Shown piece after piece: positions 1-64,000 of a stretch of DNA of 64,000 nt. This stretch comes from Thiobacillus denitrificans ATCC 25259 (lineage in GTDB: Bacteria; Pseudomonadota; Gammaproteobacteria; Burkholderiales; Thiobacillaceae). Location: contig NC_007404.1 in the NCBI RefSeq assembly GCF_000012745.1, positions 124,001 to 188,000 of the forward strand, written 5' to 3'. The position numbers and the translations under genes are program-made. Under the pieces are notes generated by a model, which worked only from the letters and a program-made list of their open reading frames with translations, ran no database searches and was not told the origin of the DNA. Every line of letters starts with the position of its first letter. The first letter of the stretch is position 1.

Positions 1-723
1 GAAAAGAACTCGCGCGGCCTCGCCTCGCGCTGGAAATACTTCTGGCAATCGGCGATCGGCCTCGTCGTCGCGGTCTATCTGTGGCAGACGGCGAGCCTGC
101 CCGCCCACACCGAACTCATCATCCCCTTCCTCAAGCAGGCGACGTTCGGCCTCTCGGCCGCGGCCTTCATCGCGCTCACCTACTTCGTCATCGTCGGTGC
201 GAGCAACGCGGTCAATCTCACCGACGGACTGGACGGCCTCGCGATCCTGCCAACCGTGATGGTGGCGTCGGCGCTCGCGATCTTCGCCTACGTCGCGGGC
301 AACGCGGTGTTCTCCAAATATCTTGGCGTCCCCTTCGTTCCAGGTGCCGGCGAACTCGCGATCTTCTGCGCCGCGATGGCCGGCGCCGGCCTCGCCTTTC
401 TGTGGTTCAACGCCTACCCAGCCGAGGTGTTCATGGGTGACGTCGGCGCGCTCGCGCTCGGCGCCGCGCTCGGCGTCGTCGCCGTCGTCGTGCGCCAGGA
501 GATCATCCTTTTCATCATGTGCGGCGTGTTCGTCATGGAGACCCTGTCGGTGATGATCCAGGTCGCCTCGTTCAAGCTGACCGGCAAGCGCGTCTTCCGC
601 ATGGCGCCGATTCACCACCACTACGAACTGAAGGGCTGGAAGGAAAACCAGGTAGTCGTGCGTTTCTGGATCATCAGCATGATGCTGGTGTTGATCGGCC
701 TGTCGAGCCTCAAACTTCGATGA
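1..723 (+). CDS. mraY: MraY, phospho-MurNAc-pentapeptide translocase (5' end outside window)
   Basis: Catalyses lipid I formation: it transfers phospho-MurNAc-pentapeptide from UDP to undecaprenyl phosphate at the inner face of the cytoplasmic membrane. The visible 240 codons have several hydrophobic segments and the family motifs [20 protein letters not shown] and the HHHYE loop. The C-terminal membrane segment ends in SLKLR. The start lies before the window. The stop TGA (721-723) overlaps an ATG at 720 that opens a 53-codon frame; the last 66 bases of this gene are repeated at 816-881 in front of murD. This end matches the normal family C-terminus, so the gene looks intact. Confidence 0.97.
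658..723 (+). repeat. Direct repeat, copy 1: 3' end of mraY
   Basis: The last 66 bases of mraY match positions 816-881 at 61 of 66 bases. The similarity starts sharply at GTGCGTTTC and runs through the TGA. Confidence 0.95.
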
Positions 724-881
724 GCGGAACCATGATGAAACGCAGGGCGGAAAGGTTGGGGGGAGACTCACGTGCCGGTGCAACCGGCACGTTACGTCGA
801 CACCACAACCCGACCGTGCGTTTCTGGATCATCAGCATGATGCTGGTGTCGATCGGCCTGTCGAGCCCGAAACTCGGATGA
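720..881 (+). CDS. Candidate 53-aa membrane peptide built from a duplicated mraY tail
   Basis: This frame starts at an ATG overlapping the mraY stop (ATGA) and ends in a TGA overlapping the murD ATG (ATGA), so it could be translationally coupled on both sides. The N-terminal half is Arg-rich ([10 protein letters not shown]). The C-terminal half repeats the last membrane segment of MraY (WIISMMLV) with changes L to S, L to P and R to G. A 9-bp perfect hairpin with a 3-base loop lies at 771-791. No family is recognised. It may be a real small protein or only the remains of a duplication with a 92-base insert; expression cannot be judged from sequence. Confidence 0.35.
771..791. other. Perfect inverted repeat in the mraY-murD insert
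   Basis: CGTGCCGGT, three-base loop, ACCGGCACG: a 9-bp perfect stem without a T tract. It lies inside the candidate 53-codon gene, so it is not a typical terminator. Confidence 0.8.
816..881 (+). repeat. Direct repeat, copy 2: mraY tail at the murD start
   Basis: Second copy of the mraY 3' end, 158 bases downstream of the first. Its final ATGA supplies the murD start codon, which is the overlap expected of an undisturbed mraY-murD junction. This suggests copy 2 is the original end of mraY and that copy 1 plus the intervening 92 bases were added. Confidence 0.95.
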
Positions 882-2302
882 ACTACGACGCGCTGCAACT
901 CTCCGGCCGAAAGGTCCTCGTGCTCGGCCTCGGCGACACCGGCCTGTCTTGCGCGCGTTGGCTCAGCGTGCATGGCGCCGACGTGAGCGTCGCCGACAGC
1001 CGCGAAGCGCCGCCCCATGCGGCCCGCCTCGCCGAGACGCTGCCGCAGGTTGCGCTTTTCACCGGGCCGTTCGAGGCGGCGCATCTGGCCGCGGCCGACA
1101 TGCTCGTGCTGAGTCCGGGCGTGCCCCTGTCCGAGCCGGCGGTTGCCCAAGCGGTCGCGCAGGGCGTCGAAGCGGTCGGCGACGTCGAGCTGTTCGCCCG
1201 CGCGCTGGCCGTGCTGAATGCGCAGCGCGCGGCTTTGCCGGCGCCGCAGGCGGCGATGCGCGTGATCGCGATCACGGGGAGCAACGGCAAGAGCACGGTC
1301 ACCGCGATGTGCGGCGACATGTGCCGGATGGCCGGTCTCACCGTGTGCGTCGCCGGAAACATCGGCCTGCCGGTGCTCGACGCGCTGCATGAGATCGAGC
1401 AGGGCGCCGCGCCGCTGCCGCAGGTCTGGGTGCTCGAGTTGTCGAGCTTCCAGCTCGAGACGACCTCGAGCCTCGACGCCACGGCGGCGGCTGTCCTCAA
1501 CCTGTCCGAGGACCACATGGACCGCTACCCCGACATGGCCGCGTACGCGGCGGCGAAGGCGCGCATCTTCAGCGGAAATGGCGTGCAGGTGCTGAACCGC
1601 GACGACCCGCGCACGCTCGCGATGGCGATTCCCGGTCGACATGTCGTGAGCTTCGGCCTCGACCGCTGTCCGACCGACGAGAACTTCGGCCTGTGCGAGG
1701 ACGAACTGTGCCTCGGCGGCGACATGTTGATGCCCTTGTCGGTGCTCGCCGTCCCCGGCCTTCATAACGCCGCGAACGCGCTCGCCGCGCTCGCGCTGAC
1801 CCGTGCGCTCGATCTGCCGATCGAGGCCCTGCTGCGCGGCTTGATGCATTTCAAGGGCCTGCCGCATCGCGTCGAGAAAGTCGCCGACATCGACGGCGTG
1901 ACCTGGTACGACGACTCCAAGGGCACCAATGTCGGTGCGACCGAGGCGGCTCTCTACGGCATGGGGCGGAGAAAAGCGGTCGTCATCCTCGGCGGCGACG
2001 GCAAGGGGCAGGATTTCGGTCCGCTCAAGGCCGCGGTCGCGGCCAATGCGCGCGCCGTCGTGTTGATCGGCCGCGACGCTGTGGCCATCGAGGCCGCGAT
2101 CGAAGACTCGGGCGTCGCGAGCTACCGCGCCGACACGCTGCCCGACGCGGTCGAGCAGGCGGCGCGTCTTGCCGAGCCGGGCGACGCGGTGCTGCTGTCG
2201 CCGGCCTGCGCGAGCTTCGACATGTTCCGCAACTACGTTCACCGCGCCGAGGTCTTCGTCGACGCGGTGAAGAAACTCGCCGCGCAAAGGGCGCAGGTCT
2301 GA
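878..2302 (+). CDS. murD: MurD, UDP-MurNAc-L-Ala:D-Glu ligase
   Basis: ATP-dependent cytoplasmic ligase adding D-glutamate to UDP-MurNAc-L-alanine. The product is 474 aa, normal for the family. An N-terminal Rossmann-like domain (VLGLGDTG, about 14-21) precedes the P-loop GSNGKST at 134-140; the ligase C-domain carries the YDDSKGTN segment. The ATG overlaps the stop of the duplicated mraY tail and no clear Shine-Dalgarno is visible, so translation probably depends on coupling. The stop overlaps the ftsW ATG (ATGA at 2300-2304). Confidence 0.97.
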
Positions 2303-3459
2303 TGCTGTATACCGCACGCGCCCCCAAGCCCAGCGCCGAGCTCGATTTCAGCCTGCTCTGGCTCGCGCTCGGCCTGCTCGCGATCGGTCTCGTCATGGTG
2401 TATTCGGCGTCGATCGCGACCGCGGAGGCGGCCAGGTACACCGGCCACAACGGCGAATACTATCTGCTGCGCCAGGGCATGTTCATCCTGCTCGGCGTCG
2501 GCGTTGCGGTCGCCGCGTTCCAGGTTCCGACGCGGGTGTGGCAGCAGGCCGCGCCCTACCTGTTCCTCGCCGGCCTGTTGCTGCTGGCCGTCGTGCTGAT
2601 CCCGGGGATCGGTCGCGAGGTCAACGGCAGCCGGCGCTGGATCCCGCTCGGCTTCGCCAACCTGCAGCCGTCCGAGATCATGAAATTCCTCGCCGTGCTC
2701 TACGCGGCCGACTACACGACGCGCAAGGCCGCGTTCATGCATGACTTCAAGAAGGGCTTCCTGCCGATGGCGGCGGTGATGATGCTCGCCGGCGCGCTGC
2801 TGCTGAAGGAGCCCGACTTCGGCGCCTTCGTCGTCATCGTCGCGATCGCGATGGGCATCTTGTTTCTTGGCGGCCTCGACTGGAAGGTGTTCGCGGGGCT
2901 GATCGTCGTGCTCGTGATCGGGTTCGCGCTGCTAATCTTCACTTCCGAATACCGGATGCAGCGCATCCTCGGCTTCATGGACCCGTTCGCCGATCCCTAC
3001 GGCAAGGGCTATCAGCTGTCGCACGCGCTGATCGCCTTCGGTCGCGGCGAGTGGCTCGGCCTGGGCCTCGGCGGCAGCGTCGAGAAGCTGTTCTACCTGC
3101 CCGAGGCGCACACCGATTTCCTGCTCGCCGTCATCGCCGAGGAATTCGGCTTCGTCGGCGTCGCCGTCGTGATTGGCCTGTTCGCCTGGCTGCTCGTCAA
3201 GGCCTTCGTCATCGGCCACCGCGCGGCGCAACTGGAGCGCAACTTCTGTGCGCTCGTCGCGCAAGGCATCGGCATCTGGCTCGGCGTGCAGGCGCTCATC
3301 AACATGGGCGTGAACGTCGGCCTGCTGCCGACCAAGGGCCTGACGCTGCCCTTCCTGTCTTTCGGCGGCAGCGGCGTCGTCGCCAACTGCATCGCAGTCG
3401 CCGTGCTGCTGCGCATCGACTGGGAACATCGTCAGATGATGCGGGGGAAGACCTTCTGA
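2302..3459 (+). CDS. ftsW: FtsW, septal SEDS peptidoglycan glycosyltransferase
   Basis: Polytopic SEDS protein that polymerises lipid II at the septum with its class B PBP partner. It has 385 aa and about ten hydrophobic segments. The SEDS signatures [17 protein letters not shown] and the C-terminal [10 protein letters not shown] are present. The ATG overlaps the murD stop and its own TGA (3457-3459) overlaps the murG ATG, so it sits in a coupled chain. The position between murD and murG favours FtsW over RodA. Confidence 0.96.
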
Positions 3460-4559
3460 TGGCCGCCGCGAACCGCACCCTCATGGTCATGGCCGGCGGC
3501 ACGGGCGGCCACGTCTACCCTGCGCTCGCCGTTGCCGAGACCTTGCGCGAGCGCGGCTGGAGCGTGTTCTGGCTCGGCACGCGCGCCGGGCTCGAGGCGC
3601 GTGTGGTCCCGGCCGCGGGAATCGACATGGTCTGGGTCTCGATGGGCGGCGTGCGCGGCAAGGGTCTCGTGAAGAAGCTGCTGCTGCCGGCGATGCTGCT
3701 CGTCGCATTCGCCCAGAGCCTCGGCGCGATCCTGCGCCGGCGCCCCGACGTCGTGCTCGGCATGGGCGGCTACACGGCCTTTCCGGGCGGCATGATGGCG
3801 AGCCTGTTGAACCGGCCGCTCGTCGTGCACGAACAGAATTCCGTCGGCGGGTTGACCAACCGCCTGCTGGCCTGCCTGGCCGACCGTGTGCTGACCGCAT
3901 TCCCCGCGGTATTCACCCATGCCCACGACAAGCCGATTCCGTGCCGGCGCGTGTCGGCCGAATGGGTCGGTAACCCGGTGCGCGGCGACATCACGGCCGC
4001 GCCGGCCGGGGAACGCGCGGCGCGCAGCGGCCCGCTGCGCCTGCTCGTCGTCGGCGGGAGCCTCGGCGCGAGCGCGCTGAACGAGCTGGTGCCGCGCGCG
4101 CTGGCGCTGCTGCCCGAGGCGCAGCGGCCGCGCGTCGTGCACCAGTCAGGACGCCGCCACGTCGACGCGCTGCGCGCCGGCTATGCCGCGGCCGCCGTCG
4201 ACGCCGAGGTGCGCGACTACATCGACGACATGGCTGCGGCCTACCGTGACTGCGACTTCGCGATCTGCCGCGCCGGCGCCATGACCGTCGCCGAACTCGC
4301 GTGCGCGGGCGTGCCGGCGCTGCTCGTGCCCTTCCCGTTCGCGGTCGACGACCACCAGACCGGCAACGCGGCCTTCCTGGCCGAGGCCGGCGCGGCCTGG
4401 CTCGTGCAGCAGAAGGACCTGAGCGCCGAAGCGCTGGCTGAATTGATCGCCGGCATCGACCGCAACCGGCTCGCGGCGATGTCCGAGCAGGCCGTGCGGC
4501 TCGCCAAGCCCGATGCGACCGGGCGCGTCGCCGACATCTGCGAGGCCCTCGCGAAATGA
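3459..4559 (+). CDS. murG: MurG, lipid II synthase (GlcNAc transferase)
   Basis: Membrane-associated GT28 enzyme transferring GlcNAc from UDP-GlcNAc to lipid I. The product is 366 aa from the ATG overlapping the ftsW stop; the frame is open far upstream inside ftsW, but the family N-terminus begins just after this ATG. Motifs: the glycine loop [11 protein letters not shown] near residue 12, [16 protein letters not shown], and the donor-site [10 protein letters not shown]. The stop overlaps the murC ATG. Confidence 0.97.
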
Positions 4560-5947
4560 AACATGCCGTCAAGCACATCCATTTCATCGGCATCGGCGGT
4601 GTCGGCATGAGCGGGATCGCCGAAGTGCTGCTGAATCTGGGTTATGCGGTGTCCGGCTCCGACCTCGCCGACAACGCGGTGACGCAGCGCCTCGCGAAAC
4701 TCGGTGCCCGCATCCACCGCGGTCATGCGCCGTCGAATATCGCTGGCGCCGATGCGGTCGTGACCTCGACCGCGGTGCAGGAATCGAACCCCGAAGTCGT
4801 CGCGGCGCGCGAGAAGAAGATCCCGATCGTGCCGCGCGCGCTGATGCTCGCCGAACTGATGCGCCTGCGCCAGGGCATCGCGATCGCCGGGACCCACGGC
4901 AAGACCACGACGACGAGCCTCGTCGCGAGCATCCTCGGCGAGGCGGGCATGGACCCGACCTACGTCATCGGCGGCAAGCTCACGGCCGCCGGCACCAACG
5001 CGCGCCTCGGGCAGGGCGACTTCCTGGTCGCCGAGGCCGACGAGTCCGACGCGTCCTTCCTCTATCTCACGCCCGTGATCGCGATCGTCACCAACATCGA
5101 CGCCGATCACATGGACACCTACGGCCATGATTTCGATCGCCTCAAAACGGCCTTCGTCGACTTCTGCCAGCGCCTGCCCTTCTATGGCATGGCGGTGCTG
5201 TGCATCGACGACGCCAACGTGCGCGAAATCCTGCCGCGCATCACCAAGCCGATCACGACCTACGGCTTCGACCCGGCGGCGCAGGTGCGCGCGGTCGACA
5301 CGCGCTTCGAGCACGGCCAGATGCGCTTCACCGTCAAGCGCGAGGGCATGGCCGACCTCGACGTGACGCTCAACCAGCCGGGGCTGCACAACGTGCTGAA
5401 CGCGCTCGCCGCGATCGCGGTCGCGACCGAAGTCGGCGCGAGCGACGCCGCGATCGTCAAGGCGCTCGCCGAATTCCACGGCGTCGGCCGGCGCTTCCAG
5501 CGCTACGGCGAACACCCGACGAAAGACGGCGGCTGCTACTGGCTGATCGACGACTACGGACACCATCCGGTCGAAATGGCCGCGACGCTCGCTGCGGCGC
5601 GCGGAGCGTTTCCGGGACGACGTCTCGTGCTCGTGTTCCAGCCCCACCGGTACTCACGCACCCGCGACTGCTTCGAGGATTTCGTCAAGGTCCTGTCGGA
5701 GACCGACGCGCTGGTGCTGACCGAGGTCTATCCGGCCGGCGAGGCGCCGATCGTCGCCGCCGACGGCCGCGCCCTCGCGCGCGCGGTGCGGGTCGCCGGC
5801 AAGGTCGAGCCGGTGTTCGTCGAGAACGTCGCCGATGTCGCCGCAACCGTGCGCGACCTCGTGCAGGCGGACGATGTCGTGCTGGTGATGGGCGCGGGCA
5901 GCATCGGCCAGGTCGCGCCCGCGCTTGGAGAACGCGATGCGCCATGA
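4556..5947 (+). CDS. murC: MurC, UDP-MurNAc:L-alanine ligase
   Basis: First amino-acid ligase of the stem peptide, cytoplasmic and ATP-dependent. The product is 463 aa. The N-terminal GIGGVGMSG loop binds UDP-sugar, the P-loop [10 protein letters not shown] lies at 111-120, and the C-domain carries DDYGHHPVE and FQPHRYSRT. The start overlaps the murG stop; the end overlaps the murB start region by about 11 bases. Confidence 0.97.
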
Positions 5948-6911
5948 TTACCGCATGAGCGAGGTCGAGGTCGCCGGCGGTACCGCCCCGGTGCTGCGCG
6001 GCCGCTTCCTCTACAACGAGCCGATGAGCCGGCACGTCTCCTGGCGCGCCGGCGGCAGCGCGCGCCGCCTCTACGTGCCTGCCGACCTCGAGGATCTGGT
6101 CTGGCTCGTGCGCTCGGTGCCGGCGGACGAGGCGATCCACATGGTCGGACTCGGCAGCAACCTGCTGGTGCGCGACGGCGGCGTCGCGGGCGTCGTCATC
6201 CTGCTCCACGGCGTGCTGACGAAGCTCGCGCTCGAAAGCCGCACGCATGGCCTGCCGCCCGCGCCGCCCGCGCGCGACACGGCCGTCGTCTATGCCCAGG
6301 CCGGCGTCGCCTCGCCGAAGCTCGCGCGTTTTGCCGCGACCCACGGCCTCGTCGGCGGCGAGTTTCTCGCCGGCATCCCCGGCACGGTCGGCGGCGCCAT
6401 CGCGATGAATGCCGGGTGCTACGGCAGCGAAACCTGGGACACGCTGGTGCAACTGCATACCCTCGATCGCCAGGGCCAGCTCAACGAGCGCCTGCCCGAG
6501 GAATACGTGACCGGCTATCGCCACGCGGCGCTCAAGCGGCCGCACGAGGAGTGGTTCATCGGCGGATGGTTCCGCTTGGAGCGCGGCGACGGCGCGGCCT
6601 CGCGCGAGCGGATCCGCAGCCTGCTCAAGACGCGGATTGCGTCGCAGCCGCTCAACCTGCCGAACGCAGGCTCGGTCTTCCGCAACCCGCCCGGCGACTT
6701 CGCCGCACGCCTGATCGAGGCGTGCGGGCTCAAGGGCCACCGCATCGGCGACGCGCAGGTGTCGACCAAGCACGCGAACTTCATCGTCAACGTGGGCAAG
6801 GCGACGGCGACCGACATCGAGCGCCTGATCGAACATGTCGAAGACAGCGTGGAGGCGCGCACCAACGTGCGACTGATGCGCGAGGTCAGAATCATCGGAG
6901 AACGGCAGTGA
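5937..6911 (+). CDS. murB: MurB, UDP-N-acetylenolpyruvoylglucosamine reductase
   Basis: FAD enzyme using NADPH to reduce enolpyruvyl-UDP-GlcNAc to UDP-MurNAc. Motifs: [13 protein letters not shown] (FAD), the GIPGTVGGA segment, the catalytic-serine region NAGSVFRNP and the C-terminal Glu in LMREVRI. The ATG at 5937 is chosen because GGAG (5927-5930) sits six bases before it; a TTG at 5925 would remove that site and an ATG at 5955 is also possible. The product is 324 aa. Its stop overlaps the ddl GTG. Confidence 0.95.
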
Positions 6912-7840
6912 GCGAAACGGTTTCAGCGAAAAAATTCGGCAAGGTCGCCGTGATGCTCGGCGGCACCTCGGCCGAGCGGCCGGTATCCCTGAACAGCGGC
7001 AATGCGGTGCTCGCGGCGTTGACGCGCCAGGGCATCGACGCGCACGCGTTCGACCCGGCGACACGCAGCCTCGGCGACCTCATGAGCGGCGAGTTCGATC
7101 GTGTGTTCATCGCGCTGCACGGGCGCTACGGCGAAGACGGCTGCATGCAGGGCGCCCTCGAACTGCTCGGCATTCCCTATACCGGCAGCGGGGTGATGGC
7201 CTCGGCGGTCGGCATGGACAAGTGGCGCACCAAGCTGCTGTGGCGTGCGGCCGGCCTGCCGACCGCGGACTGGGCCATGCTCGACGCGACGAGCGATTTC
7301 GCCGCGACCGAGGCCAGGCTCGGGCTGCCGATCTTCGTGAAGCCGGCGCGCGAGGGTTCGAGCATCGGCATGAGCAAGGTGACCGAGGCCGGAACGTTGC
7401 AGGCCGCCTACGAGAAGGCCGCCGAGCACGACGCGCTCGTGCTCGCGGAAAAATTCATCGACGGCGCCGAATTCACGGTCGGCATCGTCGGCGACAGCGC
7501 GCTGCCGCTGATCCGTCTGCAACCGGCAGCCGAAAAGGCGTTTTACGATTTCGAGGCGAAATACCTGCGCGACGACACCCAGTACCACTGCCCGGCCGGC
7601 CTCCCCGACGCCCAGGAGATGAGCCTGCGCAAACTCGCGCTCGACGCCTTCCGCCTGCTCGGCGGCCGCGGCTGGGGCCGTGTCGACCTCATGACCGATC
7701 GCCTCGGCAATCCCTATCTGCTGGAAGTGAACACCTCGCCCGGCATGACCGACCACAGCCTCGTTCCGATGGCCGCGCGCGTCGCCGGCATCGACTTCGA
7801 CGCGCTTTGCGTCACGATCCTGGAGCAGACGCTCGGATGA
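6908..7840 (+). CDS. ddl: D-alanine--D-alanine ligase
   Basis: ATP-grasp enzyme making D-Ala-D-Ala for the stem peptide. It is 310 aa from a GTG at 6908 that overlaps the murB stop (GTGA), with GGAG at 6897-6900 giving seven-base spacing. Motifs: [12 protein letters not shown] at the N-terminus, the HGRYGEDG loop, [11 protein letters not shown], and the metal-binding [11 protein letters not shown]. Position between murB and ftsQ is classical for DdlB. Confidence 0.96.
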
Positions 7841-8613
7841 ATCCGCCGGATCTCGACGCCCATCCGCTCTGCCAGGTCGCGCGCGTGCTGACCTGGGGCG
7901 CGCTCGCGCTGCTCGGCTACGGCGTGCTCGGCTGGCTCGCCGCGCAGCCCTGGTTCGCGCTGCGCACGATCGAGGTCAAGACGCCGGTCGCCCACGTCAC
8001 CGAGGCGCAGATCCGGCTGGTCGCCGAGCGGCAGGTGACGGGAACCTTCTTCACGGTCGATCTCGAGCGCGTGCAGGGCAGCCTGGAAAAGCTGCCGTGG
8101 GTGCGCGACGCGCGCGTCGAGCGCCGCTGGCCCGATACGCTCGTCGTCTCGCTGGTCGAACACGTGCCGCTCGCGCGCTGGAACGACGACGCGCTCGTCA
8201 ACGACCGCGGAGAAGTCTTCGTCGCCGCGGTCGCGGCACGCTTGCCGCGCCTGTCCGGCCCCGAGGACAGCAGCGAGGAAGTCGTCGCCGCCTACCGGCG
8301 CCACCAGCTGGCACTCGCACCGCTCGGCCTGACGATCCGCGAATTGCGGCTCTCGCCGCGGCGCGCGTGGCGCGTGCGCCTCGATAACGGGATGCAGCTC
8401 GCGCTCGGTCGCGAACAGACCGACGCGCGGCTGGCGCGCTTCATCGCTCTTTATCCGCGTGTGTTCGGCGCGGCCGCCGCGGTCGTCGAGGTCGCCACCG
8501 CGACGTCCGCCGAGCCCGCGGCCATGCCGGTCACGGTCGACCTGCGTTATTCCGACGGCTTCGCCGTGCGCACCGCGGGCGGCGTGCCCCCTTTCAAACC
8601 GAGTGAAACATGA
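7837..8613 (+). CDS. ftsQ: FtsQ, divisome bitopic protein
   Basis: Connects early and late divisome proteins (with FtsB/FtsL). The product is 258 aa: a short cytoplasmic N-terminus, one membrane segment at about 18-35, then a POTRA domain (LRTIEV to about residue 110, with [15 protein letters not shown]) and the beta domain. The ATG overlaps the ddl stop (ATGA). Only 12 bases separate it from ftsA. Confidence 0.93.
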
Positions 8614-8625
8614 GCCCCATGCAAC

Positions 8626-9861
8626 ATGAGTAAGCCAAGAGACCCCAAAAACCTCGTCGTGGGCCTTGATATCGGCACCTCGAAGATCGTCTGCATCGTC
8701 GGCGAGATCAACGACGAGGGGATGCTCGAGATCATCGGCATGGGAACGCATCCCTCGCGCGGCCTGCGCCGCGGCGTCGTGGTCAACATCGAGGCCACGG
8801 TCAACGCGATCCAGCGGGCGCTCGAGGAAGCCGAGCTGATGGCCGACTGCAAGATCCGCGAGGTCTACACGGGTATCGCCGGCAGCCACATCAAGAGCTT
8901 CAACTCGCACGGCATGTTCGCGATCAAGGACAAGGAGATCAGCCAGATGGACGTCGACCGCGTGGTGGAAACCGCGCGCGCGGTCAACATCCCGACCGAC
9001 CAGCAGATCCTGCACACGATCCCGCAGGAATTCATCGTCGACGGCCAGGAGGACGTGCGCGACCCGCTCGGCATGAGCGCGGTGCGTCTCGAGGTCAAGG
9101 TGCACATCGTCACTGGCGCGGTGTCGGCCGCGCAGAACATCATCAAGTGCGTGCGGCGCTGCGGGCTCGAGGTAGGCGACCTCGTGCTGCAGCCGCTCGC
9201 GTCGGCGATGGCCGTGCTGACCGAGGATGAGAAGGAACTCGGCGTGTGCCTCGTCGATATCGGCGGCGGCACGACCGACATCGCCGTCTTCACCAACGGC
9301 GCCATTCGCCATACCGCGGTGATTCCGGTCGCGGGCGATCAGGTCAACAACGACATCGCGGTCGCGCTGCGCACGCCGCCGAAGGAGGCCGAGGACATCA
9401 AGGTGCAGTACGGCTGCGCGCTGCGCCAGCTCGCCGACGCGCGCGACATGATCGAGGTGCCCGGCATCGGCGACCGCCCGCCGCGGACCTTGTCCAGACA
9501 GACGCTCGCGGAATTCATCGAGCCGCGCATGGAAGAGCTCTATTCGCTCGTGCAGGCCGAACTGCGGCGCTCGGGCTTCGAGGAGCTGCTGTCGTCGGGA
9601 ATCGTCATCACCGGCGGGTCGGCCGCGATGCAAGGCATGGTCGAACTCGGCGAGGAGGTCTTTCACATGCCGGTGCGCATGGGCTGGCCGCGCTACGAGG
9701 GCGCGCTCGCCGACGTCATGCACAACCCGCGCTACGCGACCTGCATGGGGCTGCTGATGGCAGGCCTCGAGGCGCGCGGCCGCGACGCACCCAAGCTGTC
9801 GGGCAGCAGTTTCAAGGATGTTTTCGAACGAATGAAAAGTTGGTTCAAGGGGAATTTCTGA
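8626..9861 (+). CDS. ftsA: FtsA, actin-like membrane tether for FtsZ
   Basis: Actin-fold ATPase that anchors FtsZ to the membrane. The product is 411 aa with GLDIGTSKI (phosphate 1), VDIGGGTTDIAVF (phosphate 2), ITGGSAAMQG (adenosine) and a C-terminal amphipathic helix rich in Phe, Lys and Trp (about 395-411). The gene ends inside the left arm of an 8-bp inverted repeat (9860-9891). Confidence 0.97.
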   Translation: MSKPRDPKNLVVGLDIGTSKIVCIVGEINDEGMLEIIGMGTHPSRGLRRGVVVNIEATVNAIQRALEEAELMADCKIREVYTGIAGSHIKSFNSHGMFAIKDKEISQMDVDRVVETARAVNIPTDQQILHTIPQEFIVDGQEDVRDPLGMSAVRLEVKVHIVTGAVSAAQNIIKCVRRCGLEVGDLVLQPLASAMAVLTEDEKELGVCLVDIGGGTTDIAVFTNGAIRHTAVIPVAGDQVNNDIAVALRTPPKEAEDIKVQYGCALRQLADARDMIEVPGIGDRPPRTLSRQTLAEFIEPRMEELYSLVQAELRRSGFEELLSSGIVITGGSAAMQGMVELGEEVFHMPVRMGWPRYEGALADVMHNPRYATCMGLLMAGLEARGRDAPKLSGSSFKDVFERMKSWFKGNF

Positions 9862-9891
9862 CGTCGCGCAGCGCCGGGGGGTGGCGACGTC
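9860..9891. other. Inverted repeat across the ftsA stop codon
   Basis: GACGTCGC (9860-9867) pairs perfectly with GCGACGTC (9884-9891) around a 16-base loop. No T tract follows, so it is more likely an mRNA structure than a strong terminator. Confidence 0.7.
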
Positions 9892-9949
9892 GAAACGGAT
9901 TTGGCCGAAACGCCGAGCGGCGCGAGGTCAATGGATTTTTCGAGTGCGG

Positions 9950-9970
9950 TTTTTGATTTTTGATTTTTGC
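9950..9970 (+). repeat. Triple heptamer TTTTTGA/TTTTTGC before the ftsZ RBS
   Basis: Three adjacent 7-base units (9950-9956, 9957-9963, 9964-9970) form an unusually T-rich leader in GC-rich DNA, ending just before the ftsZ Shine-Dalgarno. It could aid promoter opening or ribosome loading. Confidence 0.75.
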
Positions 9971-9987
9971 AGAAAGAGGAGAGCAAC

Positions 9988-11130
9988 ATGTTTGAACTGA
10001 TGGACGTAGACACCCAGGACGCAGTGATCAAGGTGATAGGCGTCGGCGGCTGCGGCGGCAACGCCGTCGACCACATGATCGCCTCGGGGCTGAACGGCGT
10101 GGAATTCATCGCCATCAACACCGACGCCCAGGCCTTGAAGCGCAACCAGGCGAAGCTGCAGCTGCAGCTTGGCAACGGCGTGACCAAGGGTCTCGGCGCC
10201 GGCGCGAATCCCGACGTCGGCCGTGAAGCCGCGCTCGAGGACCGCGAGCGCCTCGCCGAACTGATCGACGGCGCCGACATGCTGTTCATCACCGCCGGCA
10301 TGGGCGGCGGCACCGGCACCGGCGCCGCGCCGGTCGTCGCCGAGGTCGCCAAGGAGCTCGGCATCCTGACCGTCGCCGTCGTCACCAAGCCCTTCATGTT
10401 CGAAGGCAAGCGCGTGCGCGCCGCCAACGCCGGCATCGAGGCGCTCGCCCGCCACGTCGATTCGCTGATCATCATCCCGAACGAGAAACTCATGCAGGTG
10501 CTCGGCGACGACGTCTCGATGCTCGACGCGTTCAAGGCCGCGAACAACGTGCTGCACGGCGCGGTCGGCGGCATCGCCGAAGTCATCAACTGCCCGGGTC
10601 TGGTCAACGTCGACTTCGCCGACGTGCGCACCGTGATGAGCGAGATGGGCATGGCGATGATGGGCTCGGCGCAGGCGAGCGGCGAGAACCGCGCGCGCAT
10701 CGCTGCCGAGCAGGCCGTGGCGAGTCCCTTGCTCGAGGACGTCAACCTCGCCGGCGCGCGCGGCGTGCTGGTCAACATCACCGCCTCGTCGACCGTGAAG
10801 ATGAAGGAAATCCACGAGGTGATGAACACGATCAAGGCCTTCACCGCCGAAGAGGCGACGGTCATCGTCGGCCAGGTGCTCGACGACACGATGGAAGACA
10901 GCCTGCGCGTCACCATGGTCGCCACGGGTCTGGGCAATCCGGTCGCGCGTCAGCAGAGCAAGCCGATGCAGATCATCCGTACCGGCACGGACGACGCGCC
11001 GATGACCATGGGCAACGACGACGTGCCGAGCGTCATGACCAGCCGCCGCAGCCGCACGATTCAGGCGATGACCGATTCGGGCATCGACACGCTCGACATC
11101 CCGGCCTTCCTGCGCCGCCAGGCAGACTGA
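9988..11130 (+). CDS. ftsZ: FtsZ, tubulin-like division GTPase
   Basis: Forms the cytokinetic Z-ring. The product is 380 aa. The tubulin signature GGGTGTG lies at about 106-112, GVGGCGGNAV near 18-26, and the C-terminal partner-binding peptide ends LDIPAFLRRQ. The ATG at 9988 is chosen over an upstream in-frame TTG because GAGGAG lies about six bases before it. Unlike its neighbours it has a 126-base leader with a hairpin and a T-rich triple repeat, so it probably has its own control. Confidence 0.98.
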   Translation: MFELMDVDTQDAVIKVIGVGGCGGNAVDHMIASGLNGVEFIAINTDAQALKRNQAKLQLQLGNGVTKGLGAGANPDVGREAALEDRERLAELIDGADMLFITAGMGGGTGTGAAPVVAEVAKELGILTVAVVTKPFMFEGKRVRAANAGIEALARHVDSLIIIPNEKLMQVLGDDVSMLDAFKAANNVLHGAVGGIAEVINCPGLVNVDFADVRTVMSEMGMAMMGSAQASGENRARIAAEQAVASPLLEDVNLAGARGVLVNITASSTVKMKEIHEVMNTIKAFTAEEATVIVGQVLDDTMEDSLRVTMVATGLGNPVARQQSKPMQIIRTGTDDAPMTMGNDDVPSVMTSRRSRTIQAMTDSGIDTLDIPAFLRRQAD

Positions 11131-11222
11131 GCCGCCCGCGTCGCGTGCGGTCGCCTGCCCGGGCCTCGCTCTCGGTCCCGAGCAAATGGCGTGCCGGCTG
11201 CGCGAGCGGCTAAAATAGCGGG

Positions 11223-12137
11223 ATGATCAAGCAACGCACCCTGAAGACGCCGGTCAAGGCGACCGGCGTCGGCCTGCATTCGGGCGTCAAGGTCGAGATG
11301 ACGCTGCGACCGGCGGCGCCCGATTCGGGCATCGTCTTCCGCCGCGTCGACCTCGAGCCGCCGGCCGAGCTCAAGGCCGACCCCTACCTCGTCACCGATA
11401 CCCGGCTGTGCTCGATGCTCGAGTCCGGTGCGGCCAAAGTGTCGACGGTCGAGCACCTGATGTCCGCACTTGCCGGGCTCGGGATCGACAACCTGCTCGT
11501 CGACCTGACCGGGCCGGAAATCCCGATCATGGACGGCTCGTCGGCGCCCTTCGTATTCCTCCTGCAGTCTGCCGGCATCGTCGAGCAGAACGCGGCCAAG
11601 CGTTACGTGCGCATCACGCGCCCGATCGAAGTGCGCGACGGCGACAAGTGGGCGCGCTTCGTTCCGCACCACGGGTTCAAGATCGAGTTCACGATCGACT
11701 TCAAGCACCCCGTGTTCGACAAGAGCGGGAAGACCGTGACGATCGATTTCGCCGACACGGCGTATACGAAGGAGGTGGCGCGCGCCCGCACCTTCGGCTT
11801 CATGCACGAGGTCGAATACCTGCGCAATCAAGGCCTCGCACTCGGCGGCTCGCTCGACAACGCGATCGTGATGGACGAATACCGTGTCCTCAACCAGGAC
11901 GGGCTGCGCTACGACGACGAATTCGTCAAACACAAGGTGCTCGACGCCATCGGCGACCTCTATCTGTTGGGCCATCCGATCATTGGTGCCTTCGAGGCCT
12001 ACAAATCGGGCCATGCGCTCAACAACGCGCTGCTGCGCGAGCTCCTGCAGCATCGCGAAGCCTGGGAATTCGTCAGCTTCGAGCACGACGAGGACGTTCC
12101 CTCGGCCTTCCTGCGACTGCATCCCCTCGCCGCATGA
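11223..12137 (+). CDS. lpxC: LpxC, UDP-3-O-acyl-GlcNAc deacetylase
   Basis: Zinc enzyme for the committed step of lipid A synthesis. The product is 304 aa with all zinc ligands visible: His78 in [10 protein letters not shown], His237 and Asp241 in [10 protein letters not shown], and the catalytic His264 in [16 protein letters not shown] stretch at 11211-11216 lies only six bases before the ATG, and no Shine-Dalgarno is clear. The stop overlaps the ATG of the following small gene. Confidence 0.97.
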
Positions 12138-12316
12138 TCGTGCTGCGCCTGCTGCTCGTCGCCGTCGTGATCGCGGTGGCGGCGCTCGGCTTGGCGTGGC
12201 TCGTCACCGGCGACCGCAAATACCTCGGCCACATCGGCCGGGTGTTGCGTTTTTCGATCGTGCTCGGATTCGTCGCCGCGGTGTTCTATACGGTCGAGCG
12301 CCTGATCTTGCGATAG
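12134..12316 (+). CDS. Small membrane protein downstream of lpxC
   Basis: 60-aa product with two hydrophobic segments (about 2-24 and 41-57) separated by a basic loop containing [12 protein letters not shown]. It starts at an ATG overlapping the lpxC stop (ATGA), so it is expected to be coupled to LpxC. No function is recognised. The overlap and the clean two-helix layout support a real gene. Confidence 0.7.
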
Positions 12317-12571
12317 CGGCGCCGGCCCCCGAGCACGGTCGTGCGGGGCGGCAGGACCTGCGCTCTCGCATGCATCGACCCGGCGGAATCCGATTCTTGC
12401 TCTATAAACAGTAGGAATGGACCGGGTGCGGGGGTTTTTCGTACGTCCCCTTCACGTTCGTACGCCCGAGGGAGGGCGTCGCAGGCTCCCGGCGGCGGGC
12501 GGAAGGTGTGTGCCAGTCGGGGACTTGTCGGGGTGTTTCGTGTAACGACGTCAATCGAAGGAGAAAAACGC

Positions 12572-13588
12572 ATGCGCATCAGAACCCTTCCCGTCTGTCT
12601 CGCCCTCGCCGCGGCCGTGGTCCAGGCCCACGCGGCGGACGACCGCTTCTACCTCGCGCCGTCGGTGAACTACACCTTCGCGGACAGCGACCGCCAGGCC
12701 GACGATGATTGGGGTCTGGGCTTGGCGCTCGGCAAGCCGGTCAGCCGCCACTGGAATCTCGAGCTCGCGCTCTCCGGTGCCTCCCTGAACATGGATAGCG
12801 GCGGCGGCGAGTACGACCTGATCGGGCTGGGCGTCGATGCGGTGTATCTGGTGAACCGCGACGCCGATTTCACGCCGTATGGCGTCGTCGGCGTCGGTGC
12901 GTTGCGGACCGATATCCCCGGGTCCGACGACGTCGGCGTCGCGGCGAGCGCCGGCGTGGGCGTGCTCAAGCGCCTGACCGAGAACGTCGCCTTGCGCGCG
13001 GACGCACGCTATCGCTGGGACGACAACGCCGCCGACGCGTTCAACGAGGACAATTTCGGCGACTGGATCGTCGGCGTCGGGCTCACGATCGCGCTCGGCA
13101 AGTCCGCACAGGCCGCGCCCGCCCCGCAGGCCGCCGTCGAGCCCGTGCCCGCGCCGGAACCGGCTCCCGCCGCGCCCGAACCGGCGGCGGCGCCTGCGCC
13201 CGCGCTGCAGACCGAACAGGCGGCCCAGCTCGAGCGGTCGCAGGCCGGCGACGTGGTGGTTCTCCCCGAAGGCGTTAATTTCGCATTCGATTCCGCCGAG
13301 CTGCGTCCGGACGCCGTGACCGTTCTCGACGAGGCGGTGACCGTGCTCAACCGCCGCACCGACATCAAGGTCGACGTCGTCGGCCACACCTGCAACATCG
13401 GCCCCGAGGCCTACAACCAGGGCCTGTCGGAGCGCCGCGCCAAATCGGTATATGACTATTTCATCGACAACGGCGTCGCCGCCGACCGGCTCACTACCCA
13501 GGGCTACGGTGAAACCCGTCCGGCGTACAGCAACGACACGCGGGAAGGGCGGGAGAAAAACCGGCGCGTCGAACTGCACGTGAAATAA
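12572..13588 (+). CDS. OmpA-family outer-membrane protein
   Basis: 338-aa precursor: signal peptide 1-21 (cut near AHA-A), an eight-strand-type beta-barrel to about 176 (barrel end GLTIALGK), an Ala/Pro/Glu-rich linker (about 177-212) and a C-terminal OmpA/MotB domain (about 228-338) that should bind peptidoglycan in the periplasm. The start has AAGGAG at 12558-12563, eight bases upstream. Odd point: the usual GHTD motif reads GHTC, so the Asp that contacts diaminopimelate is Cys274; the partner Arg in LSERRA is kept. A strong terminator follows. TATAAA at 12403-12408 could be a -10 element but no good -35 is seen. Confidence 0.9.
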   Translation: MRIRTLPVCLALAAAVVQAHAADDRFYLAPSVNYTFADSDRQADDDWGLGLALGKPVSRHWNLELALSGASLNMDSGGGEYDLIGLGVDAVYLVNRDADFTPYGVVGVGALRTDIPGSDDVGVAASAGVGVLKRLTENVALRADARYRWDDNAADAFNEDNFGDWIVGVGLTIALGKSAQAAPAPQAAVEPVPAPEPAPAAPEPAAAPAPALQTEQAAQLERSQAGDVVVLPEGVNFAFDSAELRPDAVTVLDEAVTVLNRRTDIKVDVVGHTCNIGPEAYNQGLSERRAKSVYDYFIDNGVAADRLTTQGYGETRPAYSNDTREGREKNRRVELHVK

Positions 13589-13607
13589 CCGGACGTCCCT
13601 CAAAAAG

Positions 13608-13634
13608 GCCGCGCCGAGGGGCGCGGCTTTTTTT
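13608..13634 (+). terminator. Rho-independent terminator after the OmpA-like gene
   Basis: GCCGCGCC (13608-13615), GAGG loop, GGCGCGGC (13620-13627), then seven T. A short A run precedes the stem, which may let it work for the convergent tsdA transcript too. Confidence 0.92.
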
Positions 13635-13688
13635 CCGGAGCGAACCCCGGGTTCTACGCGACCGTAGCGTCGCGAACCCCCGGGTGCC

Positions 13689-14747
13689 TCAGTGCGATTG
13701 CGCCGGCGAATAGCCTTCCGAATGGCCGGCCCCCGGCCGGGCCTGTGCTTCGCCGGTCTGGCTGCCGGGTGCGGCGCCTTTGGCGAGCGACGCGGCCAAC
13801 TCCTCGGGGCTCCGTCCGTAGAGGCAATTCTCGTCGTGGAAGGTGTCGCGCGTGCGTGTAAGGCTCTCCTTGAAGCGGGGGTCCTGCGGACGCTCGTGGC
13901 TGTTCATGAAGAGGGCGACGTCCCAGGCTTCCTGGTCGCTGAGCGTGCCGCCAAGACCGTAGGGCATGTTGGCCTTGATGAATCCGGCGGCCGTGTCAAT
14001 GCGGTGCATGCCGGCTCCCCAGTTGAACGACTCCTTGCCCCAGAGCGGCGGGAAGGCGTGCTGGCCGTCGACCTTGATGCCTTCTCCGTTGGCACCGTGG
14101 CAGATCACGCAGTTGGCCTTGTAGACGGCCTCACCGCGCGCGAGGTCAGGCGTCTGCGGGGGCTTTGGCACTTTGATGAATCCCTGGCCCGGCAGCTTGA
14201 CGCCGGTCGGCGCGCCCTTCGACATCCAGTAGTGGTAGGTCACGAGCGCGGTCATCTCCTTGCTGTCGAGCGCCGGCGGCCGGCCGTCCATGCTGTACAT
14301 GAAGCAGCCCTGGATGCGGCTCTGGATCGTGTCGACCGTGCCGGTCTTTTTGCGATAGGCCGGATAGAGCACGTAGGCCGCCCAGAGCGGGGCGGAATTG
14401 GCGCGGCGGCCGTTGTCGAGGTGGCAGTTGCTGCAGTTCATCGCGTTGCCGACGTATTTCTTGGCGTATTGCTGGGTGTTCGTGAACAGCGCCTTGCCCT
14501 GGCGCACGGTTTCGCCGTACTCGTTGTTCGGGATCTCGCTTTCGTCCGGCGGAACGAAAGTCGCGGCGGGCTTGCTCGCCTCTGCCGCCCGTTCAGGCGG
14601 CTGGCCGGCGAAGCCGGTCTGCTCGCCGCCCCCAGTCGTCTTTTCGGCCGGTGCCGTCTCGGGCTTGGGCGGCGACTTTTCCTGCTCGCAGCCGCTGATG
14701 AAGCCGGCCAGGGCGAGCGTGCAGAACAAGGCTGTATGGCGCTTCAT
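13689..14747 (-). CDS. tsdA: TsdA-like dihaem thiosulfate dehydrogenase, lipoprotein form
   Basis: Probable periplasmic thiosulfate dehydrogenase/tetrathionate reductase. Signal peptide with lipobox ISGC (Cys20), then a Pro/Glu/Ala-rich linker to about 70. Haem 1 is at CSNCH (105-109); Cys148 in SRIQGCF matches the unusual Cys ligand of TsdA. Haem 2 is at CVICH (213-217) with a likely Met ligand at 261 (NMPYG). The product is 352 aa, longer than the roughly 270-aa enzyme first described, because of the linker and a Gly/Ala/Pro tail. The ATG overlaps the stop of the upstream cytochrome gene (ATGA), as expected for a TsdB/TsdA pair. Confidence 0.85.
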   Translation of the reverse strand: MKRHTALFCTLALAGFISGCEQEKSPPKPETAPAEKTTGGGEQTGFAGQPPERAAEASKPAATFVPPDESEIPNNEYGETVRQGKALFTNTQQYAKKYVGNAMNCSNCHLDNGRRANSAPLWAAYVLYPAYRKKTGTVDTIQSRIQGCFMYSMDGRPPALDSKEMTALVTYHYWMSKGAPTGVKLPGQGFIKVPKPPQTPDLARGEAVYKANCVICHGANGEGIKVDGQHAFPPLWGKESFNWGAGMHRIDTAAGFIKANMPYGLGGTLSDQEAWDVALFMNSHERPQDPRFKESLTRTRDTFHDENCLYGRSPEELAASLAKGAAPGSQTGEAQARPGAGHSEGYSPAQSH

Positions 14748-15385
14748 TTCTTGGCCCCCCGGTTGCCGAGCGTCGCCAGGTAGGCGGCAACGGCGCGGAT
14801 GTCTTCGTCGCTGAGATTCTGCGCGACCGTCTTCATGAGCTTTTGCGGGTCGTTGCTGCGCGCACCCGATTTCCAGGCCTGGAGCTGGCTTACGGTATAG
14901 CTTGCGTGCTGCCCGGCAATCGGCGGAAAGTTCGGCGGGACGCCGCCGCCATCCACCGCATGGCACTTGAAGCACGGCGGTACGTTACGGTCCCAGGCGC
15001 CGTCGATCGCGAGTTTTCTGCCGCGATCGACCGTCGCCGGGTCAGCGCCCGTGTCGTGCGCGGCGGGACGTGGCAGACTCGCGTAATAGCGGGCGCTCGC
15101 TTCGATGTCCTCGGGCGTCAGCGCCGCCGCGATCGGCGACATGACCGGGTTGCTGCGGGTGCCGGCCTTGAAGTCGGCGATCTGCTTGGCGAGGTAGGCG
15201 GGCGGCAATTGCGCGAGCATCGGGAATCCGGCCTGGGCGTTGCCAAGGCCGTCTGCCCCGTGGCACGTGGCACACGCCGTGGCTGCCCCCTTGCCCTGCG
15301 TGACGATGGCGGGCGGCGCTGCAGTCGCGGCGGAAGCCGCCAGTATCAGGGCGCCTGCCAGGGTGGGACCTGCGTGTGGTCGCAT
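14744..15385 (-). CDS. tsdB: Dihaem cytochrome c4-like protein, probable TsdB
   Basis: 213-aa periplasmic cytochrome with signal peptide (1-23) and two similar haem domains: CATCH at 38-42 and CFKCH at 138-142, with likely Met ligands in NPVMSP (82) and KLMKTV (184). Known TsdB proteins accept electrons from TsdA, and the 4-base overlap with tsdA supports that pairing. The ATG at 15385 is used because GGAG lies six bases upstream; a TTG at 15397 would overlap that site. It could also be an ordinary c4 serving other donors. Confidence 0.82.
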   Translation of the reverse strand: MRPHAGPTLAGALILAASAATAAPPAIVTQGKGAATACATCHGADGLGNAQAGFPMLAQLPPAYLAKQIADFKAGTRSNPVMSPIAAALTPEDIEASARYYASLPRPAAHDTGADPATVDRGRKLAIDGAWDRNVPPCFKCHAVDGGGVPPNFPPIAGQHASYTVSQLQAWKSGARSNDPQKLMKTVAQNLSDEDIRAVAAYLATLGNRGAKK

Positions 15386-15574
15386 AGGGTGCTCCAAAAA
15401 GTCGAATCAGAATCAGGTGGTCGAAACCGCGGCGCGCATCATGCCGTCCCCCTGCCGTCTTTGCCGTAGGGATTCTGAATCGGCGTGAAAATCGTTCCCG
15501 GCCAAGGCCGACCGCGACCGGGAGGCCGCCTGGCGTGGGTTTGAATCGCCGACTTTTCGCGCCGCGTCCGCCTC

Positions 15575-15592
15575 GCCTATCGCAATATAGGC
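15575..15592. promoter_or_regulatory. Dyad GCCTAT-N6-ATAGGC upstream of tsdBA
   Basis: Perfect 6-bp arms around a 6-base centre in the 221-base gap before tsdB (15386-15606). There is no T tract, so it is a possible operator rather than a terminator. The binding protein is unknown. Confidence 0.35.
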
Positions 15593-15606
15593 AATTCCGA
15601 ACGGGA

Positions 15607-16038
15607 TCAGCGGCCGCGGTGGTGGCGAAGCAGGCGGTCGAGGGCTTCCTTGAGCGGGCCCTCCTCGATCTCCGCGTTGAGGTGCGCGAGGCCGTCGAGT
15701 GCTTTCGACGGCATGCCAGGTTTCTCGTGGGGCGGGGCATAGCGCTCGCGCAACCCGGGGTCGACGCTCGGGCGTATCGCGCAGGCGTCGACGCCGTGCT
15801 TGCCCAGCGCGGCGAGAACCGCGGGCGTCTGCTGGCGCAGGCGGGTAGCGACCGCGCCGCTCTCGCAGGCGACACTGAGCGTCCCGTTTTCCAGTTGCAT
15901 GACGCGCACGTGTCCGCTCAGCGCCGAGGGGAGGGCACGATCGAGCGCGTCCTGCGTCCGCAGCAGGGCGCGCGCGCGCGTCGCGAGGCTGTTCGGCAGC
16001 TGGGTCGCGAGCAGCTCGGCGAGACGGGATGCGCTCAT
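15607..16038 (-). CDS. DUF721 (DciA-like) protein
   Basis: 143-aa protein of the DUF721 family, whose DciA members help load replicative helicase. The N-terminal half (about 20-95) holds the conserved domain with [15 protein letters not shown]; the C-terminus is charged and probably disordered. It is divergent from secA, a common betaproteobacterial arrangement. The role in helicase loading is family knowledge, not shown here. Confidence 0.7.
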
Positions 16039-16161
16039 CGAGCGCGCGCAGCGAGAGGCCGCGAGGCGGCCGCGGCGCGTTTCGCAGCGCCGGAGAGGCC
16101 TCGGGACGCTATGTTAAGATTCAGCGGTTTTCCGCGTCCTGCGGGCATTTCGGATTCCCTC

Positions 16162-18882
<2,721 letters not shown>

Positions 18883-18892
18883 GGAGCGAACG

Positions 18893-19120
18893 ATGCCTTA
18901 TTACGTTTTCCGTCTCGGCATGTTCAAGGTGCTCGAAAAGCAGGGCGAGTGGGCGAGCTTCAAGGAGGCGCGTGCCCACGTCAACGAACTGCGCAAGACG
19001 CTGGACCCGAAGTCCGGCGACAGGTACAAGATGATCTTCGCCGAGAACGAGATCGTGGCGCAGGATACGCTGAGCGCCGAGCGCGAACTCGACAAGACGC
19101 TGTCCGGCGACGACTGGTGA
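18893..19120 (+). CDS. Conserved small protein downstream of secA
   Basis: 75-aa hydrophilic protein beginning MPYYVFRL, with a charged helical middle (about 25-40). GAGGAG overlaps the secA stop and is six bases from the ATG, so it should be co-translated with SecA. No known domain is recognised and function is unknown. Confidence 0.75.
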   Translation: MPYYVFRLGMFKVLEKQGEWASFKEARAHVNELRKTLDPKSGDRYKMIFAENEIVAQDTLSAERELDKTLSGDDW

Positions 19121-19176
19121 ACCGGTTTGCGGCCGGGCGCGAAGGGCGTGCCTGGCCGGTTTGGGACTAAGCCCTT

Positions 19177-19617
19177 ATGGCCGAGTACAACGAAAACGCC
19201 TACAAGATGGCCCGCCAGGCCTACATCGAACACGACTGTCCGTTCGAGCGCGCCTTGTTGTCACGCTGCGTCGCGTGTAGCCGCGCCAAACGCCTTAATC
19301 TCGCCGAGCGCGAGGCGATCGCGTGCAGTGCGCCTGCCGTGCAGCCGCACTGCGTGAGCTTTCACCAGGGCCTGCACGAAAACGCGCAGTTCGCGCTCAA
19401 GATCGGCGCCGACGCACCCTGGCCGTTCGGCAAGGAGATCCGAGCGCAGTGCGGCGGTGCGCGCGGCCTGGCGGAAGCGCTCGGCGCTGAAGGCGACGAG
19501 ACGACCGATGTCGCCGCGACGGTCTTGCAGGGCATCGAGCGCTTCGGTGCCGAACTGCCCTATTCGGCGATCATGCGCGCGGTCGTGCACTACGAGCCGC
19601 GCAAGCGGCGGCGCTGA
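19177..19617 (+). CDS. Cys-rich conserved hypothetical protein
   Basis: 146-aa soluble protein with six Cys (21, 31, 34, 50, 59, 92). The CVAC pair at 31-34 and surrounding Cys could hold zinc or an Fe-S centre. No signal peptide is seen, so it is probably cytoplasmic. It follows the 75-aa gene by 56 bases and is closed by a terminator, so it may be the end of the secA unit. Function unknown. Confidence 0.7.
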   Translation: MAEYNENAYKMARQAYIEHDCPFERALLSRCVACSRAKRLNLAEREAIACSAPAVQPHCVSFHQGLHENAQFALKIGADAPWPFGKEIRAQCGGARGLAEALGAEGDETTDVAATVLQGIERFGAELPYSAIMRAVVHYEPRKRRR

Positions 19618-19633
19618 CCGAGCCCGACCCTTC

Positions 19634-19662
19634 CGCGGCGAGTCTTCCCGCCGCGCATTTTT
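19634..19662 (+). terminator. Rho-independent terminator
   Basis: CGCGGCG (19634-19640), eight-base loop, CGCCGCG (19649-19655), then CA and five T. It closes the secA-side transcription unit. Confidence 0.75.
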
Positions 19663-19869
19663 CTCCGGCGTCACGGCCTCTGCGCACTCCCTGCTGTGGT
19701 TCATTCCACACCGGCTGTACACGGCGCCTGCTGCGCTTCCCGCAAATACACACCTCGCTCCTGGCCCCTCGTGCGGCCGCTGAACTACGCTGAAAGGACA
19801 GGCGAAGACCAGCCACCGGCGCGCGGGGGGCAGCAGCCGGCGGAACAGCCAGCCCCTGGGAGAACTGCG

Positions 19870-20241
19870 ATGGAGAAACTTTTTGTTCTGGCGGGCGCCG
19901 CGTGCATGGGCGTCGTGCTGGCCGCTCACGGCATTCGCGCCGAGGCCGCGGGCGAGCGGCCGCCACCCGCGGCCGAGCGGATGCAGGCCATGGATCAGGA
20001 GCGCGTTTACGGCTGGGAGCTGATGACGGCCCAGGAGCGCCGCGTATATCAGGCGAAGATGCGCGCAGCGACAACCGCCGAGGAACGTGAGGCGCTGAGG
20101 CTCGAGCACCATGAACGAATGGAGGCCCGCGCCCGCGCCGAAGGGAAGACCCTGCCCGACGCGCCGCCGGCGGGCATGGGGCCGGGCAGCGGCACGGGTC
20201 GCGGTGCCGGTCCCGGCGGCGGACCGGGCTACGGTCGCTGA
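19870..20241 (+). CDS. Small secreted protein, Gly-rich C-terminus
   Basis: 123-aa product with a signal peptide (1-26), then a charged helical core with the pattern YGWELMTAQER...MRAATTAEER...LEHHERM (about 47-85), seen in a widespread family of small periplasmic proteins of unknown role. The tail (about 100-123) is almost pure Gly/Pro/Arg. GGGAG lies seven bases before the ATG. It converges on the histidine kinase gene with a 6-base gap. Possible roles include metal or stress response, but nothing here proves that. Confidence 0.75.
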   Translation: MEKLFVLAGAACMGVVLAAHGIRAEAAGERPPPAAERMQAMDQERVYGWELMTAQERRVYQAKMRAATTAEEREALRLEHHERMEARARAEGKTLPDAPPAGMGPGSGTGRGAGPGGGPGYGR

Positions 20242-20247
20242 CGCGGC

Positions 20248-21615
20248 CTATCCGGGGGCGGCGAAGCGGAGCGTCGCCGCGAAGCCATACCCTTCATCGG
20301 CGCGCCTGAGGCCTTCGCCGAGTTCGAGCCGCGCGTTCGACAACTCGGCGACGCGCGCGGCGATCGACAGGCCCAGGCCGCAGCCGTCTCCGCCGCTCTC
20401 GCCGCGCACGAAACGCGCGCTCAGGCGGCTGCGCAGTCCGGGATCGACGCCGGGCCCGTCGTCGGCCACGCTCAGCGTACAGGCCGCGCCGTGGCCTGCC
20501 AGCCTGACCTCGATGTGCGCGCCGGCCCCGGCATAGGCGATGGCATTGTCGACGAGATTGCGCAAGGCGATCGCGAGCCAGACCGGGTCGACTGCGACCT
20601 GGCAGCCGGACGGCGCGTCGACCTGCAGCGACTGCTTGCGCTGCGCGGCGCGCGGCTGCAGTTCGGCGCACACCTGCGTCACGGTCGCCGCGGGATCGAG
20701 CGGCTCGGGCGGCGTCCGCTGGCGGGCGGGGTCGACGCGGGCCAAGGTCAGCAACTGCTCGACCAGATGGGTCATGCGGTCGACGCCGGCGACGACCTGC
20801 CCCAGCGCGTGCCGGCGCGCTTCGTCCGCCTGCGCGCGCTGCGCGACCTGCGCCTGGACCTTGAGCGCCGCCAGCGGCGTGCGCAGTTCGTGCGCCGCAT
20901 CGGCGGTGAACCGACGCTCGTTTTCGAAGGCGCGGGTGACGCGCTCGATCAAGGCATTGAGCGCTGCGCGCAGCGGCGCGATCTCGTCCGGCAGCGCGAC
21001 CGATGGGTCGAGTGGGCTCAGTGTCCGAGGGTCGAGCGCCCCGACCTCGCGCGCGACCGCGTCGACCGGCCGCAAGGTACGGCCGACGACCCACCAGACG
21101 ACGAGCGCCATGAGCGGCAGCGCGAGCGCGGCAGGCAGCAGCAGCGACAGCCCGATCTCGCGCGCGAGCCGTTCGCGCACACCGTGGGCCTGGCCGACGA
21201 CGACGCGGTACGCCGCCTCTTCGTCCTGCGCCGTGTAGAACCGCCACGGGGCGTCCTGATGGGTCCGTTCGCTGAAGCCGCTCGGCGCGGGGGTGTCGAA
21301 GCCCGCGTAGCCCGGTGAAGCGACCAGGCGACGGGAGACGCCGTCGTCGGTATGCCAGATTTCGAACGCGATCGGGACCGGATAGCCTTCTGCGTGTTCG
21401 TGCAATTCCTCGACGAAATGGTCGACTTCGCCGGCCGCGACGATCGCGAGCAGCGTCTCCGCCACCTCCGTCAGCTGGCTGTCGAGCAGTTCGTCGGCTT
21501 CGTGGTGGGCGCGCGCGTAGACGAATAGCGCCGACAGCAGCCAGACCAGCGCGATCGCAGCCGTCAGCAGCCCGACCAGCCGCCGCCGCAGCGAATAGGC
21601 GCGCGCCTCGCTCAC
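20248..21615 (-). CDS. Membrane sensor histidine kinase (QseC/PmrB-like)
   Basis: 455-aa sensor: TM1 at about 13-33, a periplasmic loop of about 120 residues, TM2 at about 156-177, HAMP, then the DHp box with His242 in DAAHELRTP, and the ATPase domain with the N box (NLVDNAIAY) and DDGPGVD. It starts at a GTG overlapping the regulator stop (GTGA), so it is tightly coupled. It is the last gene of the cytochrome b561-SHP-DHC operon, suggesting it senses a redox or ligand signal linked to those proteins. Confidence 0.92.
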   Translation of the reverse strand: MSEARAYSLRRRLVGLLTAAIALVWLLSALFVYARAHHEADELLDSQLTEVAETLLAIVAAGEVDHFVEELHEHAEGYPVPIAFEIWHTDDGVSRRLVASPGYAGFDTPAPSGFSERTHQDAPWRFYTAQDEEAAYRVVVGQAHGVRERLAREIGLSLLLPAALALPLMALVVWWVVGRTLRPVDAVAREVGALDPRTLSPLDPSVALPDEIAPLRAALNALIERVTRAFENERRFTADAAHELRTPLAALKVQAQVAQRAQADEARRHALGQVVAGVDRMTHLVEQLLTLARVDPARQRTPPEPLDPAATVTQVCAELQPRAAQRKQSLQVDAPSGCQVAVDPVWLAIALRNLVDNAIAYAGAGAHIEVRLAGHGAACTLSVADDGPGVDPGLRSRLSARFVRGESGGDGCGLGLSIAARVAELSNARLELGEGLRRADEGYGFAATLRFAAPG

Positions 21616-22274
21616 GTCGGGGGCGCCGCCATGTAGCCGACGCCGCGGACGGTGCGGATCACGTCGTTGCCGAGCTTGCGTCGCAGGTGATGGACATGAA
21701 CCTCGAGCGCGTTGCTGCCGACGCCTTCGTCCCAGGTATAGAGCTGTTCTTCGAGCATGCGCCGGGTCAGCACGTGGCCGCTGCTCTGCAGCAGGACGTG
21801 CAGCAGATCGAACTCGCGGCCGGTCAGGTCGACCGGCTGTCCGCGCTGCGTGACCGAGCGCGCGGCCGGATCGAGTTCGATGTCGCCGAGCTTGAGAAGC
21901 GGGGCGGATTTGCCGTGCGCACGCCGCATCAGCGCACGCAGGCGCGCCGCGACCTCGTCGAGGTCGAAGGGCTTCAGCACGTAATCGTCGGCACCGAGAT
22001 CGAGGCCGCGCACCTTGTCTTCGAGCTGGTCGCGCGCGGTGAGGACCAGCACCGGCGTCGGGTCGCCGCGCCCACGCAGCCATTGCAGAACCGACAGACC
22101 GTCGCGCCGCGGCAGGCCCAGATCGAGCACGACCGCGGCGAAGCGCTCGGTGGTGAGCGCGGTGACCGCCGCCTCGCCGTCGCGCAGCCAGTCGACGGCA
22201 AAGCCCGATTGCGAGAGCCCGGCCTTGAGGCCGTCGCCCAACAGGGCGTCGTCTTCGACCAGGAGTATGCGCAT
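21612..22274 (-). CDS. OmpR-family response regulator (QseB/PmrA-like)
   Basis: 220-aa regulator: receiver domain 1-115 with acidic DD at 8-9, phospho-acceptor Asp51 (VVLDLGLP) and Lys in YVLKPF; winged-helix DNA-binding domain from about 125 to the end. QseB/PmrA relatives bind direct repeats of the CTTAAG type, and two such sites lie nearby: upstream of the b561 gene heading this operon and upstream of the LTA-synthase-like gene. Autoregulation is inferred. It lies 9 bases after the DHC gene. Confidence 0.93.
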   Translation of the reverse strand: MRILLVEDDALLGDGLKAGLSQSGFAVDWLRDGEAAVTALTTERFAAVVLDLGLPRRDGLSVLQWLRGRGDPTPVLVLTARDQLEDKVRGLDLGADDYVLKPFDLDEVAARLRALMRRAHGKSAPLLKLGDIELDPAARSVTQRGQPVDLTGREFDLLHVLLQSSGHVLTRRMLEEQLYTWDEGVGSNALEVHVHHLRRKLGNDVIRTVRGVGYMAAPPT

Positions 22275-22283
22275 CGCGTCAGC

Positions 22284-22817
22284 TTATCGCGGGATCTTCA
22301 CCGTGTCTTCCTCGAATACCCCGCGCTCGGCCTGGCGGTGGCAGGCCGCGCAGTTGGCGGCCGAGCCGATCGACTTGCGCGACCAGGTTGCCCGCGACAC
22401 CTCATGGTGCTCGCGCACGAACCATCGTGTCTCGGTGATCCGCAGTGGCGCCGCAGCGGGTGCCGCCCGCCGCATCACCCTGTCGCCCATACGGCTGTTG
22501 CCGCTGTCGGCCGCGTGGATTTCGAGAAAGCGCTGGATATCGGCCTGAGTCGCCGGCTCGAGGCTCGCGTTCTCGCCGAAATGCGCATCGAGGTCCGCCA
22601 TCACGCGACGCCACGAGGCTTTCGGCAGCAGCGACGGCGGGTAGGCCAGGTGACAGCTGCCGCACTCCTGTTGCCAGTTGGTGTTTGTTTGGCGCGGCAT
22701 CAGATCGTGCCCGCCGCCGTCGCCGCGCGCCTCCCCGCCGGACGGCAGCGAGAACGCGAGCAGGCTCATCGCGCCCACCGTCGCCACCACGGCGACACCG
22801 CGTATGAAGTAGTTCAT
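22284..22817 (-). CDS. Dihaem cytochrome c (DHC family)
   Basis: 177-aa periplasmic cytochrome with a signal peptide (1-30) and two haem sites, CGSCH (52-56) and CAACH (156-160), in the arrangement of the DHC family, known partners of SHP. A strong GAGGAGG precedes the ATG. It is 10 bases after the SHP gene and 9 before the regulator gene. It probably passes electrons between the membrane cytochrome b and SHP. Confidence 0.88.
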   Translation of the reverse strand: MNYFIRGVAVVATVGAMSLLAFSLPSGGEARGDGGGHDLMPRQTNTNWQQECGSCHLAYPPSLLPKASWRRVMADLDAHFGENASLEPATQADIQRFLEIHAADSGNSRMGDRVMRRAAPAAAPLRITETRWFVREHHEVSRATWSRKSIGSAANCAACHRQAERGVFEEDTVKIPR

Positions 22818-22827
22818 GTCGTCCTCC

Positions 22828-23229
22828 TCATTTGAGCTGACTGAGCCAGGCGACGAAATCGCCTTTTTCCTGCGCGCTGCATTCGCGTTGCAGCACGTCC
22901 ATGCAATTGCGGCGAAACCACTTTTCGACCTTGGCTGCGTCGGTGAAGCGCGCGCCGTTGACGACAGGCGCAAGCGGCTCGATGCGCTTGCCGACGCGGG
23001 TGCGCCCGGCCTGCCGCGGGTCGACGCTATGGCAGCCTGCGCAGCTGCGCTTGGCGCCGGCAGGATGCGCGCGTTCCAGGCGGTAAAACGCTTCGCCGCG
23101 CGCGGGCGAGAGCGTGCTCGCGGCGACGCCCGCCTGTGCCGCGTAACGCGCCGTGAAATCCGCGGGCGCGTCGGCGAGCGCGCTGACCGACAGCAGCAGC
23201 AATACGGGGCCTGCCAGTCGCTTAATCAT
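22828..23229 (-). CDS. shp: SHP-like oxygen-binding monohaem cytochrome (DUF1924)
   Basis: 133-aa precursor, mature about 114 aa after cleavage near ALA-D. One haem site, CAGCH (63-67). Asn108 in WFRRNCM corresponds to about residue 89 of the mature protein, matching the Asn axial ligand (Asn88) of sphaeroides haem protein; Cys109 and Cys117 could form its disulfide. SHP binds oxygen and related ligands, displacing Asn on reduction. The ATG overlaps the b561 stop by 8 bases. Recognised by haem site, Asn position and the SHP-DHC-b561 context. Confidence 0.85.
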   Translation of the reverse strand: MIKRLAGPVLLLLSVSALADAPADFTARYAAQAGVAASTLSPARGEAFYRLERAHPAGAKRSCAGCHSVDPRQAGRTRVGKRIEPLAPVVNGARFTDAAKVEKWFRRNCMDVLQRECSAQEKGDFVAWLSQLK

Positions 23230-23845
23230 GTTGCACCGCGCTTTCGGCATCGAGGTATTGCTTGCCCGTGACCATGCTCTGCGCGACGCGCTCGCCGCGT
23301 AGCTGGTGGAACACGAGCGCCGCGAGGTGCAGGCCGATGAAGCCGAGGAGCAAGGCGAAGCCGAATTCGTGCGGCCCTTCGACGACGTCTTCGATCCAGC
23401 CACTGTTGCCGAGCCAGGCCGCGAGCGGGCCGGTGTGGAACTCGCTTGCCGCGAGCGCGAGTCCGGTGACGACCATGAGCGCCATCACGGCGTAGGCGAA
23501 AAGGTAGCCAAGGCTGGCGAGGGCGTCGTGGCCGACGCGGTGGGTGTGCGGCAGGCGGAGCCGGAGCAGCGCATCCTTCCACACGCGCGGATGCCAGAGG
23601 TCGCGCCAGCGTGCGTTCGCTGGGCCGACCAGGGCCCAGAGCAGGCGGGCCGCCAGCGCGGCGCTCAGGACGTAGCCGGACAGAATGTGCACGTTCCAGA
23701 TCGCGTCTTCCCACGGGCCGTCCTCGAAGGCTTCGGCCAGCTGGCTGGTTGCGATCAGAACCACGATGCCGAGGGCGATGCTCCAGTGCAGCACGCGCAG
23801 CAGCGGGTCGTAGACGCGGCGGACTTGGGGGGCGGATTGCAGCAT
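23222..23845 (-). CDS. Cytochrome b561-type membrane electron carrier
   Basis: 207-aa integral membrane protein with four hydrophobic segments. Haem-ligating His are likely in RVLHWSIAL, NVHILSGY and the C-terminal GLHLAALVFH. It should link the quinol pool to periplasmic DHC and SHP. The ATG at 23845 has GGAG at correct spacing; an upstream in-frame ATG at 23878 lacks this. First gene of a five-gene operon with a PmrA-type box about 48 bases upstream. Confidence 0.9.
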   Translation of the reverse strand: MLQSAPQVRRVYDPLLRVLHWSIALGIVVLIATSQLAEAFEDGPWEDAIWNVHILSGYVLSAALAARLLWALVGPANARWRDLWHPRVWKDALLRLRLPHTHRVGHDALASLGYLFAYAVMALMVVTGLALAASEFHTGPLAAWLGNSGWIEDVVEGPHEFGFALLLGFIGLHLAALVFHQLRGERVAQSMVTGKQYLDAESAVQHD

Positions 23846-23886
23846 GTTGCGCTCCTTAATACATTGCGGAGCCTTCACTCTAGGGA

Positions 23887-23909
23887 CGCATCCTTAGCGC
23901 ATCCTTAAG
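23887..23909 (-). promoter_or_regulatory. PmrA/QseB-type box upstream of the b561-SHP-DHC operon
   Basis: On the minus strand the sequence reads CTTAAG-GATGC-GCTAAG-GATGC, two half-sites with an 11-bp period as in PmrA-type boxes. It overlaps the end of the LTA-synthase-like gene and ends about 48 bases before the b561 ATG. TAGAGT 11 bases further could be the -10. Confidence 0.6.
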
Positions 23910-25795
23910 CCGGCGGGCACGCGGACGTGCCGCAGCAGGCCGTCGCGCGCGCGCCGCGCTGTCTCCTGATACGCCGCGATCGCGCGGGCGACCAGCGGCT
24001 TCGCCGGGCGCGCGGGCGCCACGATCTTCTGCCGGTCGTCGAGCTGCCATGCCTCGGGCCGTCGACCCGGGCTCAGGACGACGAGACGCTCCGGCGTCAG
24101 ATAGCCCAGTTTCTGGTAGGTCGCGATGAAGGCGCGGCCCGCGTCCGGATACGCGCGCAGGACGCTGCGTCCCATGAAGTTCGACTGCTCGGGAAGATCG
24201 AGCAGGTCGAGCACGGTCGGAACGATGTCGATCTGGCTCGCCAGCCGCGTGTCGGTGTGTGGCGCCACGTGCGCGGGCGAGTAGATGATCGCCGGGATGT
24301 GGTAGTTCTCGGGCGGCAGGCTCGTGCGGCCCTTGCTCGACGCGCAGTGGTCGGCGACGAGCACGAACACCGTGTCCTTGAACCAGGGCTTTCCGCGCGC
24401 CGTTTCGATGAAACGGCCGAGCGCCCAGTCGGAGTACTTGACGGCACCCGCGCGCCCGCGCGGCAGATCGATGCGGCCCCCGGGGAAGGTGAAGGGCGTG
24501 TGGTTCGACGTCGTCATCAGGTGCATCAGGAAAGGCTTGCCGCGCGCGGCGTCGCGGTCCATCTGCTCGAGCGCGTAGTCGTACAGATACTCGTCCGCGA
24601 GGCCCCAGACGTTGCCGAAGCCGCGGTGTCGTGCTGGGAACTGGCTGCGGTCGATCGGCTGATAGTGGTTGGCGGAAAAGTACGCGTCCATATTGTCGAA
24701 GCGTGCGTAGCCGCCGTACATGAAGCGGCTGGCGTAGCCGTGGTCCGCGAGCACCGCGCCGAGGGTCTCGAGATCGCGGTTGTGCTCGCGCCAGATGATC
24801 GAATGCCCGGGCAGCGGCGGAATCGCGAGCGACAGCGCCTCGAGGCCGCGCACCGTACGGTTGCCGGTCGCGCGCAGATTGGCGAGAAAGAGGCCCTGCC
24901 CGGCCAGTCGGTCGAGATTTGGCGTGAGCTTCGCGGGGTTGCCGTCGTGCGCCATGAAACTCGACGACAGGCTTTCGAGCGTCACGATGACGACGTTCTT
25001 CGGCGGCGTCGTCGGCACAACGGGTGCCAGCGGAAGCGGCGGCGTCACCGCCGCCAGGCCTTGCGTCGGATAGAACTCGAAGTAGTCGATGGCGTTGTTG
25101 TGGAAGGCGTAGCCCAGGCTGTACAGGCCGTTCGTCGAGAGTTCCTTCTGGTATTCGTTGCGGCCGTGGCGCGCGTCGATCGACCACGCCGTCGACACGC
25201 CTGCGGCGACGAGCACGCTCGCGACCCAGACACCGATGCGCGCGCCGCGGCTCGCGCCCGGCCTGACCGCTGCGGCGAGACGGCGGCGACCGACCCAGGT
25301 CGCGAGCACCGACCCGACCGCGAGCATGCCCAGCAGCGTGCCGACCGGGAAGCTTTCGCGGATATTGCCGACGACTTCGCGCGTGTAGACGAGGTAGTCG
25401 ACCGCGATGAAATTGAAGCGCACGCCGAATTCGTCCCAGAAGAGCCATTCCGCGATCGCGCCGAAGCCGAGCAGGAACAGCAGCGCGGCGGCGAAGACAA
25501 AGACGAGCCCGCGGCGCACGCGGCCGGCGCGCCGGCGGCTGCCGAGCGCGCTTTCGAGCAGCAGTACGCCCGGCAGCAGCATCGCGAGCGTGACCAGATC
25601 GAAGGCGAGACCGACCCCGAGCACGCCGGCGGCCGAGGAAGGGGTCAACTGGGCGGCATGCCAGGTCTGCGCCATCAGCACCCCGCGCAAGCCGGTGTGA
25701 AGGAGCAGAAACGCGGCGGCAAGCCACGCCGTCAGCGGGTAGAGCGCGGAAAACGCCTGCGGCAAACGGAGAAAGCGGTGAAAAACCGAACCCAT
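23894..25795 (-). CDS. LTA-synthase-like membrane sulfatase-fold transferase
   Basis: 633-aa protein: about five membrane helices (1-205), then a periplasmic alkaline-phosphatase-superfamily domain. Metal-site Glu274 (VTLESLSS), probable nucleophile Thr314 (TGNRTVRG), a TSNHTPF motif and DH in LVADHCAS are all visible. Relatives move phosphoglycerol or phosphoethanolamine from phospholipid onto envelope glycans or lipids; the substrate here is unknown. An AGGGG sequence precedes the ATG. A PmrA-type box 43 bases upstream recalls PmrA control of lipid A phosphoethanolamine transferase, which shares the fold. Confidence 0.85.
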   Translation of the reverse strand: MGSVFHRFLRLPQAFSALYPLTAWLAAAFLLLHTGLRGVLMAQTWHAAQLTPSSAAGVLGVGLAFDLVTLAMLLPGVLLLESALGSRRRAGRVRRGLVFVFAAALLFLLGFGAIAEWLFWDEFGVRFNFIAVDYLVYTREVVGNIRESFPVGTLLGMLAVGSVLATWVGRRRLAAAVRPGASRGARIGVWVASVLVAAGVSTAWSIDARHGRNEYQKELSTNGLYSLGYAFHNNAIDYFEFYPTQGLAAVTPPLPLAPVVPTTPPKNVVIVTLESLSSSFMAHDGNPAKLTPNLDRLAGQGLFLANLRATGNRTVRGLEALSLAIPPLPGHSIIWREHNRDLETLGAVLADHGYASRFMYGGYARFDNMDAYFSANHYQPIDRSQFPARHRGFGNVWGLADEYLYDYALEQMDRDAARGKPFLMHLMTTSNHTPFTFPGGRIDLPRGRAGAVKYSDWALGRFIETARGKPWFKDTVFVLVADHCASSKGRTSLPPENYHIPAIIYSPAHVAPHTDTRLASQIDIVPTVLDLLDLPEQSNFMGRSVLRAYPDAGRAFIATYQKLGYLTPERLVVLSPGRRPEAWQLDDRQKIVAPARPAKPLVARAIAAYQETARRARDGLLRHVRVPAGLRMR

Positions 25796-25837
25796 GGGAG
25801 CCCCTTGAAGTGTGGGCGACAGCATCTCTCGCGCAAC

Positions 25838-25854
25838 GTTAAGAAACGCTTAAG
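25838..25854 (-). promoter_or_regulatory. PmrA/QseB-type box upstream of the LTA-synthase-like gene
   Basis: GTTAAG-N5-CTTAAG on the plus strand; on the minus strand CTTAAG-N5-CTTAAC. It lies 43 bases before the LTA-synthase-like ATG, close to the 48-base spacing at the b561 operon. It could also serve the divergent metal-efflux unit. Confidence 0.6.
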
Positions 25855-25933
25855 GATCGGACGTCAGGATGTGACGCGTTGCCCGGGCTGGAAAGTCCGC
25901 GTGCAGCGATTTTCAGACGACTCCTTCCCCGAC

Positions 25934-26317
25934 GTGACGCAAAGATCCTTCCGTTCCCTGATGCTCTGGCTGTTCATCGCCCTGCAGGCGATCGCGCCCC
26001 TGATCCATGCGCACGCGGGCACGGTACGGCTCGATCACGCGGGCTTCATGCACCTCCATCAGGGCAGCGCGGGCGATCCTGCCGGGCACGCCGCTGCGAG
26101 CGACGCGCAGGGCGCCGAGTTCGCGGTCGCGGCGGGCGTTCGGCTGCGTCCCACGCTCGCAGCGGTGGATGTGGATGGACCGACGATGGCGGCGCCGACG
26201 CCGCCCCTCGTCCGCGACCGCTCCCAAGCTTCTAGCGGCCCGCGCGCGCCGCCCGCGCCACCCATCGCGCTGCCCGCGCATACGCGCCCGCTCGCGCTGG
26301 CGCCGCCTGCTCGCTGA
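25934..26317 (+). CDS. Small His-rich secreted protein preceding an RND efflux operon
   Basis: 127-aa product from a GTG (alternative ATG at 25961). A basic N-region and hydrophobic segment end at IHAHAG, and several His cluster in the first third (HAHAG, LDHAGFMHLHQG). The rest is Pro/Ala-rich. No good ribosome site is seen, so the start is uncertain. Small periplasmic His-rich proteins such as CzcI precede other czc operons; this is a similar position and size, not a demonstrated homologue. Confidence 0.5.
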   Translation: MTQRSFRSLMLWLFIALQAIAPLIHAHAGTVRLDHAGFMHLHQGSAGDPAGHAAASDAQGAEFAVAAGVRLRPTLAAVDVDGPTMAAPTPPLVRDRSQASSGPRAPPAPPIALPAHTRPLALAPPAR

Positions 26318-26378
26318 TCTCCCCGCGGCGCGCGTTGTGCGCGTCGGCTGCTGTTATTTCAACCCCTGGAGATCGAGC

Positions 26379-27452
26379 ATGATTGCTGATTTTGTCCTCA
26401 CCCGAGCGAGCGCCCTGCGCACTGGCCTGATCCTCGCGCTGGCCGGTCCGCTGACGGCCGTTGCGGCCGACGTGCTGGCGCTCACCCCGGCCCAGAAGAA
26501 GAACCTCGGCGTCGAGATTGCGCCGCTTTCCGCCGCCGCGGCGAGCCCCGCGCTCACGTATCCGGCGCGCGTCACCCTGCCCCCGGCCAGCCTGCGCGTC
26601 GTCGCGGCCGCGGGCGACGCGCTTGTGACGCGGCTGCACGTGCAGCCCGGCGATACGGTCCGCCGCGGCGCGCCGCTCGTCACGGTCGCGATGCCGGCGC
26701 TCGCCGAAGCGCAGAACCAGCTCACCCAGGCGCAGCTCAGGGCGCGGCTCGCCGCCGAAACCGAGGCGCGCGACCAGAAGCTCTTTGCCGAAGGCCTGAT
26801 CGCCGAATCGCGGCTGCGCGCAACGCAGTCGGCGGCGGCGTCGGCGCGTGCCGATCTCGCCGCGGCGCGCGCCGCCCGCGCGCTGCTCGGCGCGGGCAAC
26901 GCGGCCGGCAGCGCGCTTACGCTCGTGGCGCCGATCGCCGGGGTCATCACCGAGAGTGCCGCCGAGCCCGGGCAGCGCGTCGACGCCGGAACGGTCTTGT
27001 TCAAGGTCGCCGACCTGTCGAAGCTCGCGCTCGAGATTCCCTTGAGCACGACGCAGTCGCGCCAGGTCGCGGCCGGGCAGCGCGTAAGCGTCGTCGACAG
27101 TGCGGCGACGGGTCGCATCACGGCGCTGTTGCCGCAACTCACGGCGGCGCAAAGCGTGGTCGCACGGGCGAGCCTCGCTGACCCGCAGAACCTGCTGCGT
27201 CCGGGCCAGTCGGTGCAGGTCGCGATCGCCGGGACGCACGCGGCCGAGAGCCTGACCGTGCCGGCGGGTGCGCTCGTGTGGAAGGGCGAAGCGTCCTACG
27301 TCTTCGTCGACACCGCGAAAGGCCTCGTTCCGACGGCCGTGCGCGTGCTGCGCCGCAACGCGACCGCCGCCGAAGTGAGCGGTCTCGCGCCCGGGAGCCG
27401 CGTCGCCGTGCGCGGCGTGGCGGCGCTCAAGGCGCAGTGGGCGGGGGAATAG
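26379..27452 (+). CDS. czcB: RND efflux periplasmic adaptor (HlyD/CzcB family)
   Basis: 357-aa membrane-fusion protein joining the RND pump to the outer-membrane channel. N-terminal signal peptide (about 1-32), then a barrel-sandwich half (LHVQPGDTVRRGAPL), a helical hairpin rich in Ala, Gln and Arg (about 105-175), the second lipoyl half (LVAPIAGVITE) and beta-barrel domains. GGAG is seven bases before the ATG. Three bases separate it from the pump gene. The metal cannot be read from this sequence. Confidence 0.88.
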   Translation: MIADFVLTRASALRTGLILALAGPLTAVAADVLALTPAQKKNLGVEIAPLSAAAASPALTYPARVTLPPASLRVVAAAGDALVTRLHVQPGDTVRRGAPLVTVAMPALAEAQNQLTQAQLRARLAAETEARDQKLFAEGLIAESRLRATQSAAASARADLAAARAARALLGAGNAAGSALTLVAPIAGVITESAAEPGQRVDAGTVLFKVADLSKLALEIPLSTTQSRQVAAGQRVSVVDSAATGRITALLPQLTAAQSVVARASLADPQNLLRPGQSVQVAIAGTHAAESLTVPAGALVWKGEASYVFVDTAKGLVPTAVRVLRRNATAAEVSGLAPGSRVAVRGVAALKAQWAGE

Positions 27453-27455
27453 GCG

Positions 27456-30400
27456 ATGCTCGATACCTTGACCGAGTTCGCGCTCGCGCGCCGCTGGCTC
27501 ATCCTCGTTCTCGCGCTCGCGCTGGCGGGCTTCGGCGTGCGGGCGTTCCAGCAGCTTCCGATCGACGCCTTTCCCGACGTGTCGACGACGCAGGTCAAAC
27601 TGATTCTCAAGGCGCCGGGCATGACGCCGGAGGAAGTCGAAGCCCGCATCGCCCAGCCGGTCGAGACCGAGCTGCTCGGGATTCCGCACCAGACGGTGTT
27701 GCGCAGCCTGTCGAAGAATGCGCTCGTCGACATCACGGTCGATTTCGAGGAAGGCACCGACATCTATTGGGCGCGGCAGCAGGTCAGCGAACGCTTCGCC
27801 AACGCCAAGAGCGATCTGCCCGACAACGTCAGCGGCGGGCTCGCGCCGATCTCGACGCCGCTCTCCGAGCTTTTCATGTTCACGGTCGAGGGGCCGTTGT
27901 CGCTCGCCGAGAAGCGCACCCTGCTCGACTGGACGATTCGTCCGCAACTGCGCGCGCTGCCCGGCGTCGCCGACGTCAACGCGCTCGGCGGCCGCGTCGC
28001 GACCTTCGCGGTCAGCCCCGACCCGGTCGCGCTCGCCGCGCGCGGCGTGACGCTCGGCGAGTTGCGCGCAGCGCTCGAGGCCAATACCCGCAAGGCCGGC
28101 GCGGGCCGCGTCAACGAGGGCGAGGAGACCTGGGTCGTGCGCGTCGACGCCGGCGTCGCGTCGCTCGACAGCCTGCGCCGCATCGGCGTCAAGGCGGTCG
28201 GTCCGACGGTCGTCACCGTCGGCGACGTCGCCAGCGTGGAAATGGGCGAGTTGACGCGCTATGGCGCCGTCACGCAGAACGGGCGGGGCGAGGCCGTCGA
28301 AGGTCTCGTGATCGGCCTCAAAGGCGTCAACGCCGGGCTGCTGATCGAGAACGTCAAGGCCAGGCTCGCCGAGATCGAAGCGACGCTGCCGAAAGGCGTG
28401 AGCCTCTCGCCGTTCTACGACCGCGCGCAGCTCGTCGACCGCGCGGTCGGCACGGTCAGCACGGCGCTGCTCGAAGCCGCGGTGCTCGTCGTCGTCCTGC
28501 TGCTGCTGTTTCTCGGCAACCTCAGGGCCGCGGTCGTGGTCGCGCTGATCCTCCCGCTGTCGGTGCTCGCGACGTTCGTGCTGATGCGCCAGTTCGGGCT
28601 TTCGGCCAACCTGATGAGCCTCGGCGGACTCGCGATCGCGATCGGCCTTCTGGTCGACGCCGCCGTCGTCGTCGTCGAGAACGTCGTCGCGCATCTCGCG
28701 CACGACGCGGAGACCACGGGCGGGACGCGGCAGCAGCGGGTGCTCTGGGCGGTGCAGGAAGTCTCGGTGCCGGTCGCCTCCGGCATCGCGATCATCGCGA
28801 TCGTCTTCCTGCCGCTGCTGACGCTCGAAGGACTCGAGGGCAAGCTCTTCGCGCCGGTCGCGCTGACGATCGTGTTCGCGCTGGCCGCGTCGCTGCTGCT
28901 CGCGCTGACCGCGATCCCGGTGCTCGCCTCGGTGCTGCTGAAGCGCGCGGCGCATGAGGATCCCTGGCTCCTGCGACGCGCGCGCGCGCTCTACGAGCCG
29001 CTGCTCGACCGTTCGCTGGCACGGCCGAAACGCGTCTACGCGGCCGCAGCGCTACTGATGGTCGCGGCTGTCGCCGTCTACCCGACGATCGGCAAGACCT
29101 TCATGCCGGTCATGGATGAAGGCGACATCCTCGTGCAGCTCGAGAAGCTGCCGTCGATCAGCCTCGAGGCCGCGGTCGCGCAGGACCTGCGCGTGCAGCA
29201 GGCCCTGCTCAAGAACGTGCCCGAGATCCGCCGCATCGTCGCGCGCGCCGGCGCCGATGAGCTCGGCCTCGACCCGATGAGCCTCAACGACACCGATTCC
29301 TTCCTCGTACTGAAGCCGGTGAGCGAATGGCGCAAGCGTGACAAGGCTTGGCTCACCGACGAAATCCGCAAGGTCGTCGACGGCTTTCCCGGCATTGCCT
29401 ACAACTTCACCCAGCCGATCGACATGCGCGTATCCGAGATGCTCACGGGATCGCGCGGCGACGTCGCGATCAAGATCTTCGGCCCCGACCTCGCGACGCT
29501 CAACCGGCTCGCCGCGCAGATCTTCCAGGTGGTCGAGAAGGTTCCGGGCGCGTCCGATGTCTACACGCCGCAGAACGCGGGCGTCCAGTATCTGCAGGCC
29601 GAGATCGATCGCGACGCCGCGGCGCGCTTCGGCCTTTCCGCGGACGAGGTCGGTCTGCTGCTGCGCACCCAGCTCGAAGGCGAGGTGATCGGCACGATCC
29701 AGCAGCAGGGACGGCGTGTTCCGCTGCAGCTGCGTGGGCCACAGGCCCTGCGCGAGTCGCCCGACGCGCTGCAGGCGATCCGCTTGACGCTTGCGGACGG
29801 CCGCGAGATCAGTCTCGACCAGGTCGTGCGGCTCAAGCGCACGACCGGGCCGGTCGCGGTGAAGCGCGAGAACGCGGCGCGTTTCACGGTCGTGCAGAGC
29901 AACGTCGCCGGCCGCGACCTCGTGAGCTTCGTCGGCGACGCGCAGCGGGCCGTCGCGCGCGAGGTCAAGCTCCCGCCGGGCTACCACCTCGCCTGGGGCG
30001 GCCAGTTCGAAAACCAGCAGCGTGCGGCCGAGCGCCTGATGATCGTCGTGCCGGTGGCGCTGCTGCTGATCGGATTTCTGCTCTATGTCACCTTCGGCAA
30101 TGCCGCGCAGGCGCTGCTCGTGATGATGAACGTGCCGCTTGCGCTGATCGGTGGGATCTTCGCGCTCGCGGCCTCGGGCGAGTATCTGTCCGTGCCGGCG
30201 TCGGTCGGGTTCATCGCGCTGCTCGGCATCGCGGTGCTCAACGGTGTCGTGCTGGTCAGCCATTTCAACCAGTTGCGCGCGCAGGGAATCAAGGGCGACG
30301 CCGTCGTGCGCGAGGGTGCGCTGCGCCGCCTGCGCCCGGTGCTGATGACGGCGAGCATCGCGGCCTTCGGCCTGGTGCCGCTGCTGTTCGCGACCGGCCC

Positions 30401-30527
30401 GGGTTCCGAGATCCAGCGGCCGCTCGCCATCGTCGTCATCGGCGGTTTGGTCAGCGCGACCCTGCTTACACTCGTGATGCTCCCATTGCTGTATCGCCAA
30501 TTCATTCTCAAAGGAGCGCGCGCATGA
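27456..30527 (+). CDS. czcA: Heavy-metal RND efflux pump (CzcA/CusA family)
   Basis: 1023-aa inner-membrane proton antiporter with 12 TM segments and two large periplasmic loops. The HME start is typical (LPIDAFPDVSTTQV, about 34-47). In TM4 the relay motif reads LLVDAAVVVVEN with Asp401 and Glu408; the first Asp of the CzcA DFG motif is absent, closer to CusA-type pumps. Substrate could be a divalent or monovalent metal. Its stop overlaps the channel gene ATG. Confidence 0.93.
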   Translation: MLDTLTEFALARRWLILVLALALAGFGVRAFQQLPIDAFPDVSTTQVKLILKAPGMTPEEVEARIAQPVETELLGIPHQTVLRSLSKNALVDITVDFEEGTDIYWARQQVSERFANAKSDLPDNVSGGLAPISTPLSELFMFTVEGPLSLAEKRTLLDWTIRPQLRALPGVADVNALGGRVATFAVSPDPVALAARGVTLGELRAALEANTRKAGAGRVNEGEETWVVRVDAGVASLDSLRRIGVKAVGPTVVTVGDVASVEMGELTRYGAVTQNGRGEAVEGLVIGLKGVNAGLLIENVKARLAEIEATLPKGVSLSPFYDRAQLVDRAVGTVSTALLEAAVLVVVLLLLFLGNLRAAVVVALILPLSVLATFVLMRQFGLSANLMSLGGLAIAIGLLVDAAVVVVENVVAHLAHDAETTGGTRQQRVLWAVQEVSVPVASGIAIIAIVFLPLLTLEGLEGKLFAPVALTIVFALAASLLLALTAIPVLASVLLKRAAHEDPWLLRRARALYEPLLDRSLARPKRVYAAAALLMVAAVAVYPTIGKTFMPVMDEGDILVQLEKLPSISLEAAVAQDLRVQQALLKNVPEIRRIVARAGADELGLDPMSLNDTDSFLVLKPVSEWRKRDKAWLTDEIRKVVDGFPGIAYNFTQPIDMRVSEMLTGSRGDVAIKIFGPDLATLNRLAAQIFQVVEKVPGASDVYTPQNAGVQYLQAEIDRDAAARFGLSADEVGLLLRTQLEGEVIGTIQQQGRRVPLQLRGPQALRESPDALQAIRLTLADGREISLDQVVRLKRTTGPVAVKRENAARFTVVQSNVAGRDLVSFVGDAQRAVAREVKLPPGYHLAWGGQFENQQRAAERLMIVVPVALLLIGFLLYVTFGNAAQALLVMMNVPLALIGGIFALAASGEYLSVPASVGFIALLGIAVLNGVVLVSHFNQLRAQGIKGDAVVREGALRRLRPVLMTASIAAFGLVPLLFATGPGSEIQRPLAIVVIGGLVSATLLTLVMLPLLYRQFILKGARA

Positions 30528-31786
30528 ACGTAATGAAACGCCTCGCCCTGGCGATGACGCTGGTTTGTTCGCTACCCGCGTCGGCCGCTTACCTGCCCGA
30601 TCCCGAGGCCGCACACACCGCGCTGTTGGCGTCGCCTGGCGTCGCGCAGGCGCGCGGGGACTTTTCCGCGCAGCGTCTGCGCAGCGAGGGTCTCAGGCGC
30701 GGCCATGAAGAATGGACCGTCGGTTCCGACATGGCGCAGCGCCGGATCCAGGCGACGCCGCGCGACAGCATGACCGAGTGGGGCTTGGCCGTGTCGCGTC
30801 CGCTGCGCCTGCCGGCGCGGGCGGCGGCCGACCGTGCGCTCGCCGGAGCGCTGACCGCGCATGCCGAGGCGAGCCTCGGCGAGGCCTTGCACGAAAGCGC
30901 GCGGCGTCTGCTGGCGCTATGGTTCGACTGGCTCGACGCGCTGGGCGCGGCGGAGCTTCTGCGTGGGCAGGTCGAGTTGGCGACGCAACAGCTCGCCAGC
31001 GTCGATGCGCGCATCAAGCTCGGCGAAGCCGCGCGCGCCGAACGCGTCAACGCCGAAGCCGCGCTCGCGCAGGTCCGCCTGCAGGCGCAGCAGGCGACGC
31101 TCGCGCTGCAGCAGGCGCGCGCCCGCCTGGGCGCGGAGTTTCCGGCGCTGCCGCTCGAGGCGGACGCCGCCCTGCCCGAGCCCGTGCCGCCCCCAGGTAG
31201 CGCCGAGGCTTATGTCGAAAGCGTGCTCGCGCACAGCCACGAACTGGCGCGTGCGCGTCGCGAGGCCGGGGCGCTCGATGCGGAGGCGCGGCGCTTCGCG
31301 AGCCGGCGCGTCGTCGATCCGAGCCTGGGTGTGTTCTACCGAAACGAACTCGGCGGCGCCGAACGCGTCATGGGCCTCAGCGTCGGCCTGACGCTGCCGG
31401 GTTCGGCGCGCCGTTTCGAGCAACAGGCCGCCGAGCAACTCGCCCTGACCGCGCGCGATGCCGCGGCGCTGCTCGAGCAGCGTCTGCGTCAGGAAGCGCG
31501 CGCCGATTTCGACGCCGCGACGGCGAAAGCCGCGAGCTGGACGCAGGCCGATTGCGCCGCGCACGCGCTCGAGGAGGCCGCGCGCCTCGCGGCGCGGGCC
31601 TACGGTCTCGGCGAGGGCAGTCTGGATCAGGTGCTGCTGACGCGACGCCTCGCGCTGGCGGGGCGGCTAGAGGCCCAGCAGGCGCGGGTCGCGGGGCTTG
31701 CGGCCGACGCGCGCCTCAAGCTCGATGCGCACCGACTGTGGCCGCTCGACGTCGAAGGGGCCGACGCCGCTCACGCCCACCCCTAG
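30524..31786 (+). CDS. czcC: TolC-like outer-membrane channel of the metal pump (CzcC)
   Basis: 420-aa outer-membrane efflux protein: signal peptide 1-22, then two long helical repeats rich in Ala, Arg and Glu and short strands (LGVFYRNELGG, VGLTLPG). The ATG overlaps the czcA stop, and AAGGAG lies at 30510-30515. Gene order is adaptor, pump, channel, unlike the classic C-B-A order. The C-terminus ends in a short His-containing AHAHP tail. Confidence 0.85.
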   Translation: MNVMKRLALAMTLVCSLPASAAYLPDPEAAHTALLASPGVAQARGDFSAQRLRSEGLRRGHEEWTVGSDMAQRRIQATPRDSMTEWGLAVSRPLRLPARAAADRALAGALTAHAEASLGEALHESARRLLALWFDWLDALGAAELLRGQVELATQQLASVDARIKLGEAARAERVNAEAALAQVRLQAQQATLALQQARARLGAEFPALPLEADAALPEPVPPPGSAEAYVESVLAHSHELARARREAGALDAEARRFASRRVVDPSLGVFYRNELGGAERVMGLSVGLTLPGSARRFEQQAAEQLALTARDAAALLEQRLRQEARADFDAATAKAASWTQADCAAHALEEAARLAARAYGLGEGSLDQVLLTRRLALAGRLEAQQARVAGLAADARLKLDAHRLWPLDVEGADAAHAHP

Positions 31787-31874
31787 TCCGTGCGCTGGCG
31801 TCGATCCGGGAAAACGGCCCCCGGAAACGGCAGGCGCCGCTCGAGGGGGCGGCGGCGCGGACGGCGCCACGCGC

Positions 31875-32624
31875 TTATTGAAGCGCCTGCTGTTCCGCAG
31901 TGGCAGGCGCCGGCGCTGCGGACGCGTCCTGGCTCATGCGTCGGGCCTCGTCCTGCATCGCGGCGATCTGCTCGGGCTTGAGCTGCCACACCAGGCTGTC
32001 GCGGGCTTTCGCGGCGGCCTCCATGCCCTGCGCGGCGGCGAGGTTGAACCAGAGATAGGCGCGCGCCTTGTCGATCGCGGTGCCAGTGCCGTAGCGATAG
32101 AGTTCGCCCAGGCTGTATTGCGCCTTCGCGTAACCGTGCTGCGCGGGTTTTTCGATCCAGCTGAACGCAGCTTTGTAGTCCTGAACGACGCCGCGGCCTT
32201 CGAGCAAGGCGCGCCCGTATCGGTACTGCGCTTCGGGGAGGCCTTGTTTGGCCGCGAGCGCAAACCAGCGCGCCGCTTCCTTGTCATTCTGGATCACGCC
32301 GTCGCCGTCGGCGTAGCGCAGGGCGAGCTGCAACTGCGCCTCGGCGTCGCCCTGCTCGGCGCGCGTGTGCGGCAATACGGTCGCGGCATCCTGGGCGGGC
32401 GCTGCCGTTCGTTGTTCACGCGCGAGCCAGGCCGTGACTCCGACGAGCGCGCCGACGAGCACGAGCAGCAACAGCGGTTTGAGCGGGCTGAATGCCCAGA
32501 AGCGGTGCCGGCAGTCGCGGCAGCGCAATGGCGTGTCGAGCAGCAGGTGCCGCACGCCGTCATGGGCGTGGAGCGAACCGCGGCGGATTTTCTTGCTCCC
32601 GCACAGCGGACAGGCGGCAGCCAT
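31875..32624 (-). CDS. Zinc-ribbon, single-TM protein with Sel1 repeats
   Basis: 249 aa: an N-terminal zinc ribbon (CPLC at 5-8 and CRDC near 35-38), one membrane helix at about 48-66, then four or more Sel1-like repeats (about 85-215) with the pattern A...YGRALLEGRGV and YLWFNLAAAQG. The ribbon is probably cytoplasmic and the repeats periplasmic, a layout suited to scaffolding. It lies 107 bases after the cytochrome gene. Function unknown. Confidence 0.8.
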   Translation of the reverse strand: MAAACPLCGSKKIRRGSLHAHDGVRHLLLDTPLRCRDCRHRFWAFSPLKPLLLLVLVGALVGVTAWLAREQRTAAPAQDAATVLPHTRAEQGDAEAQLQLALRYADGDGVIQNDKEAARWFALAAKQGLPEAQYRYGRALLEGRGVVQDYKAAFSWIEKPAQHGYAKAQYSLGELYRYGTGTAIDKARAYLWFNLAAAQGMEAAAKARDSLVWQLKPEQIAAMQDEARRMSQDASAAPAPATAEQQALQ

Positions 32625-32731
32625 CGTCTCAGTGCGTGCGGCTGCAGCCGGCGCGGGCGCGCCGGTTCAGGAAAGAGGCGGCGGCCGCGCTCACGGTCGG
32701 ATCGAGTTTCACGGCCGCCGGTTTTGCCGCC

Positions 32732-33532
32732 TTAAAGCTTGCCGCCCGCTTCGGTGACGAGGTAGGCCACCGCATTGGCGAGATCGCCTTCCGACAGCGA
32801 AGCGTTGCCGCCCTTCGCCGGCATGCCGCGGATGCCGTTGAGCGCGTGGCTGTAGAGGGTGTCGAAGCCCTGGTCGAGGCGCGTGCCCCACGCGGCCTTG
32901 TCGCCGAGCTTCGGTGCGCCGGCGACGCCGGTGCCGTGGCAGGCGACGCAGTTGGCGTCGTACACGGCCTTGCCTTTCGCCGGGTCGGGCTTGGCCGCGC
33001 TCGCCGCCGCGGCAGCAGGCGCGCCGGCCGGTGCTGCCTCGGGCGCCTTGAAATCGGCGCCGGCGGAGTTGCCGAGATAGGCGACCGCGCGCGCGACTTC
33101 GACGTCGGAGAGGTCGGCCGCGCCGCCGCGCGGCGGCATCGCGCGGATGCCTTCGATCGCGTGCTTGACCAGCGTGTCGTAGCCTTGCGCGAGCCGTGCC
33201 GTCCAGTCGCCCTTGGCCTCGAACTTCGGCGCGCCGAGGGCGCCGCTGCCGTGGCACGCGGCGCACACCGCTTCATAGACTTCCTGGCCCGACTTTTCGA
33301 CCTTGGGCGCGTTGGCGTCGGCTGCCGCGAGCTGCGAGACCGGAGCGATCCGTGCGAGCGTCGCTTTTTGCGCGGCTTCGCTGGTCGTGTCGGGCTTGTG
33401 GTCTTTCTGGATGCCGAGCACCAACTGAACGATCAGGACGATCGCCAGCAAGGGGGCGAGCAGTCCGGCCAAAATGGCGATGAGGATTTCCTGCGGAGTG
33501 GCTTGAGTCATCTTGGCGTGCGTGTCGGCCAT
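32732..33532 (-). CDS. Membrane-anchored dihaem cytochrome c (c5-like tandem)
   Basis: 266 aa: one N-terminal uncleaved-looking membrane helix (about 17-41) and two c5-type domains with CAACH and CVACH, each followed by the same GAPK...W..RL.QG.DTL pattern and a Met-containing loop (AMPPRGG, GMPAKGG). The domains are joined by an Ala-rich linker, so it looks like an internal duplication. AGGAA precedes the ATG. It could link a quinol oxidase complex to a terminal oxidase; no partner gene is adjacent. Confidence 0.88.
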   Translation of the reverse strand: MADTHAKMTQATPQEILIAILAGLLAPLLAIVLIVQLVLGIQKDHKPDTTSEAAQKATLARIAPVSQLAAADANAPKVEKSGQEVYEAVCAACHGSGALGAPKFEAKGDWTARLAQGYDTLVKHAIEGIRAMPPRGGAADLSDVEVARAVAYLGNSAGADFKAPEAAPAGAPAAAAASAAKPDPAKGKAVYDANCVACHGTGVAGAPKLGDKAAWGTRLDQGFDTLYSHALNGIRGMPAKGGNASLSEGDLANAVAYLVTEAGGKL

Positions 33533-33659
33533 GAAAGTTCCTTGGTGGCGGTTGGCTGCAAAAGCCGCGATTATAAGGAAACCCACCCTGACAGCAAAGC
33601 GCGGAAGGCCTTCGCCGATAGACGCAGCGCGGCAAACCCGCTATGCTTGCGGCCTCCTA

Positions 33660-33736
33660 GCGCCCGTAGCTCAGCTGGATAGAGTACTGCCCTCCGAAGG
33701 CAGGGGTCGTGCGTTCGAATCGCGCCGGGCGCGCCA
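33660..33736 (+). tRNA. tRNA-Arg (anticodon CCG)
   Basis: 77 bases with encoded CCA. Acceptor GCGCCCG pairs with CGGGCGC. The anticodon arm is CTGCC / CTCCGAA / GGCAG with anticodon CCG at 33694-33696, decoding CGG. The T arm has GTTCGAATC. Confidence 0.97.
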
Positions 33737-33837
33737 GTTTCCGATCACAAACGGCTTCGGTCCCTTGTTCCGCCAGGGTTTTATCTCTGTGCCGCCGGTT
33801 TACACTTGGACCAAGTTCATTTTGAGTCGCTTCGATC

Positions 33838-34236
33838 ATGGCCATTCCCACCCCCACCGACATCCAGTTGCACCAGACGTCGCGCAAGCTTGAAATCGCG
33901 TTTTCGGACGGCGCCCGCTTCGAGCTGCCCTACGAATTCCTGCGCGTCTACTCGCCGTCGGCCGAGGTGCGCGGCCACGGCCCGGGGCAGGAAGTCCTGC
34001 AGGTCGGCAAGCGCGACGTGCTGATCAACGCCGCCGAACCGGTCGGGCTGTACGGGATCAACTTCTTCTTCTCGGACGGCCACGACACCGGAATCTATTC
34101 CTGGGAATATCTCCACGACCTCGGCGTCAATCAGGCGGCCTTGTGGGACGAATACCTCAAGCGCATGGACGCCGCCGGGGCGTCGCGCGACCCCGGCATC
34201 GCCCAGATGTTCGAGCACCGGCCCAAGACCAAGTAA
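33838..34236 (+). CDS. DUF971 (GBBH-like N-terminal domain) protein
   Basis: 132-aa protein whose core (about 8-95) matches the DUF971 domain: [24 protein letters not shown], and [10 protein letters not shown]. In many betaproteobacteria it stands next to ubiE or other ubiquinone genes; here that neighbour is absent. The domain may bind zinc or Fe-S in relatives, but the key Cys are not evident. A terminator follows. Confidence 0.85.
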
Positions 34237-34269
34237 GCGTGGAATGAGGCTGTTGCCGCTCGACATCGA

Positions 34270-34291
34270 CGCGCCCCGAGGGGCGCGTTTT
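34270..34291 (+). terminator. Rho-independent terminator after the DUF971 gene
   Basis: CGCGCCC (34270-34276), CGAG loop, GGGCGCG (34281-34287), then four T. Confidence 0.8.
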
Positions 34292-34320
34292 GCTTGGGCG
34301 CGCCGGGGTGTGGCGCGGAC

Positions 34321-35211
34321 GTGAGCGGCGCGACAGCTTTCGCCGGCGCAATAGCCGAGGCGATCGCCGCGGCGACCGGCGCGCCGTTCCCGGCGAGTGC
34401 GCTCGAACCCGTCGCCGGAGGCGACACGAGCCAGGCTTTCCGGGTCGGCGACGGCGAGCGGCGTTTCTTCGTCAAGACCTGCAGCCGTGAGCGCGCGGCG
34501 ATGTTCGACGCCGAGGTCGGCGCGCTGGACGCGCTGGCCGGCGTCGACGCGGTGCGCGTGCCGCGGCCGGTCTGCACGGGCGTCGCGTCCGACCGGGCTT
34601 ATCTCGTCCTCGACTACCTCGACCTTCGCGCGCGCGGCGACGCCGCGCTGCTCGGAACGCAACTCGCGCGTCTGCATCGCGCCCCGCAGCATCAGTTCGG
34701 CTGGAGCCGCGACAACTGGATCGGCAGCACGTCGCAGCCGAACGGCTGGGCGCGCGACTGGATTGCATTCTGGCGCGAGCGGCGCCTCGGCTTCCAGTTC
34801 GAACGCGCGGCGCAGAGCGGCTACGGCGGCGCGCTGCAACGGGAGGGCGGCGCGCTCCTGGACCGGCTCGACGCCTTGTTCGACGGCTACGTTCCGCTGC
34901 CCTCGCTGCTGCACGGCGACCTTTGGGGCGGCAACCACGGCTATATCGCCGACGGCTCGCCGGTCGTGTTCGACCCGGCGAGCTACGTCGGCGATCGGGA
35001 ATGCGACCTCGCGATGAGCGAACTGTTCGGCGGCTTCGCGCCAGCGTTTTATGCGGCCTACGAGGAGGCGTGGCCGCTTGATCCGGGCTACGCGGTGCGC
35101 AAGACGCTCTACAACCTCTACCACGTGCTCAACCACGCCAACATGTTCGGCGGCGGTTACGTCGCCCAGGCGCAGCGCATGACCGCGCAGCTGCTGGCGG
35201 AAGTGCGATGA
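34321..35211 (+). CDS. Fructosamine kinase family protein
   Basis: 296-aa kinase-fold protein of the fructosamine/ketosamine-3-kinase family, which phosphorylates glycated amines so that they break down. Motifs: GGDTSQAFRV, RFFVKT (ATP Lys), and the catalytic LLHGDLWGGNHG followed by VVFDPASYVGDRECDLAM. A GTG start is chosen; a TTG at 34294 is also open but would overlap the terminator. The stop overlaps the next ATG. Confidence 0.87.
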   Translation: MSGATAFAGAIAEAIAAATGAPFPASALEPVAGGDTSQAFRVGDGERRFFVKTCSRERAAMFDAEVGALDALAGVDAVRVPRPVCTGVASDRAYLVLDYLDLRARGDAALLGTQLARLHRAPQHQFGWSRDNWIGSTSQPNGWARDWIAFWRERRLGFQFERAAQSGYGGALQREGGALLDRLDALFDGYVPLPSLLHGDLWGGNHGYIADGSPVVFDPASYVGDRECDLAMSELFGGFAPAFYAAYEEAWPLDPGYAVRKTLYNLYHVLNHANMFGGGYVAQAQRMTAQLLAEVR

Positions 35212-35690
35212 GCGCGATGCTGCGGCGCGCGCTCGCATCTTGTCTCGTCTTTATCCTCGCGGCGTGTTCCGCGCTCGCGCCGAAGCCTTTGCCGCCCGAG
35301 GTGAGCGTGGCGGCGGTCGAGGTCAGAAGCGTCGGGGTGTTCGAACAGCGGTTCGAGATCCTGCTGCGCGTCACGAACCCGAATGCGTTCGCGCTCACGA
35401 TCGAGGCGCTCGAGTTCGACCTCGAGGTCAACGGGCAGCCGTTCGCACGCGGCCTGTCGCCGCTTCCGACGCCGCTCGGTGCCACAGCGGAAACGGAGGT
35501 CGTGATCGAGGCGGTTACGCGCTCGGACGATCTGATCCGCCAGCTCGGCACGCTGGCGCGCGGACAGCTGAAACAGGGCGTGCCGTATCGTCTGCGCGGG
35601 CGGGTGAAGACCGACAAGTCGCCGCGCTGGCTACCGTTCGAGCACGCCGGCGTCTACGGTGCTCCGCGCCCGCCGGACGGCACGATCTGA
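35208..35690 (+). CDS. LEA14-like (WHy domain) lipoprotein
   Basis: 160 aa with a lipobox (ILAAC, Cys20) and one WHy/LEA type 2 beta domain (about 30-150): LLRVTNPNAFALTIEALEF is the typical strand pattern. Such proteins are envelope or desiccation-linked, but the role is unproven. ATGA overlap with the kinase gene suggests co-translation. Confidence 0.82.
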   Translation: MSAMLRRALASCLVFILAACSALAPKPLPPEVSVAAVEVRSVGVFEQRFEILLRVTNPNAFALTIEALEFDLEVNGQPFARGLSPLPTPLGATAETEVVIEAVTRSDDLIRQLGTLARGQLKQGVPYRLRGRVKTDKSPRWLPFEHAGVYGAPRPPDGTI

Positions 35691-35694
35691 AGGT

Positions 35695-36450
35695 TCAGGC
35701 CGCGAGTGCACGCAGCGTGGGGACCGCGAGGCCGAACGCGTCGGCGTGCGCCAGCGCGCGCTCGAGGCGGGCCGGCGCCGAGCGGCCGGCGCAGGCATGC
35801 GTGGGGTCGGCGTCGAAGGCTTCGAGCATGCCGGCAATGAGCGCGTCGCGATCGTGTTTCACCCCCATCAGTGCGTCCTGGATGTCGATGACTTCGTTCG
35901 CGACCTGCCGTGCGAAGGCCTCGTGCTGCGACCACAGTTCGGACACGGTACCGCCGGTTTTCAGGCCGGCGATATTGGTCGTCAGGATGTAGACGTTCTT
36001 GCGCACGAGTTCGAAGCGCAACGCGTCGCTTGCCGGAATTTCGCGACAAGGCAGGTCGATCGACGTCAGCGCGCGGCACAGCAGGCCGGTGCCGGGCCCG
36101 GCGACGGGCGAGGCGATCAGCGGCTTGGCGTCGATCCCCTTCTTCTTCTCGAACCACACCGAGATCACGGTCGGCGCGGTGTAGCGATACTGTTCCCAAT
36201 CGCGCGGCAGCAGCTCGTTCTGGATCAGCGCGATGCGTTCCCGCCAGGCACCCGGGATCGCCGCGAGTACGGGGTGGAGGTCGTTCTCGGCCACCGCGAT
36301 CAGGACCAGCAGAGGATCGGGGTGCGCGTGCGCGACAGTAAACATGTCCTCGTTGCGGGTGACCGGAACGACGATGTGGCCGCTGCGCAGGAAGCCTCCG
36401 GCGAACACGCGCCCGAGTTGGCCAAGACCGATGACGACGACTTCACTCGT
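35695..36450 (-). CDS. Rossmann-fold NAD(P)-binding protein with ACG in place of the start codon
   Basis: The open frame begins after a TGA at 36466-36468 and has no ATG, GTG or TTG before the nucleotide-binding loop GLGQLGRVFAGG; the first normal start (GTG 36408) falls inside this loop. ACG at 36450 is eight bases after GGAG (36459-36462), and reading it as Met gives MSEVVVIGLGQLG, a natural N-terminus. The predicted product is 251 aa, resembling ketopantoate-reductase-like dehydrogenases of unknown substrate. It follows the ABC-F gene by 68 bases. Either ACG initiates, or this is a start-loss mutation or base error. Confidence 0.65.
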   Translation of the reverse strand, partial: TSEVVVIGLGQLGRVFAGGFLRSGHIVVPVTRNEDMFTVAHAHPDPLLVLIAVAENDLHPVLAAIPGAWRERIALIQNELLPRDWEQYRYTAPTVISVWFEKKKGIDAKPLIASPVAGPGTGLLCRALTSIDLPCREIPASDALRFELVRKNVYILTTNIAGLKTGGTVSELWSQHEAFARQVANEVIDIQDALMGVKHDRDALIAGMLEAFDADPTHACAGRSAPARLERALAHADAFGLAVPTLRALAA

Positions 36451-36518
36451 GCTGATGACTCCAGGTCAAAACGGCAACGAATCGGTGCGCCCGCTTGGTC
36501 TCGCGCGGGTACGAGGAC

Positions 36519-38111
36519 TTATTCCAGACCCTTCGAATGCAGGTACTCATCGTAGTTGCCCATGTAGAACTCGACGCCTTGCGGCGTGATCTCGAGGATG
36601 CGCGTGGCGAGGCTCGAGACGAACTGGCGGTCGTGCGAAACGAAGATCAGCGTGCCCTTGAAGAGTTCGAGCGCGAGGTTCAGCGACTCGATCGACTCCA
36701 TGTCCATGTGGTTGGTCGGCTCGTCCATCACGAGCACGTTGTGGCGCCCGAGCATCAGCTTGCCGTAGAGCATGCGGCCCTTCTCGCCGCCCGAGAGCAC
36801 GCGCACCGACTTCTTGACGTCGTCACCCGAGAACAGCAGGCGGCCGAGGATGCCGCGGAGCACCTGCTCGTCGTCGCCCGCTTGCGTCCACTGGTGCATC
36901 CAGTCGGTGAGGTTGAGGTCCATGTCGAAATCGGCGACGTGGTCCTGCGAGAAGTAGCCGACGTTGGCGTTTTCGCTCCAGCGGATCTCGCCGTAGGCGG
37001 GCGTGAGTTCGCCCATCAGGAGCTTCATGAGCGTCGACTTGCCGACGCCGTTGCCGCCGATGACGGCGAGCTTCTCGCCGGCTTCGAGCGAGAAGCCGAG
37101 ATTCGTGAACAGGGGCTCGGCGTCATAGCCGAATTTCAGATTTTCGACCTCGAGCGCGCGACGGTGCAGCGCCTTCTCCGGCTCGAAGCGGATGTAGGGG
37201 TTCTGGCGCGAACTCGGCTTGAAGTCCTCGATCTTGATCTTGTCGATCATCTTCATGCGGCTCGTCGCCTGGCGCGCCTTCGACTTGTTGGCCGAGAAGC
37301 GGCGCACGAATTCCTGCAGTTCGGCGACCTTGTCCTTCGCGCGCGCGTTGGCCGCGGCTTGGCGCGCCTTGGCCTCGGAGGACGCGAGCATGTAGTCGTC
37401 GTAGTTGCCCGGCCACACCTTGATCGTGCCGTAGTCGAGGTCGGCCATGTGGGTGCAGACCTGGTTCAGGAAATGGCGGTCGTGCGAGATCACGACGATC
37501 GTCGCGTTGCTCTCGTTCAGCACCTGCTCAAGCCAGCGGATCGTGTTGATGTCGAGGTTGTTGGTCGGTTCGTCGAGCAGCAGGATGTCGGGCTTGGAGA
37601 AGAGCGCCTGCGCCAGCAGCACGCGCAGCTTGAAGCCGGGCGCGATCTGGCTCATCGTGCCCTGGTGCTGTTCGGTCGGAATGCCGACGCCGAGCAGCAG
37701 CTCACCGGCCCGCGCTTCGGCGTCGTAGCCGCCGAGTTCGCCGAACTTGCCTTCAAGTTCGGCGGCGCGCAGATAGTCCTCTTCGCTCGCCTCGGGGTTC
37801 ATGTAGATCGCGTCCTTCTCCTGCATCACGCGCCACATTTCGACGTGGCCCTGCATCACGACGTCGAGCACGCGCTGGTCCTCGTAGCCGAACTGGTCCT
37901 GGCGCAGCCAGGCCATGCGTTCGCCGGGGTCGAGCGACACATTGCCCGCGGTCGGCTCGAGCTCGCCGGCAAGGATTTTCATGAAGGTCGACTTGCCGCT
38001 GCCGTTCGCGCCGATCAGGCCGTAGCGGTTGCCGTCGCCGAACTTGACGTTGACGTTCTCGAACAGCGGTTTGGAAGCGAATTGAAGGGTGATGCTGGAT
38101 GCGGTGAGCAC
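36519..38111 (-). CDS. ABC-F ATPase (YbiT-like)
   Basis: 530 aa with two ABC domains and no membrane segments, as in ribosome-binding ABC-F proteins. Walker [10 protein letters not shown] and GGNGVGKST. The first signature is altered (APGFKLR); the second is LSGGEKGR. Walker [12 protein letters not shown] and [11 protein letters not shown]. The linker (about 240-300) is Lys/Arg-rich. Likely role: relieving stalled ribosomes; not proven for YbiT. Confidence 0.92.
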
Positions 38112-38196
38112 GGCGGAATCCTGGGATGCAACGCGGGAAAGCCGCGAATTTTAACACCCGGGCGCGGCGTCCCGCGGGGCTGCGCCCGCTTTCGCG

Positions 38197-40983
38197 TCAG
38201 GCGCTGCAGGCCTCGGCGCGCAGCGCCGGGTGGGCGGCGACCGGACGGTCGAGGTAATAGCCCTGGACCAGGTCGACGCCGAACTGGCGTAGCAAGGCGA
38301 GCGTCGCGCCGTCCTCGACGTATTCGGCGACGACCGATTTGCCGAGTCCGAGCGCGACGCTGACCATCGCCTGCACGAACACCTGGTTGTCGGGGTCGTT
38401 GGGCAGGTCGCGGATGAAGATGCCGTCGATCTTGATCGTGTCGACGTCGAGATGCTTGAGGTAGGCGAACGAGGCGAAGCCGACGCCGAAATCGTCGAGG
38501 CAGACGCCGCATCCGAGCTGGCGCAGCGCTTCGATCATGCGCTGCGCGTCCTGCAGGTCAGCCACCGCCGCGGTCTCGGTGATCTCGAAGATCAGCCGGC
38601 TCGGATTGACTCCGGCCTCGCGCAGGCCGTTACCGATCGTCTGCGGCAGGCTCGGCTCGGACAGCGAGCGCCCCGACAGGTTGACCGCGATCGAGGGGAT
38701 GCAGGGGTTGGCGGCGAGCAACTGGATCGTCTCGTGGACGACCCAGCGGTCGATGTCGAGGATGCGTCCGCTCTTTTCGGCGCGCTGGATGAAGTGCACC
38801 GGCATGATGAGCTGATCGGGGCGGTGCTCGTCGGTCATCCGCACAAGCGCTTCGAGATGCGAGAGCGCGCCGTCGTCCGCGCGGTAGACGCCCTGGAAAT
38901 GGAGCTGGAAGAGTCCCTTGTCGAGCGCGTTGCTGATGCGTTCGCCCCACGACAGGCGGGTGCGCATTTCGCTGTCGGCGGCGCTGTCCGCACGGAAGAC
39001 GCGCCAGGTGTTCTTGCCCGCGTCCTTGGCCTGGTACATGGCGATGTCGGCGCGGGCGACGAGGTCGTCGGCATCGACGGCGTGCGCGGGGTAGTACGCG
39101 ATGCCCACGCTCGTGGTGACGCGCAGGCTCTGGCCCTCGAAGCGGAAGGGAATCTGCGCGATCGCGTGGACGACGCGGTCGGCCAGCGCTTCGGCTTCGT
39201 TGTCCTGCAGCGCCGGGAGCAGAATCGCGAACTCGTCGCCGCCGAGGCGCGCGAGCACTTCGTTACGCCGCACCAGCGCGCTGATCTCGCCGGCCACGCG
39301 GATCAGCAGCGCGTCGCCGGCACGATGGCCGTAGCTGTCGTTGATGGTCTTGAATTCGTCGAGGTCGAAGAACATGACCGCGCACTGCATCTTCTGGCGG
39401 TCGCTGTCGAGCATCGTGCGTGCGAGCTCCTGCTGGAAGCGATGGCGGTTGTAGAGGCCGGTCAGCGCGTCGCGCTCGGCCAGATACACCAGCCGCTCGG
39501 CGGTCTGGCGTTCGCGCGTGACGTCTTCGTAGATCCACAGGTGGCCGATGAAGCGGCCTTCGCGGTCGCGCACCGGGTAGTCGAGCTCGGTGATGACGCG
39601 GCCGTCGGTCATCTGGATCTCGTAGCTCTCAGACGATTCGTGCGTCTCGAGCACGGCGCGCAGGTGCCGCGAGAAGTGGTCGGGCTCGGCCAGCGTCGCC
39701 GCGGAGCGCGTGAGCACCTCGTGCACCGGCAGGCCGATCAGTTCGGCCGAATCGTCGATCATCCACATCCTGCCGAAGACCGGGTTGTGATAGATCACCC
39801 GCCCGTCCGGGGCGACGAACAGGATGCCGAGATTCATCGCCGAGAGCAGCGAGACGAGGCGCGCGCGCTCCTGCTCGGTTTCTTCGAGATACGTGCGTTG
39901 CAGGGTTTCGGCCGTCCGTAGTTCCTTGATCGCGAGCCGCAGATTCGCCTCGGTCGCCTTGAGGTCGTCGATGCTGTGAAGGCTCGCGCGTATGCCCTGA
40001 TATACGCCGCTCGCGTCGTGGATCGGCTGCCAGTTCACAGCCACCCAGAAATGTCCGCCGTCCTTGCGACAGATCCGCATCGCGTAGCCCTGACCCGAGG
40101 TGCCGCGCAGCGCCAGGCGCAGCTGCACCTCGGCCGCGCCGCGGTCGTCGGGATGAATGATGTCGGCCGGAAAGCGCATCTGGTCGAGGCATTCGCCGAC
40201 GCTGTAGCCGAGCATGCGCTCGACCGAGGGGTTGATCCACAACAGCTTGCCCTCGGGCGAGAGCCAAAATTCTACGTCGTGGGTGTAGTCGGCGATGGCA
40301 TGGAAGCGCGCCTCGTTTTCGCGCGCGCGATCGATGTTGAAACGCACCGATTCGGCCATGCGGTTGAAGGTGCCTATCAGCTGCCCGATCTCGTCCTCCC
40401 CCTCGCCGGTCAGCTTGACGTCGAGGTCGCCCTGCGCCATGCGCCGGCTCGCCCGGGTGAGAACCTCGAAGCGGCGGATCACGCCGCCCGTCGACAGCGC
40501 GAGCAGCACGCCGGTGACGAGCAGGGCCGCGAGCGCGATCGAGAGGCTTTCGCGCACGTAGCGGGCGCGGGCCTCGGCGATGAACGCGCCCGACAGCACG
40601 AGTGCGACCTCGCCGTAGTGCTGGCCGGCGAACGTGACCGGCTGCATCACCCGGAAATCGTCGCGGGTGCCCTCGGTCCCGCTCTGATGCACGAGGCGCT
40701 CGCTGCTGTCGCGCACGGCGACCATCTTGAGGCCGCCGTCGCGCTGCAGCGCGTCGACGATTTCGCCGACGCTCGCGTCGTCACGCTGCGCGAGCGGCGC
40801 CAGCAGCGCGCCGGCGAGCGTCTGTCCGGTCTCGCGGACGTGGCGCTCCGCCTGCTGCTGCAGCTCGTCGCGGGTGTGTTGGACGCCGTTGGCGATCAGC
40901 AAGGCCAGCATCACCGCCTCGACGGCGAGCGCGGCGAGCGTCAGTTTGTAACGCAGCGAAAGTCGTCCGAACCAGGCTTTCAT
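38197..40983 (-). CDS. Sensor with HAMP, two PAS, GGDEF and EAL domains
   Basis: 928-aa membrane c-di-GMP enzyme. TM1 about 10-30, periplasmic sensing region, TM2 about 150-168, HAMP, PAS (about 240-350), a second PAS (about 385-500), GGDEF (LARLGGDEF) and EAL (HLEALVRM). The EAL catalytic residues are visible: ITET, DDFG, IKIDG, VAEYVE, QGYYL. The loop-6 motif reads DDFGVG instead of DDFGTG. Its ATG overlaps the stop of the PhnD-like gene, so the binding protein may feed its periplasmic domain. Confidence 0.93.
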   Translation of the reverse strand: MKAWFGRLSLRYKLTLAALAVEAVMLALLIANGVQHTRDELQQQAERHVRETGQTLAGALLAPLAQRDDASVGEIVDALQRDGGLKMVAVRDSSERLVHQSGTEGTRDDFRVMQPVTFAGQHYGEVALVLSGAFIAEARARYVRESLSIALAALLVTGVLLALSTGGVIRRFEVLTRASRRMAQGDLDVKLTGEGEDEIGQLIGTFNRMAESVRFNIDRARENEARFHAIADYTHDVEFWLSPEGKLLWINPSVERMLGYSVGECLDQMRFPADIIHPDDRGAAEVQLRLALRGTSGQGYAMRICRKDGGHFWVAVNWQPIHDASGVYQGIRASLHSIDDLKATEANLRLAIKELRTAETLQRTYLEETEQERARLVSLLSAMNLGILFVAPDGRVIYHNPVFGRMWMIDDSAELIGLPVHEVLTRSAATLAEPDHFSRHLRAVLETHESSESYEIQMTDGRVITELDYPVRDREGRFIGHLWIYEDVTRERQTAERLVYLAERDALTGLYNRHRFQQELARTMLDSDRQKMQCAVMFFDLDEFKTINDSYGHRAGDALLIRVAGEISALVRRNEVLARLGGDEFAILLPALQDNEAEALADRVVHAIAQIPFRFEGQSLRVTTSVGIAYYPAHAVDADDLVARADIAMYQAKDAGKNTWRVFRADSAADSEMRTRLSWGERISNALDKGLFQLHFQGVYRADDGALSHLEALVRMTDEHRPDQLIMPVHFIQRAEKSGRILDIDRWVVHETIQLLAANPCIPSIAVNLSGRSLSEPSLPQTIGNGLREAGVNPSRLIFEITETAAVADLQDAQRMIEALRQLGCGVCLDDFGVGFASFAYLKHLDVDTIKIDGIFIRDLPNDPDNQVFVQAMVSVALGLGKSVVAEYVEDGATLALLRQFGVDLVQGYYLDRPVAAHPALRAEACSA

Positions 40984-41828
40984 CGCCGCGCCCGCAACAA
41001 CTCTCGCGCTTCCAGCGCATAAGGCTGCAGCGCCGGCAGTTCACTGCCGTCGGCGGCAATGAAACTGCCGTAGCCGCCCTGCTGCAGGAAGCGTGTGCCT
41101 TCCGCGGTCCCGGCGAAGGCGAGAATGCCGCGGCGGACCGCCTCCGCGTCGCGCGCAGGCAGGCGCGGATGGGTCAGGTACATCAGGCTCGACAAGGGCC
41201 CGGTTTCGGCGAGGATGCGCAAGCGTGCGCGGACCTCGGAGGGCAGCAGCAGATAGGGGTGCAGGCCGAGCATCGCGGCGTCGGCACGCCCGTTGAGCAC
41301 CTGCATGACGGCGTTGTAGTGGGTGCCGGCGTCACGGGTCTGATAGTCGATCTGGCGCTCGATGCCGCGCGCGGCGAGTTCGGCCTCGGCTGCCAATACG
41401 GTCACCGCGATCGCGTCGGCAGTCGCGATCGTGCGGCCGCGCATCTCCTCGGGTCGGCGATACGCCGAAGCGCGGGCCACGACGAGGAGGCCGCGCGTCG
41501 GCTCGGCATACTTCACGAGCGGCGCATAGCCGGCGTCCTGGCGGGCGAGCCAGGCCAGATGCGGGGCCGTCAGCACGATGTCGTATTCGCCGCGAGCGGT
41601 CCGCTCGACGAAGGTCTCGAAGTCGCGGGCGCTGTAGATTGCGACCGGTCGGCCGAGTTGCTTTTCCATGCTTTTGGCGAGCGGCAGGTAGGCGGTCACC
41701 GTCTGGCGCGCGGTCAGCTTGGGAAAGACACCGAAGATGAGCGGTTTCTCGGCCGCGCGGACGGCCGCCGGGCCGGCGAGCATCAGCCCGAACAGCAGCG
41801 CCAGCACGCCCGCGAAGAAGTACGCCAT
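40980..41828 (-). CDS. PhnD-like periplasmic binding protein coupled to a c-di-GMP enzyme
   Basis: 282 aa with signal peptide (1-26) and a PhnD/PBP2 domain: FGVFPKLTARQTV, YDIVLTAPHLAWLA and YNAVMQVLNGRADAAM. ABC transporter partners are missing nearby; instead its stop overlaps the GGDEF/EAL sensor start (ATGA). This suggests ligand sensing, not uptake; relatives bind phosphate, phosphite or phosphonate. The ATG at 41828 fits the signal peptide, though a TTG at 41918 with AGGA upstream is possible. Confidence 0.83.
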   Translation of the reverse strand: MAYFFAGVLALLFGLMLAGPAAVRAAEKPLIFGVFPKLTARQTVTAYLPLAKSMEKQLGRPVAIYSARDFETFVERTARGEYDIVLTAPHLAWLARQDAGYAPLVKYAEPTRGLLVVARASAYRRPEEMRGRTIATADAIAVTVLAAEAELAARGIERQIDYQTRDAGTHYNAVMQVLNGRADAAMLGLHPYLLLPSEVRARLRILAETGPLSSLMYLTHPRLPARDAEAVRRGILAFAGTAEGTRFLQQGGYGSFIAADGSELPALQPYALEARELLRARR

Positions 41829-41927
41829 CCGGGGCGCGGCGCGCGACGTGGCAGCGCAGCCAACGCGACCGGCAGGCAGGGCGGGGCGGTCTCGGTGCCG
41901 TCGGTAGAGTCGGTGCAAGGCCGTTTC

Positions 41928-43256
41928 CTAGAGTTTTTTCTGCAGGACCTTCGATCTGCGGTTGTAGTTGTAAAGCGCCTGTTTACGCTTGGGCAGGTGG
42001 TCGGGACTGCTGTCGACGAAGCCGCGTTCCTCGAACCAGTGCTCGGTGCGGGTCGTCAGCACGAAGAGCTTCCTGAAGCCGGATTTCTTGCCGGTCTTCT
42101 CGGCGGCCTCGAGCAGCATCTCGCCGAATCCGCGGCCTCGGAAGTCGGCCGCGACCGCCAGACACGCGAGCTCGGCCGCCTGCTCTTCGGGAAACGGATA
42201 GAGCGCCGCGCAGCCGGCGATGACGCCGTCGGACTCGAGCACCAGAAAGCGCTCGATCTCGATTTCGAGCAGTTCGCGCGAGCGTCGCACGAGGATGCCG
42301 TCGCGCTCGAGCGGCTCGATGATGCCGAGGATGCCGCCGACGTCGTCGATGGTCGCCGGACGCAGCGTTTCGAGCGGCGCGGGCGTGATCAGCGTGCCGA
42401 CGCCGTCGCGCGTGAAGAGCTCCGAGAGCAGTGCGCCGTCGCGGTGGCGGCTGATGAGGTGCGCGCGCTTCACGCCCTGGGTGCAGGCGGTAACCGCGCA
42501 CGGCAGGTAGTAGGTGACGTCCTCGGGCAGCGCGCGCGCTTTTGCACGGCCGGCCTTGTCGAGCACCTGGCGGGCTTCGTTGACGGTCAGCGCGTTGTGG
42601 ATCGTGCGGCCCTTGCCCGGAACGCCCTCGGTGTTCATCAGGAAGATCAGCTTGTCGGCAGCGAGTTCGACCGCCGCCTGGGTGGCGACGTCTTCGAGGC
42701 TCAGGTTGAATATCTCGCCGGTCGGTGAATAGCCGATCGGCGACAGCAGCACGATGTCGTGCTGGTCGAGGCGCCGCCGGATCGCGGCCGCGTCGATCTT
42801 GCGGACTTCGCCGGTATGCAGCAGGTCGACGCCGTCGCGCACGCCGAGCGGCTGCGCAGTGACGAAGTTGCCCGAGGCGACGCGGATGTCGGCGCCCGCC
42901 ATCGGGGTATTGGCGATGCCGAGCGACAACAGCGCCTCGATCTCGACGCGTACCGTGCCCGCCGCTTCCTTGACGCAGGCCAGCGCGGCGTCGTCGGTCA
43001 CGCGCAGGCCGCTCACGTAGCGGATGTCGGTGCCGTTTTCGGTCAGCCGCGCCTCGACCTGCGGCCGCACGCCGTGGACGAGCACGAGGCGCACGCCGAG
43101 GCTGTTGAGCAGGTTGACGTCGTGGGCCAACTGGACGAAGCCTCCCTCCGCGACCAGTTCGCCGCCGAAGGCGATGACGAAGGTCTTGCCGCGGAAGCCG
43201 TGGATATAGGGCGCGGCGGAGCGAAACCAGTGAACGAAATTCGTCGTGTCTTTCAA
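41928..43256 (-). CDS. argA: N-acetylglutamate synthase
   Basis: First enzyme of arginine synthesis: acetyl-CoA plus glutamate. 442 aa from a TTG at 43256, close to the 443 aa of the E. coli protein. An N-terminal amino-acid-kinase domain (GKTFVIAFGGELV, about 15-300) carries arginine feedback; the C-terminal GNAT domain contains VAADFRGRGFGEMLL. The frame is open upstream, but the TTG best fits the family N-terminus; no clear ribosome site is seen. Confidence 0.93.
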   Translation of the reverse strand: MKDTTNFVHWFRSAAPYIHGFRGKTFVIAFGGELVAEGGFVQLAHDVNLLNSLGVRLVLVHGVRPQVEARLTENGTDIRYVSGLRVTDDAALACVKEAAGTVRVEIEALLSLGIANTPMAGADIRVASGNFVTAQPLGVRDGVDLLHTGEVRKIDAAAIRRRLDQHDIVLLSPIGYSPTGEIFNLSLEDVATQAAVELAADKLIFLMNTEGVPGKGRTIHNALTVNEARQVLDKAGRAKARALPEDVTYYLPCAVTACTQGVKRAHLISRHRDGALLSELFTRDGVGTLITPAPLETLRPATIDDVGGILGIIEPLERDGILVRRSRELLEIEIERFLVLESDGVIAGCAALYPFPEEQAAELACLAVAADFRGRGFGEMLLEAAEKTGKKSGFRKLFVLTTRTEHWFEERGFVDSSPDHLPKRKQALYNYNRRSKVLQKKL

Positions 43257-43301
43257 GGGACTGGCCTGGCGGAGGGCTGGGTAGGGAGGAGAAGGATACC
43301 G

Positions 43302-43326
43302 AAAAATCCCGCCCCGTCGGCGGGAT
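43302..43326 (-). terminator. Rho-independent terminator of rsmE
   Basis: On the minus strand: ATCCCGCC, 5-base loop, GGCGGGAT, then a T run (43302-43306 as A on plus). It sits between rsmE and argA, so argA needs its own promoter. Confidence 0.85.
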
Positions 43327-43368
43327 CGGGCTCGCGCGCAAAAGCCCGTGACGAAGCGGAGGGCGGCT

Positions 43369-44097
43369 TCAGAAATCGCCCCAGAGCGTCTGCATCGCAG
43401 CCAGCGCCGCGAGTGCAGCGGTTTCGGTGCGCAGCACGCGCGGGCCGAGGCGGATCGGCACGGCGCCGGCCGCATGTAGCGCCGCGATTTCGTCGGCTTC
43501 GAAACCGCCTTCCGGGCCCGCGATCAGGACGTCGCGTCCGCTCGGCGCGGCGAGATCGGCGAGTCGGGCCTGCGCAAGCGGCGAGAGGAACAGCAGACGC
43601 TCGTCGGTGCCCGTGCCGAGCCACTGGGCGAGCGGCAACGGCGCCGCGATCGACGGCAGCCGGTTGCGCCCGCACTGCTCGCAGGCGCTCGCGACGACGC
43701 CCTGCCAGTGCGCGACGCGTTTCTCGGCGCGCTCACCGGCGAGCTTGACGACGCTGCGCTTGGCGGCGATCGGCTGGATCGCCGTCACGCCGAGTTCCGT
43801 CGCCTTTTGCAGCGTGTAGTCCATGCGCTCGCCGCTCGATATCCCCTGCGCCAGCGTGATTGCCAAACGCGATTCGCGTTCGATCTCGCGAAAGCCCGTG
43901 ATCGCGACCGCAACCTCGTCCCGGGTGATGCGCTCGACACTGGCCGTGTATTCGCCGCCGCGACCGTTGAACAGCGTGAGCGCGTCGCCTGCCGCGAGCC
44001 GCAGCGCGCGGGCGGCGTGACGCGCCGGGCCGGCGGGCAGGCCGAAGCGGGCGCCGAGGCTCAGCGTCTGGTCGAGGAAGAAGCGCGGGGAGGACAT
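43369..44097 (-). CDS. rsmE: 16S rRNA m3U1498 methyltransferase
   Basis: 242-aa SPOUT enzyme. The N-terminal PUA-like part carries RHAARALRLAAGD; the knotted SAM site has LIAGPEGGF and LGPRVLRTETAALAAL at the C-terminus. QKATELGV and EQCGR are typical. It diverges from the redoxin gene with only 44 bases between. Confidence 0.95.
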   Translation of the reverse strand: MSSPRFFLDQTLSLGARFGLPAGPARHAARALRLAAGDALTLFNGRGGEYTASVERITRDEVAVAITGFREIERESRLAITLAQGISSGERMDYTLQKATELGVTAIQPIAAKRSVVKLAGERAEKRVAHWQGVVASACEQCGRNRLPSIAAPLPLAQWLGTGTDERLLFLSPLAQARLADLAAPSGRDVLIAGPEGGFEADEIAALHAAGAVPIRLGPRVLRTETAALAALAAMQTLWGDF

Positions 44098-44141
44098 CTT
44101 GCTATTATGCCGGGGTTGTCCCGTAACTCTGTGGAGCGCTC

Positions 44142-44702
44142 ATGGTTTCCCTCACTACGCCGGTATGCGATTTCGGCTGGAAAGCCCCGGATTTCAGCCT
44201 GCCCGGCGTCGACGGCATGGCGTGGACGCCGCTCGACGCGATGGGACCGAAGGGGCTGCTGGTCATGTTCATCTGCAACCACTGCCCCTACGTCAAGGCG
44301 ATCCGCCCGCGGCTCGTGCGCGATCTCGCCGAACTCAAGCGCGACCACGGTATTCATGCGATCGCGATCATGTCGAACGACCCGGCCGAATATCCCGAGG
44401 ATTCGTTCGAGAACATGAAGCAGGTCGCGCGCGACTTCGATTTCCCGTTTCCTTACGTCATCGACGAGACGCAGCAGGTGGCGAAGGCTTACGGTGCCGT
44501 GTGCACGCCCGACTTCTTCGGGTTCAACCGCAGCTTCGAGCTGCAGTACCGCGGTCGCTTCGACGCGTCGCGCAAGGAGACGGCGCCCGAAGACGCGCGC
44601 CGCGACCTGTTTGAGGCGATGAAGGAGGTCGCGGCCACCCAGCGCGGGCCGGCCGAACAGATTCCGAGCATGGGCTGCTCGATCAAATGGAAGGAGGCCT
44701 GA
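44142..44702 (+). CDS. Redoxin/thioredoxin-fold protein
   Basis: 186-aa thioredoxin-fold protein without a signal peptide. Redox site CNHCPYV (about 46-52), with GKAP-like GWKAPDFSLPGVDG at the N-terminus, as in AhpC/TSA-related proteins. A Cys in YGAVCTPDFF (about 125) may be resolving. One base separates its stop from the methyltransferase start. The client is unknown. Confidence 0.85.
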   Translation: MVSLTTPVCDFGWKAPDFSLPGVDGMAWTPLDAMGPKGLLVMFICNHCPYVKAIRPRLVRDLAELKRDHGIHAIAIMSNDPAEYPEDSFENMKQVARDFDFPFPYVIDETQQVAKAYGAVCTPDFFGFNRSFELQYRGRFDASRKETAPEDARRDLFEAMKEVAATQRGPAEQIPSMGCSIKWKEA

Positions 44703-44703
44703 C

Positions 44704-45318
44704 ATGGTCGTCAGTCGGGGGCACTGGGAGGGGGTCTACCGCGACAAGGCGGCGGACCAGGTGAGCTGGTTCCAGCCGAGCGCCACGTCGTCTTACCGGC
44801 TGGTCACCGAAGGTGCCAAGCCCGACGCGCGCATCATCGATGTCGGGGCCGGGGCCTCGGTGCTCGTCGACGAGCTGCTCGACGCGGGCTATCGCAATCT
44901 GACCGTGCTCGACCTCGCGGAGGCCGCGCTCGACGTCAGCCGCGCGCGGCTCGGCCCGCGCGGCGACGCCGTCGAGTGGATCGCGGCCGACATCACCGAG
45001 GCTGCGCTGCCGCAGGCGTATTACGACGTCTGGCACGACCGCGCGGTGTTCCATTTCCTGACCGATCCCGCGGACCGCGCGCGCTACGTGGCGCAGGTGC
45101 TGAGGAGCGTCAAACCGGGCGGGCGCGTCATCGTCGCCGCCTTCGGCGCGGGAGGGCCGCTGCAATGTTCGGGGCTCGACGTCGTGCGCTACGCCCCGCA
45201 GTCGCTGCATGCCGAGTTCGGTGCACCCTTCCAGCTGCTCGGCCATGAAACGGAGATCCACCACACTCCCACGGGGCGTGACCAGGAATTCGTTTATTGC
45301 TACTGCCGGCGCGTCTGA
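44704..45318 (+). CDS. Class I SAM-dependent methyltransferase
   Basis: 204 aa with motif I IIDVGAGASVLVD, the acidic VLDLAE, and motif II DVWHDRAVFHFL. The N-terminal HWEGVYRDKAADQVSWFQP is typical of a family of thiol- or small-molecule methyltransferases. The substrate is unknown. It is coupled to the redoxin gene by position. Confidence 0.87.
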   Translation: MVVSRGHWEGVYRDKAADQVSWFQPSATSSYRLVTEGAKPDARIIDVGAGASVLVDELLDAGYRNLTVLDLAEAALDVSRARLGPRGDAVEWIAADITEAALPQAYYDVWHDRAVFHFLTDPADRARYVAQVLRSVKPGGRVIVAAFGAGGPLQCSGLDVVRYAPQSLHAEFGAPFQLLGHETEIHHTPTGRDQEFVYCYCRRV

Positions 45319-45320
45319 AC

Positions 45321-46103
45321 ATGCTGGAAGAGGTCAAGGCCCTGGTGCGCGAAGTCGCGCAGCGTGAGGTGACGCCGCGCTTTCTCAAGGTCGCGCACAG
45401 CCACAAAGCCGACGGCAGCCTTTTCACCGAGGCCGATGCGCTCGCGCAGGCTGCGCTCGAAGTGGGGCTGCCGCGAATCCGCGACGTGCCCGTGCTCGGC
45501 GAGGAAATGACCGAGCGCGAGCAGCAGGACGCGTGGGGCGCGGGACGCGAGGGACTGTGGTGCGTCGACCCGATCGACGGCACCTCCAACTTCGTCGCCG
45601 GCGTGCCCTACTTCGCGATCTCGGTGGCCTATCTCTACAAGGGCGAGCGCCAGCTCGGGGTCGTCTACGACCCGATCGCCGATGAGATGTTCAGCGCCGT
45701 ACGCGGCCAGGGCGCGCATCTGAACGGCACGCCGCTGCCCTTGCGCCCGCCCGTGCAGGATCTGCGCCGCGCGCTGGCCGGCGTCGAGATGAAACGCATC
45801 GACCGTGAACTGGCGGGGCGGCTCGCCTCGTGGCCGCCCTACGCGTCGCAGCGCAACTTCGGCGCGTCGACGCTCGACTGGTGTTACACGGCGGCGGGCC
45901 GCTTCGACATCTATGTCCACGGCGGGCAAAAGCTCTGGGATTACGCTGCCGGCGCGCTGATCCTCGAAGAGGCCGGCGGCCGCCTCGCCAGCCTGACCGG
46001 CAGCTTCGACATTGCGAGCGTGTGGGAGCGCTCGGTCGTCGCCTCGGTGAGTCCGGACTTGTTCGAGCAGTGGCGAGACTGGCTCAAGGCGGCGGGCGCA
46101 TAA
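45321..46103 (+). CDS. Inositol-monophosphatase-family phosphatase (HisN-like)
   Basis: 260-aa Li-sensitive phosphatase fold: GEEM (metal Glu), VDPIDGTSNF and the C-terminal WDYAAGALILEEAGG. It could be histidinol-phosphate phosphatase or inositol monophosphatase; position gives no pointer. The ATG is two bases after the methyltransferase stop. Confidence 0.85.
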   Translation: MLEEVKALVREVAQREVTPRFLKVAHSHKADGSLFTEADALAQAALEVGLPRIRDVPVLGEEMTEREQQDAWGAGREGLWCVDPIDGTSNFVAGVPYFAISVAYLYKGERQLGVVYDPIADEMFSAVRGQGAHLNGTPLPLRPPVQDLRRALAGVEMKRIDRELAGRLASWPPYASQRNFGASTLDWCYTAAGRFDIYVHGGQKLWDYAAGALILEEAGGRLASLTGSFDIASVWERSVVASVSPDLFEQWRDWLKAAGA

Positions 46104-46216
46104 GCGACCGCACAGCCGGAATAAAAAGATTTTAACCGCCGCTTATTGAATTCCCACCTTAGCTTCGGGGGTTAAGCCCTTGTCCGCGCAAGGCTTTCGC
46201 GCTGTTCGGCCTTCGC

Positions 46217-46246
46217 TTGCGAAAGCCCGGCCTCGTGACGGATAAT
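46217..46246 (+). promoter_or_regulatory. Candidate sigma-70 promoter of the tkt operon
   Basis: TTGCGA (46217-46222), 18-base spacer, GATAAT (46241-46246), about 90 bases before the tkt ATG. The 231-base gap holds no gene. LysR-type half-sites for CbbR could be present but none is clear. Confidence 0.5.
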
Positions 46247-46334
46247 CAGCGTTTTTGCATATTCTGCCCAAGCTGTCGCCGCACGGCTGTTCCGGGCGAG
46301 GGTGCGAGATTTTTTTCTTAGCGAAGGGACCGCA

Positions 46335-48320
46335 ATGCCAACCCGTACCGACCTGTCGAACGCCATCCGCGCACTCGCGATGGATGCAGTCGAAAAAGCG
46401 AAATCCGGCCACCCCGGCGCCCCGATGGGCATGGCGGAAATCGCCGAGACGCTGTGGAACCATCATATGCGTCACAACCCGGTCAACCCCAAGTGGGCCG
46501 ACCGTGACCGCTTCGTGCTGTCGAACGGTCACGGCTCGATGCTGATCTATGCGCTGTTGCACCTGACCGGTTACGACCTGTCGATGGACGACCTCAAGCA
46601 GTTCCGCCAGTTGCACTCGAAGACCCCGGGCCACCCCGAGTACGGCTATGCGCCCGGCGTCGAGACGACGACCGGCCCGCTCGGCCAGGGCATCACCAAC
46701 GCGGTCGGCATGGCGATGGCGGAAAAAGTGCTGGCGCACGAATTCAATAAGCCCGGCCACAGCATCGTCGACCACCACACCTACGTGTTCCTCGGCGACG
46801 GCTGCATGATGGAAGGCATCTCGCACGAGGCCTGCGCGCTCGCCGGCACCTGGAAGCTCAACAAGCTGATCGCGTTCTGGGACGACAACGGCATTTCGAT
46901 CGACGGCCACATCGAGCACTGGTACACCGACGACACGGCCAAGCGTTTCGAAGCCTACGGCTGGCAGGTCATCCCGAACGTCGACGGCCACGACGTCGTC
47001 GCGATCGAAGCCGCGATCCAGAAGGCCAAGGCGAGCAGCGACAAGCCCACGCTGATCTGCTGCAAGACGATCATCGGCAAGGGCTCGCCGAACAAGGCCG
47101 GTACGCACGACGTGCACGGCGCAGCGCTCGGCCACGACGAAGTCGAGGCGACCCGCAAGAACATGGGCTGGAATTCGCCGGCGTTCGAAGTGCCGGCCGA
47201 CATCTACGCCGGCTGGGACGCGAAGACCAAGGGCCAGGGGCTCGAGACGCTGTGGAACAACAAGTTCGCCGAGTACAAGAAGGCCTTCCCCGCCGAAGCC
47301 GCCGAATTCGAGCGCCGCATGAAGGGCGAACTGCCCGCCAACTGGAAGGCGCACGTCGCCGAGAAGCTGGCTGCGATCAACGCCAAGGGCGAGACCGTCG
47401 CCACGCGCAAGGCCAGCCAGATCGCGATCAACGCGCTGGCTTCCGCGCTGCCGGAGTTCCTCGGCGGTTCGGCCGACCTGACCGGCTCCAACCTGACCAA
47501 CTGGGAAGGCTGCCACCCGGTGCGCCACGGCAAGCCCGGCAACTACATCAGCTACGGCGTGCGTGAATTCGGCATGGCCGCGATCATGAACGGCATGGCG
47601 CTGCACGGCGGCCTCTTGCCCTTCGGCGGCACCTTCCTGATGTTCTCCGAATACTCGCGCAACGCCATCCGCATGGCCGCGCTGATGAAGCAGCGCGTGA
47701 TCCACGTGTTTACGCACGATTCGATCGGTCTCGGCGAAGACGGCCCGACCCACCAGCCTGTCGAGCAGACCGCGACCCTGCGCATGATCCCCAACATCGA
47801 CGTCTGGCGTCCGTGCGACACCGTCGAGACCATGGTCGGCTGGGCGCACTCGGTCGAGCGCACCGACGGCCCGACCTGCCACATCCTCTCGCGCCAGAAC
47901 CTGCCGTTCATGCAGCGCGACGACGCGACGCTCGCGAGCATCGCAAAGGGCGGCTATGTGCTGAAGGATGCGGCCGGCGCGAAGGCCGTCATCATCGCCA
48001 CCGGCTCCGAAGTCGAACTCGCGGTGAAGGCCGCTGACACGCTCGCCGCCGAAGGCATCGCGGTGCGCGTCGTCTCGATGCCGTCGACCAACACCTTCGA
48101 CCGCCAGGACGCCGCCTACCGCGAAAGCGTGCTGCCGAAGGGCCTGCCGCGCGTCGCCGTCGAAGCCGGCGTCACCGACTTCTGGCGCAAGTACGTGGGT
48201 CTCGAAGGCGCCGTGGTCGGCATCGACACCTTCGGCGAATCGGCCCCTGCGCCCGCGCTGTTCAAGCATTTCGGCATCACCGCCGAGGCCGTCGCGGCCG
48301 CGGTCAAGAGCGTGCTGTAA
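46335..48320 (+). CDS. tkt: Transketolase
   Basis: 661-aa thiamin-diphosphate enzyme moving two-carbon units between sugar phosphates in the Calvin cycle and pentose phosphate pathway. Motifs: [24 protein letters not shown] (TPP), [19 protein letters not shown] precedes the ATG. It heads the tkt-gap-pgk-pyk-fba block; the order fits CbbT in an autotroph. A palindromic element starts 5 bases after its TAA. Confidence 0.96.
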
Positions 48321-48325
48321 CTACG

Positions 48326-48441
48326 AGGGGTCAGGATTCAGGGATCAGGATTCAGGGGATGAGCGGGCTGCGCCCGCGTCAGAGACGACGCGGCCTTCGG
48401 CCGCTCACTCCCTGACCCCTGAATCCCGGCCCCTGACCCCT
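48326..48441. repeat. Palindromic interspersed element, copy 1 (after tkt)
   Basis: 116 bases with inverted ends AGGGGTCAGG and CCTGACCCCT. Between the arms are two GC hairpins (GCGGGC/GCCCGC and GCGGCC/GGCCGC). The ends contain repeated GGATTCAGGG units. The same layout occurs at 49477 and 63293. No coding capacity. Confidence 0.9.
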
Positions 48442-48475
48442 AGATAAGATTTTCAACCTGACTGGGAGACTGTAA

Positions 48476-49476
<1,001 letters not shown>

Positions 49477-49477
<1 letters not shown>

Positions 49478-49590
49478 GGGGTCAGGATTCAGGGATCAGG
49501 GTTCAGGGAATGCGCGGGCGTAGCCCGCCCAAATCAGGGGTGCGGCCTCGGCCGCTCGTTCCCTGACCCCTGAATCCCGACCCCTGACCT
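49477..49590. repeat. Palindromic interspersed element, copy 2 (at the gap stop codon)
   Basis: 114 bases. The last A of the gap TAA is the first base of AGGGGTCAGG. The inner hairpins are GCGGGC/GCCCGC and GCGGCC/GGCCGC, and the outer ends pair. Between it and pgk are a GCCTTAAGGC palindrome (49601-49610) and a 7-bp hairpin (49613-49635). Confidence 0.9.
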
Positions 49591-49668
49591 TCAGCAGTGA
49601 GCCTTAAGGCCTGGCGCGGTTTCCAACCCCGCGCCAACCCTTAAACCTTACTTATCAGGAGAACACCC

Positions 49669-50850
49669 ATGGCATTCATCCGCGTCACCGATCTCGATCT
49701 GGCGGGCAAGCGCGTCTTCATCCGCGCCGACATGAACGTGCCCGTCAAGGACGGCAAGGTCACGTCCGACGCGCGCATCACCGCCTCGATGCGCACCATC
49801 GAGCACTGCATGAGGGCCGGCGCCAAGGTCATGGTGACCTCGCACCTCGGCCGCCCGACCGAAGGCGAGTTCAAGGAAGAGGATTCGCTGAAGCCCGTCG
49901 TCGACGTGATCGCGCAGAAGCTCGGCAAAAACGTGCGCCTGATCCGTGAATGGACCGAGGGCGGTTTCGACGTCGCGAACGGCGAACTCGTCGTGCTCGA
50001 GAACTGCCGCGTCAACAAGGGCGAGAAGAAGAACGTCGACGAGACCGCGAAGAAATACGCCGCGCTGTGCGACGTCTTCGTGATGGACGCCTTCGGCACC
50101 GCGCACCGCGCCGAAGCCTCGACCCACGGCATCGCCAAATTCGCGCCGACCGCTGCCGCCGGCATTCTGCTCACCGAAGAGCTCGACGCGCTGGCCAAGG
50201 CGCTCGCCAACCCGGCGCGGCCGATGGTCGCGATCGTCGGCGGCTCCAAGGTCTCGACCAAGCTGACCGTGCTCGAGGCGCTGTCCGAGAAGGTCGACCA
50301 GTTGGTCGTCGGCGGCGGCATCGCCAACACCTTCCTCGCCGCGATGGGCAAGAACGTCGGCAAGTCGCTGTGTGAACACGACCTGATCCCGACTGCCAAG
50401 ACGCTGATCGAGAAGATGGCCGCGCGCGGCGCCTCGATCCCGATCGCCGTCGACGTGGTGTGCGGCAAGAAGTTCGACGCCAACGAGCCCGCCGTGCTGA
50501 AGAGCGCCGACGAGGTGGCCGACGACGACATGATCTTCGACATCGGCCCGAAGAGCGCGCAGGAGCTTGCCGACATCATCGCCAAGGCCGGCACGATTGT
50601 GTGGAACGGCCCGGTCGGCGTGTTCGAGTTCGACCAGTTCGGCGAAGGCACCAAGACCGTCTCGATGGCGATCGCCAACGCCCCGGGCTTCAGCCTGGCC
50701 GGCGGCGGCGACACCATCGCCGCGATCCAGAAATACGACATCTACGACAAAGTGAGCTATATCTCGACCGCCGGCGGCGCCTTCCTCGAATACCTGGAAG
50801 GCAAGGTGTTGCCGGCCGTGGCGATTCTGGAGGAACGCGCGCAAGGCTAA
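49669..50850 (+). CDS. pgk: Phosphoglycerate kinase
   Basis: 393 aa, ATP plus 3-phosphoglycerate to 1,3-bisphosphoglycerate in the Calvin direction. Motifs: [29 protein letters not shown] and the C-terminal [22 protein letters not shown] precedes the ATG. Confidence 0.97.
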
Positions 50851-50868
50851 GCGCCTTACGGCAAGACG

Positions 50869-50896
50869 CGAGGGGGAGGCTGAGGCTTCCCCCTCG
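50869..50896 (+). other. Hairpin between pgk and pyk
   Basis: CGAGGGGGAGGC and GCTTCCCCCTCG pair at 11 of 12 positions around a TGAG loop, followed by GGCTTT. Possible attenuator; the T run is weak. Confidence 0.55.
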
Positions 50897-50935
50897 GGCT
50901 TTCCGCCTTCCCTCCCTCAACGCTCCACCACAATA

Positions 50936-52369
50936 ATGATTCGCAGAACCAAAATCGTCGCCACCCTCGGCCCCGCCTGCTCCGACGCCAAGACGCTCGA
51001 TCGGATGATGGAAGCCGGCCTGGACGTGGTCCGTCTCAACTTCTCCCACGGCGTGGCGCAGGACCACATCGACCGCGCCGAACTCGTGCGTTCGCTCGCG
51101 CGTACGCGCGGTCGCGCGGTCGGCGTCCTCGTCGACCTGCAGGGGCCGAAGATCCGCATCGGCAAATTCAAGGACAACAAGATCGTCCTCGCCAAGGGCG
51201 ACAACTTCATCCTCGACGCGGAATGCGCGCTCGGCGACCAGGAGCGCGTCGGCCTCGACTACAAGGAATTGCCGAGCGACGTCGCCCGTGGCGTGACGCT
51301 CCTGCTCGACGACGGCCGGATCGAACTCTGGGTCGAAGACGTCAAGGGCAGCGAAATCCACTGCAAGGTCGTGCAGGGCGGCGTGCTCTCGAATAACAAG
51401 GGCATCAACCGCAAGGGCGGCGGTCTTTCGGCCGCCGCGCTGACCGAGAAGGACATCGAGGACATCAAGACCGCCGCGGCGCTCAAGGCCGACTACCTCG
51501 CGGTCTCCTTCCCGCGCTCGGGCGCCGACATGCGCCAGGCGCGCGAGTTGCTGCGGGCCGCGGGCGGCAGGAGCCAGCTCGTCGCCAAGATCGAGCGCAC
51601 TGAAGCGATCGAGAACCTCGAAGAAATCCTCGATGCGTCCGACGCGATCATGGTCGCCCGCGGCGACCTCGGCGTCGAGGTCGGCGACGCTGCGGTGCCG
51701 GCGCTGCAGAAGCGCATGATCCGTATGGCGATCGCGCGCAACAAGGTCGTCATCACCGCGACGCAGATGATGGAGTCGATGATCACGAGCCCGATCCCGA
51801 CCCGCGCCGAAGTCTCCGACGTCGCCAACGCCGTGCTCGACGGCACCGACGCCGTCATGCTCTCGGCCGAGACCGCGGCCGGGCAATACCCGGTCGAAGC
51901 CGTGCAGGCGATGGACCGCGTCTGCCTCGAAGCCGAAAAGGAAGCCGAGACGCAGTTCACGCGCGAGCGGCTCGACCACAGCTTCCTGCGCGCCGACGAG
52001 GCGATCGCGATGTCGGCCGTGTTCACCTCGGTGCACCTCAACATCAAGGCCATCGCCGCGCTGACCGAGTCCGGCAATACCTGTCTGTGGATGAGCCGCC
52101 TGTCGACGCGCGTGCCGATCTACGCCTTGACACCTCAGGTCGAAACCCGTAGAAAAGTCACTCTCTTCCGCGGTGTCTATCCGATCAACCTCAAGACCGC
52201 CACCAAGGAGCGCGACGTGCTGCTCGCCGAGGCCGAGGAAGAATTGCGGCGGCGCGGCGCCGTGCGCGACGGCGACCTGATCCTGCTGACGATCGGCGAG
52301 CCGATCGGCCAGTCGGGCGGCACCAATACGATGAAGATCGTCCGTGTGGGCGCTTCGAAGAAACCCTGA
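50936..52369 (+). CDS. pyk: Pyruvate kinase
   Basis: 477 aa. Substrate and metal site MVARGDLGVEV, TATQMMESM, RRTKIVATLGPA N-terminus and a C-terminal regulatory domain. It runs 85 bases after pgk with a hairpin between. Confidence 0.96.
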   Translation: MIRRTKIVATLGPACSDAKTLDRMMEAGLDVVRLNFSHGVAQDHIDRAELVRSLARTRGRAVGVLVDLQGPKIRIGKFKDNKIVLAKGDNFILDAECALGDQERVGLDYKELPSDVARGVTLLLDDGRIELWVEDVKGSEIHCKVVQGGVLSNNKGINRKGGGLSAAALTEKDIEDIKTAAALKADYLAVSFPRSGADMRQARELLRAAGGRSQLVAKIERTEAIENLEEILDASDAIMVARGDLGVEVGDAAVPALQKRMIRMAIARNKVVITATQMMESMITSPIPTRAEVSDVANAVLDGTDAVMLSAETAAGQYPVEAVQAMDRVCLEAEKEAETQFTRERLDHSFLRADEAIAMSAVFTSVHLNIKAIAALTESGNTCLWMSRLSTRVPIYALTPQVETRRKVTLFRGVYPINLKTATKERDVLLAEAEEELRRRGAVRDGDLILLTIGEPIGQSGGTNTMKIVRVGASKKP

Positions 52370-52403
52370 ATCTGAAGCACGTTTTTTACCTAGGAGAGTG
52401 TAA

Positions 52404-53471
52404 ATGGCCCTGATTTCCCTTCGTCAACTGCTCGACCATGCCGCCGAAAACGGCTACGGTCTGCCCGCGTTCAACGTCAACAACATGGAGCAGGTCAAGG
52501 CCATCATGGAAGCGGCGGCCGCGGTCGACTCGCCCGTGATCCTGCAGGGTTCGGCCGGTGCGCGTTCCTACGCCGGCGAGCCCTTCCTGCGCCACCTGAT
52601 CCTTGCCGCGATCGAGATGTACCCACAGATCCCGATCTGCATGCACCAGGACCATGGCGCCTCGCCGAGCATCTGCTTCCGCTCGATCCAGTCGGGATTC
52701 TCCTCGGTCATGATGGACGGCTCGCTGAAGGAAGACGGCAAGACCCCCGCCAGCTACGAATACAACGTCGAGACCACCCGCAAGGTCTCGGAACTTGCCC
52801 ACGCCTGCGGCGTCTCGGTCGAAGGTGAACTCGGCTGCCTGGGCTCGCTCGAGACCGGCAAGGCCGGCGAGGAAGACGGCCACGGCGCCGAAGGCACGCT
52901 CGACCACTCGATGCTCCTGACCGACCCCGACGAGGCCGCCGACTTCGTCTCCAAGACCAGGGTCGACGCGCTCGCGATCGCCATCGGCACCTCGCACGGC
53001 GCCTACAAGTTCACGCAGAAGCCCACCGGCAAGGTGCTGCGCATCGACCGCGTGAAGGAAATCCACGCCCGCATCCCTAACGTGCACCTCGTCATGCACG
53101 GCTCGTCGTCGGTGCCCGAAGACTGGCTCGCGATCATCAACAGCTACGGTGGCGACATGGGCCAGACCTACGGCGTGCCGGTCGAAGAGATCGTCGAAGG
53201 CATCAAGAACGGCGTGCGCAAGGTCAACATCGACACCGACCTGCGCATGGCGTCGACCGGCGCGATCCGCAAGCACCTGGCCGAGAACAAGTCCAACTTC
53301 GACCCGCGCAAATTCCTCAAGGAAGCGACCAAGGGCATGAGCGACATCTGCAAGGCCCGCTACGAAGCCTTCGGCGCCGCCGGCCAGGCCAGCAAGATCA
53401 AGAAGGTGTTCAACCTCGAAGAAATGCAGAAGCGCTACGACAAGGGCGAGCTCGACCCCAAGGTCAACTGA
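52404..53471 (+). CDS. fba: Class II fructose-bisphosphate aldolase
   Basis: 355-aa zinc aldolase of the CbbA type. Zinc and active-site motifs: [41 protein letters not shown]. It cleaves or forms fructose 1,6-bisphosphate (and sedoheptulose bisphosphate in autotrophs). GGAG precedes the ATG, and a strong terminator closes the operon. Confidence 0.96.
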
Positions 53472-53504
53472 TCGCCGGCTAGCCGGAATCAGATGCTGGA
53501 TTGA

Positions 53505-53532
53505 AATGGGACGCTGCGGCGTCCCATTTTTA
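53505..53532 (+). terminator. Rho-independent terminator of the tkt-fba operon
   Basis: ATGGGACGC (53507-53515), TGCG loop, GCGTCCCAT (53520-53528), then T run to 53532; flanking A extends the stem. Confidence 0.93.
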
Positions 53533-53792
53533 TGTTCGGCGATTCTGCGATGTTGAGCGGATCGATTCCGGGCGAGGAGCAAACCGCGGGACACTCGCTT
53601 GAGAGGCGGGAGCGCTCTCTTGAGCGGTCGTTTCCATTATTGTGGAGAGAGCCGATGGCCGTGTGACGGGAAGATCGCCCACAGGGGCGTTTGCCGGCAG
53701 TGACATTGGCCGCTTGTACTGGCCACCTGCCTCGCTTACAGTCTTTCCGGCCCGACACAGGATCGGTAACAACGAGAAGCAGGGGGAGAATC
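53533..53792. other. Intergenic region before the orphan gene
   Basis: 260 bases after the fba terminator. No gene of normal composition is seen on either strand. It must hold the promoter of the 53793 gene, but no good -35/-10 pair was found. Confidence 0.5.
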
Positions 53793-54785
53793 ATGTCACG
53801 CACACTTGTGACGCGCGTTTGCGCGCTTGGACTCATGCTGGGCGTTGTCCCGGCCGTCACTGTCATAGTCTTACTCGGAATAGCCTACTGGAAGAACACG
53901 GCTGTTGCGCCCTATCCCACGGCAGAGGAAATCCGAAGCACTCGGGACAAAGCAATTACCTGGTTCAGAACCAATGAAGCCGCAGTGTTGGAGGACGAGA
54001 ATCCGGCCCTCTGGTGGATGGTCCGCGATAGCGCGACCCTGTCGAACAATGCCTACCTAAAGGGGCTTTACTCCAAATACTATGAGCGCTATTTAGCCTC
54101 TAGGCCATCCAACGTTTGGCACCACATGTTCGATCAGAGATCGAACGTGTGGATCACGATCGACGCCCTACGGTTTCAGAATCTACCCGACTACAACATC
54201 TTCTTCCTGTACGCCCTCAGCTGCCAGACTGACCTGCAGGACGAACCGGAAGTCAGTAAATTTCTGAGTTCCGACGCATGCGGGACGATTACAAGACTGG
54301 GTTTTCTTAGAAATCCCGCCTGTGAGACCCACCAGCTGATCGGTCTTCGATTTATGCAACAGCGCGGATGCCAGGACGAAGCAAGAACCATCACATTGGT
54401 AAAAACCATGCAGGATCAGATCGCTACCGCAAGCGAGTGGGATTTTCGAGGTGTGGTGGATTTCAATATTCAACGAGCACTTGTGCTGGCCGAATCGGGC
54501 AGCTCCAACCGGATCAAACCGCGCTGGGTTCGGAGCATCATCGATGCGCAGAAAGCGAATGGCGGTTGGGCTGATTTCGACCCAATTTTGAGTTTGGGTC
54601 AGGGAGACGCTTTGGGTTGGTCAGGCTGGTCGGGGTGGCGTAAGACATTCCTGCAAATAGGAAAACCTAAACCCAATTTCCATACAACGGCGCAGGGTCT
54701 CTACTTGATGAGCTTACTGGCTGCTCATGTCTCGGGCCCCACCCCTGATGACTCCCGAAACCCAAAACGGATTTCGTTAGAGTAG
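53793..54785 (+). CDS. Orphan protein with one TM and a terpenoid-toroid-like tail
   Basis: 330 aa: TM helix about 11-31, then a predicted extracytoplasmic region with 7 Cys. The C-terminal third has QKANGGWADF and FHTTAQGLYLMSLL, the kind of repeats found in alpha/alpha toroids (squalene-hopene cyclase, prenyltransferase-like), but no DxDD motif. GGGGGAG precedes the ATG. Codon use is visibly more AT-rich than in flanking genes. Not recognised further; possible acquired gene. Confidence 0.65.
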   Translation: MSRTLVTRVCALGLMLGVVPAVTVIVLLGIAYWKNTAVAPYPTAEEIRSTRDKAITWFRTNEAAVLEDENPALWWMVRDSATLSNNAYLKGLYSKYYERYLASRPSNVWHHMFDQRSNVWITIDALRFQNLPDYNIFFLYALSCQTDLQDEPEVSKFLSSDACGTITRLGFLRNPACETHQLIGLRFMQQRGCQDEARTITLVKTMQDQIATASEWDFRGVVDFNIQRALVLAESGSSNRIKPRWVRSIIDAQKANGGWADFDPILSLGQGDALGWSGWSGWRKTFLQIGKPKPNFHTTAQGLYLMSLLAAHVSGPTPDDSRNPKRISLE

Positions 54786-54828
54786 AGGTTGCTCGGTCCC
54801 GAATGCAGGATTGAGCGATTACAAGGTT

Positions 54829-54858
54829 AGCCCAGCATCGCCTTCAACGCTGCCAGCC
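54829..54858 (-). repeat. Copy of the rep 3' end (distal)
   Basis: 30 bases matching 55708-55737 at 29 of 30. On the minus strand it encodes GLAALKAMLG and a stop, like the last residues of Rep. It marks one edge of an 0.88-kb segment. Confidence 0.9.
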
Positions 54859-54906
54859 CGATCGCCAGACTGACGTCAACGACGGCGCTCCTCCGCCGCC
54901 GGCGGG

Positions 54907-55131
54907 TCAGCGCTTGTTGCCGCCGCCGAGCAGCAGGACCAGGCTACCAATCGCGATCGCGCCCACGCTCGCCCACACTGGGATGCTGACCGTCTCTTTG
55001 TCTTCCACCGAAAACTCGATCGGGCCAAGCTGGGTCTTGTGGGTCTCCTTGGTATAGCTGAAACCGCCGTACACCAAGCCCAGCGTGCCGGCCACGATCA
55101 GGACGATAGCTGCAAGTTTCGCTGCGTTCAT
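54907..55131 (-). CDS. DUF3185-type small membrane protein
   Basis: 74 aa, two TM segments (about 4-24 and 48-67), periplasmic loop with THKTQLGPIEFSVEDKET. The ATG at 55131 has GAGGA just upstream; a GTG at 55152 overlaps the previous peptide gene. It matches small DUF3185-type membrane proteins. Function unknown. Confidence 0.75.
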   Translation of the reverse strand: MNAAKLAAIVLIVAGTLGLVYGGFSYTKETHKTQLGPIEFSVEDKETVSIPVWASVGAIAIGSLVLLLGGGNKR

Positions 55132-55144
55132 TCGGTCCTCCGGA

Positions 55145-55228
55145 TTAGCCACGAATCGGCGAAGCGTCGCCGCCGATCGCCCCGCCGACCATGACGGGAA
55201 TAAGGACGGGTGTTTGCATGGGTGTCAT
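55145..55228 (-). CDS. 27-aa peptide gene
   Basis: 27 codons from an ATG with AAGGAG at good spacing. The hydrophobic Val/Pro/Gly-rich peptide contains PVLIPVMVGGAIGG. It ends 13 bases before the DUF3185 ATG, so it may be a leader or a small membrane peptide. Direct repeats GCAAGCAAG lie 36-64 bases upstream. Confidence 0.5.
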   Translation of the reverse strand: MTPMQTPVLIPVMVGGAIGGDASPIRG

Positions 55229-55263
55229 CTCGGCTCCTTTTTTTGACTGTAAATTCCGCGATG

Positions 55264-55292
55264 GCAAGCAAGCGCAATGCCTAGCAAGCAAG
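55264..55292 (-). promoter_or_regulatory. 9-bp direct repeats upstream of the 27-aa peptide
   Basis: GCAAGCAAG twice with a 20-bp period, on the same side of the helix, 36 bases before the peptide ATG. Operator-like. Confidence 0.35.
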
Positions 55293-55574
55293 TGGTTGAT
55301 ATGTCGCCGGTTCCAATGAAAGTCCGGGCGGTCTAGTGTGACGCACTGTGCCAGTGCCTGACAAAAATCAGAACCCGCCGGTCTTGGAGAACGCGGCCTC
55401 ACTTCCCGATCAGGATGGTGCCGGGCGGGACCCGATTGCGCAACTCGCGGCGAGTTCCCCGGGGGGGCTGATCGCCGGGCGGGGGGATGGAACGCGGAGA
55501 GGCGGCAATCGCTGGGCGGGAGCATCTGCCCGAGCACCATGTCCGCTCCGCTGCTGCAATGCCTCGCGCGGAGG

Positions 55575-55604
55575 GTCATACGAACGGTTCCGTCATACGA
55601 ACGG
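55575..55604. repeat. 13-bp tandem direct repeat
   Basis: GTCATACGAACGG, TTCC, GTCATACGAACGG. Perfect copies with a 4-base spacer. Confidence 0.85.
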
Positions 55605-55705
55605 ACACTCAGCGGATACGCCGTGAAGGGCCGCTCTGAATCGATGACGGACTTTTGGTCGCACCCCTCGGGCGGTGCGCGGCGGAACTTTCCGATGGGT
55701 AGACC

Positions 55706-57688
55706 TCAGCCCAGCATCGCCTTCAACGCCGCCAGCCGGTCGCTGCCGCTGGCCTTCGCTTCCGCGGTCGTCGGTTTTTCCGGCATGCGCACCTCATCGC
55801 CCAATTCATCGATGAAGCGTGACGGATCGCAGGCGACCGACTCGCGGGCGCGCTTGCGGCGCGAGCAGTAGGACAGCGTCAGCGACTTGCGCGCGCGGGT
55901 GACGCCGACGTACATCAGGCGGCGCTCCTCTTCGAGGCGGCCTTCGTCGACCGCGTCGCGGTGCGGCAGGATGTTCTCCTCGACGCCGACCAGGAAGACG
56001 TGGCCGAATTCGAGTCCCTTGGCTGCGTGCAGGGTCGACAGGCGTACGGCGTCGGACTCTTCCTCTTCGCGGCCTTCGAGCAGCGTGATCAGCGCGATGG
56101 TTTGCGTCAGCTGCAGCAGGTTCTTCTCGTCCTCTTCGCCTTTTTTCGTAATCCAGGCGGCGAATTCGAGTACGTTGTTCCATTTGCTCTGCGCCGCGCG
56201 CTGGTCGTCCTGGTCGAAGAGATAGACCTCGTAGCCGATCGTCTTCAGGAGGTCGTCGAGCAGTTCGCCGGCCGGCTCGCGCGCGACGCGCTCCTCCATG
56301 CGGTTGATGAAGTTGCAGAACTCGGTGAGTGGCGTGAGATGTCGCTCACCGATCTGTGATGCGGCGGCGGCCGAAAAGACTGCCTCGAACAGGCTGACGT
56401 GCAGGGTCGCGGCGACCTGCCCGAGCTTTTCGAGCGTGGCGGCGCCGATGCCGCGCTTGGGCGTGGTGACGGCGCGAATGAAGGCAGGGTCGTCGTCGCT
56501 GTTGGCGATCAGGCGCAGGTAGGCGATCACGTCCTTGATTTCCGCCTTGTCGAAGAACGACTGGCCGCCCGAGAGCTGATAGGGCACCTTCTCGTTCCGG
56601 AGCGCCTGCTCGAACACGCGCGCCTGGTAGTTGCCGCGGTAGAGGATCGCGTAGTCGCGCCACTCGGTGCGGTGCTGGAACTTGTGCGATAGCAGGCGCA
56701 TGACGACCGATTCGGCCTCGTGCTCGTCGTCCTTGGTCGGCATGACCTGGATCGCGTCGCCGTGGCCGAGGTCGCTCCACAGGCGCTTTTCGAAGAGCTT
56801 GGGGTTGTTGGCGATGAGGCTGTTGGCGGCCTTGAGGATGCGTACGGTCGAGCGGTAGTTCTGCTCGAGCTTGACGACATGCAGATGCGGGTAGTCCTCG
56901 TTGAGCTGCCTGAGGTTGTCGGCCGAGGCGCCGCGCCAGCCGTAGATCGCCTGGTCGTCGTCGCCGACCGCGGTGAACGCGGCGCGCACGCCGGTGAGCT
57001 TCTGCAGTAGCCGGTACTGCGCGACGTTGGTGTCCTGGTATTCGTCGACGAGGATGTGGCGCAGGCGGTTCTGCCACTTCTCGCGCAGCTCGGCGTGGGT
57101 GTCGAGCAGTTCGGCCGGCAGGCGGATCAGGTCGTCGAAGTCGACCGCCTGATAGGCGCGCAGCGTCGCGTCGTAGCGGTCGTAGATCTTTGCGTACACG
57201 CGCGCGTTGTCGTCCTCAGCCGAAGCCAGGGCGGCGGCGGGCGACTTGAGCTCGTTCTTCCACAACGAGATGCGCGACACCGCGCGGCGGATTTCCTGCT
57301 TGTCGGTGGTCTTGATGATCTCCGACACGATGCCGGCGGCGTCGGCCGAATCGAGGATCGAGAATGCGGGCTTGAGCTCGGCGAACTTCGCGTCCTCGCG
57401 CAGCATTCTGAGGCCCATCGAGTGGAAGGTCGTGACGATCAGGCCCTTCGTGTTGACCCCGTGGGTCAGCTTGGCGGCGCGCTCGGCCATCTCGCGCGCG
57501 GCCTTGTTGGTGAAGGTGATCGCGGCGATCGAGCCCGGCTTGTAGCCGCACTCGCCGATCAGGTAGGCGATCTTGTGCGTGATGACGCGGGTCTTGCCCG
57601 ACCCCGCCCCGGCCAGCACGAGGAGCGGGCCGTCGAGGTATTTCGCCGCTTCGCGCTGCGGCGGGTTGAGCGCTGCGAGCAGGCTCAT
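55706..57688 (-). CDS. rep: Rep-like superfamily 1 DNA helicase
   Basis: 660-aa 3'-5' helicase. Walker A GAGSGKT, DEYQDTN, GDDDQAIYGWRGA, LEQNYRS, STLHAAKGLE. Length is close to E. coli Rep (673) and shorter than UvrD. The ATG at 57688 overlaps the stop of the glutaredoxin-like gene (ATGA). Its last 10 codons are duplicated at 54829-54858. Confidence 0.92.
   Translation of the reverse strand: MSLLAALNPPQREAAKYLDGPLLVLAGAGSGKTRVITHKIAYLIGECGYKPGSIAAITFTNKAAREMAERAAKLTHGVNTKGLIVTTFHSMGLRMLREDAKFAELKPAFSILDSADAAGIVSEIIKTTDKQEIRRAVSRISLWKNELKSPAAALASAEDDNARVYAKIYDRYDATLRAYQAVDFDDLIRLPAELLDTHAELREKWQNRLRHILVDEYQDTNVAQYRLLQKLTGVRAAFTAVGDDDQAIYGWRGASADNLRQLNEDYPHLHVVKLEQNYRSTVRILKAANSLIANNPKLFEKRLWSDLGHGDAIQVMPTKDDEHEAESVVMRLLSHKFQHRTEWRDYAILYRGNYQARVFEQALRNEKVPYQLSGGQSFFDKAEIKDVIAYLRLIANSDDDPAFIRAVTTPKRGIGAATLEKLGQVAATLHVSLFEAVFSAAAASQIGERHLTPLTEFCNFINRMEERVAREPAGELLDDLLKTIGYEVYLFDQDDQRAAQSKWNNVLEFAAWITKKGEEDEKNLLQLTQTIALITLLEGREEEESDAVRLSTLHAAKGLEFGHVFLVGVEENILPHRDAVDEGRLEEERRLMYVGVTRARKSLTLSYCSRRKRARESVACDPSRFIDELGDEVRMPEKPTTAEAKASGSDRLAALKAMLG
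55708..55737 (-). repeat. Copy of the rep 3' end (in the gene)
   Basis: The coding end of rep; pairs with 54829-54858, 879 bases apart. Confidence 0.9.
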
Positions 57689-58077
57689 GCCGTGCCGAAT
57701 TCGCGCTCGAGCCAGGCGTTGATGGCGTCGGATTCGTAAAGCCAGGTCTCGCGCCCGTCGTCGTCCCTGATCCGCAGGCACGGCACCTGCGGCTTGCCGC
57801 CGCCGGCGACGAGCGCCGTGCGATGCGAACCTTCGGTGCGCGCGTCGCGCAGTTCGATGTCGAGCGACAGGCGCCGCATCGTGCGCCGCGTCTTGAGGCA
57901 GAACGGGCAGGTCGGGAAGTGGTAGAGCGCGAGCTTGCGGGTGCGTGCGTCGACCGCGCGTTGCGCCTCGGGCGGGCGGACGACGCCTTTGGGACGGCTC
58001 AGCCAGTGGCCCAGCAACAAGAACGGGCCGAGGATAAGACGCAGGGTTTTGAAAAACAGACGGATCAGCGGTTTCAT
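57685..58077 (-). CDS. Glutaredoxin/GST-N-like membrane-anchored protein
   Basis: 130 aa: hydrophobic N-terminal segment (about 5-25), then a GST N-terminal or glutaredoxin fold with the redox pair CPFC (about 57-60), a cis-Pro region QVPCLRI and a YESDAINAWLE helix. It probably reduces disulfides at the membrane. It overlaps rep by 4 bases. Confidence 0.83.
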   Translation of the reverse strand: MKPLIRLFFKTLRLILGPFLLLGHWLSRPKGVVRPPEAQRAVDARTRKLALYHFPTCPFCLKTRRTMRRLSLDIELRDARTEGSHRTALVAGGGKPQVPCLRIRDDDGRETWLYESDAINAWLEREFGTA

Positions 58078-58153
58078 GGCGCGGGTGTCGCGAGAGGTTG
58101 AAGCGGGGGCGCTATGATGGCGAATCGAACCAGCGCGAAGACCCGTATTTTAT

Positions 58154-58975
58154 ATGCCTACCTATGCCATCGGTGACATTCAGGGTTGCCACGAGCCCTT
58201 GCTGCGCCTGCTCGACGTCGTCCGTTTCGACGCGGCTTCCGACCGCCTGTGGTTCGTCGGCGACCTGGTCAACCGCGGGCCCGATTCGCTCGAAACGCTG
58301 CGTTTCATCCGCGGCCTCGGCGACGCCGCCGTGTGCGTGCTCGGAAACCATGACCTGCACCTGATCGCGCTTGCCGCCGGCCACGGCCGGGCGCACAAGG
58401 GCGATACGCTCGACGCGGTACTGGCGGCGCCCGACCGGGACGAGCTGCTCGGCTGGCTGCGGCGGCAGAAGCTGGCGTGGCGCGAGGGCGACTGGCTCAT
58501 GGTGCACGCGGGCGTGCTGCCGGGCTGGACGGCGGACGAGGTCATGCGTCACGCGGCGGAGGCCGAGGCCGTGCTCGCGGGCGCCCACTATCGCGACTTT
58601 CTCGCGCAGATGTACGGCAACGCACCGGTCGCCTGGGACGACGGGCTCGAAGGCGTCGAACGCCTGCGCGTCATCGTCAACGCCTTCACGCGCCTGCGCT
58701 ACTGTTCGGCGGCCGGCGAGATGGAATTCCACCATAAAGGCGCGCCCGGCACGCAGCCGTCGGGCTGGCTGCCCTGGTTCGACGTGCCGGCGCGCAAGAG
58801 CGCGGATCTTGCCGTCGTCTTCGGCCACTGGTCGACGCTCGGCCTCGTCAACCGCGACGACCTGATCGCGCTCGATACGGGCTGTCTGTGGGGCGGGGCG
58901 CTGAGCGCCGTCAGGCTCGAGGATCGGCAGGTGTTCGCGGTGAAGTGCCGTCAGGCGCGGTCGCCGACGGGCTGA
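58154..58975 (+). CDS. apaH: Bis(5'-nucleosyl)-tetraphosphatase, symmetrical
   Basis: 273-aa PPP-family phosphatase cleaving Ap4A to two ADP. Metal motifs [22 protein letters not shown], plus [10 protein letters not shown] and GHWSTLG. It is divergent from the glutaredoxin-like gene and overlaps the convergent acyltransferase gene by 65 bases at the end. Confidence 0.95.
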
Positions 58976-59732
58976 CGCCAAGCAGGTCGGCAACGGCGCG
59001 CTCGGCCTGCGCGGCGAGTTCGCGGCGATGGCCGTCGGGCGCGATCGGTTCGCCGAACTGGAGCTCGGCGACGAGGCCCGGTTCGCTTGCGATCTGCCGG
59101 AGGCTCTGCCACATGCCGACGCCGTCGATATAGGCCGGTGCCGTGCTTTGTTCGCCGTGGAGCGTGCGGTAGCGCAAGGCGGCAGGCACGATCGGGCAAT
59201 TCAGTTCGACCGCCGGCTGCAGCAGCGAAGGCAGGAAACGCCGCAGACCGCGGCCGTCGCTTGTCGTACCCTCGGGAAACACGGCGACCCAGGCGCCCGA
59301 GGTCATCAGCGCGCGCATCTCGCCGTTGACGCGCGCCGTATCGGCACGGCGGCTGCGTTCCAGAAACAGCGTTCCCGACTTGTGCGCGAGCCAGCCGGCG
59401 ATAGGCCACTTCCTGACCTCGGCCTTGGAGACGAAATGCACGCGCCGCGCGGCGTAGATCAGGTAGATGTCGAGCCAGGACACGTGATTGCAGACGAGCA
59501 GCGCGCCCCCGGACAGGTGCGGCACCGCCCCGGCGCGCAGTTCGACGCCGAGCACCGCGAGCAGGCGGCGCGACCAGCCGACGATCAGCGCATCGCGCTG
59601 GCGTGATCCGAGCAGCGGGAACACGGCCCCCGCCAGGGCCACGCCCCACAGCACGTGCAGCAACAGCCGGAGAATGCGGTAGCTGCGGCGCACGGTGACG
59701 CGCAACGACTCGGTTGCAGGCGCCTCGGTCAT
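58911..59732 (-). CDS. Lysophospholipid acyltransferase (PlsC family)
   Basis: 273-aa membrane acyltransferase, probably 1-acyl-glycerol-3-phosphate acyltransferase or a related ornithine-lipid enzyme. Motifs NHVSWLD (HX4D), [17 protein letters not shown] helix about 20-40. The last 21 codons overlap apaH tail to tail, giving a poorly conserved Ser/Thr/Pro C-terminus. Confidence 0.88.
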
Positions 59733-59820
59733 GGCAAGCGCGGCGCGTGAGGCCGATGGCCGCAGGGGAGGCGCACGCGAACGGGCGTCGAGCGACGCGG
59801 GCGAAAGCAGCGGTCTTTTT

Positions 59821-60285
59821 TCAGTGCGACACGCGGCTCACCCCGCCGCCAGAAAGTACGCGCACGCGGTCGCCGACGCGGAATTCCTCGTCGGCGGCCT
59901 GGGTGACGGCGATCAGTCGTCCCGAATCGAGCTTCACGGTGATCTCGATGCCCTGGTCGCGGGTGACGGCCTCCTCGGCCGCCGCGCCGCCGAGGCCGCC
60001 GAGCACTGCGCCGACCGTCGCACCAACCACGCTGCCGCGCCCGCCGCCGACCGAACTGCCGGCGACGCCGCCGACGACCGCGCCGGCCCCCGCGCCGACC
60101 GGCGACTTCGTGCCTTCGATCGAGACCATGCGCACCGATTCGACGACGCCCATCTGCACTTCCTGCACGTTCCGCGCCTGACCGCGGCTGTAATCCTTGC
60201 CGCCCGTGCCCGCCGGGCATCCGCCGAGCACCAATACGAGCGGCAGGAGCGACAGGACCATCAGCTTGCGAGACGACGAAAACAT
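59821..60285 (-). CDS. SlyB-like glycine-zipper lipoprotein
   Basis: 154 aa. Lipobox VLGGC (Cys23), then an SH3-like start, a Gly-zipper membrane region (about 70-110, VGAGAGAVVGGVAG) and a C-terminal domain (about 112-154). It is an outer-membrane lipoprotein of the Pcp/SlyB type. GAGGAG precedes the ATG. Confidence 0.9.
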   Translation of the reverse strand: MFSSSRKLMVLSLLPLVLVLGGCPAGTGGKDYSRGQARNVQEVQMGVVESVRMVSIEGTKSPVGAGAGAVVGGVAGSSVGGGRGSVVGATVGAVLGGLGGAAAEEAVTRDQGIEITVKLDSGRLIAVTQAADEEFRVGDRVRVLSGGGVSRVSH

Positions 60286-60398
60286 CGCGCACTCCTCATA
60301 TCGGACATAGTGTTGGTATAGCCCACCGGGCGTGGCCCGCGCTGCCCTGTCGCGTCGATCGGGTGACAACGCCTGGCCTCGAACAAAATGCGGTCGCG

Positions 60399-61331
60399 TC
60401 AAATGCGCGTGCCGAATGCGGTTTCGAGCCGGGCCACGATGGCGTCGCGGCTCGGGGCGTGATTCTGGCCGCCGCGATGCTCGATCTTGATCGCGCCCAT
60501 CACGCTCGCGAGCTGGCCCGCGGTCTCCCAGTCGAGTCCGGCGGTGATGCCGTAGAGGATGCCGCTGCGATAGGCGTCGCCGCAACCCGTGGGGTCGAGG
60601 ACGGCTTCCGGGCGCACGGCCGGGATTTCGATCGCGCGTCCCGCGGTGTGGATCACCGAGCCTTCGGCGCCGCGGGTCACGATCAGGGCTTCGACGTGGC
60701 GCGCGAGCGTGTCGAGGTTCTCGCCGGTACGACTCTGCAGCAGCTCGGCCTCGTAGTCGTTGAGGATGACGTAGCGCGATTTGTGCACGCACTCGAGCAG
60801 TTCCTCGCCGGAGAACAGCGGCATGCCCTGGCCCGGGTCGAACACGCAGGGCACGCCGGCTTCGTGAAAGCCGCGGATGTGCTGCAGCATGCCGTCGCGG
60901 CCGTCGGGCGAGACGATGCCGAGCTTGACGTCGGGGACGGCGCGCACGTCGTTCTCGTGCGAGAAATTCATCGCGCCGGGGTGGAAGGCCGTGATCTGGT
61001 TGTCGTCGAGGTCGGTGGTGATGAAGGCCTGCGCGGTGTAGGTGCCGGCGACGTGGCGGATGTATTCGCGCGAGATCGCTTGCGCGTCGAGGCGCTCGCC
61101 GTAGATGCCGAAATCGTCGCCCACGGTCGCCATGATCAGCGGCTCGCCGCCGAGCAGCTTGAGGTTGTAGGCGATGTTGCCGGCGCAGCCGCCGAATTCC
61201 CTGCGCATTTCGGGCACCAGAAACGACACGTTCAGCATGTGAATCTTGTCGGGCAGGATGTGATGCTTGAAGTGGTCGCGGAACACCATGATCGAGTCGA
61301 AGGCGAGGGAACCGCAGATGAGCGTGCGCAT
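60399..61331 (-). CDS. PfkB-family carbohydrate (adenosine-like) kinase
   Basis: 310 aa. GGCAGNIAYNL near the N-terminus and DPTGCGDAYRSG (anion hole, catalytic Asp) at the C-terminus. The sequence resembles bacterial adenosine/ribokinase-like enzymes. Substrate is inferred only. Confidence 0.88.
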   Translation of the reverse strand: MRTLICGSLAFDSIMVFRDHFKHHILPDKIHMLNVSFLVPEMRREFGGCAGNIAYNLKLLGGEPLIMATVGDDFGIYGERLDAQAISREYIRHVAGTYTAQAFITTDLDDNQITAFHPGAMNFSHENDVRAVPDVKLGIVSPDGRDGMLQHIRGFHEAGVPCVFDPGQGMPLFSGEELLECVHKSRYVILNDYEAELLQSRTGENLDTLARHVEALIVTRGAEGSVIHTAGRAIEIPAVRPEAVLDPTGCGDAYRSGILYGITAGLDWETAGQLASVMGAIKIEHRGGQNHAPSRDAIVARLETAFGTRI

Positions 61332-61435
61332 GGTCGGTAGGCGGGCGGGCCGCGAGGATGGAAAGGCAGCCGCGATTATACGCAGGGCCGGGGTGGCGGC
61401 CGGCCGGCGAGACGGCGCATCCGGCCGGGATGCGT

Positions 61436-61813
61436 TCAGCCGAGCAGGACCAGTCCCCAGACCGCGGCGGCGTTCACGAGACTGATCATGACCGCCGCGC
61501 TGCCCATGTCCTTCGCGCGCTTGATGAGCGTGTGATGTTCGAGCGAAATGCGGTCGGTTGCCGCCTCGAGCGCCGAATTCAGCAGTTCGACGATGAGCAC
61601 CAGCAGCACCGCACCGATCATGAGCGCGCGCTCGACACCCGTGTGGCCGAGCACGAGCGCGAGCGGCACGAGCAGCAGGGCGAGAACGCTTTCCTGGCGG
61701 AAGGCGTCCTCGCTCTTGAAGGCGGCGACGAGGCCGGCCCGCGAATAGCCGAGGGCGTTCCACACGCGCCTGAGGCCCGTTTTCCCCTTGAACGGACTCG
61801 GCGGCTCGATCAC
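61436..61813 (-). CDS. dgkA: Diacylglycerol kinase
   Basis: 125-aa three-helix membrane enzyme (E. coli 122 aa). Catalytic region [21 protein letters not shown]. The GTG start overlaps the gcvPB stop (GTGA). It recycles diacylglycerol to phosphatidate. Confidence 0.94.
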
Positions 61814-63261
61814 GCCGCGGGCTTGTAGGCGAGATCGAGCTCGCGCGCGGCCTTGACGTCGTCGAGCCGGCGCACCGGCAGCGTGTAAGGCGCGCCCTTG
61901 ACGAGGTCGGGATTCGTTTCGGCTTCGTGCTTGATTGTCTTCATCGCGTCGACGAAGCCGTCGAGCGTCTCGCGGCTCTCGGTCTCGGTCGGCTCGATCA
62001 GCAGGCATTCGGGCACCAGCAGCGGGAAATACGTCGTCGGCGCGTGGTAGCCGTAGTCGAGCAGGCGCTTGGCGAAGTCCATCGCCGAGACGCCGGTCGC
62101 ATCCTTGAGCTTCTTCAGCGTGACGATGAATTCGTGGCTCGCGCGCCGCGTCGGGTAGGCGAGATCGAAGCCGGCCTCGCGCAGCTTCGCCATCAGGTAG
62201 TTGGCGTTGAGCGTCGCGTATTCGGCGACGCGGTGCATGCCTTCGCGGCCGAGAAGGCGCGCGTAGACGTAGGCGCGCATCAGCACGCCGGCGTTGCCCA
62301 TGTTGGCCGACATGCGGCCGATCGACTGCGGCAGGTCGGCCTCGGTCGCGAGCCGGTAGAAACCGTTGTCGTTGAGCACGAGCGGAATCGGCATGAAGGG
62401 CAAGAGGCGCCCGGAGACGCCGACCGGACCCGCGCCCGGCCCACCGCCGCCGTGCGGGGTCGAGAAGGTCTTGTGCAGGTTCATGTGGATGACGTCGAAA
62501 CCCATGTCGCCCGGTCGCACCTTGCCGAGGATCGCGTTGAGATTCGCGCCGTCGTAGTAGAGCAATCCGCCCGCGTCGTGGACGATCTTCTGGATCTCGG
62601 CGATCGTCTTCTCGAACACGCCGAGCGTCGACGGATTGGTCAGCATGAGTCCCGCAGTCTGCGGGCCGACCGCGGCCTTCAGTGCAGCGAGGTCGACCGC
62701 GCCGGTGGCGTCGGTCGGAATTTCCTTGACCGTGTAGCCGCACATCGTCGCCGTCGCCGGGTTGGTGCCGTGCGCCGCGTCGGGGACGATGATCTCCCGC
62801 CGCGCGGCATCGCCCTTCGCGTCGTGGTAGGCGCGGATCATCGCCACCCCGGCGAATTCGCCGTGCGCGCCGGCCATCGGCGCCATCGACACGCCGGCCA
62901 TGCCGGTCACGTCCTTCAGCATCTCCTGCAGCTCGAACATGCTGGCGAGAAAGCCCTGCCCCGTCTCGTCCGGGCTCGCCGGGTGGCGCGCGAGGAACTG
63001 CGGCAGCATCGCGAGCGAATTGCACGCGCGCGGGTTGTACTTCATCGTGCACGAGCCGAGCGGGTAGAACTGCGTGTCGATCGAGAAGTTCTTCTGCGAG
63101 AGGCGCGTGTAATGGCGCACGACGTCGAGCTCGGAGACTTCGGGCAATGCGGGCGCGTCCTTGCGGCGCAGTTCGGCAGGCAGGTCGCCGAGGTCGCCGC
63201 CGGTGGCGGGCAGCTGGGCGGCGGCGGTGCGGCCGGGGCGGGAATGGTCGAATATCAGCAT
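61810..63261 (-). CDS. gcvPB: Glycine dehydrogenase (decarboxylating) subunit 2
   Basis: 483-aa PLP subunit of the two-subunit P-protein of the glycine cleavage system. Lys-PLP in [36 protein letters not shown]-like [11 protein letters not shown]. Subunit 1 (gcvPA) is not in the window. Element copy 3 lies upstream. Confidence 0.95.
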
Positions 63262-63268
63262 GTTTTCT

Positions 63269-63409
63269 AGGGGTCAGGGATTCAGGGTCGATAGGGGTCA
63301 GGATTCAGGGATCAGGATTCAGGGGAATGAGCGGGCAAAGCCCGCACCGATCTGATGATGCGGCTTCGCCGCGCATTCCCTGACCCCTGAATCCCGACCC
63401 CTGACCCCT
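63269..63409. repeat. Palindromic interspersed element, copy 3, with an extra half copy
   Basis: A full element (63293-63409) with the same inverted ends and two inner hairpins (GCGGGC/GCCCGC, GCGGC/GCCGC), plus a partial left end at 63269-63292. It sits between tpx and gcvPB, starting at the tpx stop codon on the minus strand. Confidence 0.9.
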
Positions 63410-63901
63410 TTATTTCAGAGCCGCCAAAGCGGCCTCGTAATTCGGCTCCTGCTTGATCTCGGGAACGAGTTCGGCGTGGAGCACCTTGTTGGCCTCGTCG
63501 AGCACGACCACGGCGCGGGCGGTGACGCCGGCGAGCGGGCCGCTGGTGATCGCGACGCCGTAGTTCTTCATGAACTCGGCGCCGCGCATGGTCGACAGCG
63601 TCACGACCTTGTCGGTGTTCTCGACGCCGCAGAAGCGGCTCATCGCGAACGGCAGGTCGGCCGAGATGATCAGCACGACGGCGTTGCCGACGGCGGCGTC
63701 GTTGAATTTCTTGGTCGACGTCGCGCACACCGGGGTGTCGAGGCTCGGCACGATGTTGAGGATCTTTTTCTTGCCGGCGAAGTCGGCCAGCGAGACGTCG
63801 GCCAGATCCTTGTTCACGAGCTTGAAGTCGGGCGCGGTGTCGCCGACCTTGGGGAAGCTGCCTGCGATGTCGATGGGGTTGCCGCCTAGGGTCACTGCCA
63901 T
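63410..63901 (-). CDS. tpx: Thiol peroxidase
   Basis: 163 aa, atypical 2-Cys peroxiredoxin. Peroxidatic Cys59 (SLDTPVCAT), resolving Cys91 (RFCGVEN). Reduces peroxides in the periplasm or cytoplasm. AAGGAG precedes the ATG. Confidence 0.95.
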
Positions 63902-64000
63902 GTCTCTTCTCCTTGAATCACGTCTGTCAAACCTCGGGCGATCGCCCGTCTCTCTCTGCGCTTCGTTCAGCCGGCTTGCTGGTCGAAACGCGCCAGGTGC

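Follow-up and report, generated by a model that had tools for sequence, protein, structure and literature searches.

The window, meaning the whole stretch of 64,000 nucleotides that was analysed, is part of the single-contig genome of Thiobacillus denitrificans ATCC 25259 (2,909,809 bases) and opens within the 3' part of mraY, followed by murD and ftsW. Here and at all loci below, gene names are those we presume from recognised protein ends. The end of mraY is present twice, 657-723 recurring at 815-881 with 62 of 67 positions identical (61 of 66 when counted from 658) and a start-to-start distance of 158, which makes it the longest direct repeat of the window at search settings that covered copies within 5 kb. 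An earlier note on this DNA had reported this duplication and, through the second copy, a 53-codon frame at 720-881; both are confirmed, the ATG at 720 overlapping the mraY stop (ATGA, 720-723) and the TGA at 879-881 overlapping the murD ATG at 878. In the mechanical open reading frame list this frame is nested in a longer one, 519-881. The same note's statement that ATGA junctions are used throughout the cluster proved wrong, as the last base of murD is the first base of ftsW (2302). The features are as follows.

1-723, + strand: 3' part of mraY, running off the window start (open frame; name by recognition)
657-723, + strand: tail copy 1, the mraY end with its stop codon (reference copy of the direct repeat)
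720-881, + strand: bridging frame of 53 codons with ATGA overlaps at both ends
737-743, + strand: left arm GAAACGC, part of the mraY tail inverted, able to pair with 660-666 (copy 1) or 818-824 (copy 2); helix 2
747-768, + strand: 5' strand of helix 3; includes the conserved GGGnGAGACT (covariation, core alignment)
753-813, + strand: family core according to covariance model R2 (G000:C1:124753-124813, E 3.8e-14)
770-792, + strand: terminal hairpin ACGTGCCGGTGCAACCGGCACGT, helix 4 (folding, covariation)
796-817, + strand: 3' strand of helix 3 (covariation)
815-881, + strand: tail copy 2, the second mraY tail, ending in the murD start overlap (direct-repeat search)
878-2302, + strand: murD (open reading frame list; name by recognition)

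Two other repeats were observed in the window. The rep 3' end is duplicated, as the earlier note had remarked, with 29 of 30 positions identical (54829-54858 and 55708-55737), so that a second rep 3' end lies ~880 bp downstream of rep; any kinship with the mraY duplication looks doubtful, since model R2 finds no copy there. Among 25 relatives searched, matches to rep and to the stretch between its two copies sit apart, which looks like a local insertion or rearrangement rather than a family copy. Two copies of a AGGGGTCAGGATTCAGGGATCAGG-type repeat were also seen 1151 bp apart, at 48326-48438 and 49477-49589.

A conserved hairpin within Thiobacillus

The whole insert was found in 17 of 56 genomes of the genus, some of them incomplete and this one included, whilst 33 matched only in the mraY-tail part and six gave no match. 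This comparison with relatives, which the earlier note had asked for, rejects an assembly error. The spacer between the tail copies is 91 nt long in all 17 carriers, with no indel ever, and the copy spacing is 158 in each of the 16 carriers where it is measurable (the tail of G009 contains Ns, and the sequences of G021 and G027 stop inside copy 2).

Changes counted by parsimony at codon positions 1, 2 and 3 numbered 8, 0 and 26 in mraY copy 1, 34, 45 and 49 in the spacer and 14, 12 and 31 in copy 2, indicating that the spacer is hardly selected as a peptide. The signal in copy 2 is mixed: summed over genomes, codon differences between the two copies were synonymous in 27 cases and amino-acid-changing in 16, a lean that leaves room for some peptide constraint. 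All differences were synonymous in G020 (6:0), G029 (4:0) and G023 (4:0), and all six were changing in G019, where W-to-R and L-to-R replacements interrupt the membrane helix.

Across the 17 Thiobacillus copies, the spacer and the first bases of copy 2 form a single long hairpin of 36 pairs, in which 97.4% of cells are paired, compared with 93.9% in shuffles, and nine pairs have changed on both sides, compared with 3.3 in shuffles and 0-2 when the partners were slid. One-sided changes that keep pairing numbered 18, all giving G.U on the mRNA strand, against four A.C cells, which the opposite strand would read as G.U; the molecule that folds is thus more likely to be the transcript, or single-stranded DNA of the sense strand. 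Only two of 200 shuffles matched the fold of the spacer, and none of 200 shuffles was as stable as the fold of 640-885. The tail copy takes part in the pairing: G020 has A instead of T in an Arg codon of both tail copies and, correspondingly, T instead of A in the arm; G069 retains an arm/tail mismatch at the same codon site. The conserved feature is this long hairpin, with strong covariation, and not the spacer peptide. The tail duplication and the in-frame bridging frame of the earlier note therefore stand, whereas neither of its two readings does in the form offered: a new small membrane protein fits poorly with a spacer that has no codon signature, a core read in another frame in other genera and the broken helix of G019, and a neutral scar does not explain an indel-free spacer in 17 species with compensatory changes.

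Carriers are scattered on a FastTree tree of the mraY and murD flanks, built without the insert and tail from 39 rows (17 carriers, 21 non-carriers of the genus and one outgroup), and carrier/non-carrier pairs (G029/G061, G020/G011, G021/G002 and G027/G016) have support of 1.00. Between G020 and G011 the upstream flank shows few differences for the most part, with much more divergence in ~450 bases before and ~240 bases after the insert and a second raised stretch deeper in murD; the locally raised divergence is as expected of homologous recombination. The single tail of G011 differs from G020 copy 2 at 3 of 66 positions and from copy 1 at 8 of 66. Both tail copies of one genome have local variants in common (GCGGTTC in G069, GCGATTC in G020, AAAATCCG in G064 and G030), so that the copies seem to have been homogenised. 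The mraY-murD junctions of G001, G002 and G057 (L018, L025 and L030), which have no family insert, hold other repeats with CACAGAG-type units, palindromic by eye, indicating that the spot accepts other insertions too.

A dispersed structured repeat family of Betaproteobacteria

A covariance model built from the 17 Thiobacillus copies (R1) recovered, within the genus, those copies, their reverse strands and two weak matches (E 0.34 and 0.49). As no second copy was seen in the genus or in 369 genomes of the class, a single-locus element was considered; genomes of the order overturned it, with R1 matches at E<=0.1 in 16 of 300, this one included (best 13 candidates per genome scored). Of eleven new loci that were inspected, seven lie at mraY-murD and duplicate their own genome's mraY tail, three lie at atpG-atpD with 11-23 nt of the atpG end duplicated, and L081 lies at neither junction. 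A degenerate pattern run over 84,980 species genomes gave a set of 32 loci, 20 at mraY-murD (L089 placed there via its contig) and 12 at atpG-atpD. All are from Betaproteobacterial records save L088, L092 and L103, labelled only "Proteobacteria", and L096 and L107, labelled "Gammaproteobacteria", the last two carrying the insert sequences of Thiobacillus genomes G031 and G021.

In an alignment of 22 diverse cores (A4), picked by the exact pattern, which fixes part of their conservation, 95.5% of cells are paired (78.9% in shuffles) and 56 cells are changed on both sides (17.4 in shuffles); pairs with two-sided changes number eight, a count that 109 of 500 shuffles reach. At one pair, flanked by invariant G.A mismatches, all 11 mraY cores have G-C and all 11 atpG cores have C-G; the mraY loci L078 and L125, outside A4, have C-G there. 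In columns 22-38 of A4, many cores were seen to close on GCGNAGC between G.A mismatches. GCGNAGC is an unusually stable DNA minihairpin, so a role of single-stranded DNA is possible.

At E<=0.01, model R2 had matches in 66 of the 399 genomes searched from the order, spanning 39 of 158 genera and reaching at least 14 copies in some genomes (best 14 candidates per genome scored; about four of the 399 genomes expected by chance). Among 369 genomes mostly from outside the order, two matched: this genome and one weak match at E 0.007 (best 15 candidates per genome scored). Within the genus, 31 of 56 genomes matched at E<=0.1 (best 100 candidates scored; about six expected by chance), with copies beyond mraY at atpG-atpD in G012, G013, G019, G074 and G075 and after genes with glmS-like and pstB-like ends, among others. 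The present genome holds the mraY copy only, the next match among 150 scored candidates having an E of 8.7. Elsewhere, copies also lie near ftsW-murG and other gene ends. Overall, these searches show the repeat in the window to be one copy of a dispersed, structured, palindromic repeat family of Betaproteobacteria.

Many copies begin a few bases past the stop codon of a gene, whose end then recurs on the far side of the repeat. The duplicated tail spans 44-68 bp at mraY where readable, 11-39 bp at most atpG loci and 22-110 bp in the sister genus, in a reading that left out parts of L096-L102 and about L129-L134 and covered the 32 pattern loci separately. A universal tail duplication was rejected, as 12 of 20 loci in one set inspected have no clear duplicate. 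The sequence between stop and core often includes a piece of the gene tail in inverted orientation: an arm exactly complementary over at least 10 bases to the last 115 bases of its own gene occurs in 16 of 37 loci (6 of 12 mraY, 1 of 8 atpG and 9 of 17 others), compared with 3 of 1138 when arms were set against the tails of other genes and with 8 of 3700 shuffles. A survey of arms over 41 loci, in two of which no core was recognised and in some of which (e.g. L197) the frame finder used the wrong frame, gave the longest complements, of 14-17 nt, in L122, L136, L189 and L195. An arm copied from the start of tail copy 2 was also considered and is the weaker option (runs of at least 7 in 13 of 36 loci and in 25 of 994 cross-gene controls; of 39 loci, L095, L097 and L114 had no scored duplicate), as arms match copy 1 more strongly. 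At the pstB-like 3' end in L190 (1452-1575), both tails spell YITGRFG* with almost all wobble bases different, and the arm fits the upstream copy 1 better than copy 2. L197 also has a pstB-like 3' end.

Some copies are oriented opposite to the gene: L143 and L144 near ftsW-murG, and L124 and L154 at the start of a ppx-like gene. In the latter two, from G680 and G465, the first codons of the gene beside the antisense copy are duplicated, indicating that gene starts, not just ends, can be duplicated. Tandem arrays of two to four tail-plus-hairpin units occur at atpG-atpD (L103, L122 at G513 C4:317430-317769, and L182). In G055 (L149-L152), two core-like hairpins lie inside a 280-bp repeat with GGAAACGCTGAA ends, whose copies are about 96-98% identical and in which, by eye, terminal repeats of its own and target duplications of 4 bp can be made out; it is apparently a miniature inverted-repeat transposable element (MITE). 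The order of tail with stop codon, inverted part-tail, core hairpin and second tail, as shown for many copies, is a frequent form of the family and not a universal one.

The bridging frame and explanations for the insert

In 29 of 31 testable mraY loci, with copy spacings of 147, 155, 158, 161, 163 or 164, a start codon positioned between -4 and +2 relative to the mraY stop opens the frame that continues into the second MraY tail; every one of the 16 Thiobacillus carriers that could be tested keeps this frame. A broken frame in relatives, which the earlier note had held would speak against its gene, is clear only in L140, which has no start, and doubtful in L126, where the start is at +23. Under a looser rule (-8 to +30), 30 of 31 mraY loci keep a frame, compared with 9 of 19 atpG loci, in several of which copy 2 is poorly placed, and 8 of 13 other control loci. 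The mraY loci are related by descent, so that the count of 29 of 31 represents some ten or eleven lineages; its contrast to the control loci is modest. Other genera read the core in a different frame. Because the peptide varies and the murD start overlaps the frame's end, it is simplest to suppose that translation has to pass through the hairpin on its way to murD; most simply, then, the bridging frame would have been kept since murD must stay translationally coupled.

The account that we consider probable joins these observations: a dispersed structured repeat, frequently in the form of tail, arm, core and second tail, that spread as a hairpin and whose frame at mraY-murD serves as a bridge. 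Such repeats would spread, now or formerly, as short non-autonomous hairpins, and insertion or local copying would duplicate roughly 11-110 bp of the flanking gene; as the gene would thereby stay whole, chiefly insertions at gene ends might survive. On the mraY-murD transcript, covariation and G.U pairs suggest that the hairpin forms on the mRNA strand. Ribosomes finishing mraY would restart at the ATGA, read across the hairpin and stop at the ATGA on the murD start, so that coupling of murD would be independent of the peptide sequence. Both the host benefit of the repeat and its mode of spread are ones that we infer from sequence. Against this account, the arm rule fails at most atpG loci, many copies have no clear tail duplicate and no movement machinery was identified. 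More tentatively, and with the odds in our view against it, the family may be a mobile hairpin that inserts at stop codons and copies the host gene end both inverted and direct, the bridging frame being kept where genes overlap. We know of no mechanism that explains direct and inverted copies of a host gene end; were this version true, each site would receive its own tail-hairpin-tail unit and essential operons would survive the insertion.

A purely selfish hairpin, its structure kept by mobility, with recombination bringing copies to mraY and deletion between the 66-bp repeats removing them, is possible, if less than probable. The sister pairs of carrier and non-carrier are consistent with it, as are the diverged tract around the insert of G020 relative to G011, the closeness of the single G011 tail to copy 2, the multi-copy genomes and tandem arrays, and the MITE-like repeat of G055 with its two core-like hairpins. 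However, no transposase linked to the repeat was found, Thiobacillus carriers have few copies besides the one at mraY, and their constant spacing of 158 points to descent rather than repeated insertion.

It is unlikely, in our judgement, that the insert is a regulatory RNA switch, in which copy 1, arm and copy 2 form one of two mutually exclusive hairpins, A:B or B:C, the choice between them falling to ribosomes that finish mraY and tuning murD, or atpD at atpG-atpD. The arm is able to pair with either tail copy, the CGA codon in both copies of G020 has its matching T in the arm, the arm matches local copy 1 codons over 11-13 nt in L121, L125, L140 and L142 from other genera, and the element recurs at two core operons across many genera. 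Yet its distribution is patchy, with close sisters lacking it (G029/G061, G020/G011), the mismatch in G069 is retained, and copies after unrelated genes suggest no common regulation. The arm bases 745 and 746, just beyond GAAACGCA, are moreover among the most changed sites in Thiobacillus (8 and 6 changes), as expected if the arm pairs with copy 2, where both bases bulge.

We regard it as very improbable that the frame encodes a small membrane protein with an Arg-rich leader ahead of the last MraY helix. The kept frame and the synonymous differences between copies, exclusive in several species (G020, G029, G023) and 27:16 overall, speak for it, and the spacer, the changing core frame and the G019 helix speak against it; the copies are also homogenised, and recombination with foreign mraY tails would likewise yield synonymous differences. 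A neutral scar or assembly artefact would suit the absence of the insert from most genus genomes and is hardly credible given its presence in 17 of 56 with an indel-free spacer, the covariation and the copies with their own local tails in other genera.

The findings place a structured repeat family inside core operons of Betaproteobacteria for the cell wall and ATP synthase, recognisable by the direct and inverted copies of a host gene end. They offer a testable case of a strong hairpin tolerated between overlapping genes via a bridging frame, and caution that small open reading frames at such junctions need not encode selected proteins.

Relation to known repeat families

The family is apparently unreported. 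With the covariance models of Rfam 15 the whole window matched only a tRNA, and 500-1000 alone gave one chance match outside the element; no description of the family was found in the literature searched, which was represented mostly by listings. A search for plasmid or phage carriage with one 65-nt copy gave no match.

Like MITEs, the family is short, non-coding and dispersed. Unlike them, it has no common terminal inverted repeats seen outside the core, and the flanking duplicate varies in length, taking in some 11-110 bp of the host gene; terminal inverted repeats with a fixed short target duplication were seen only in the 280-bp repeat of G055. Integrative elements can replace the 3' end of a gene, e.g. 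e14 in icd, and the family resembles them in having a gene end upstream of a second one, with pstB copy 1 synonymously recoded at L190. It differs in that no integrase or cargo lies between the copies and the same core follows unrelated genes. Integron attC sites are likewise imperfect hairpins soon past a stop codon, with the R' core GTTRRRY; GTTACGT in the window and GTTATGG in most Thiobacillus copies depart from this core, and some other family copies read GTTAAGC.

The nearest kind is the REP/BIME repeats with their RAYT transposases, which, in excerpts of two papers, are short palindromic repeats beside stop codons that form composite arrays, as here (PMC2817692, PMC3733652). REP sequences, in an excerpt, bear a GTAG or CGTC tag at one palindrome end (PMC3733652); by eye, none of the 22 A4 cores has either tag at either end. 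They usually exceed 100 copies per genome according to another excerpt (PMC2817692), compared with at least 14 family copies in some genomes (best 14 candidates scored) and one in this genome (150 scored). Y1_Tnp was present in 16 of 24 genomes searched, a count in which RAYTs are not separated from other Y1 enzymes. Dependence on a RAYT was considered and is not supported, as no Y1 transposase was found in G055 (at least 14 copies) or G680 (at least 11 copies), two of the richest genomes. Unlike REP, the family core is longer and structured with conserved G.A mismatches, and the tails of many host genes are copied both inverted and direct. As the cores have no REP tag and REP/BIME is the nearest kind, we class the family as a new variety of palindromic repeat. 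Capture of a gene end does have a precedent, since four cases are described in which a BIME came to include a rayt gene's 3' end, a useful parallel to the capture of gene tails here (PMC2817692).
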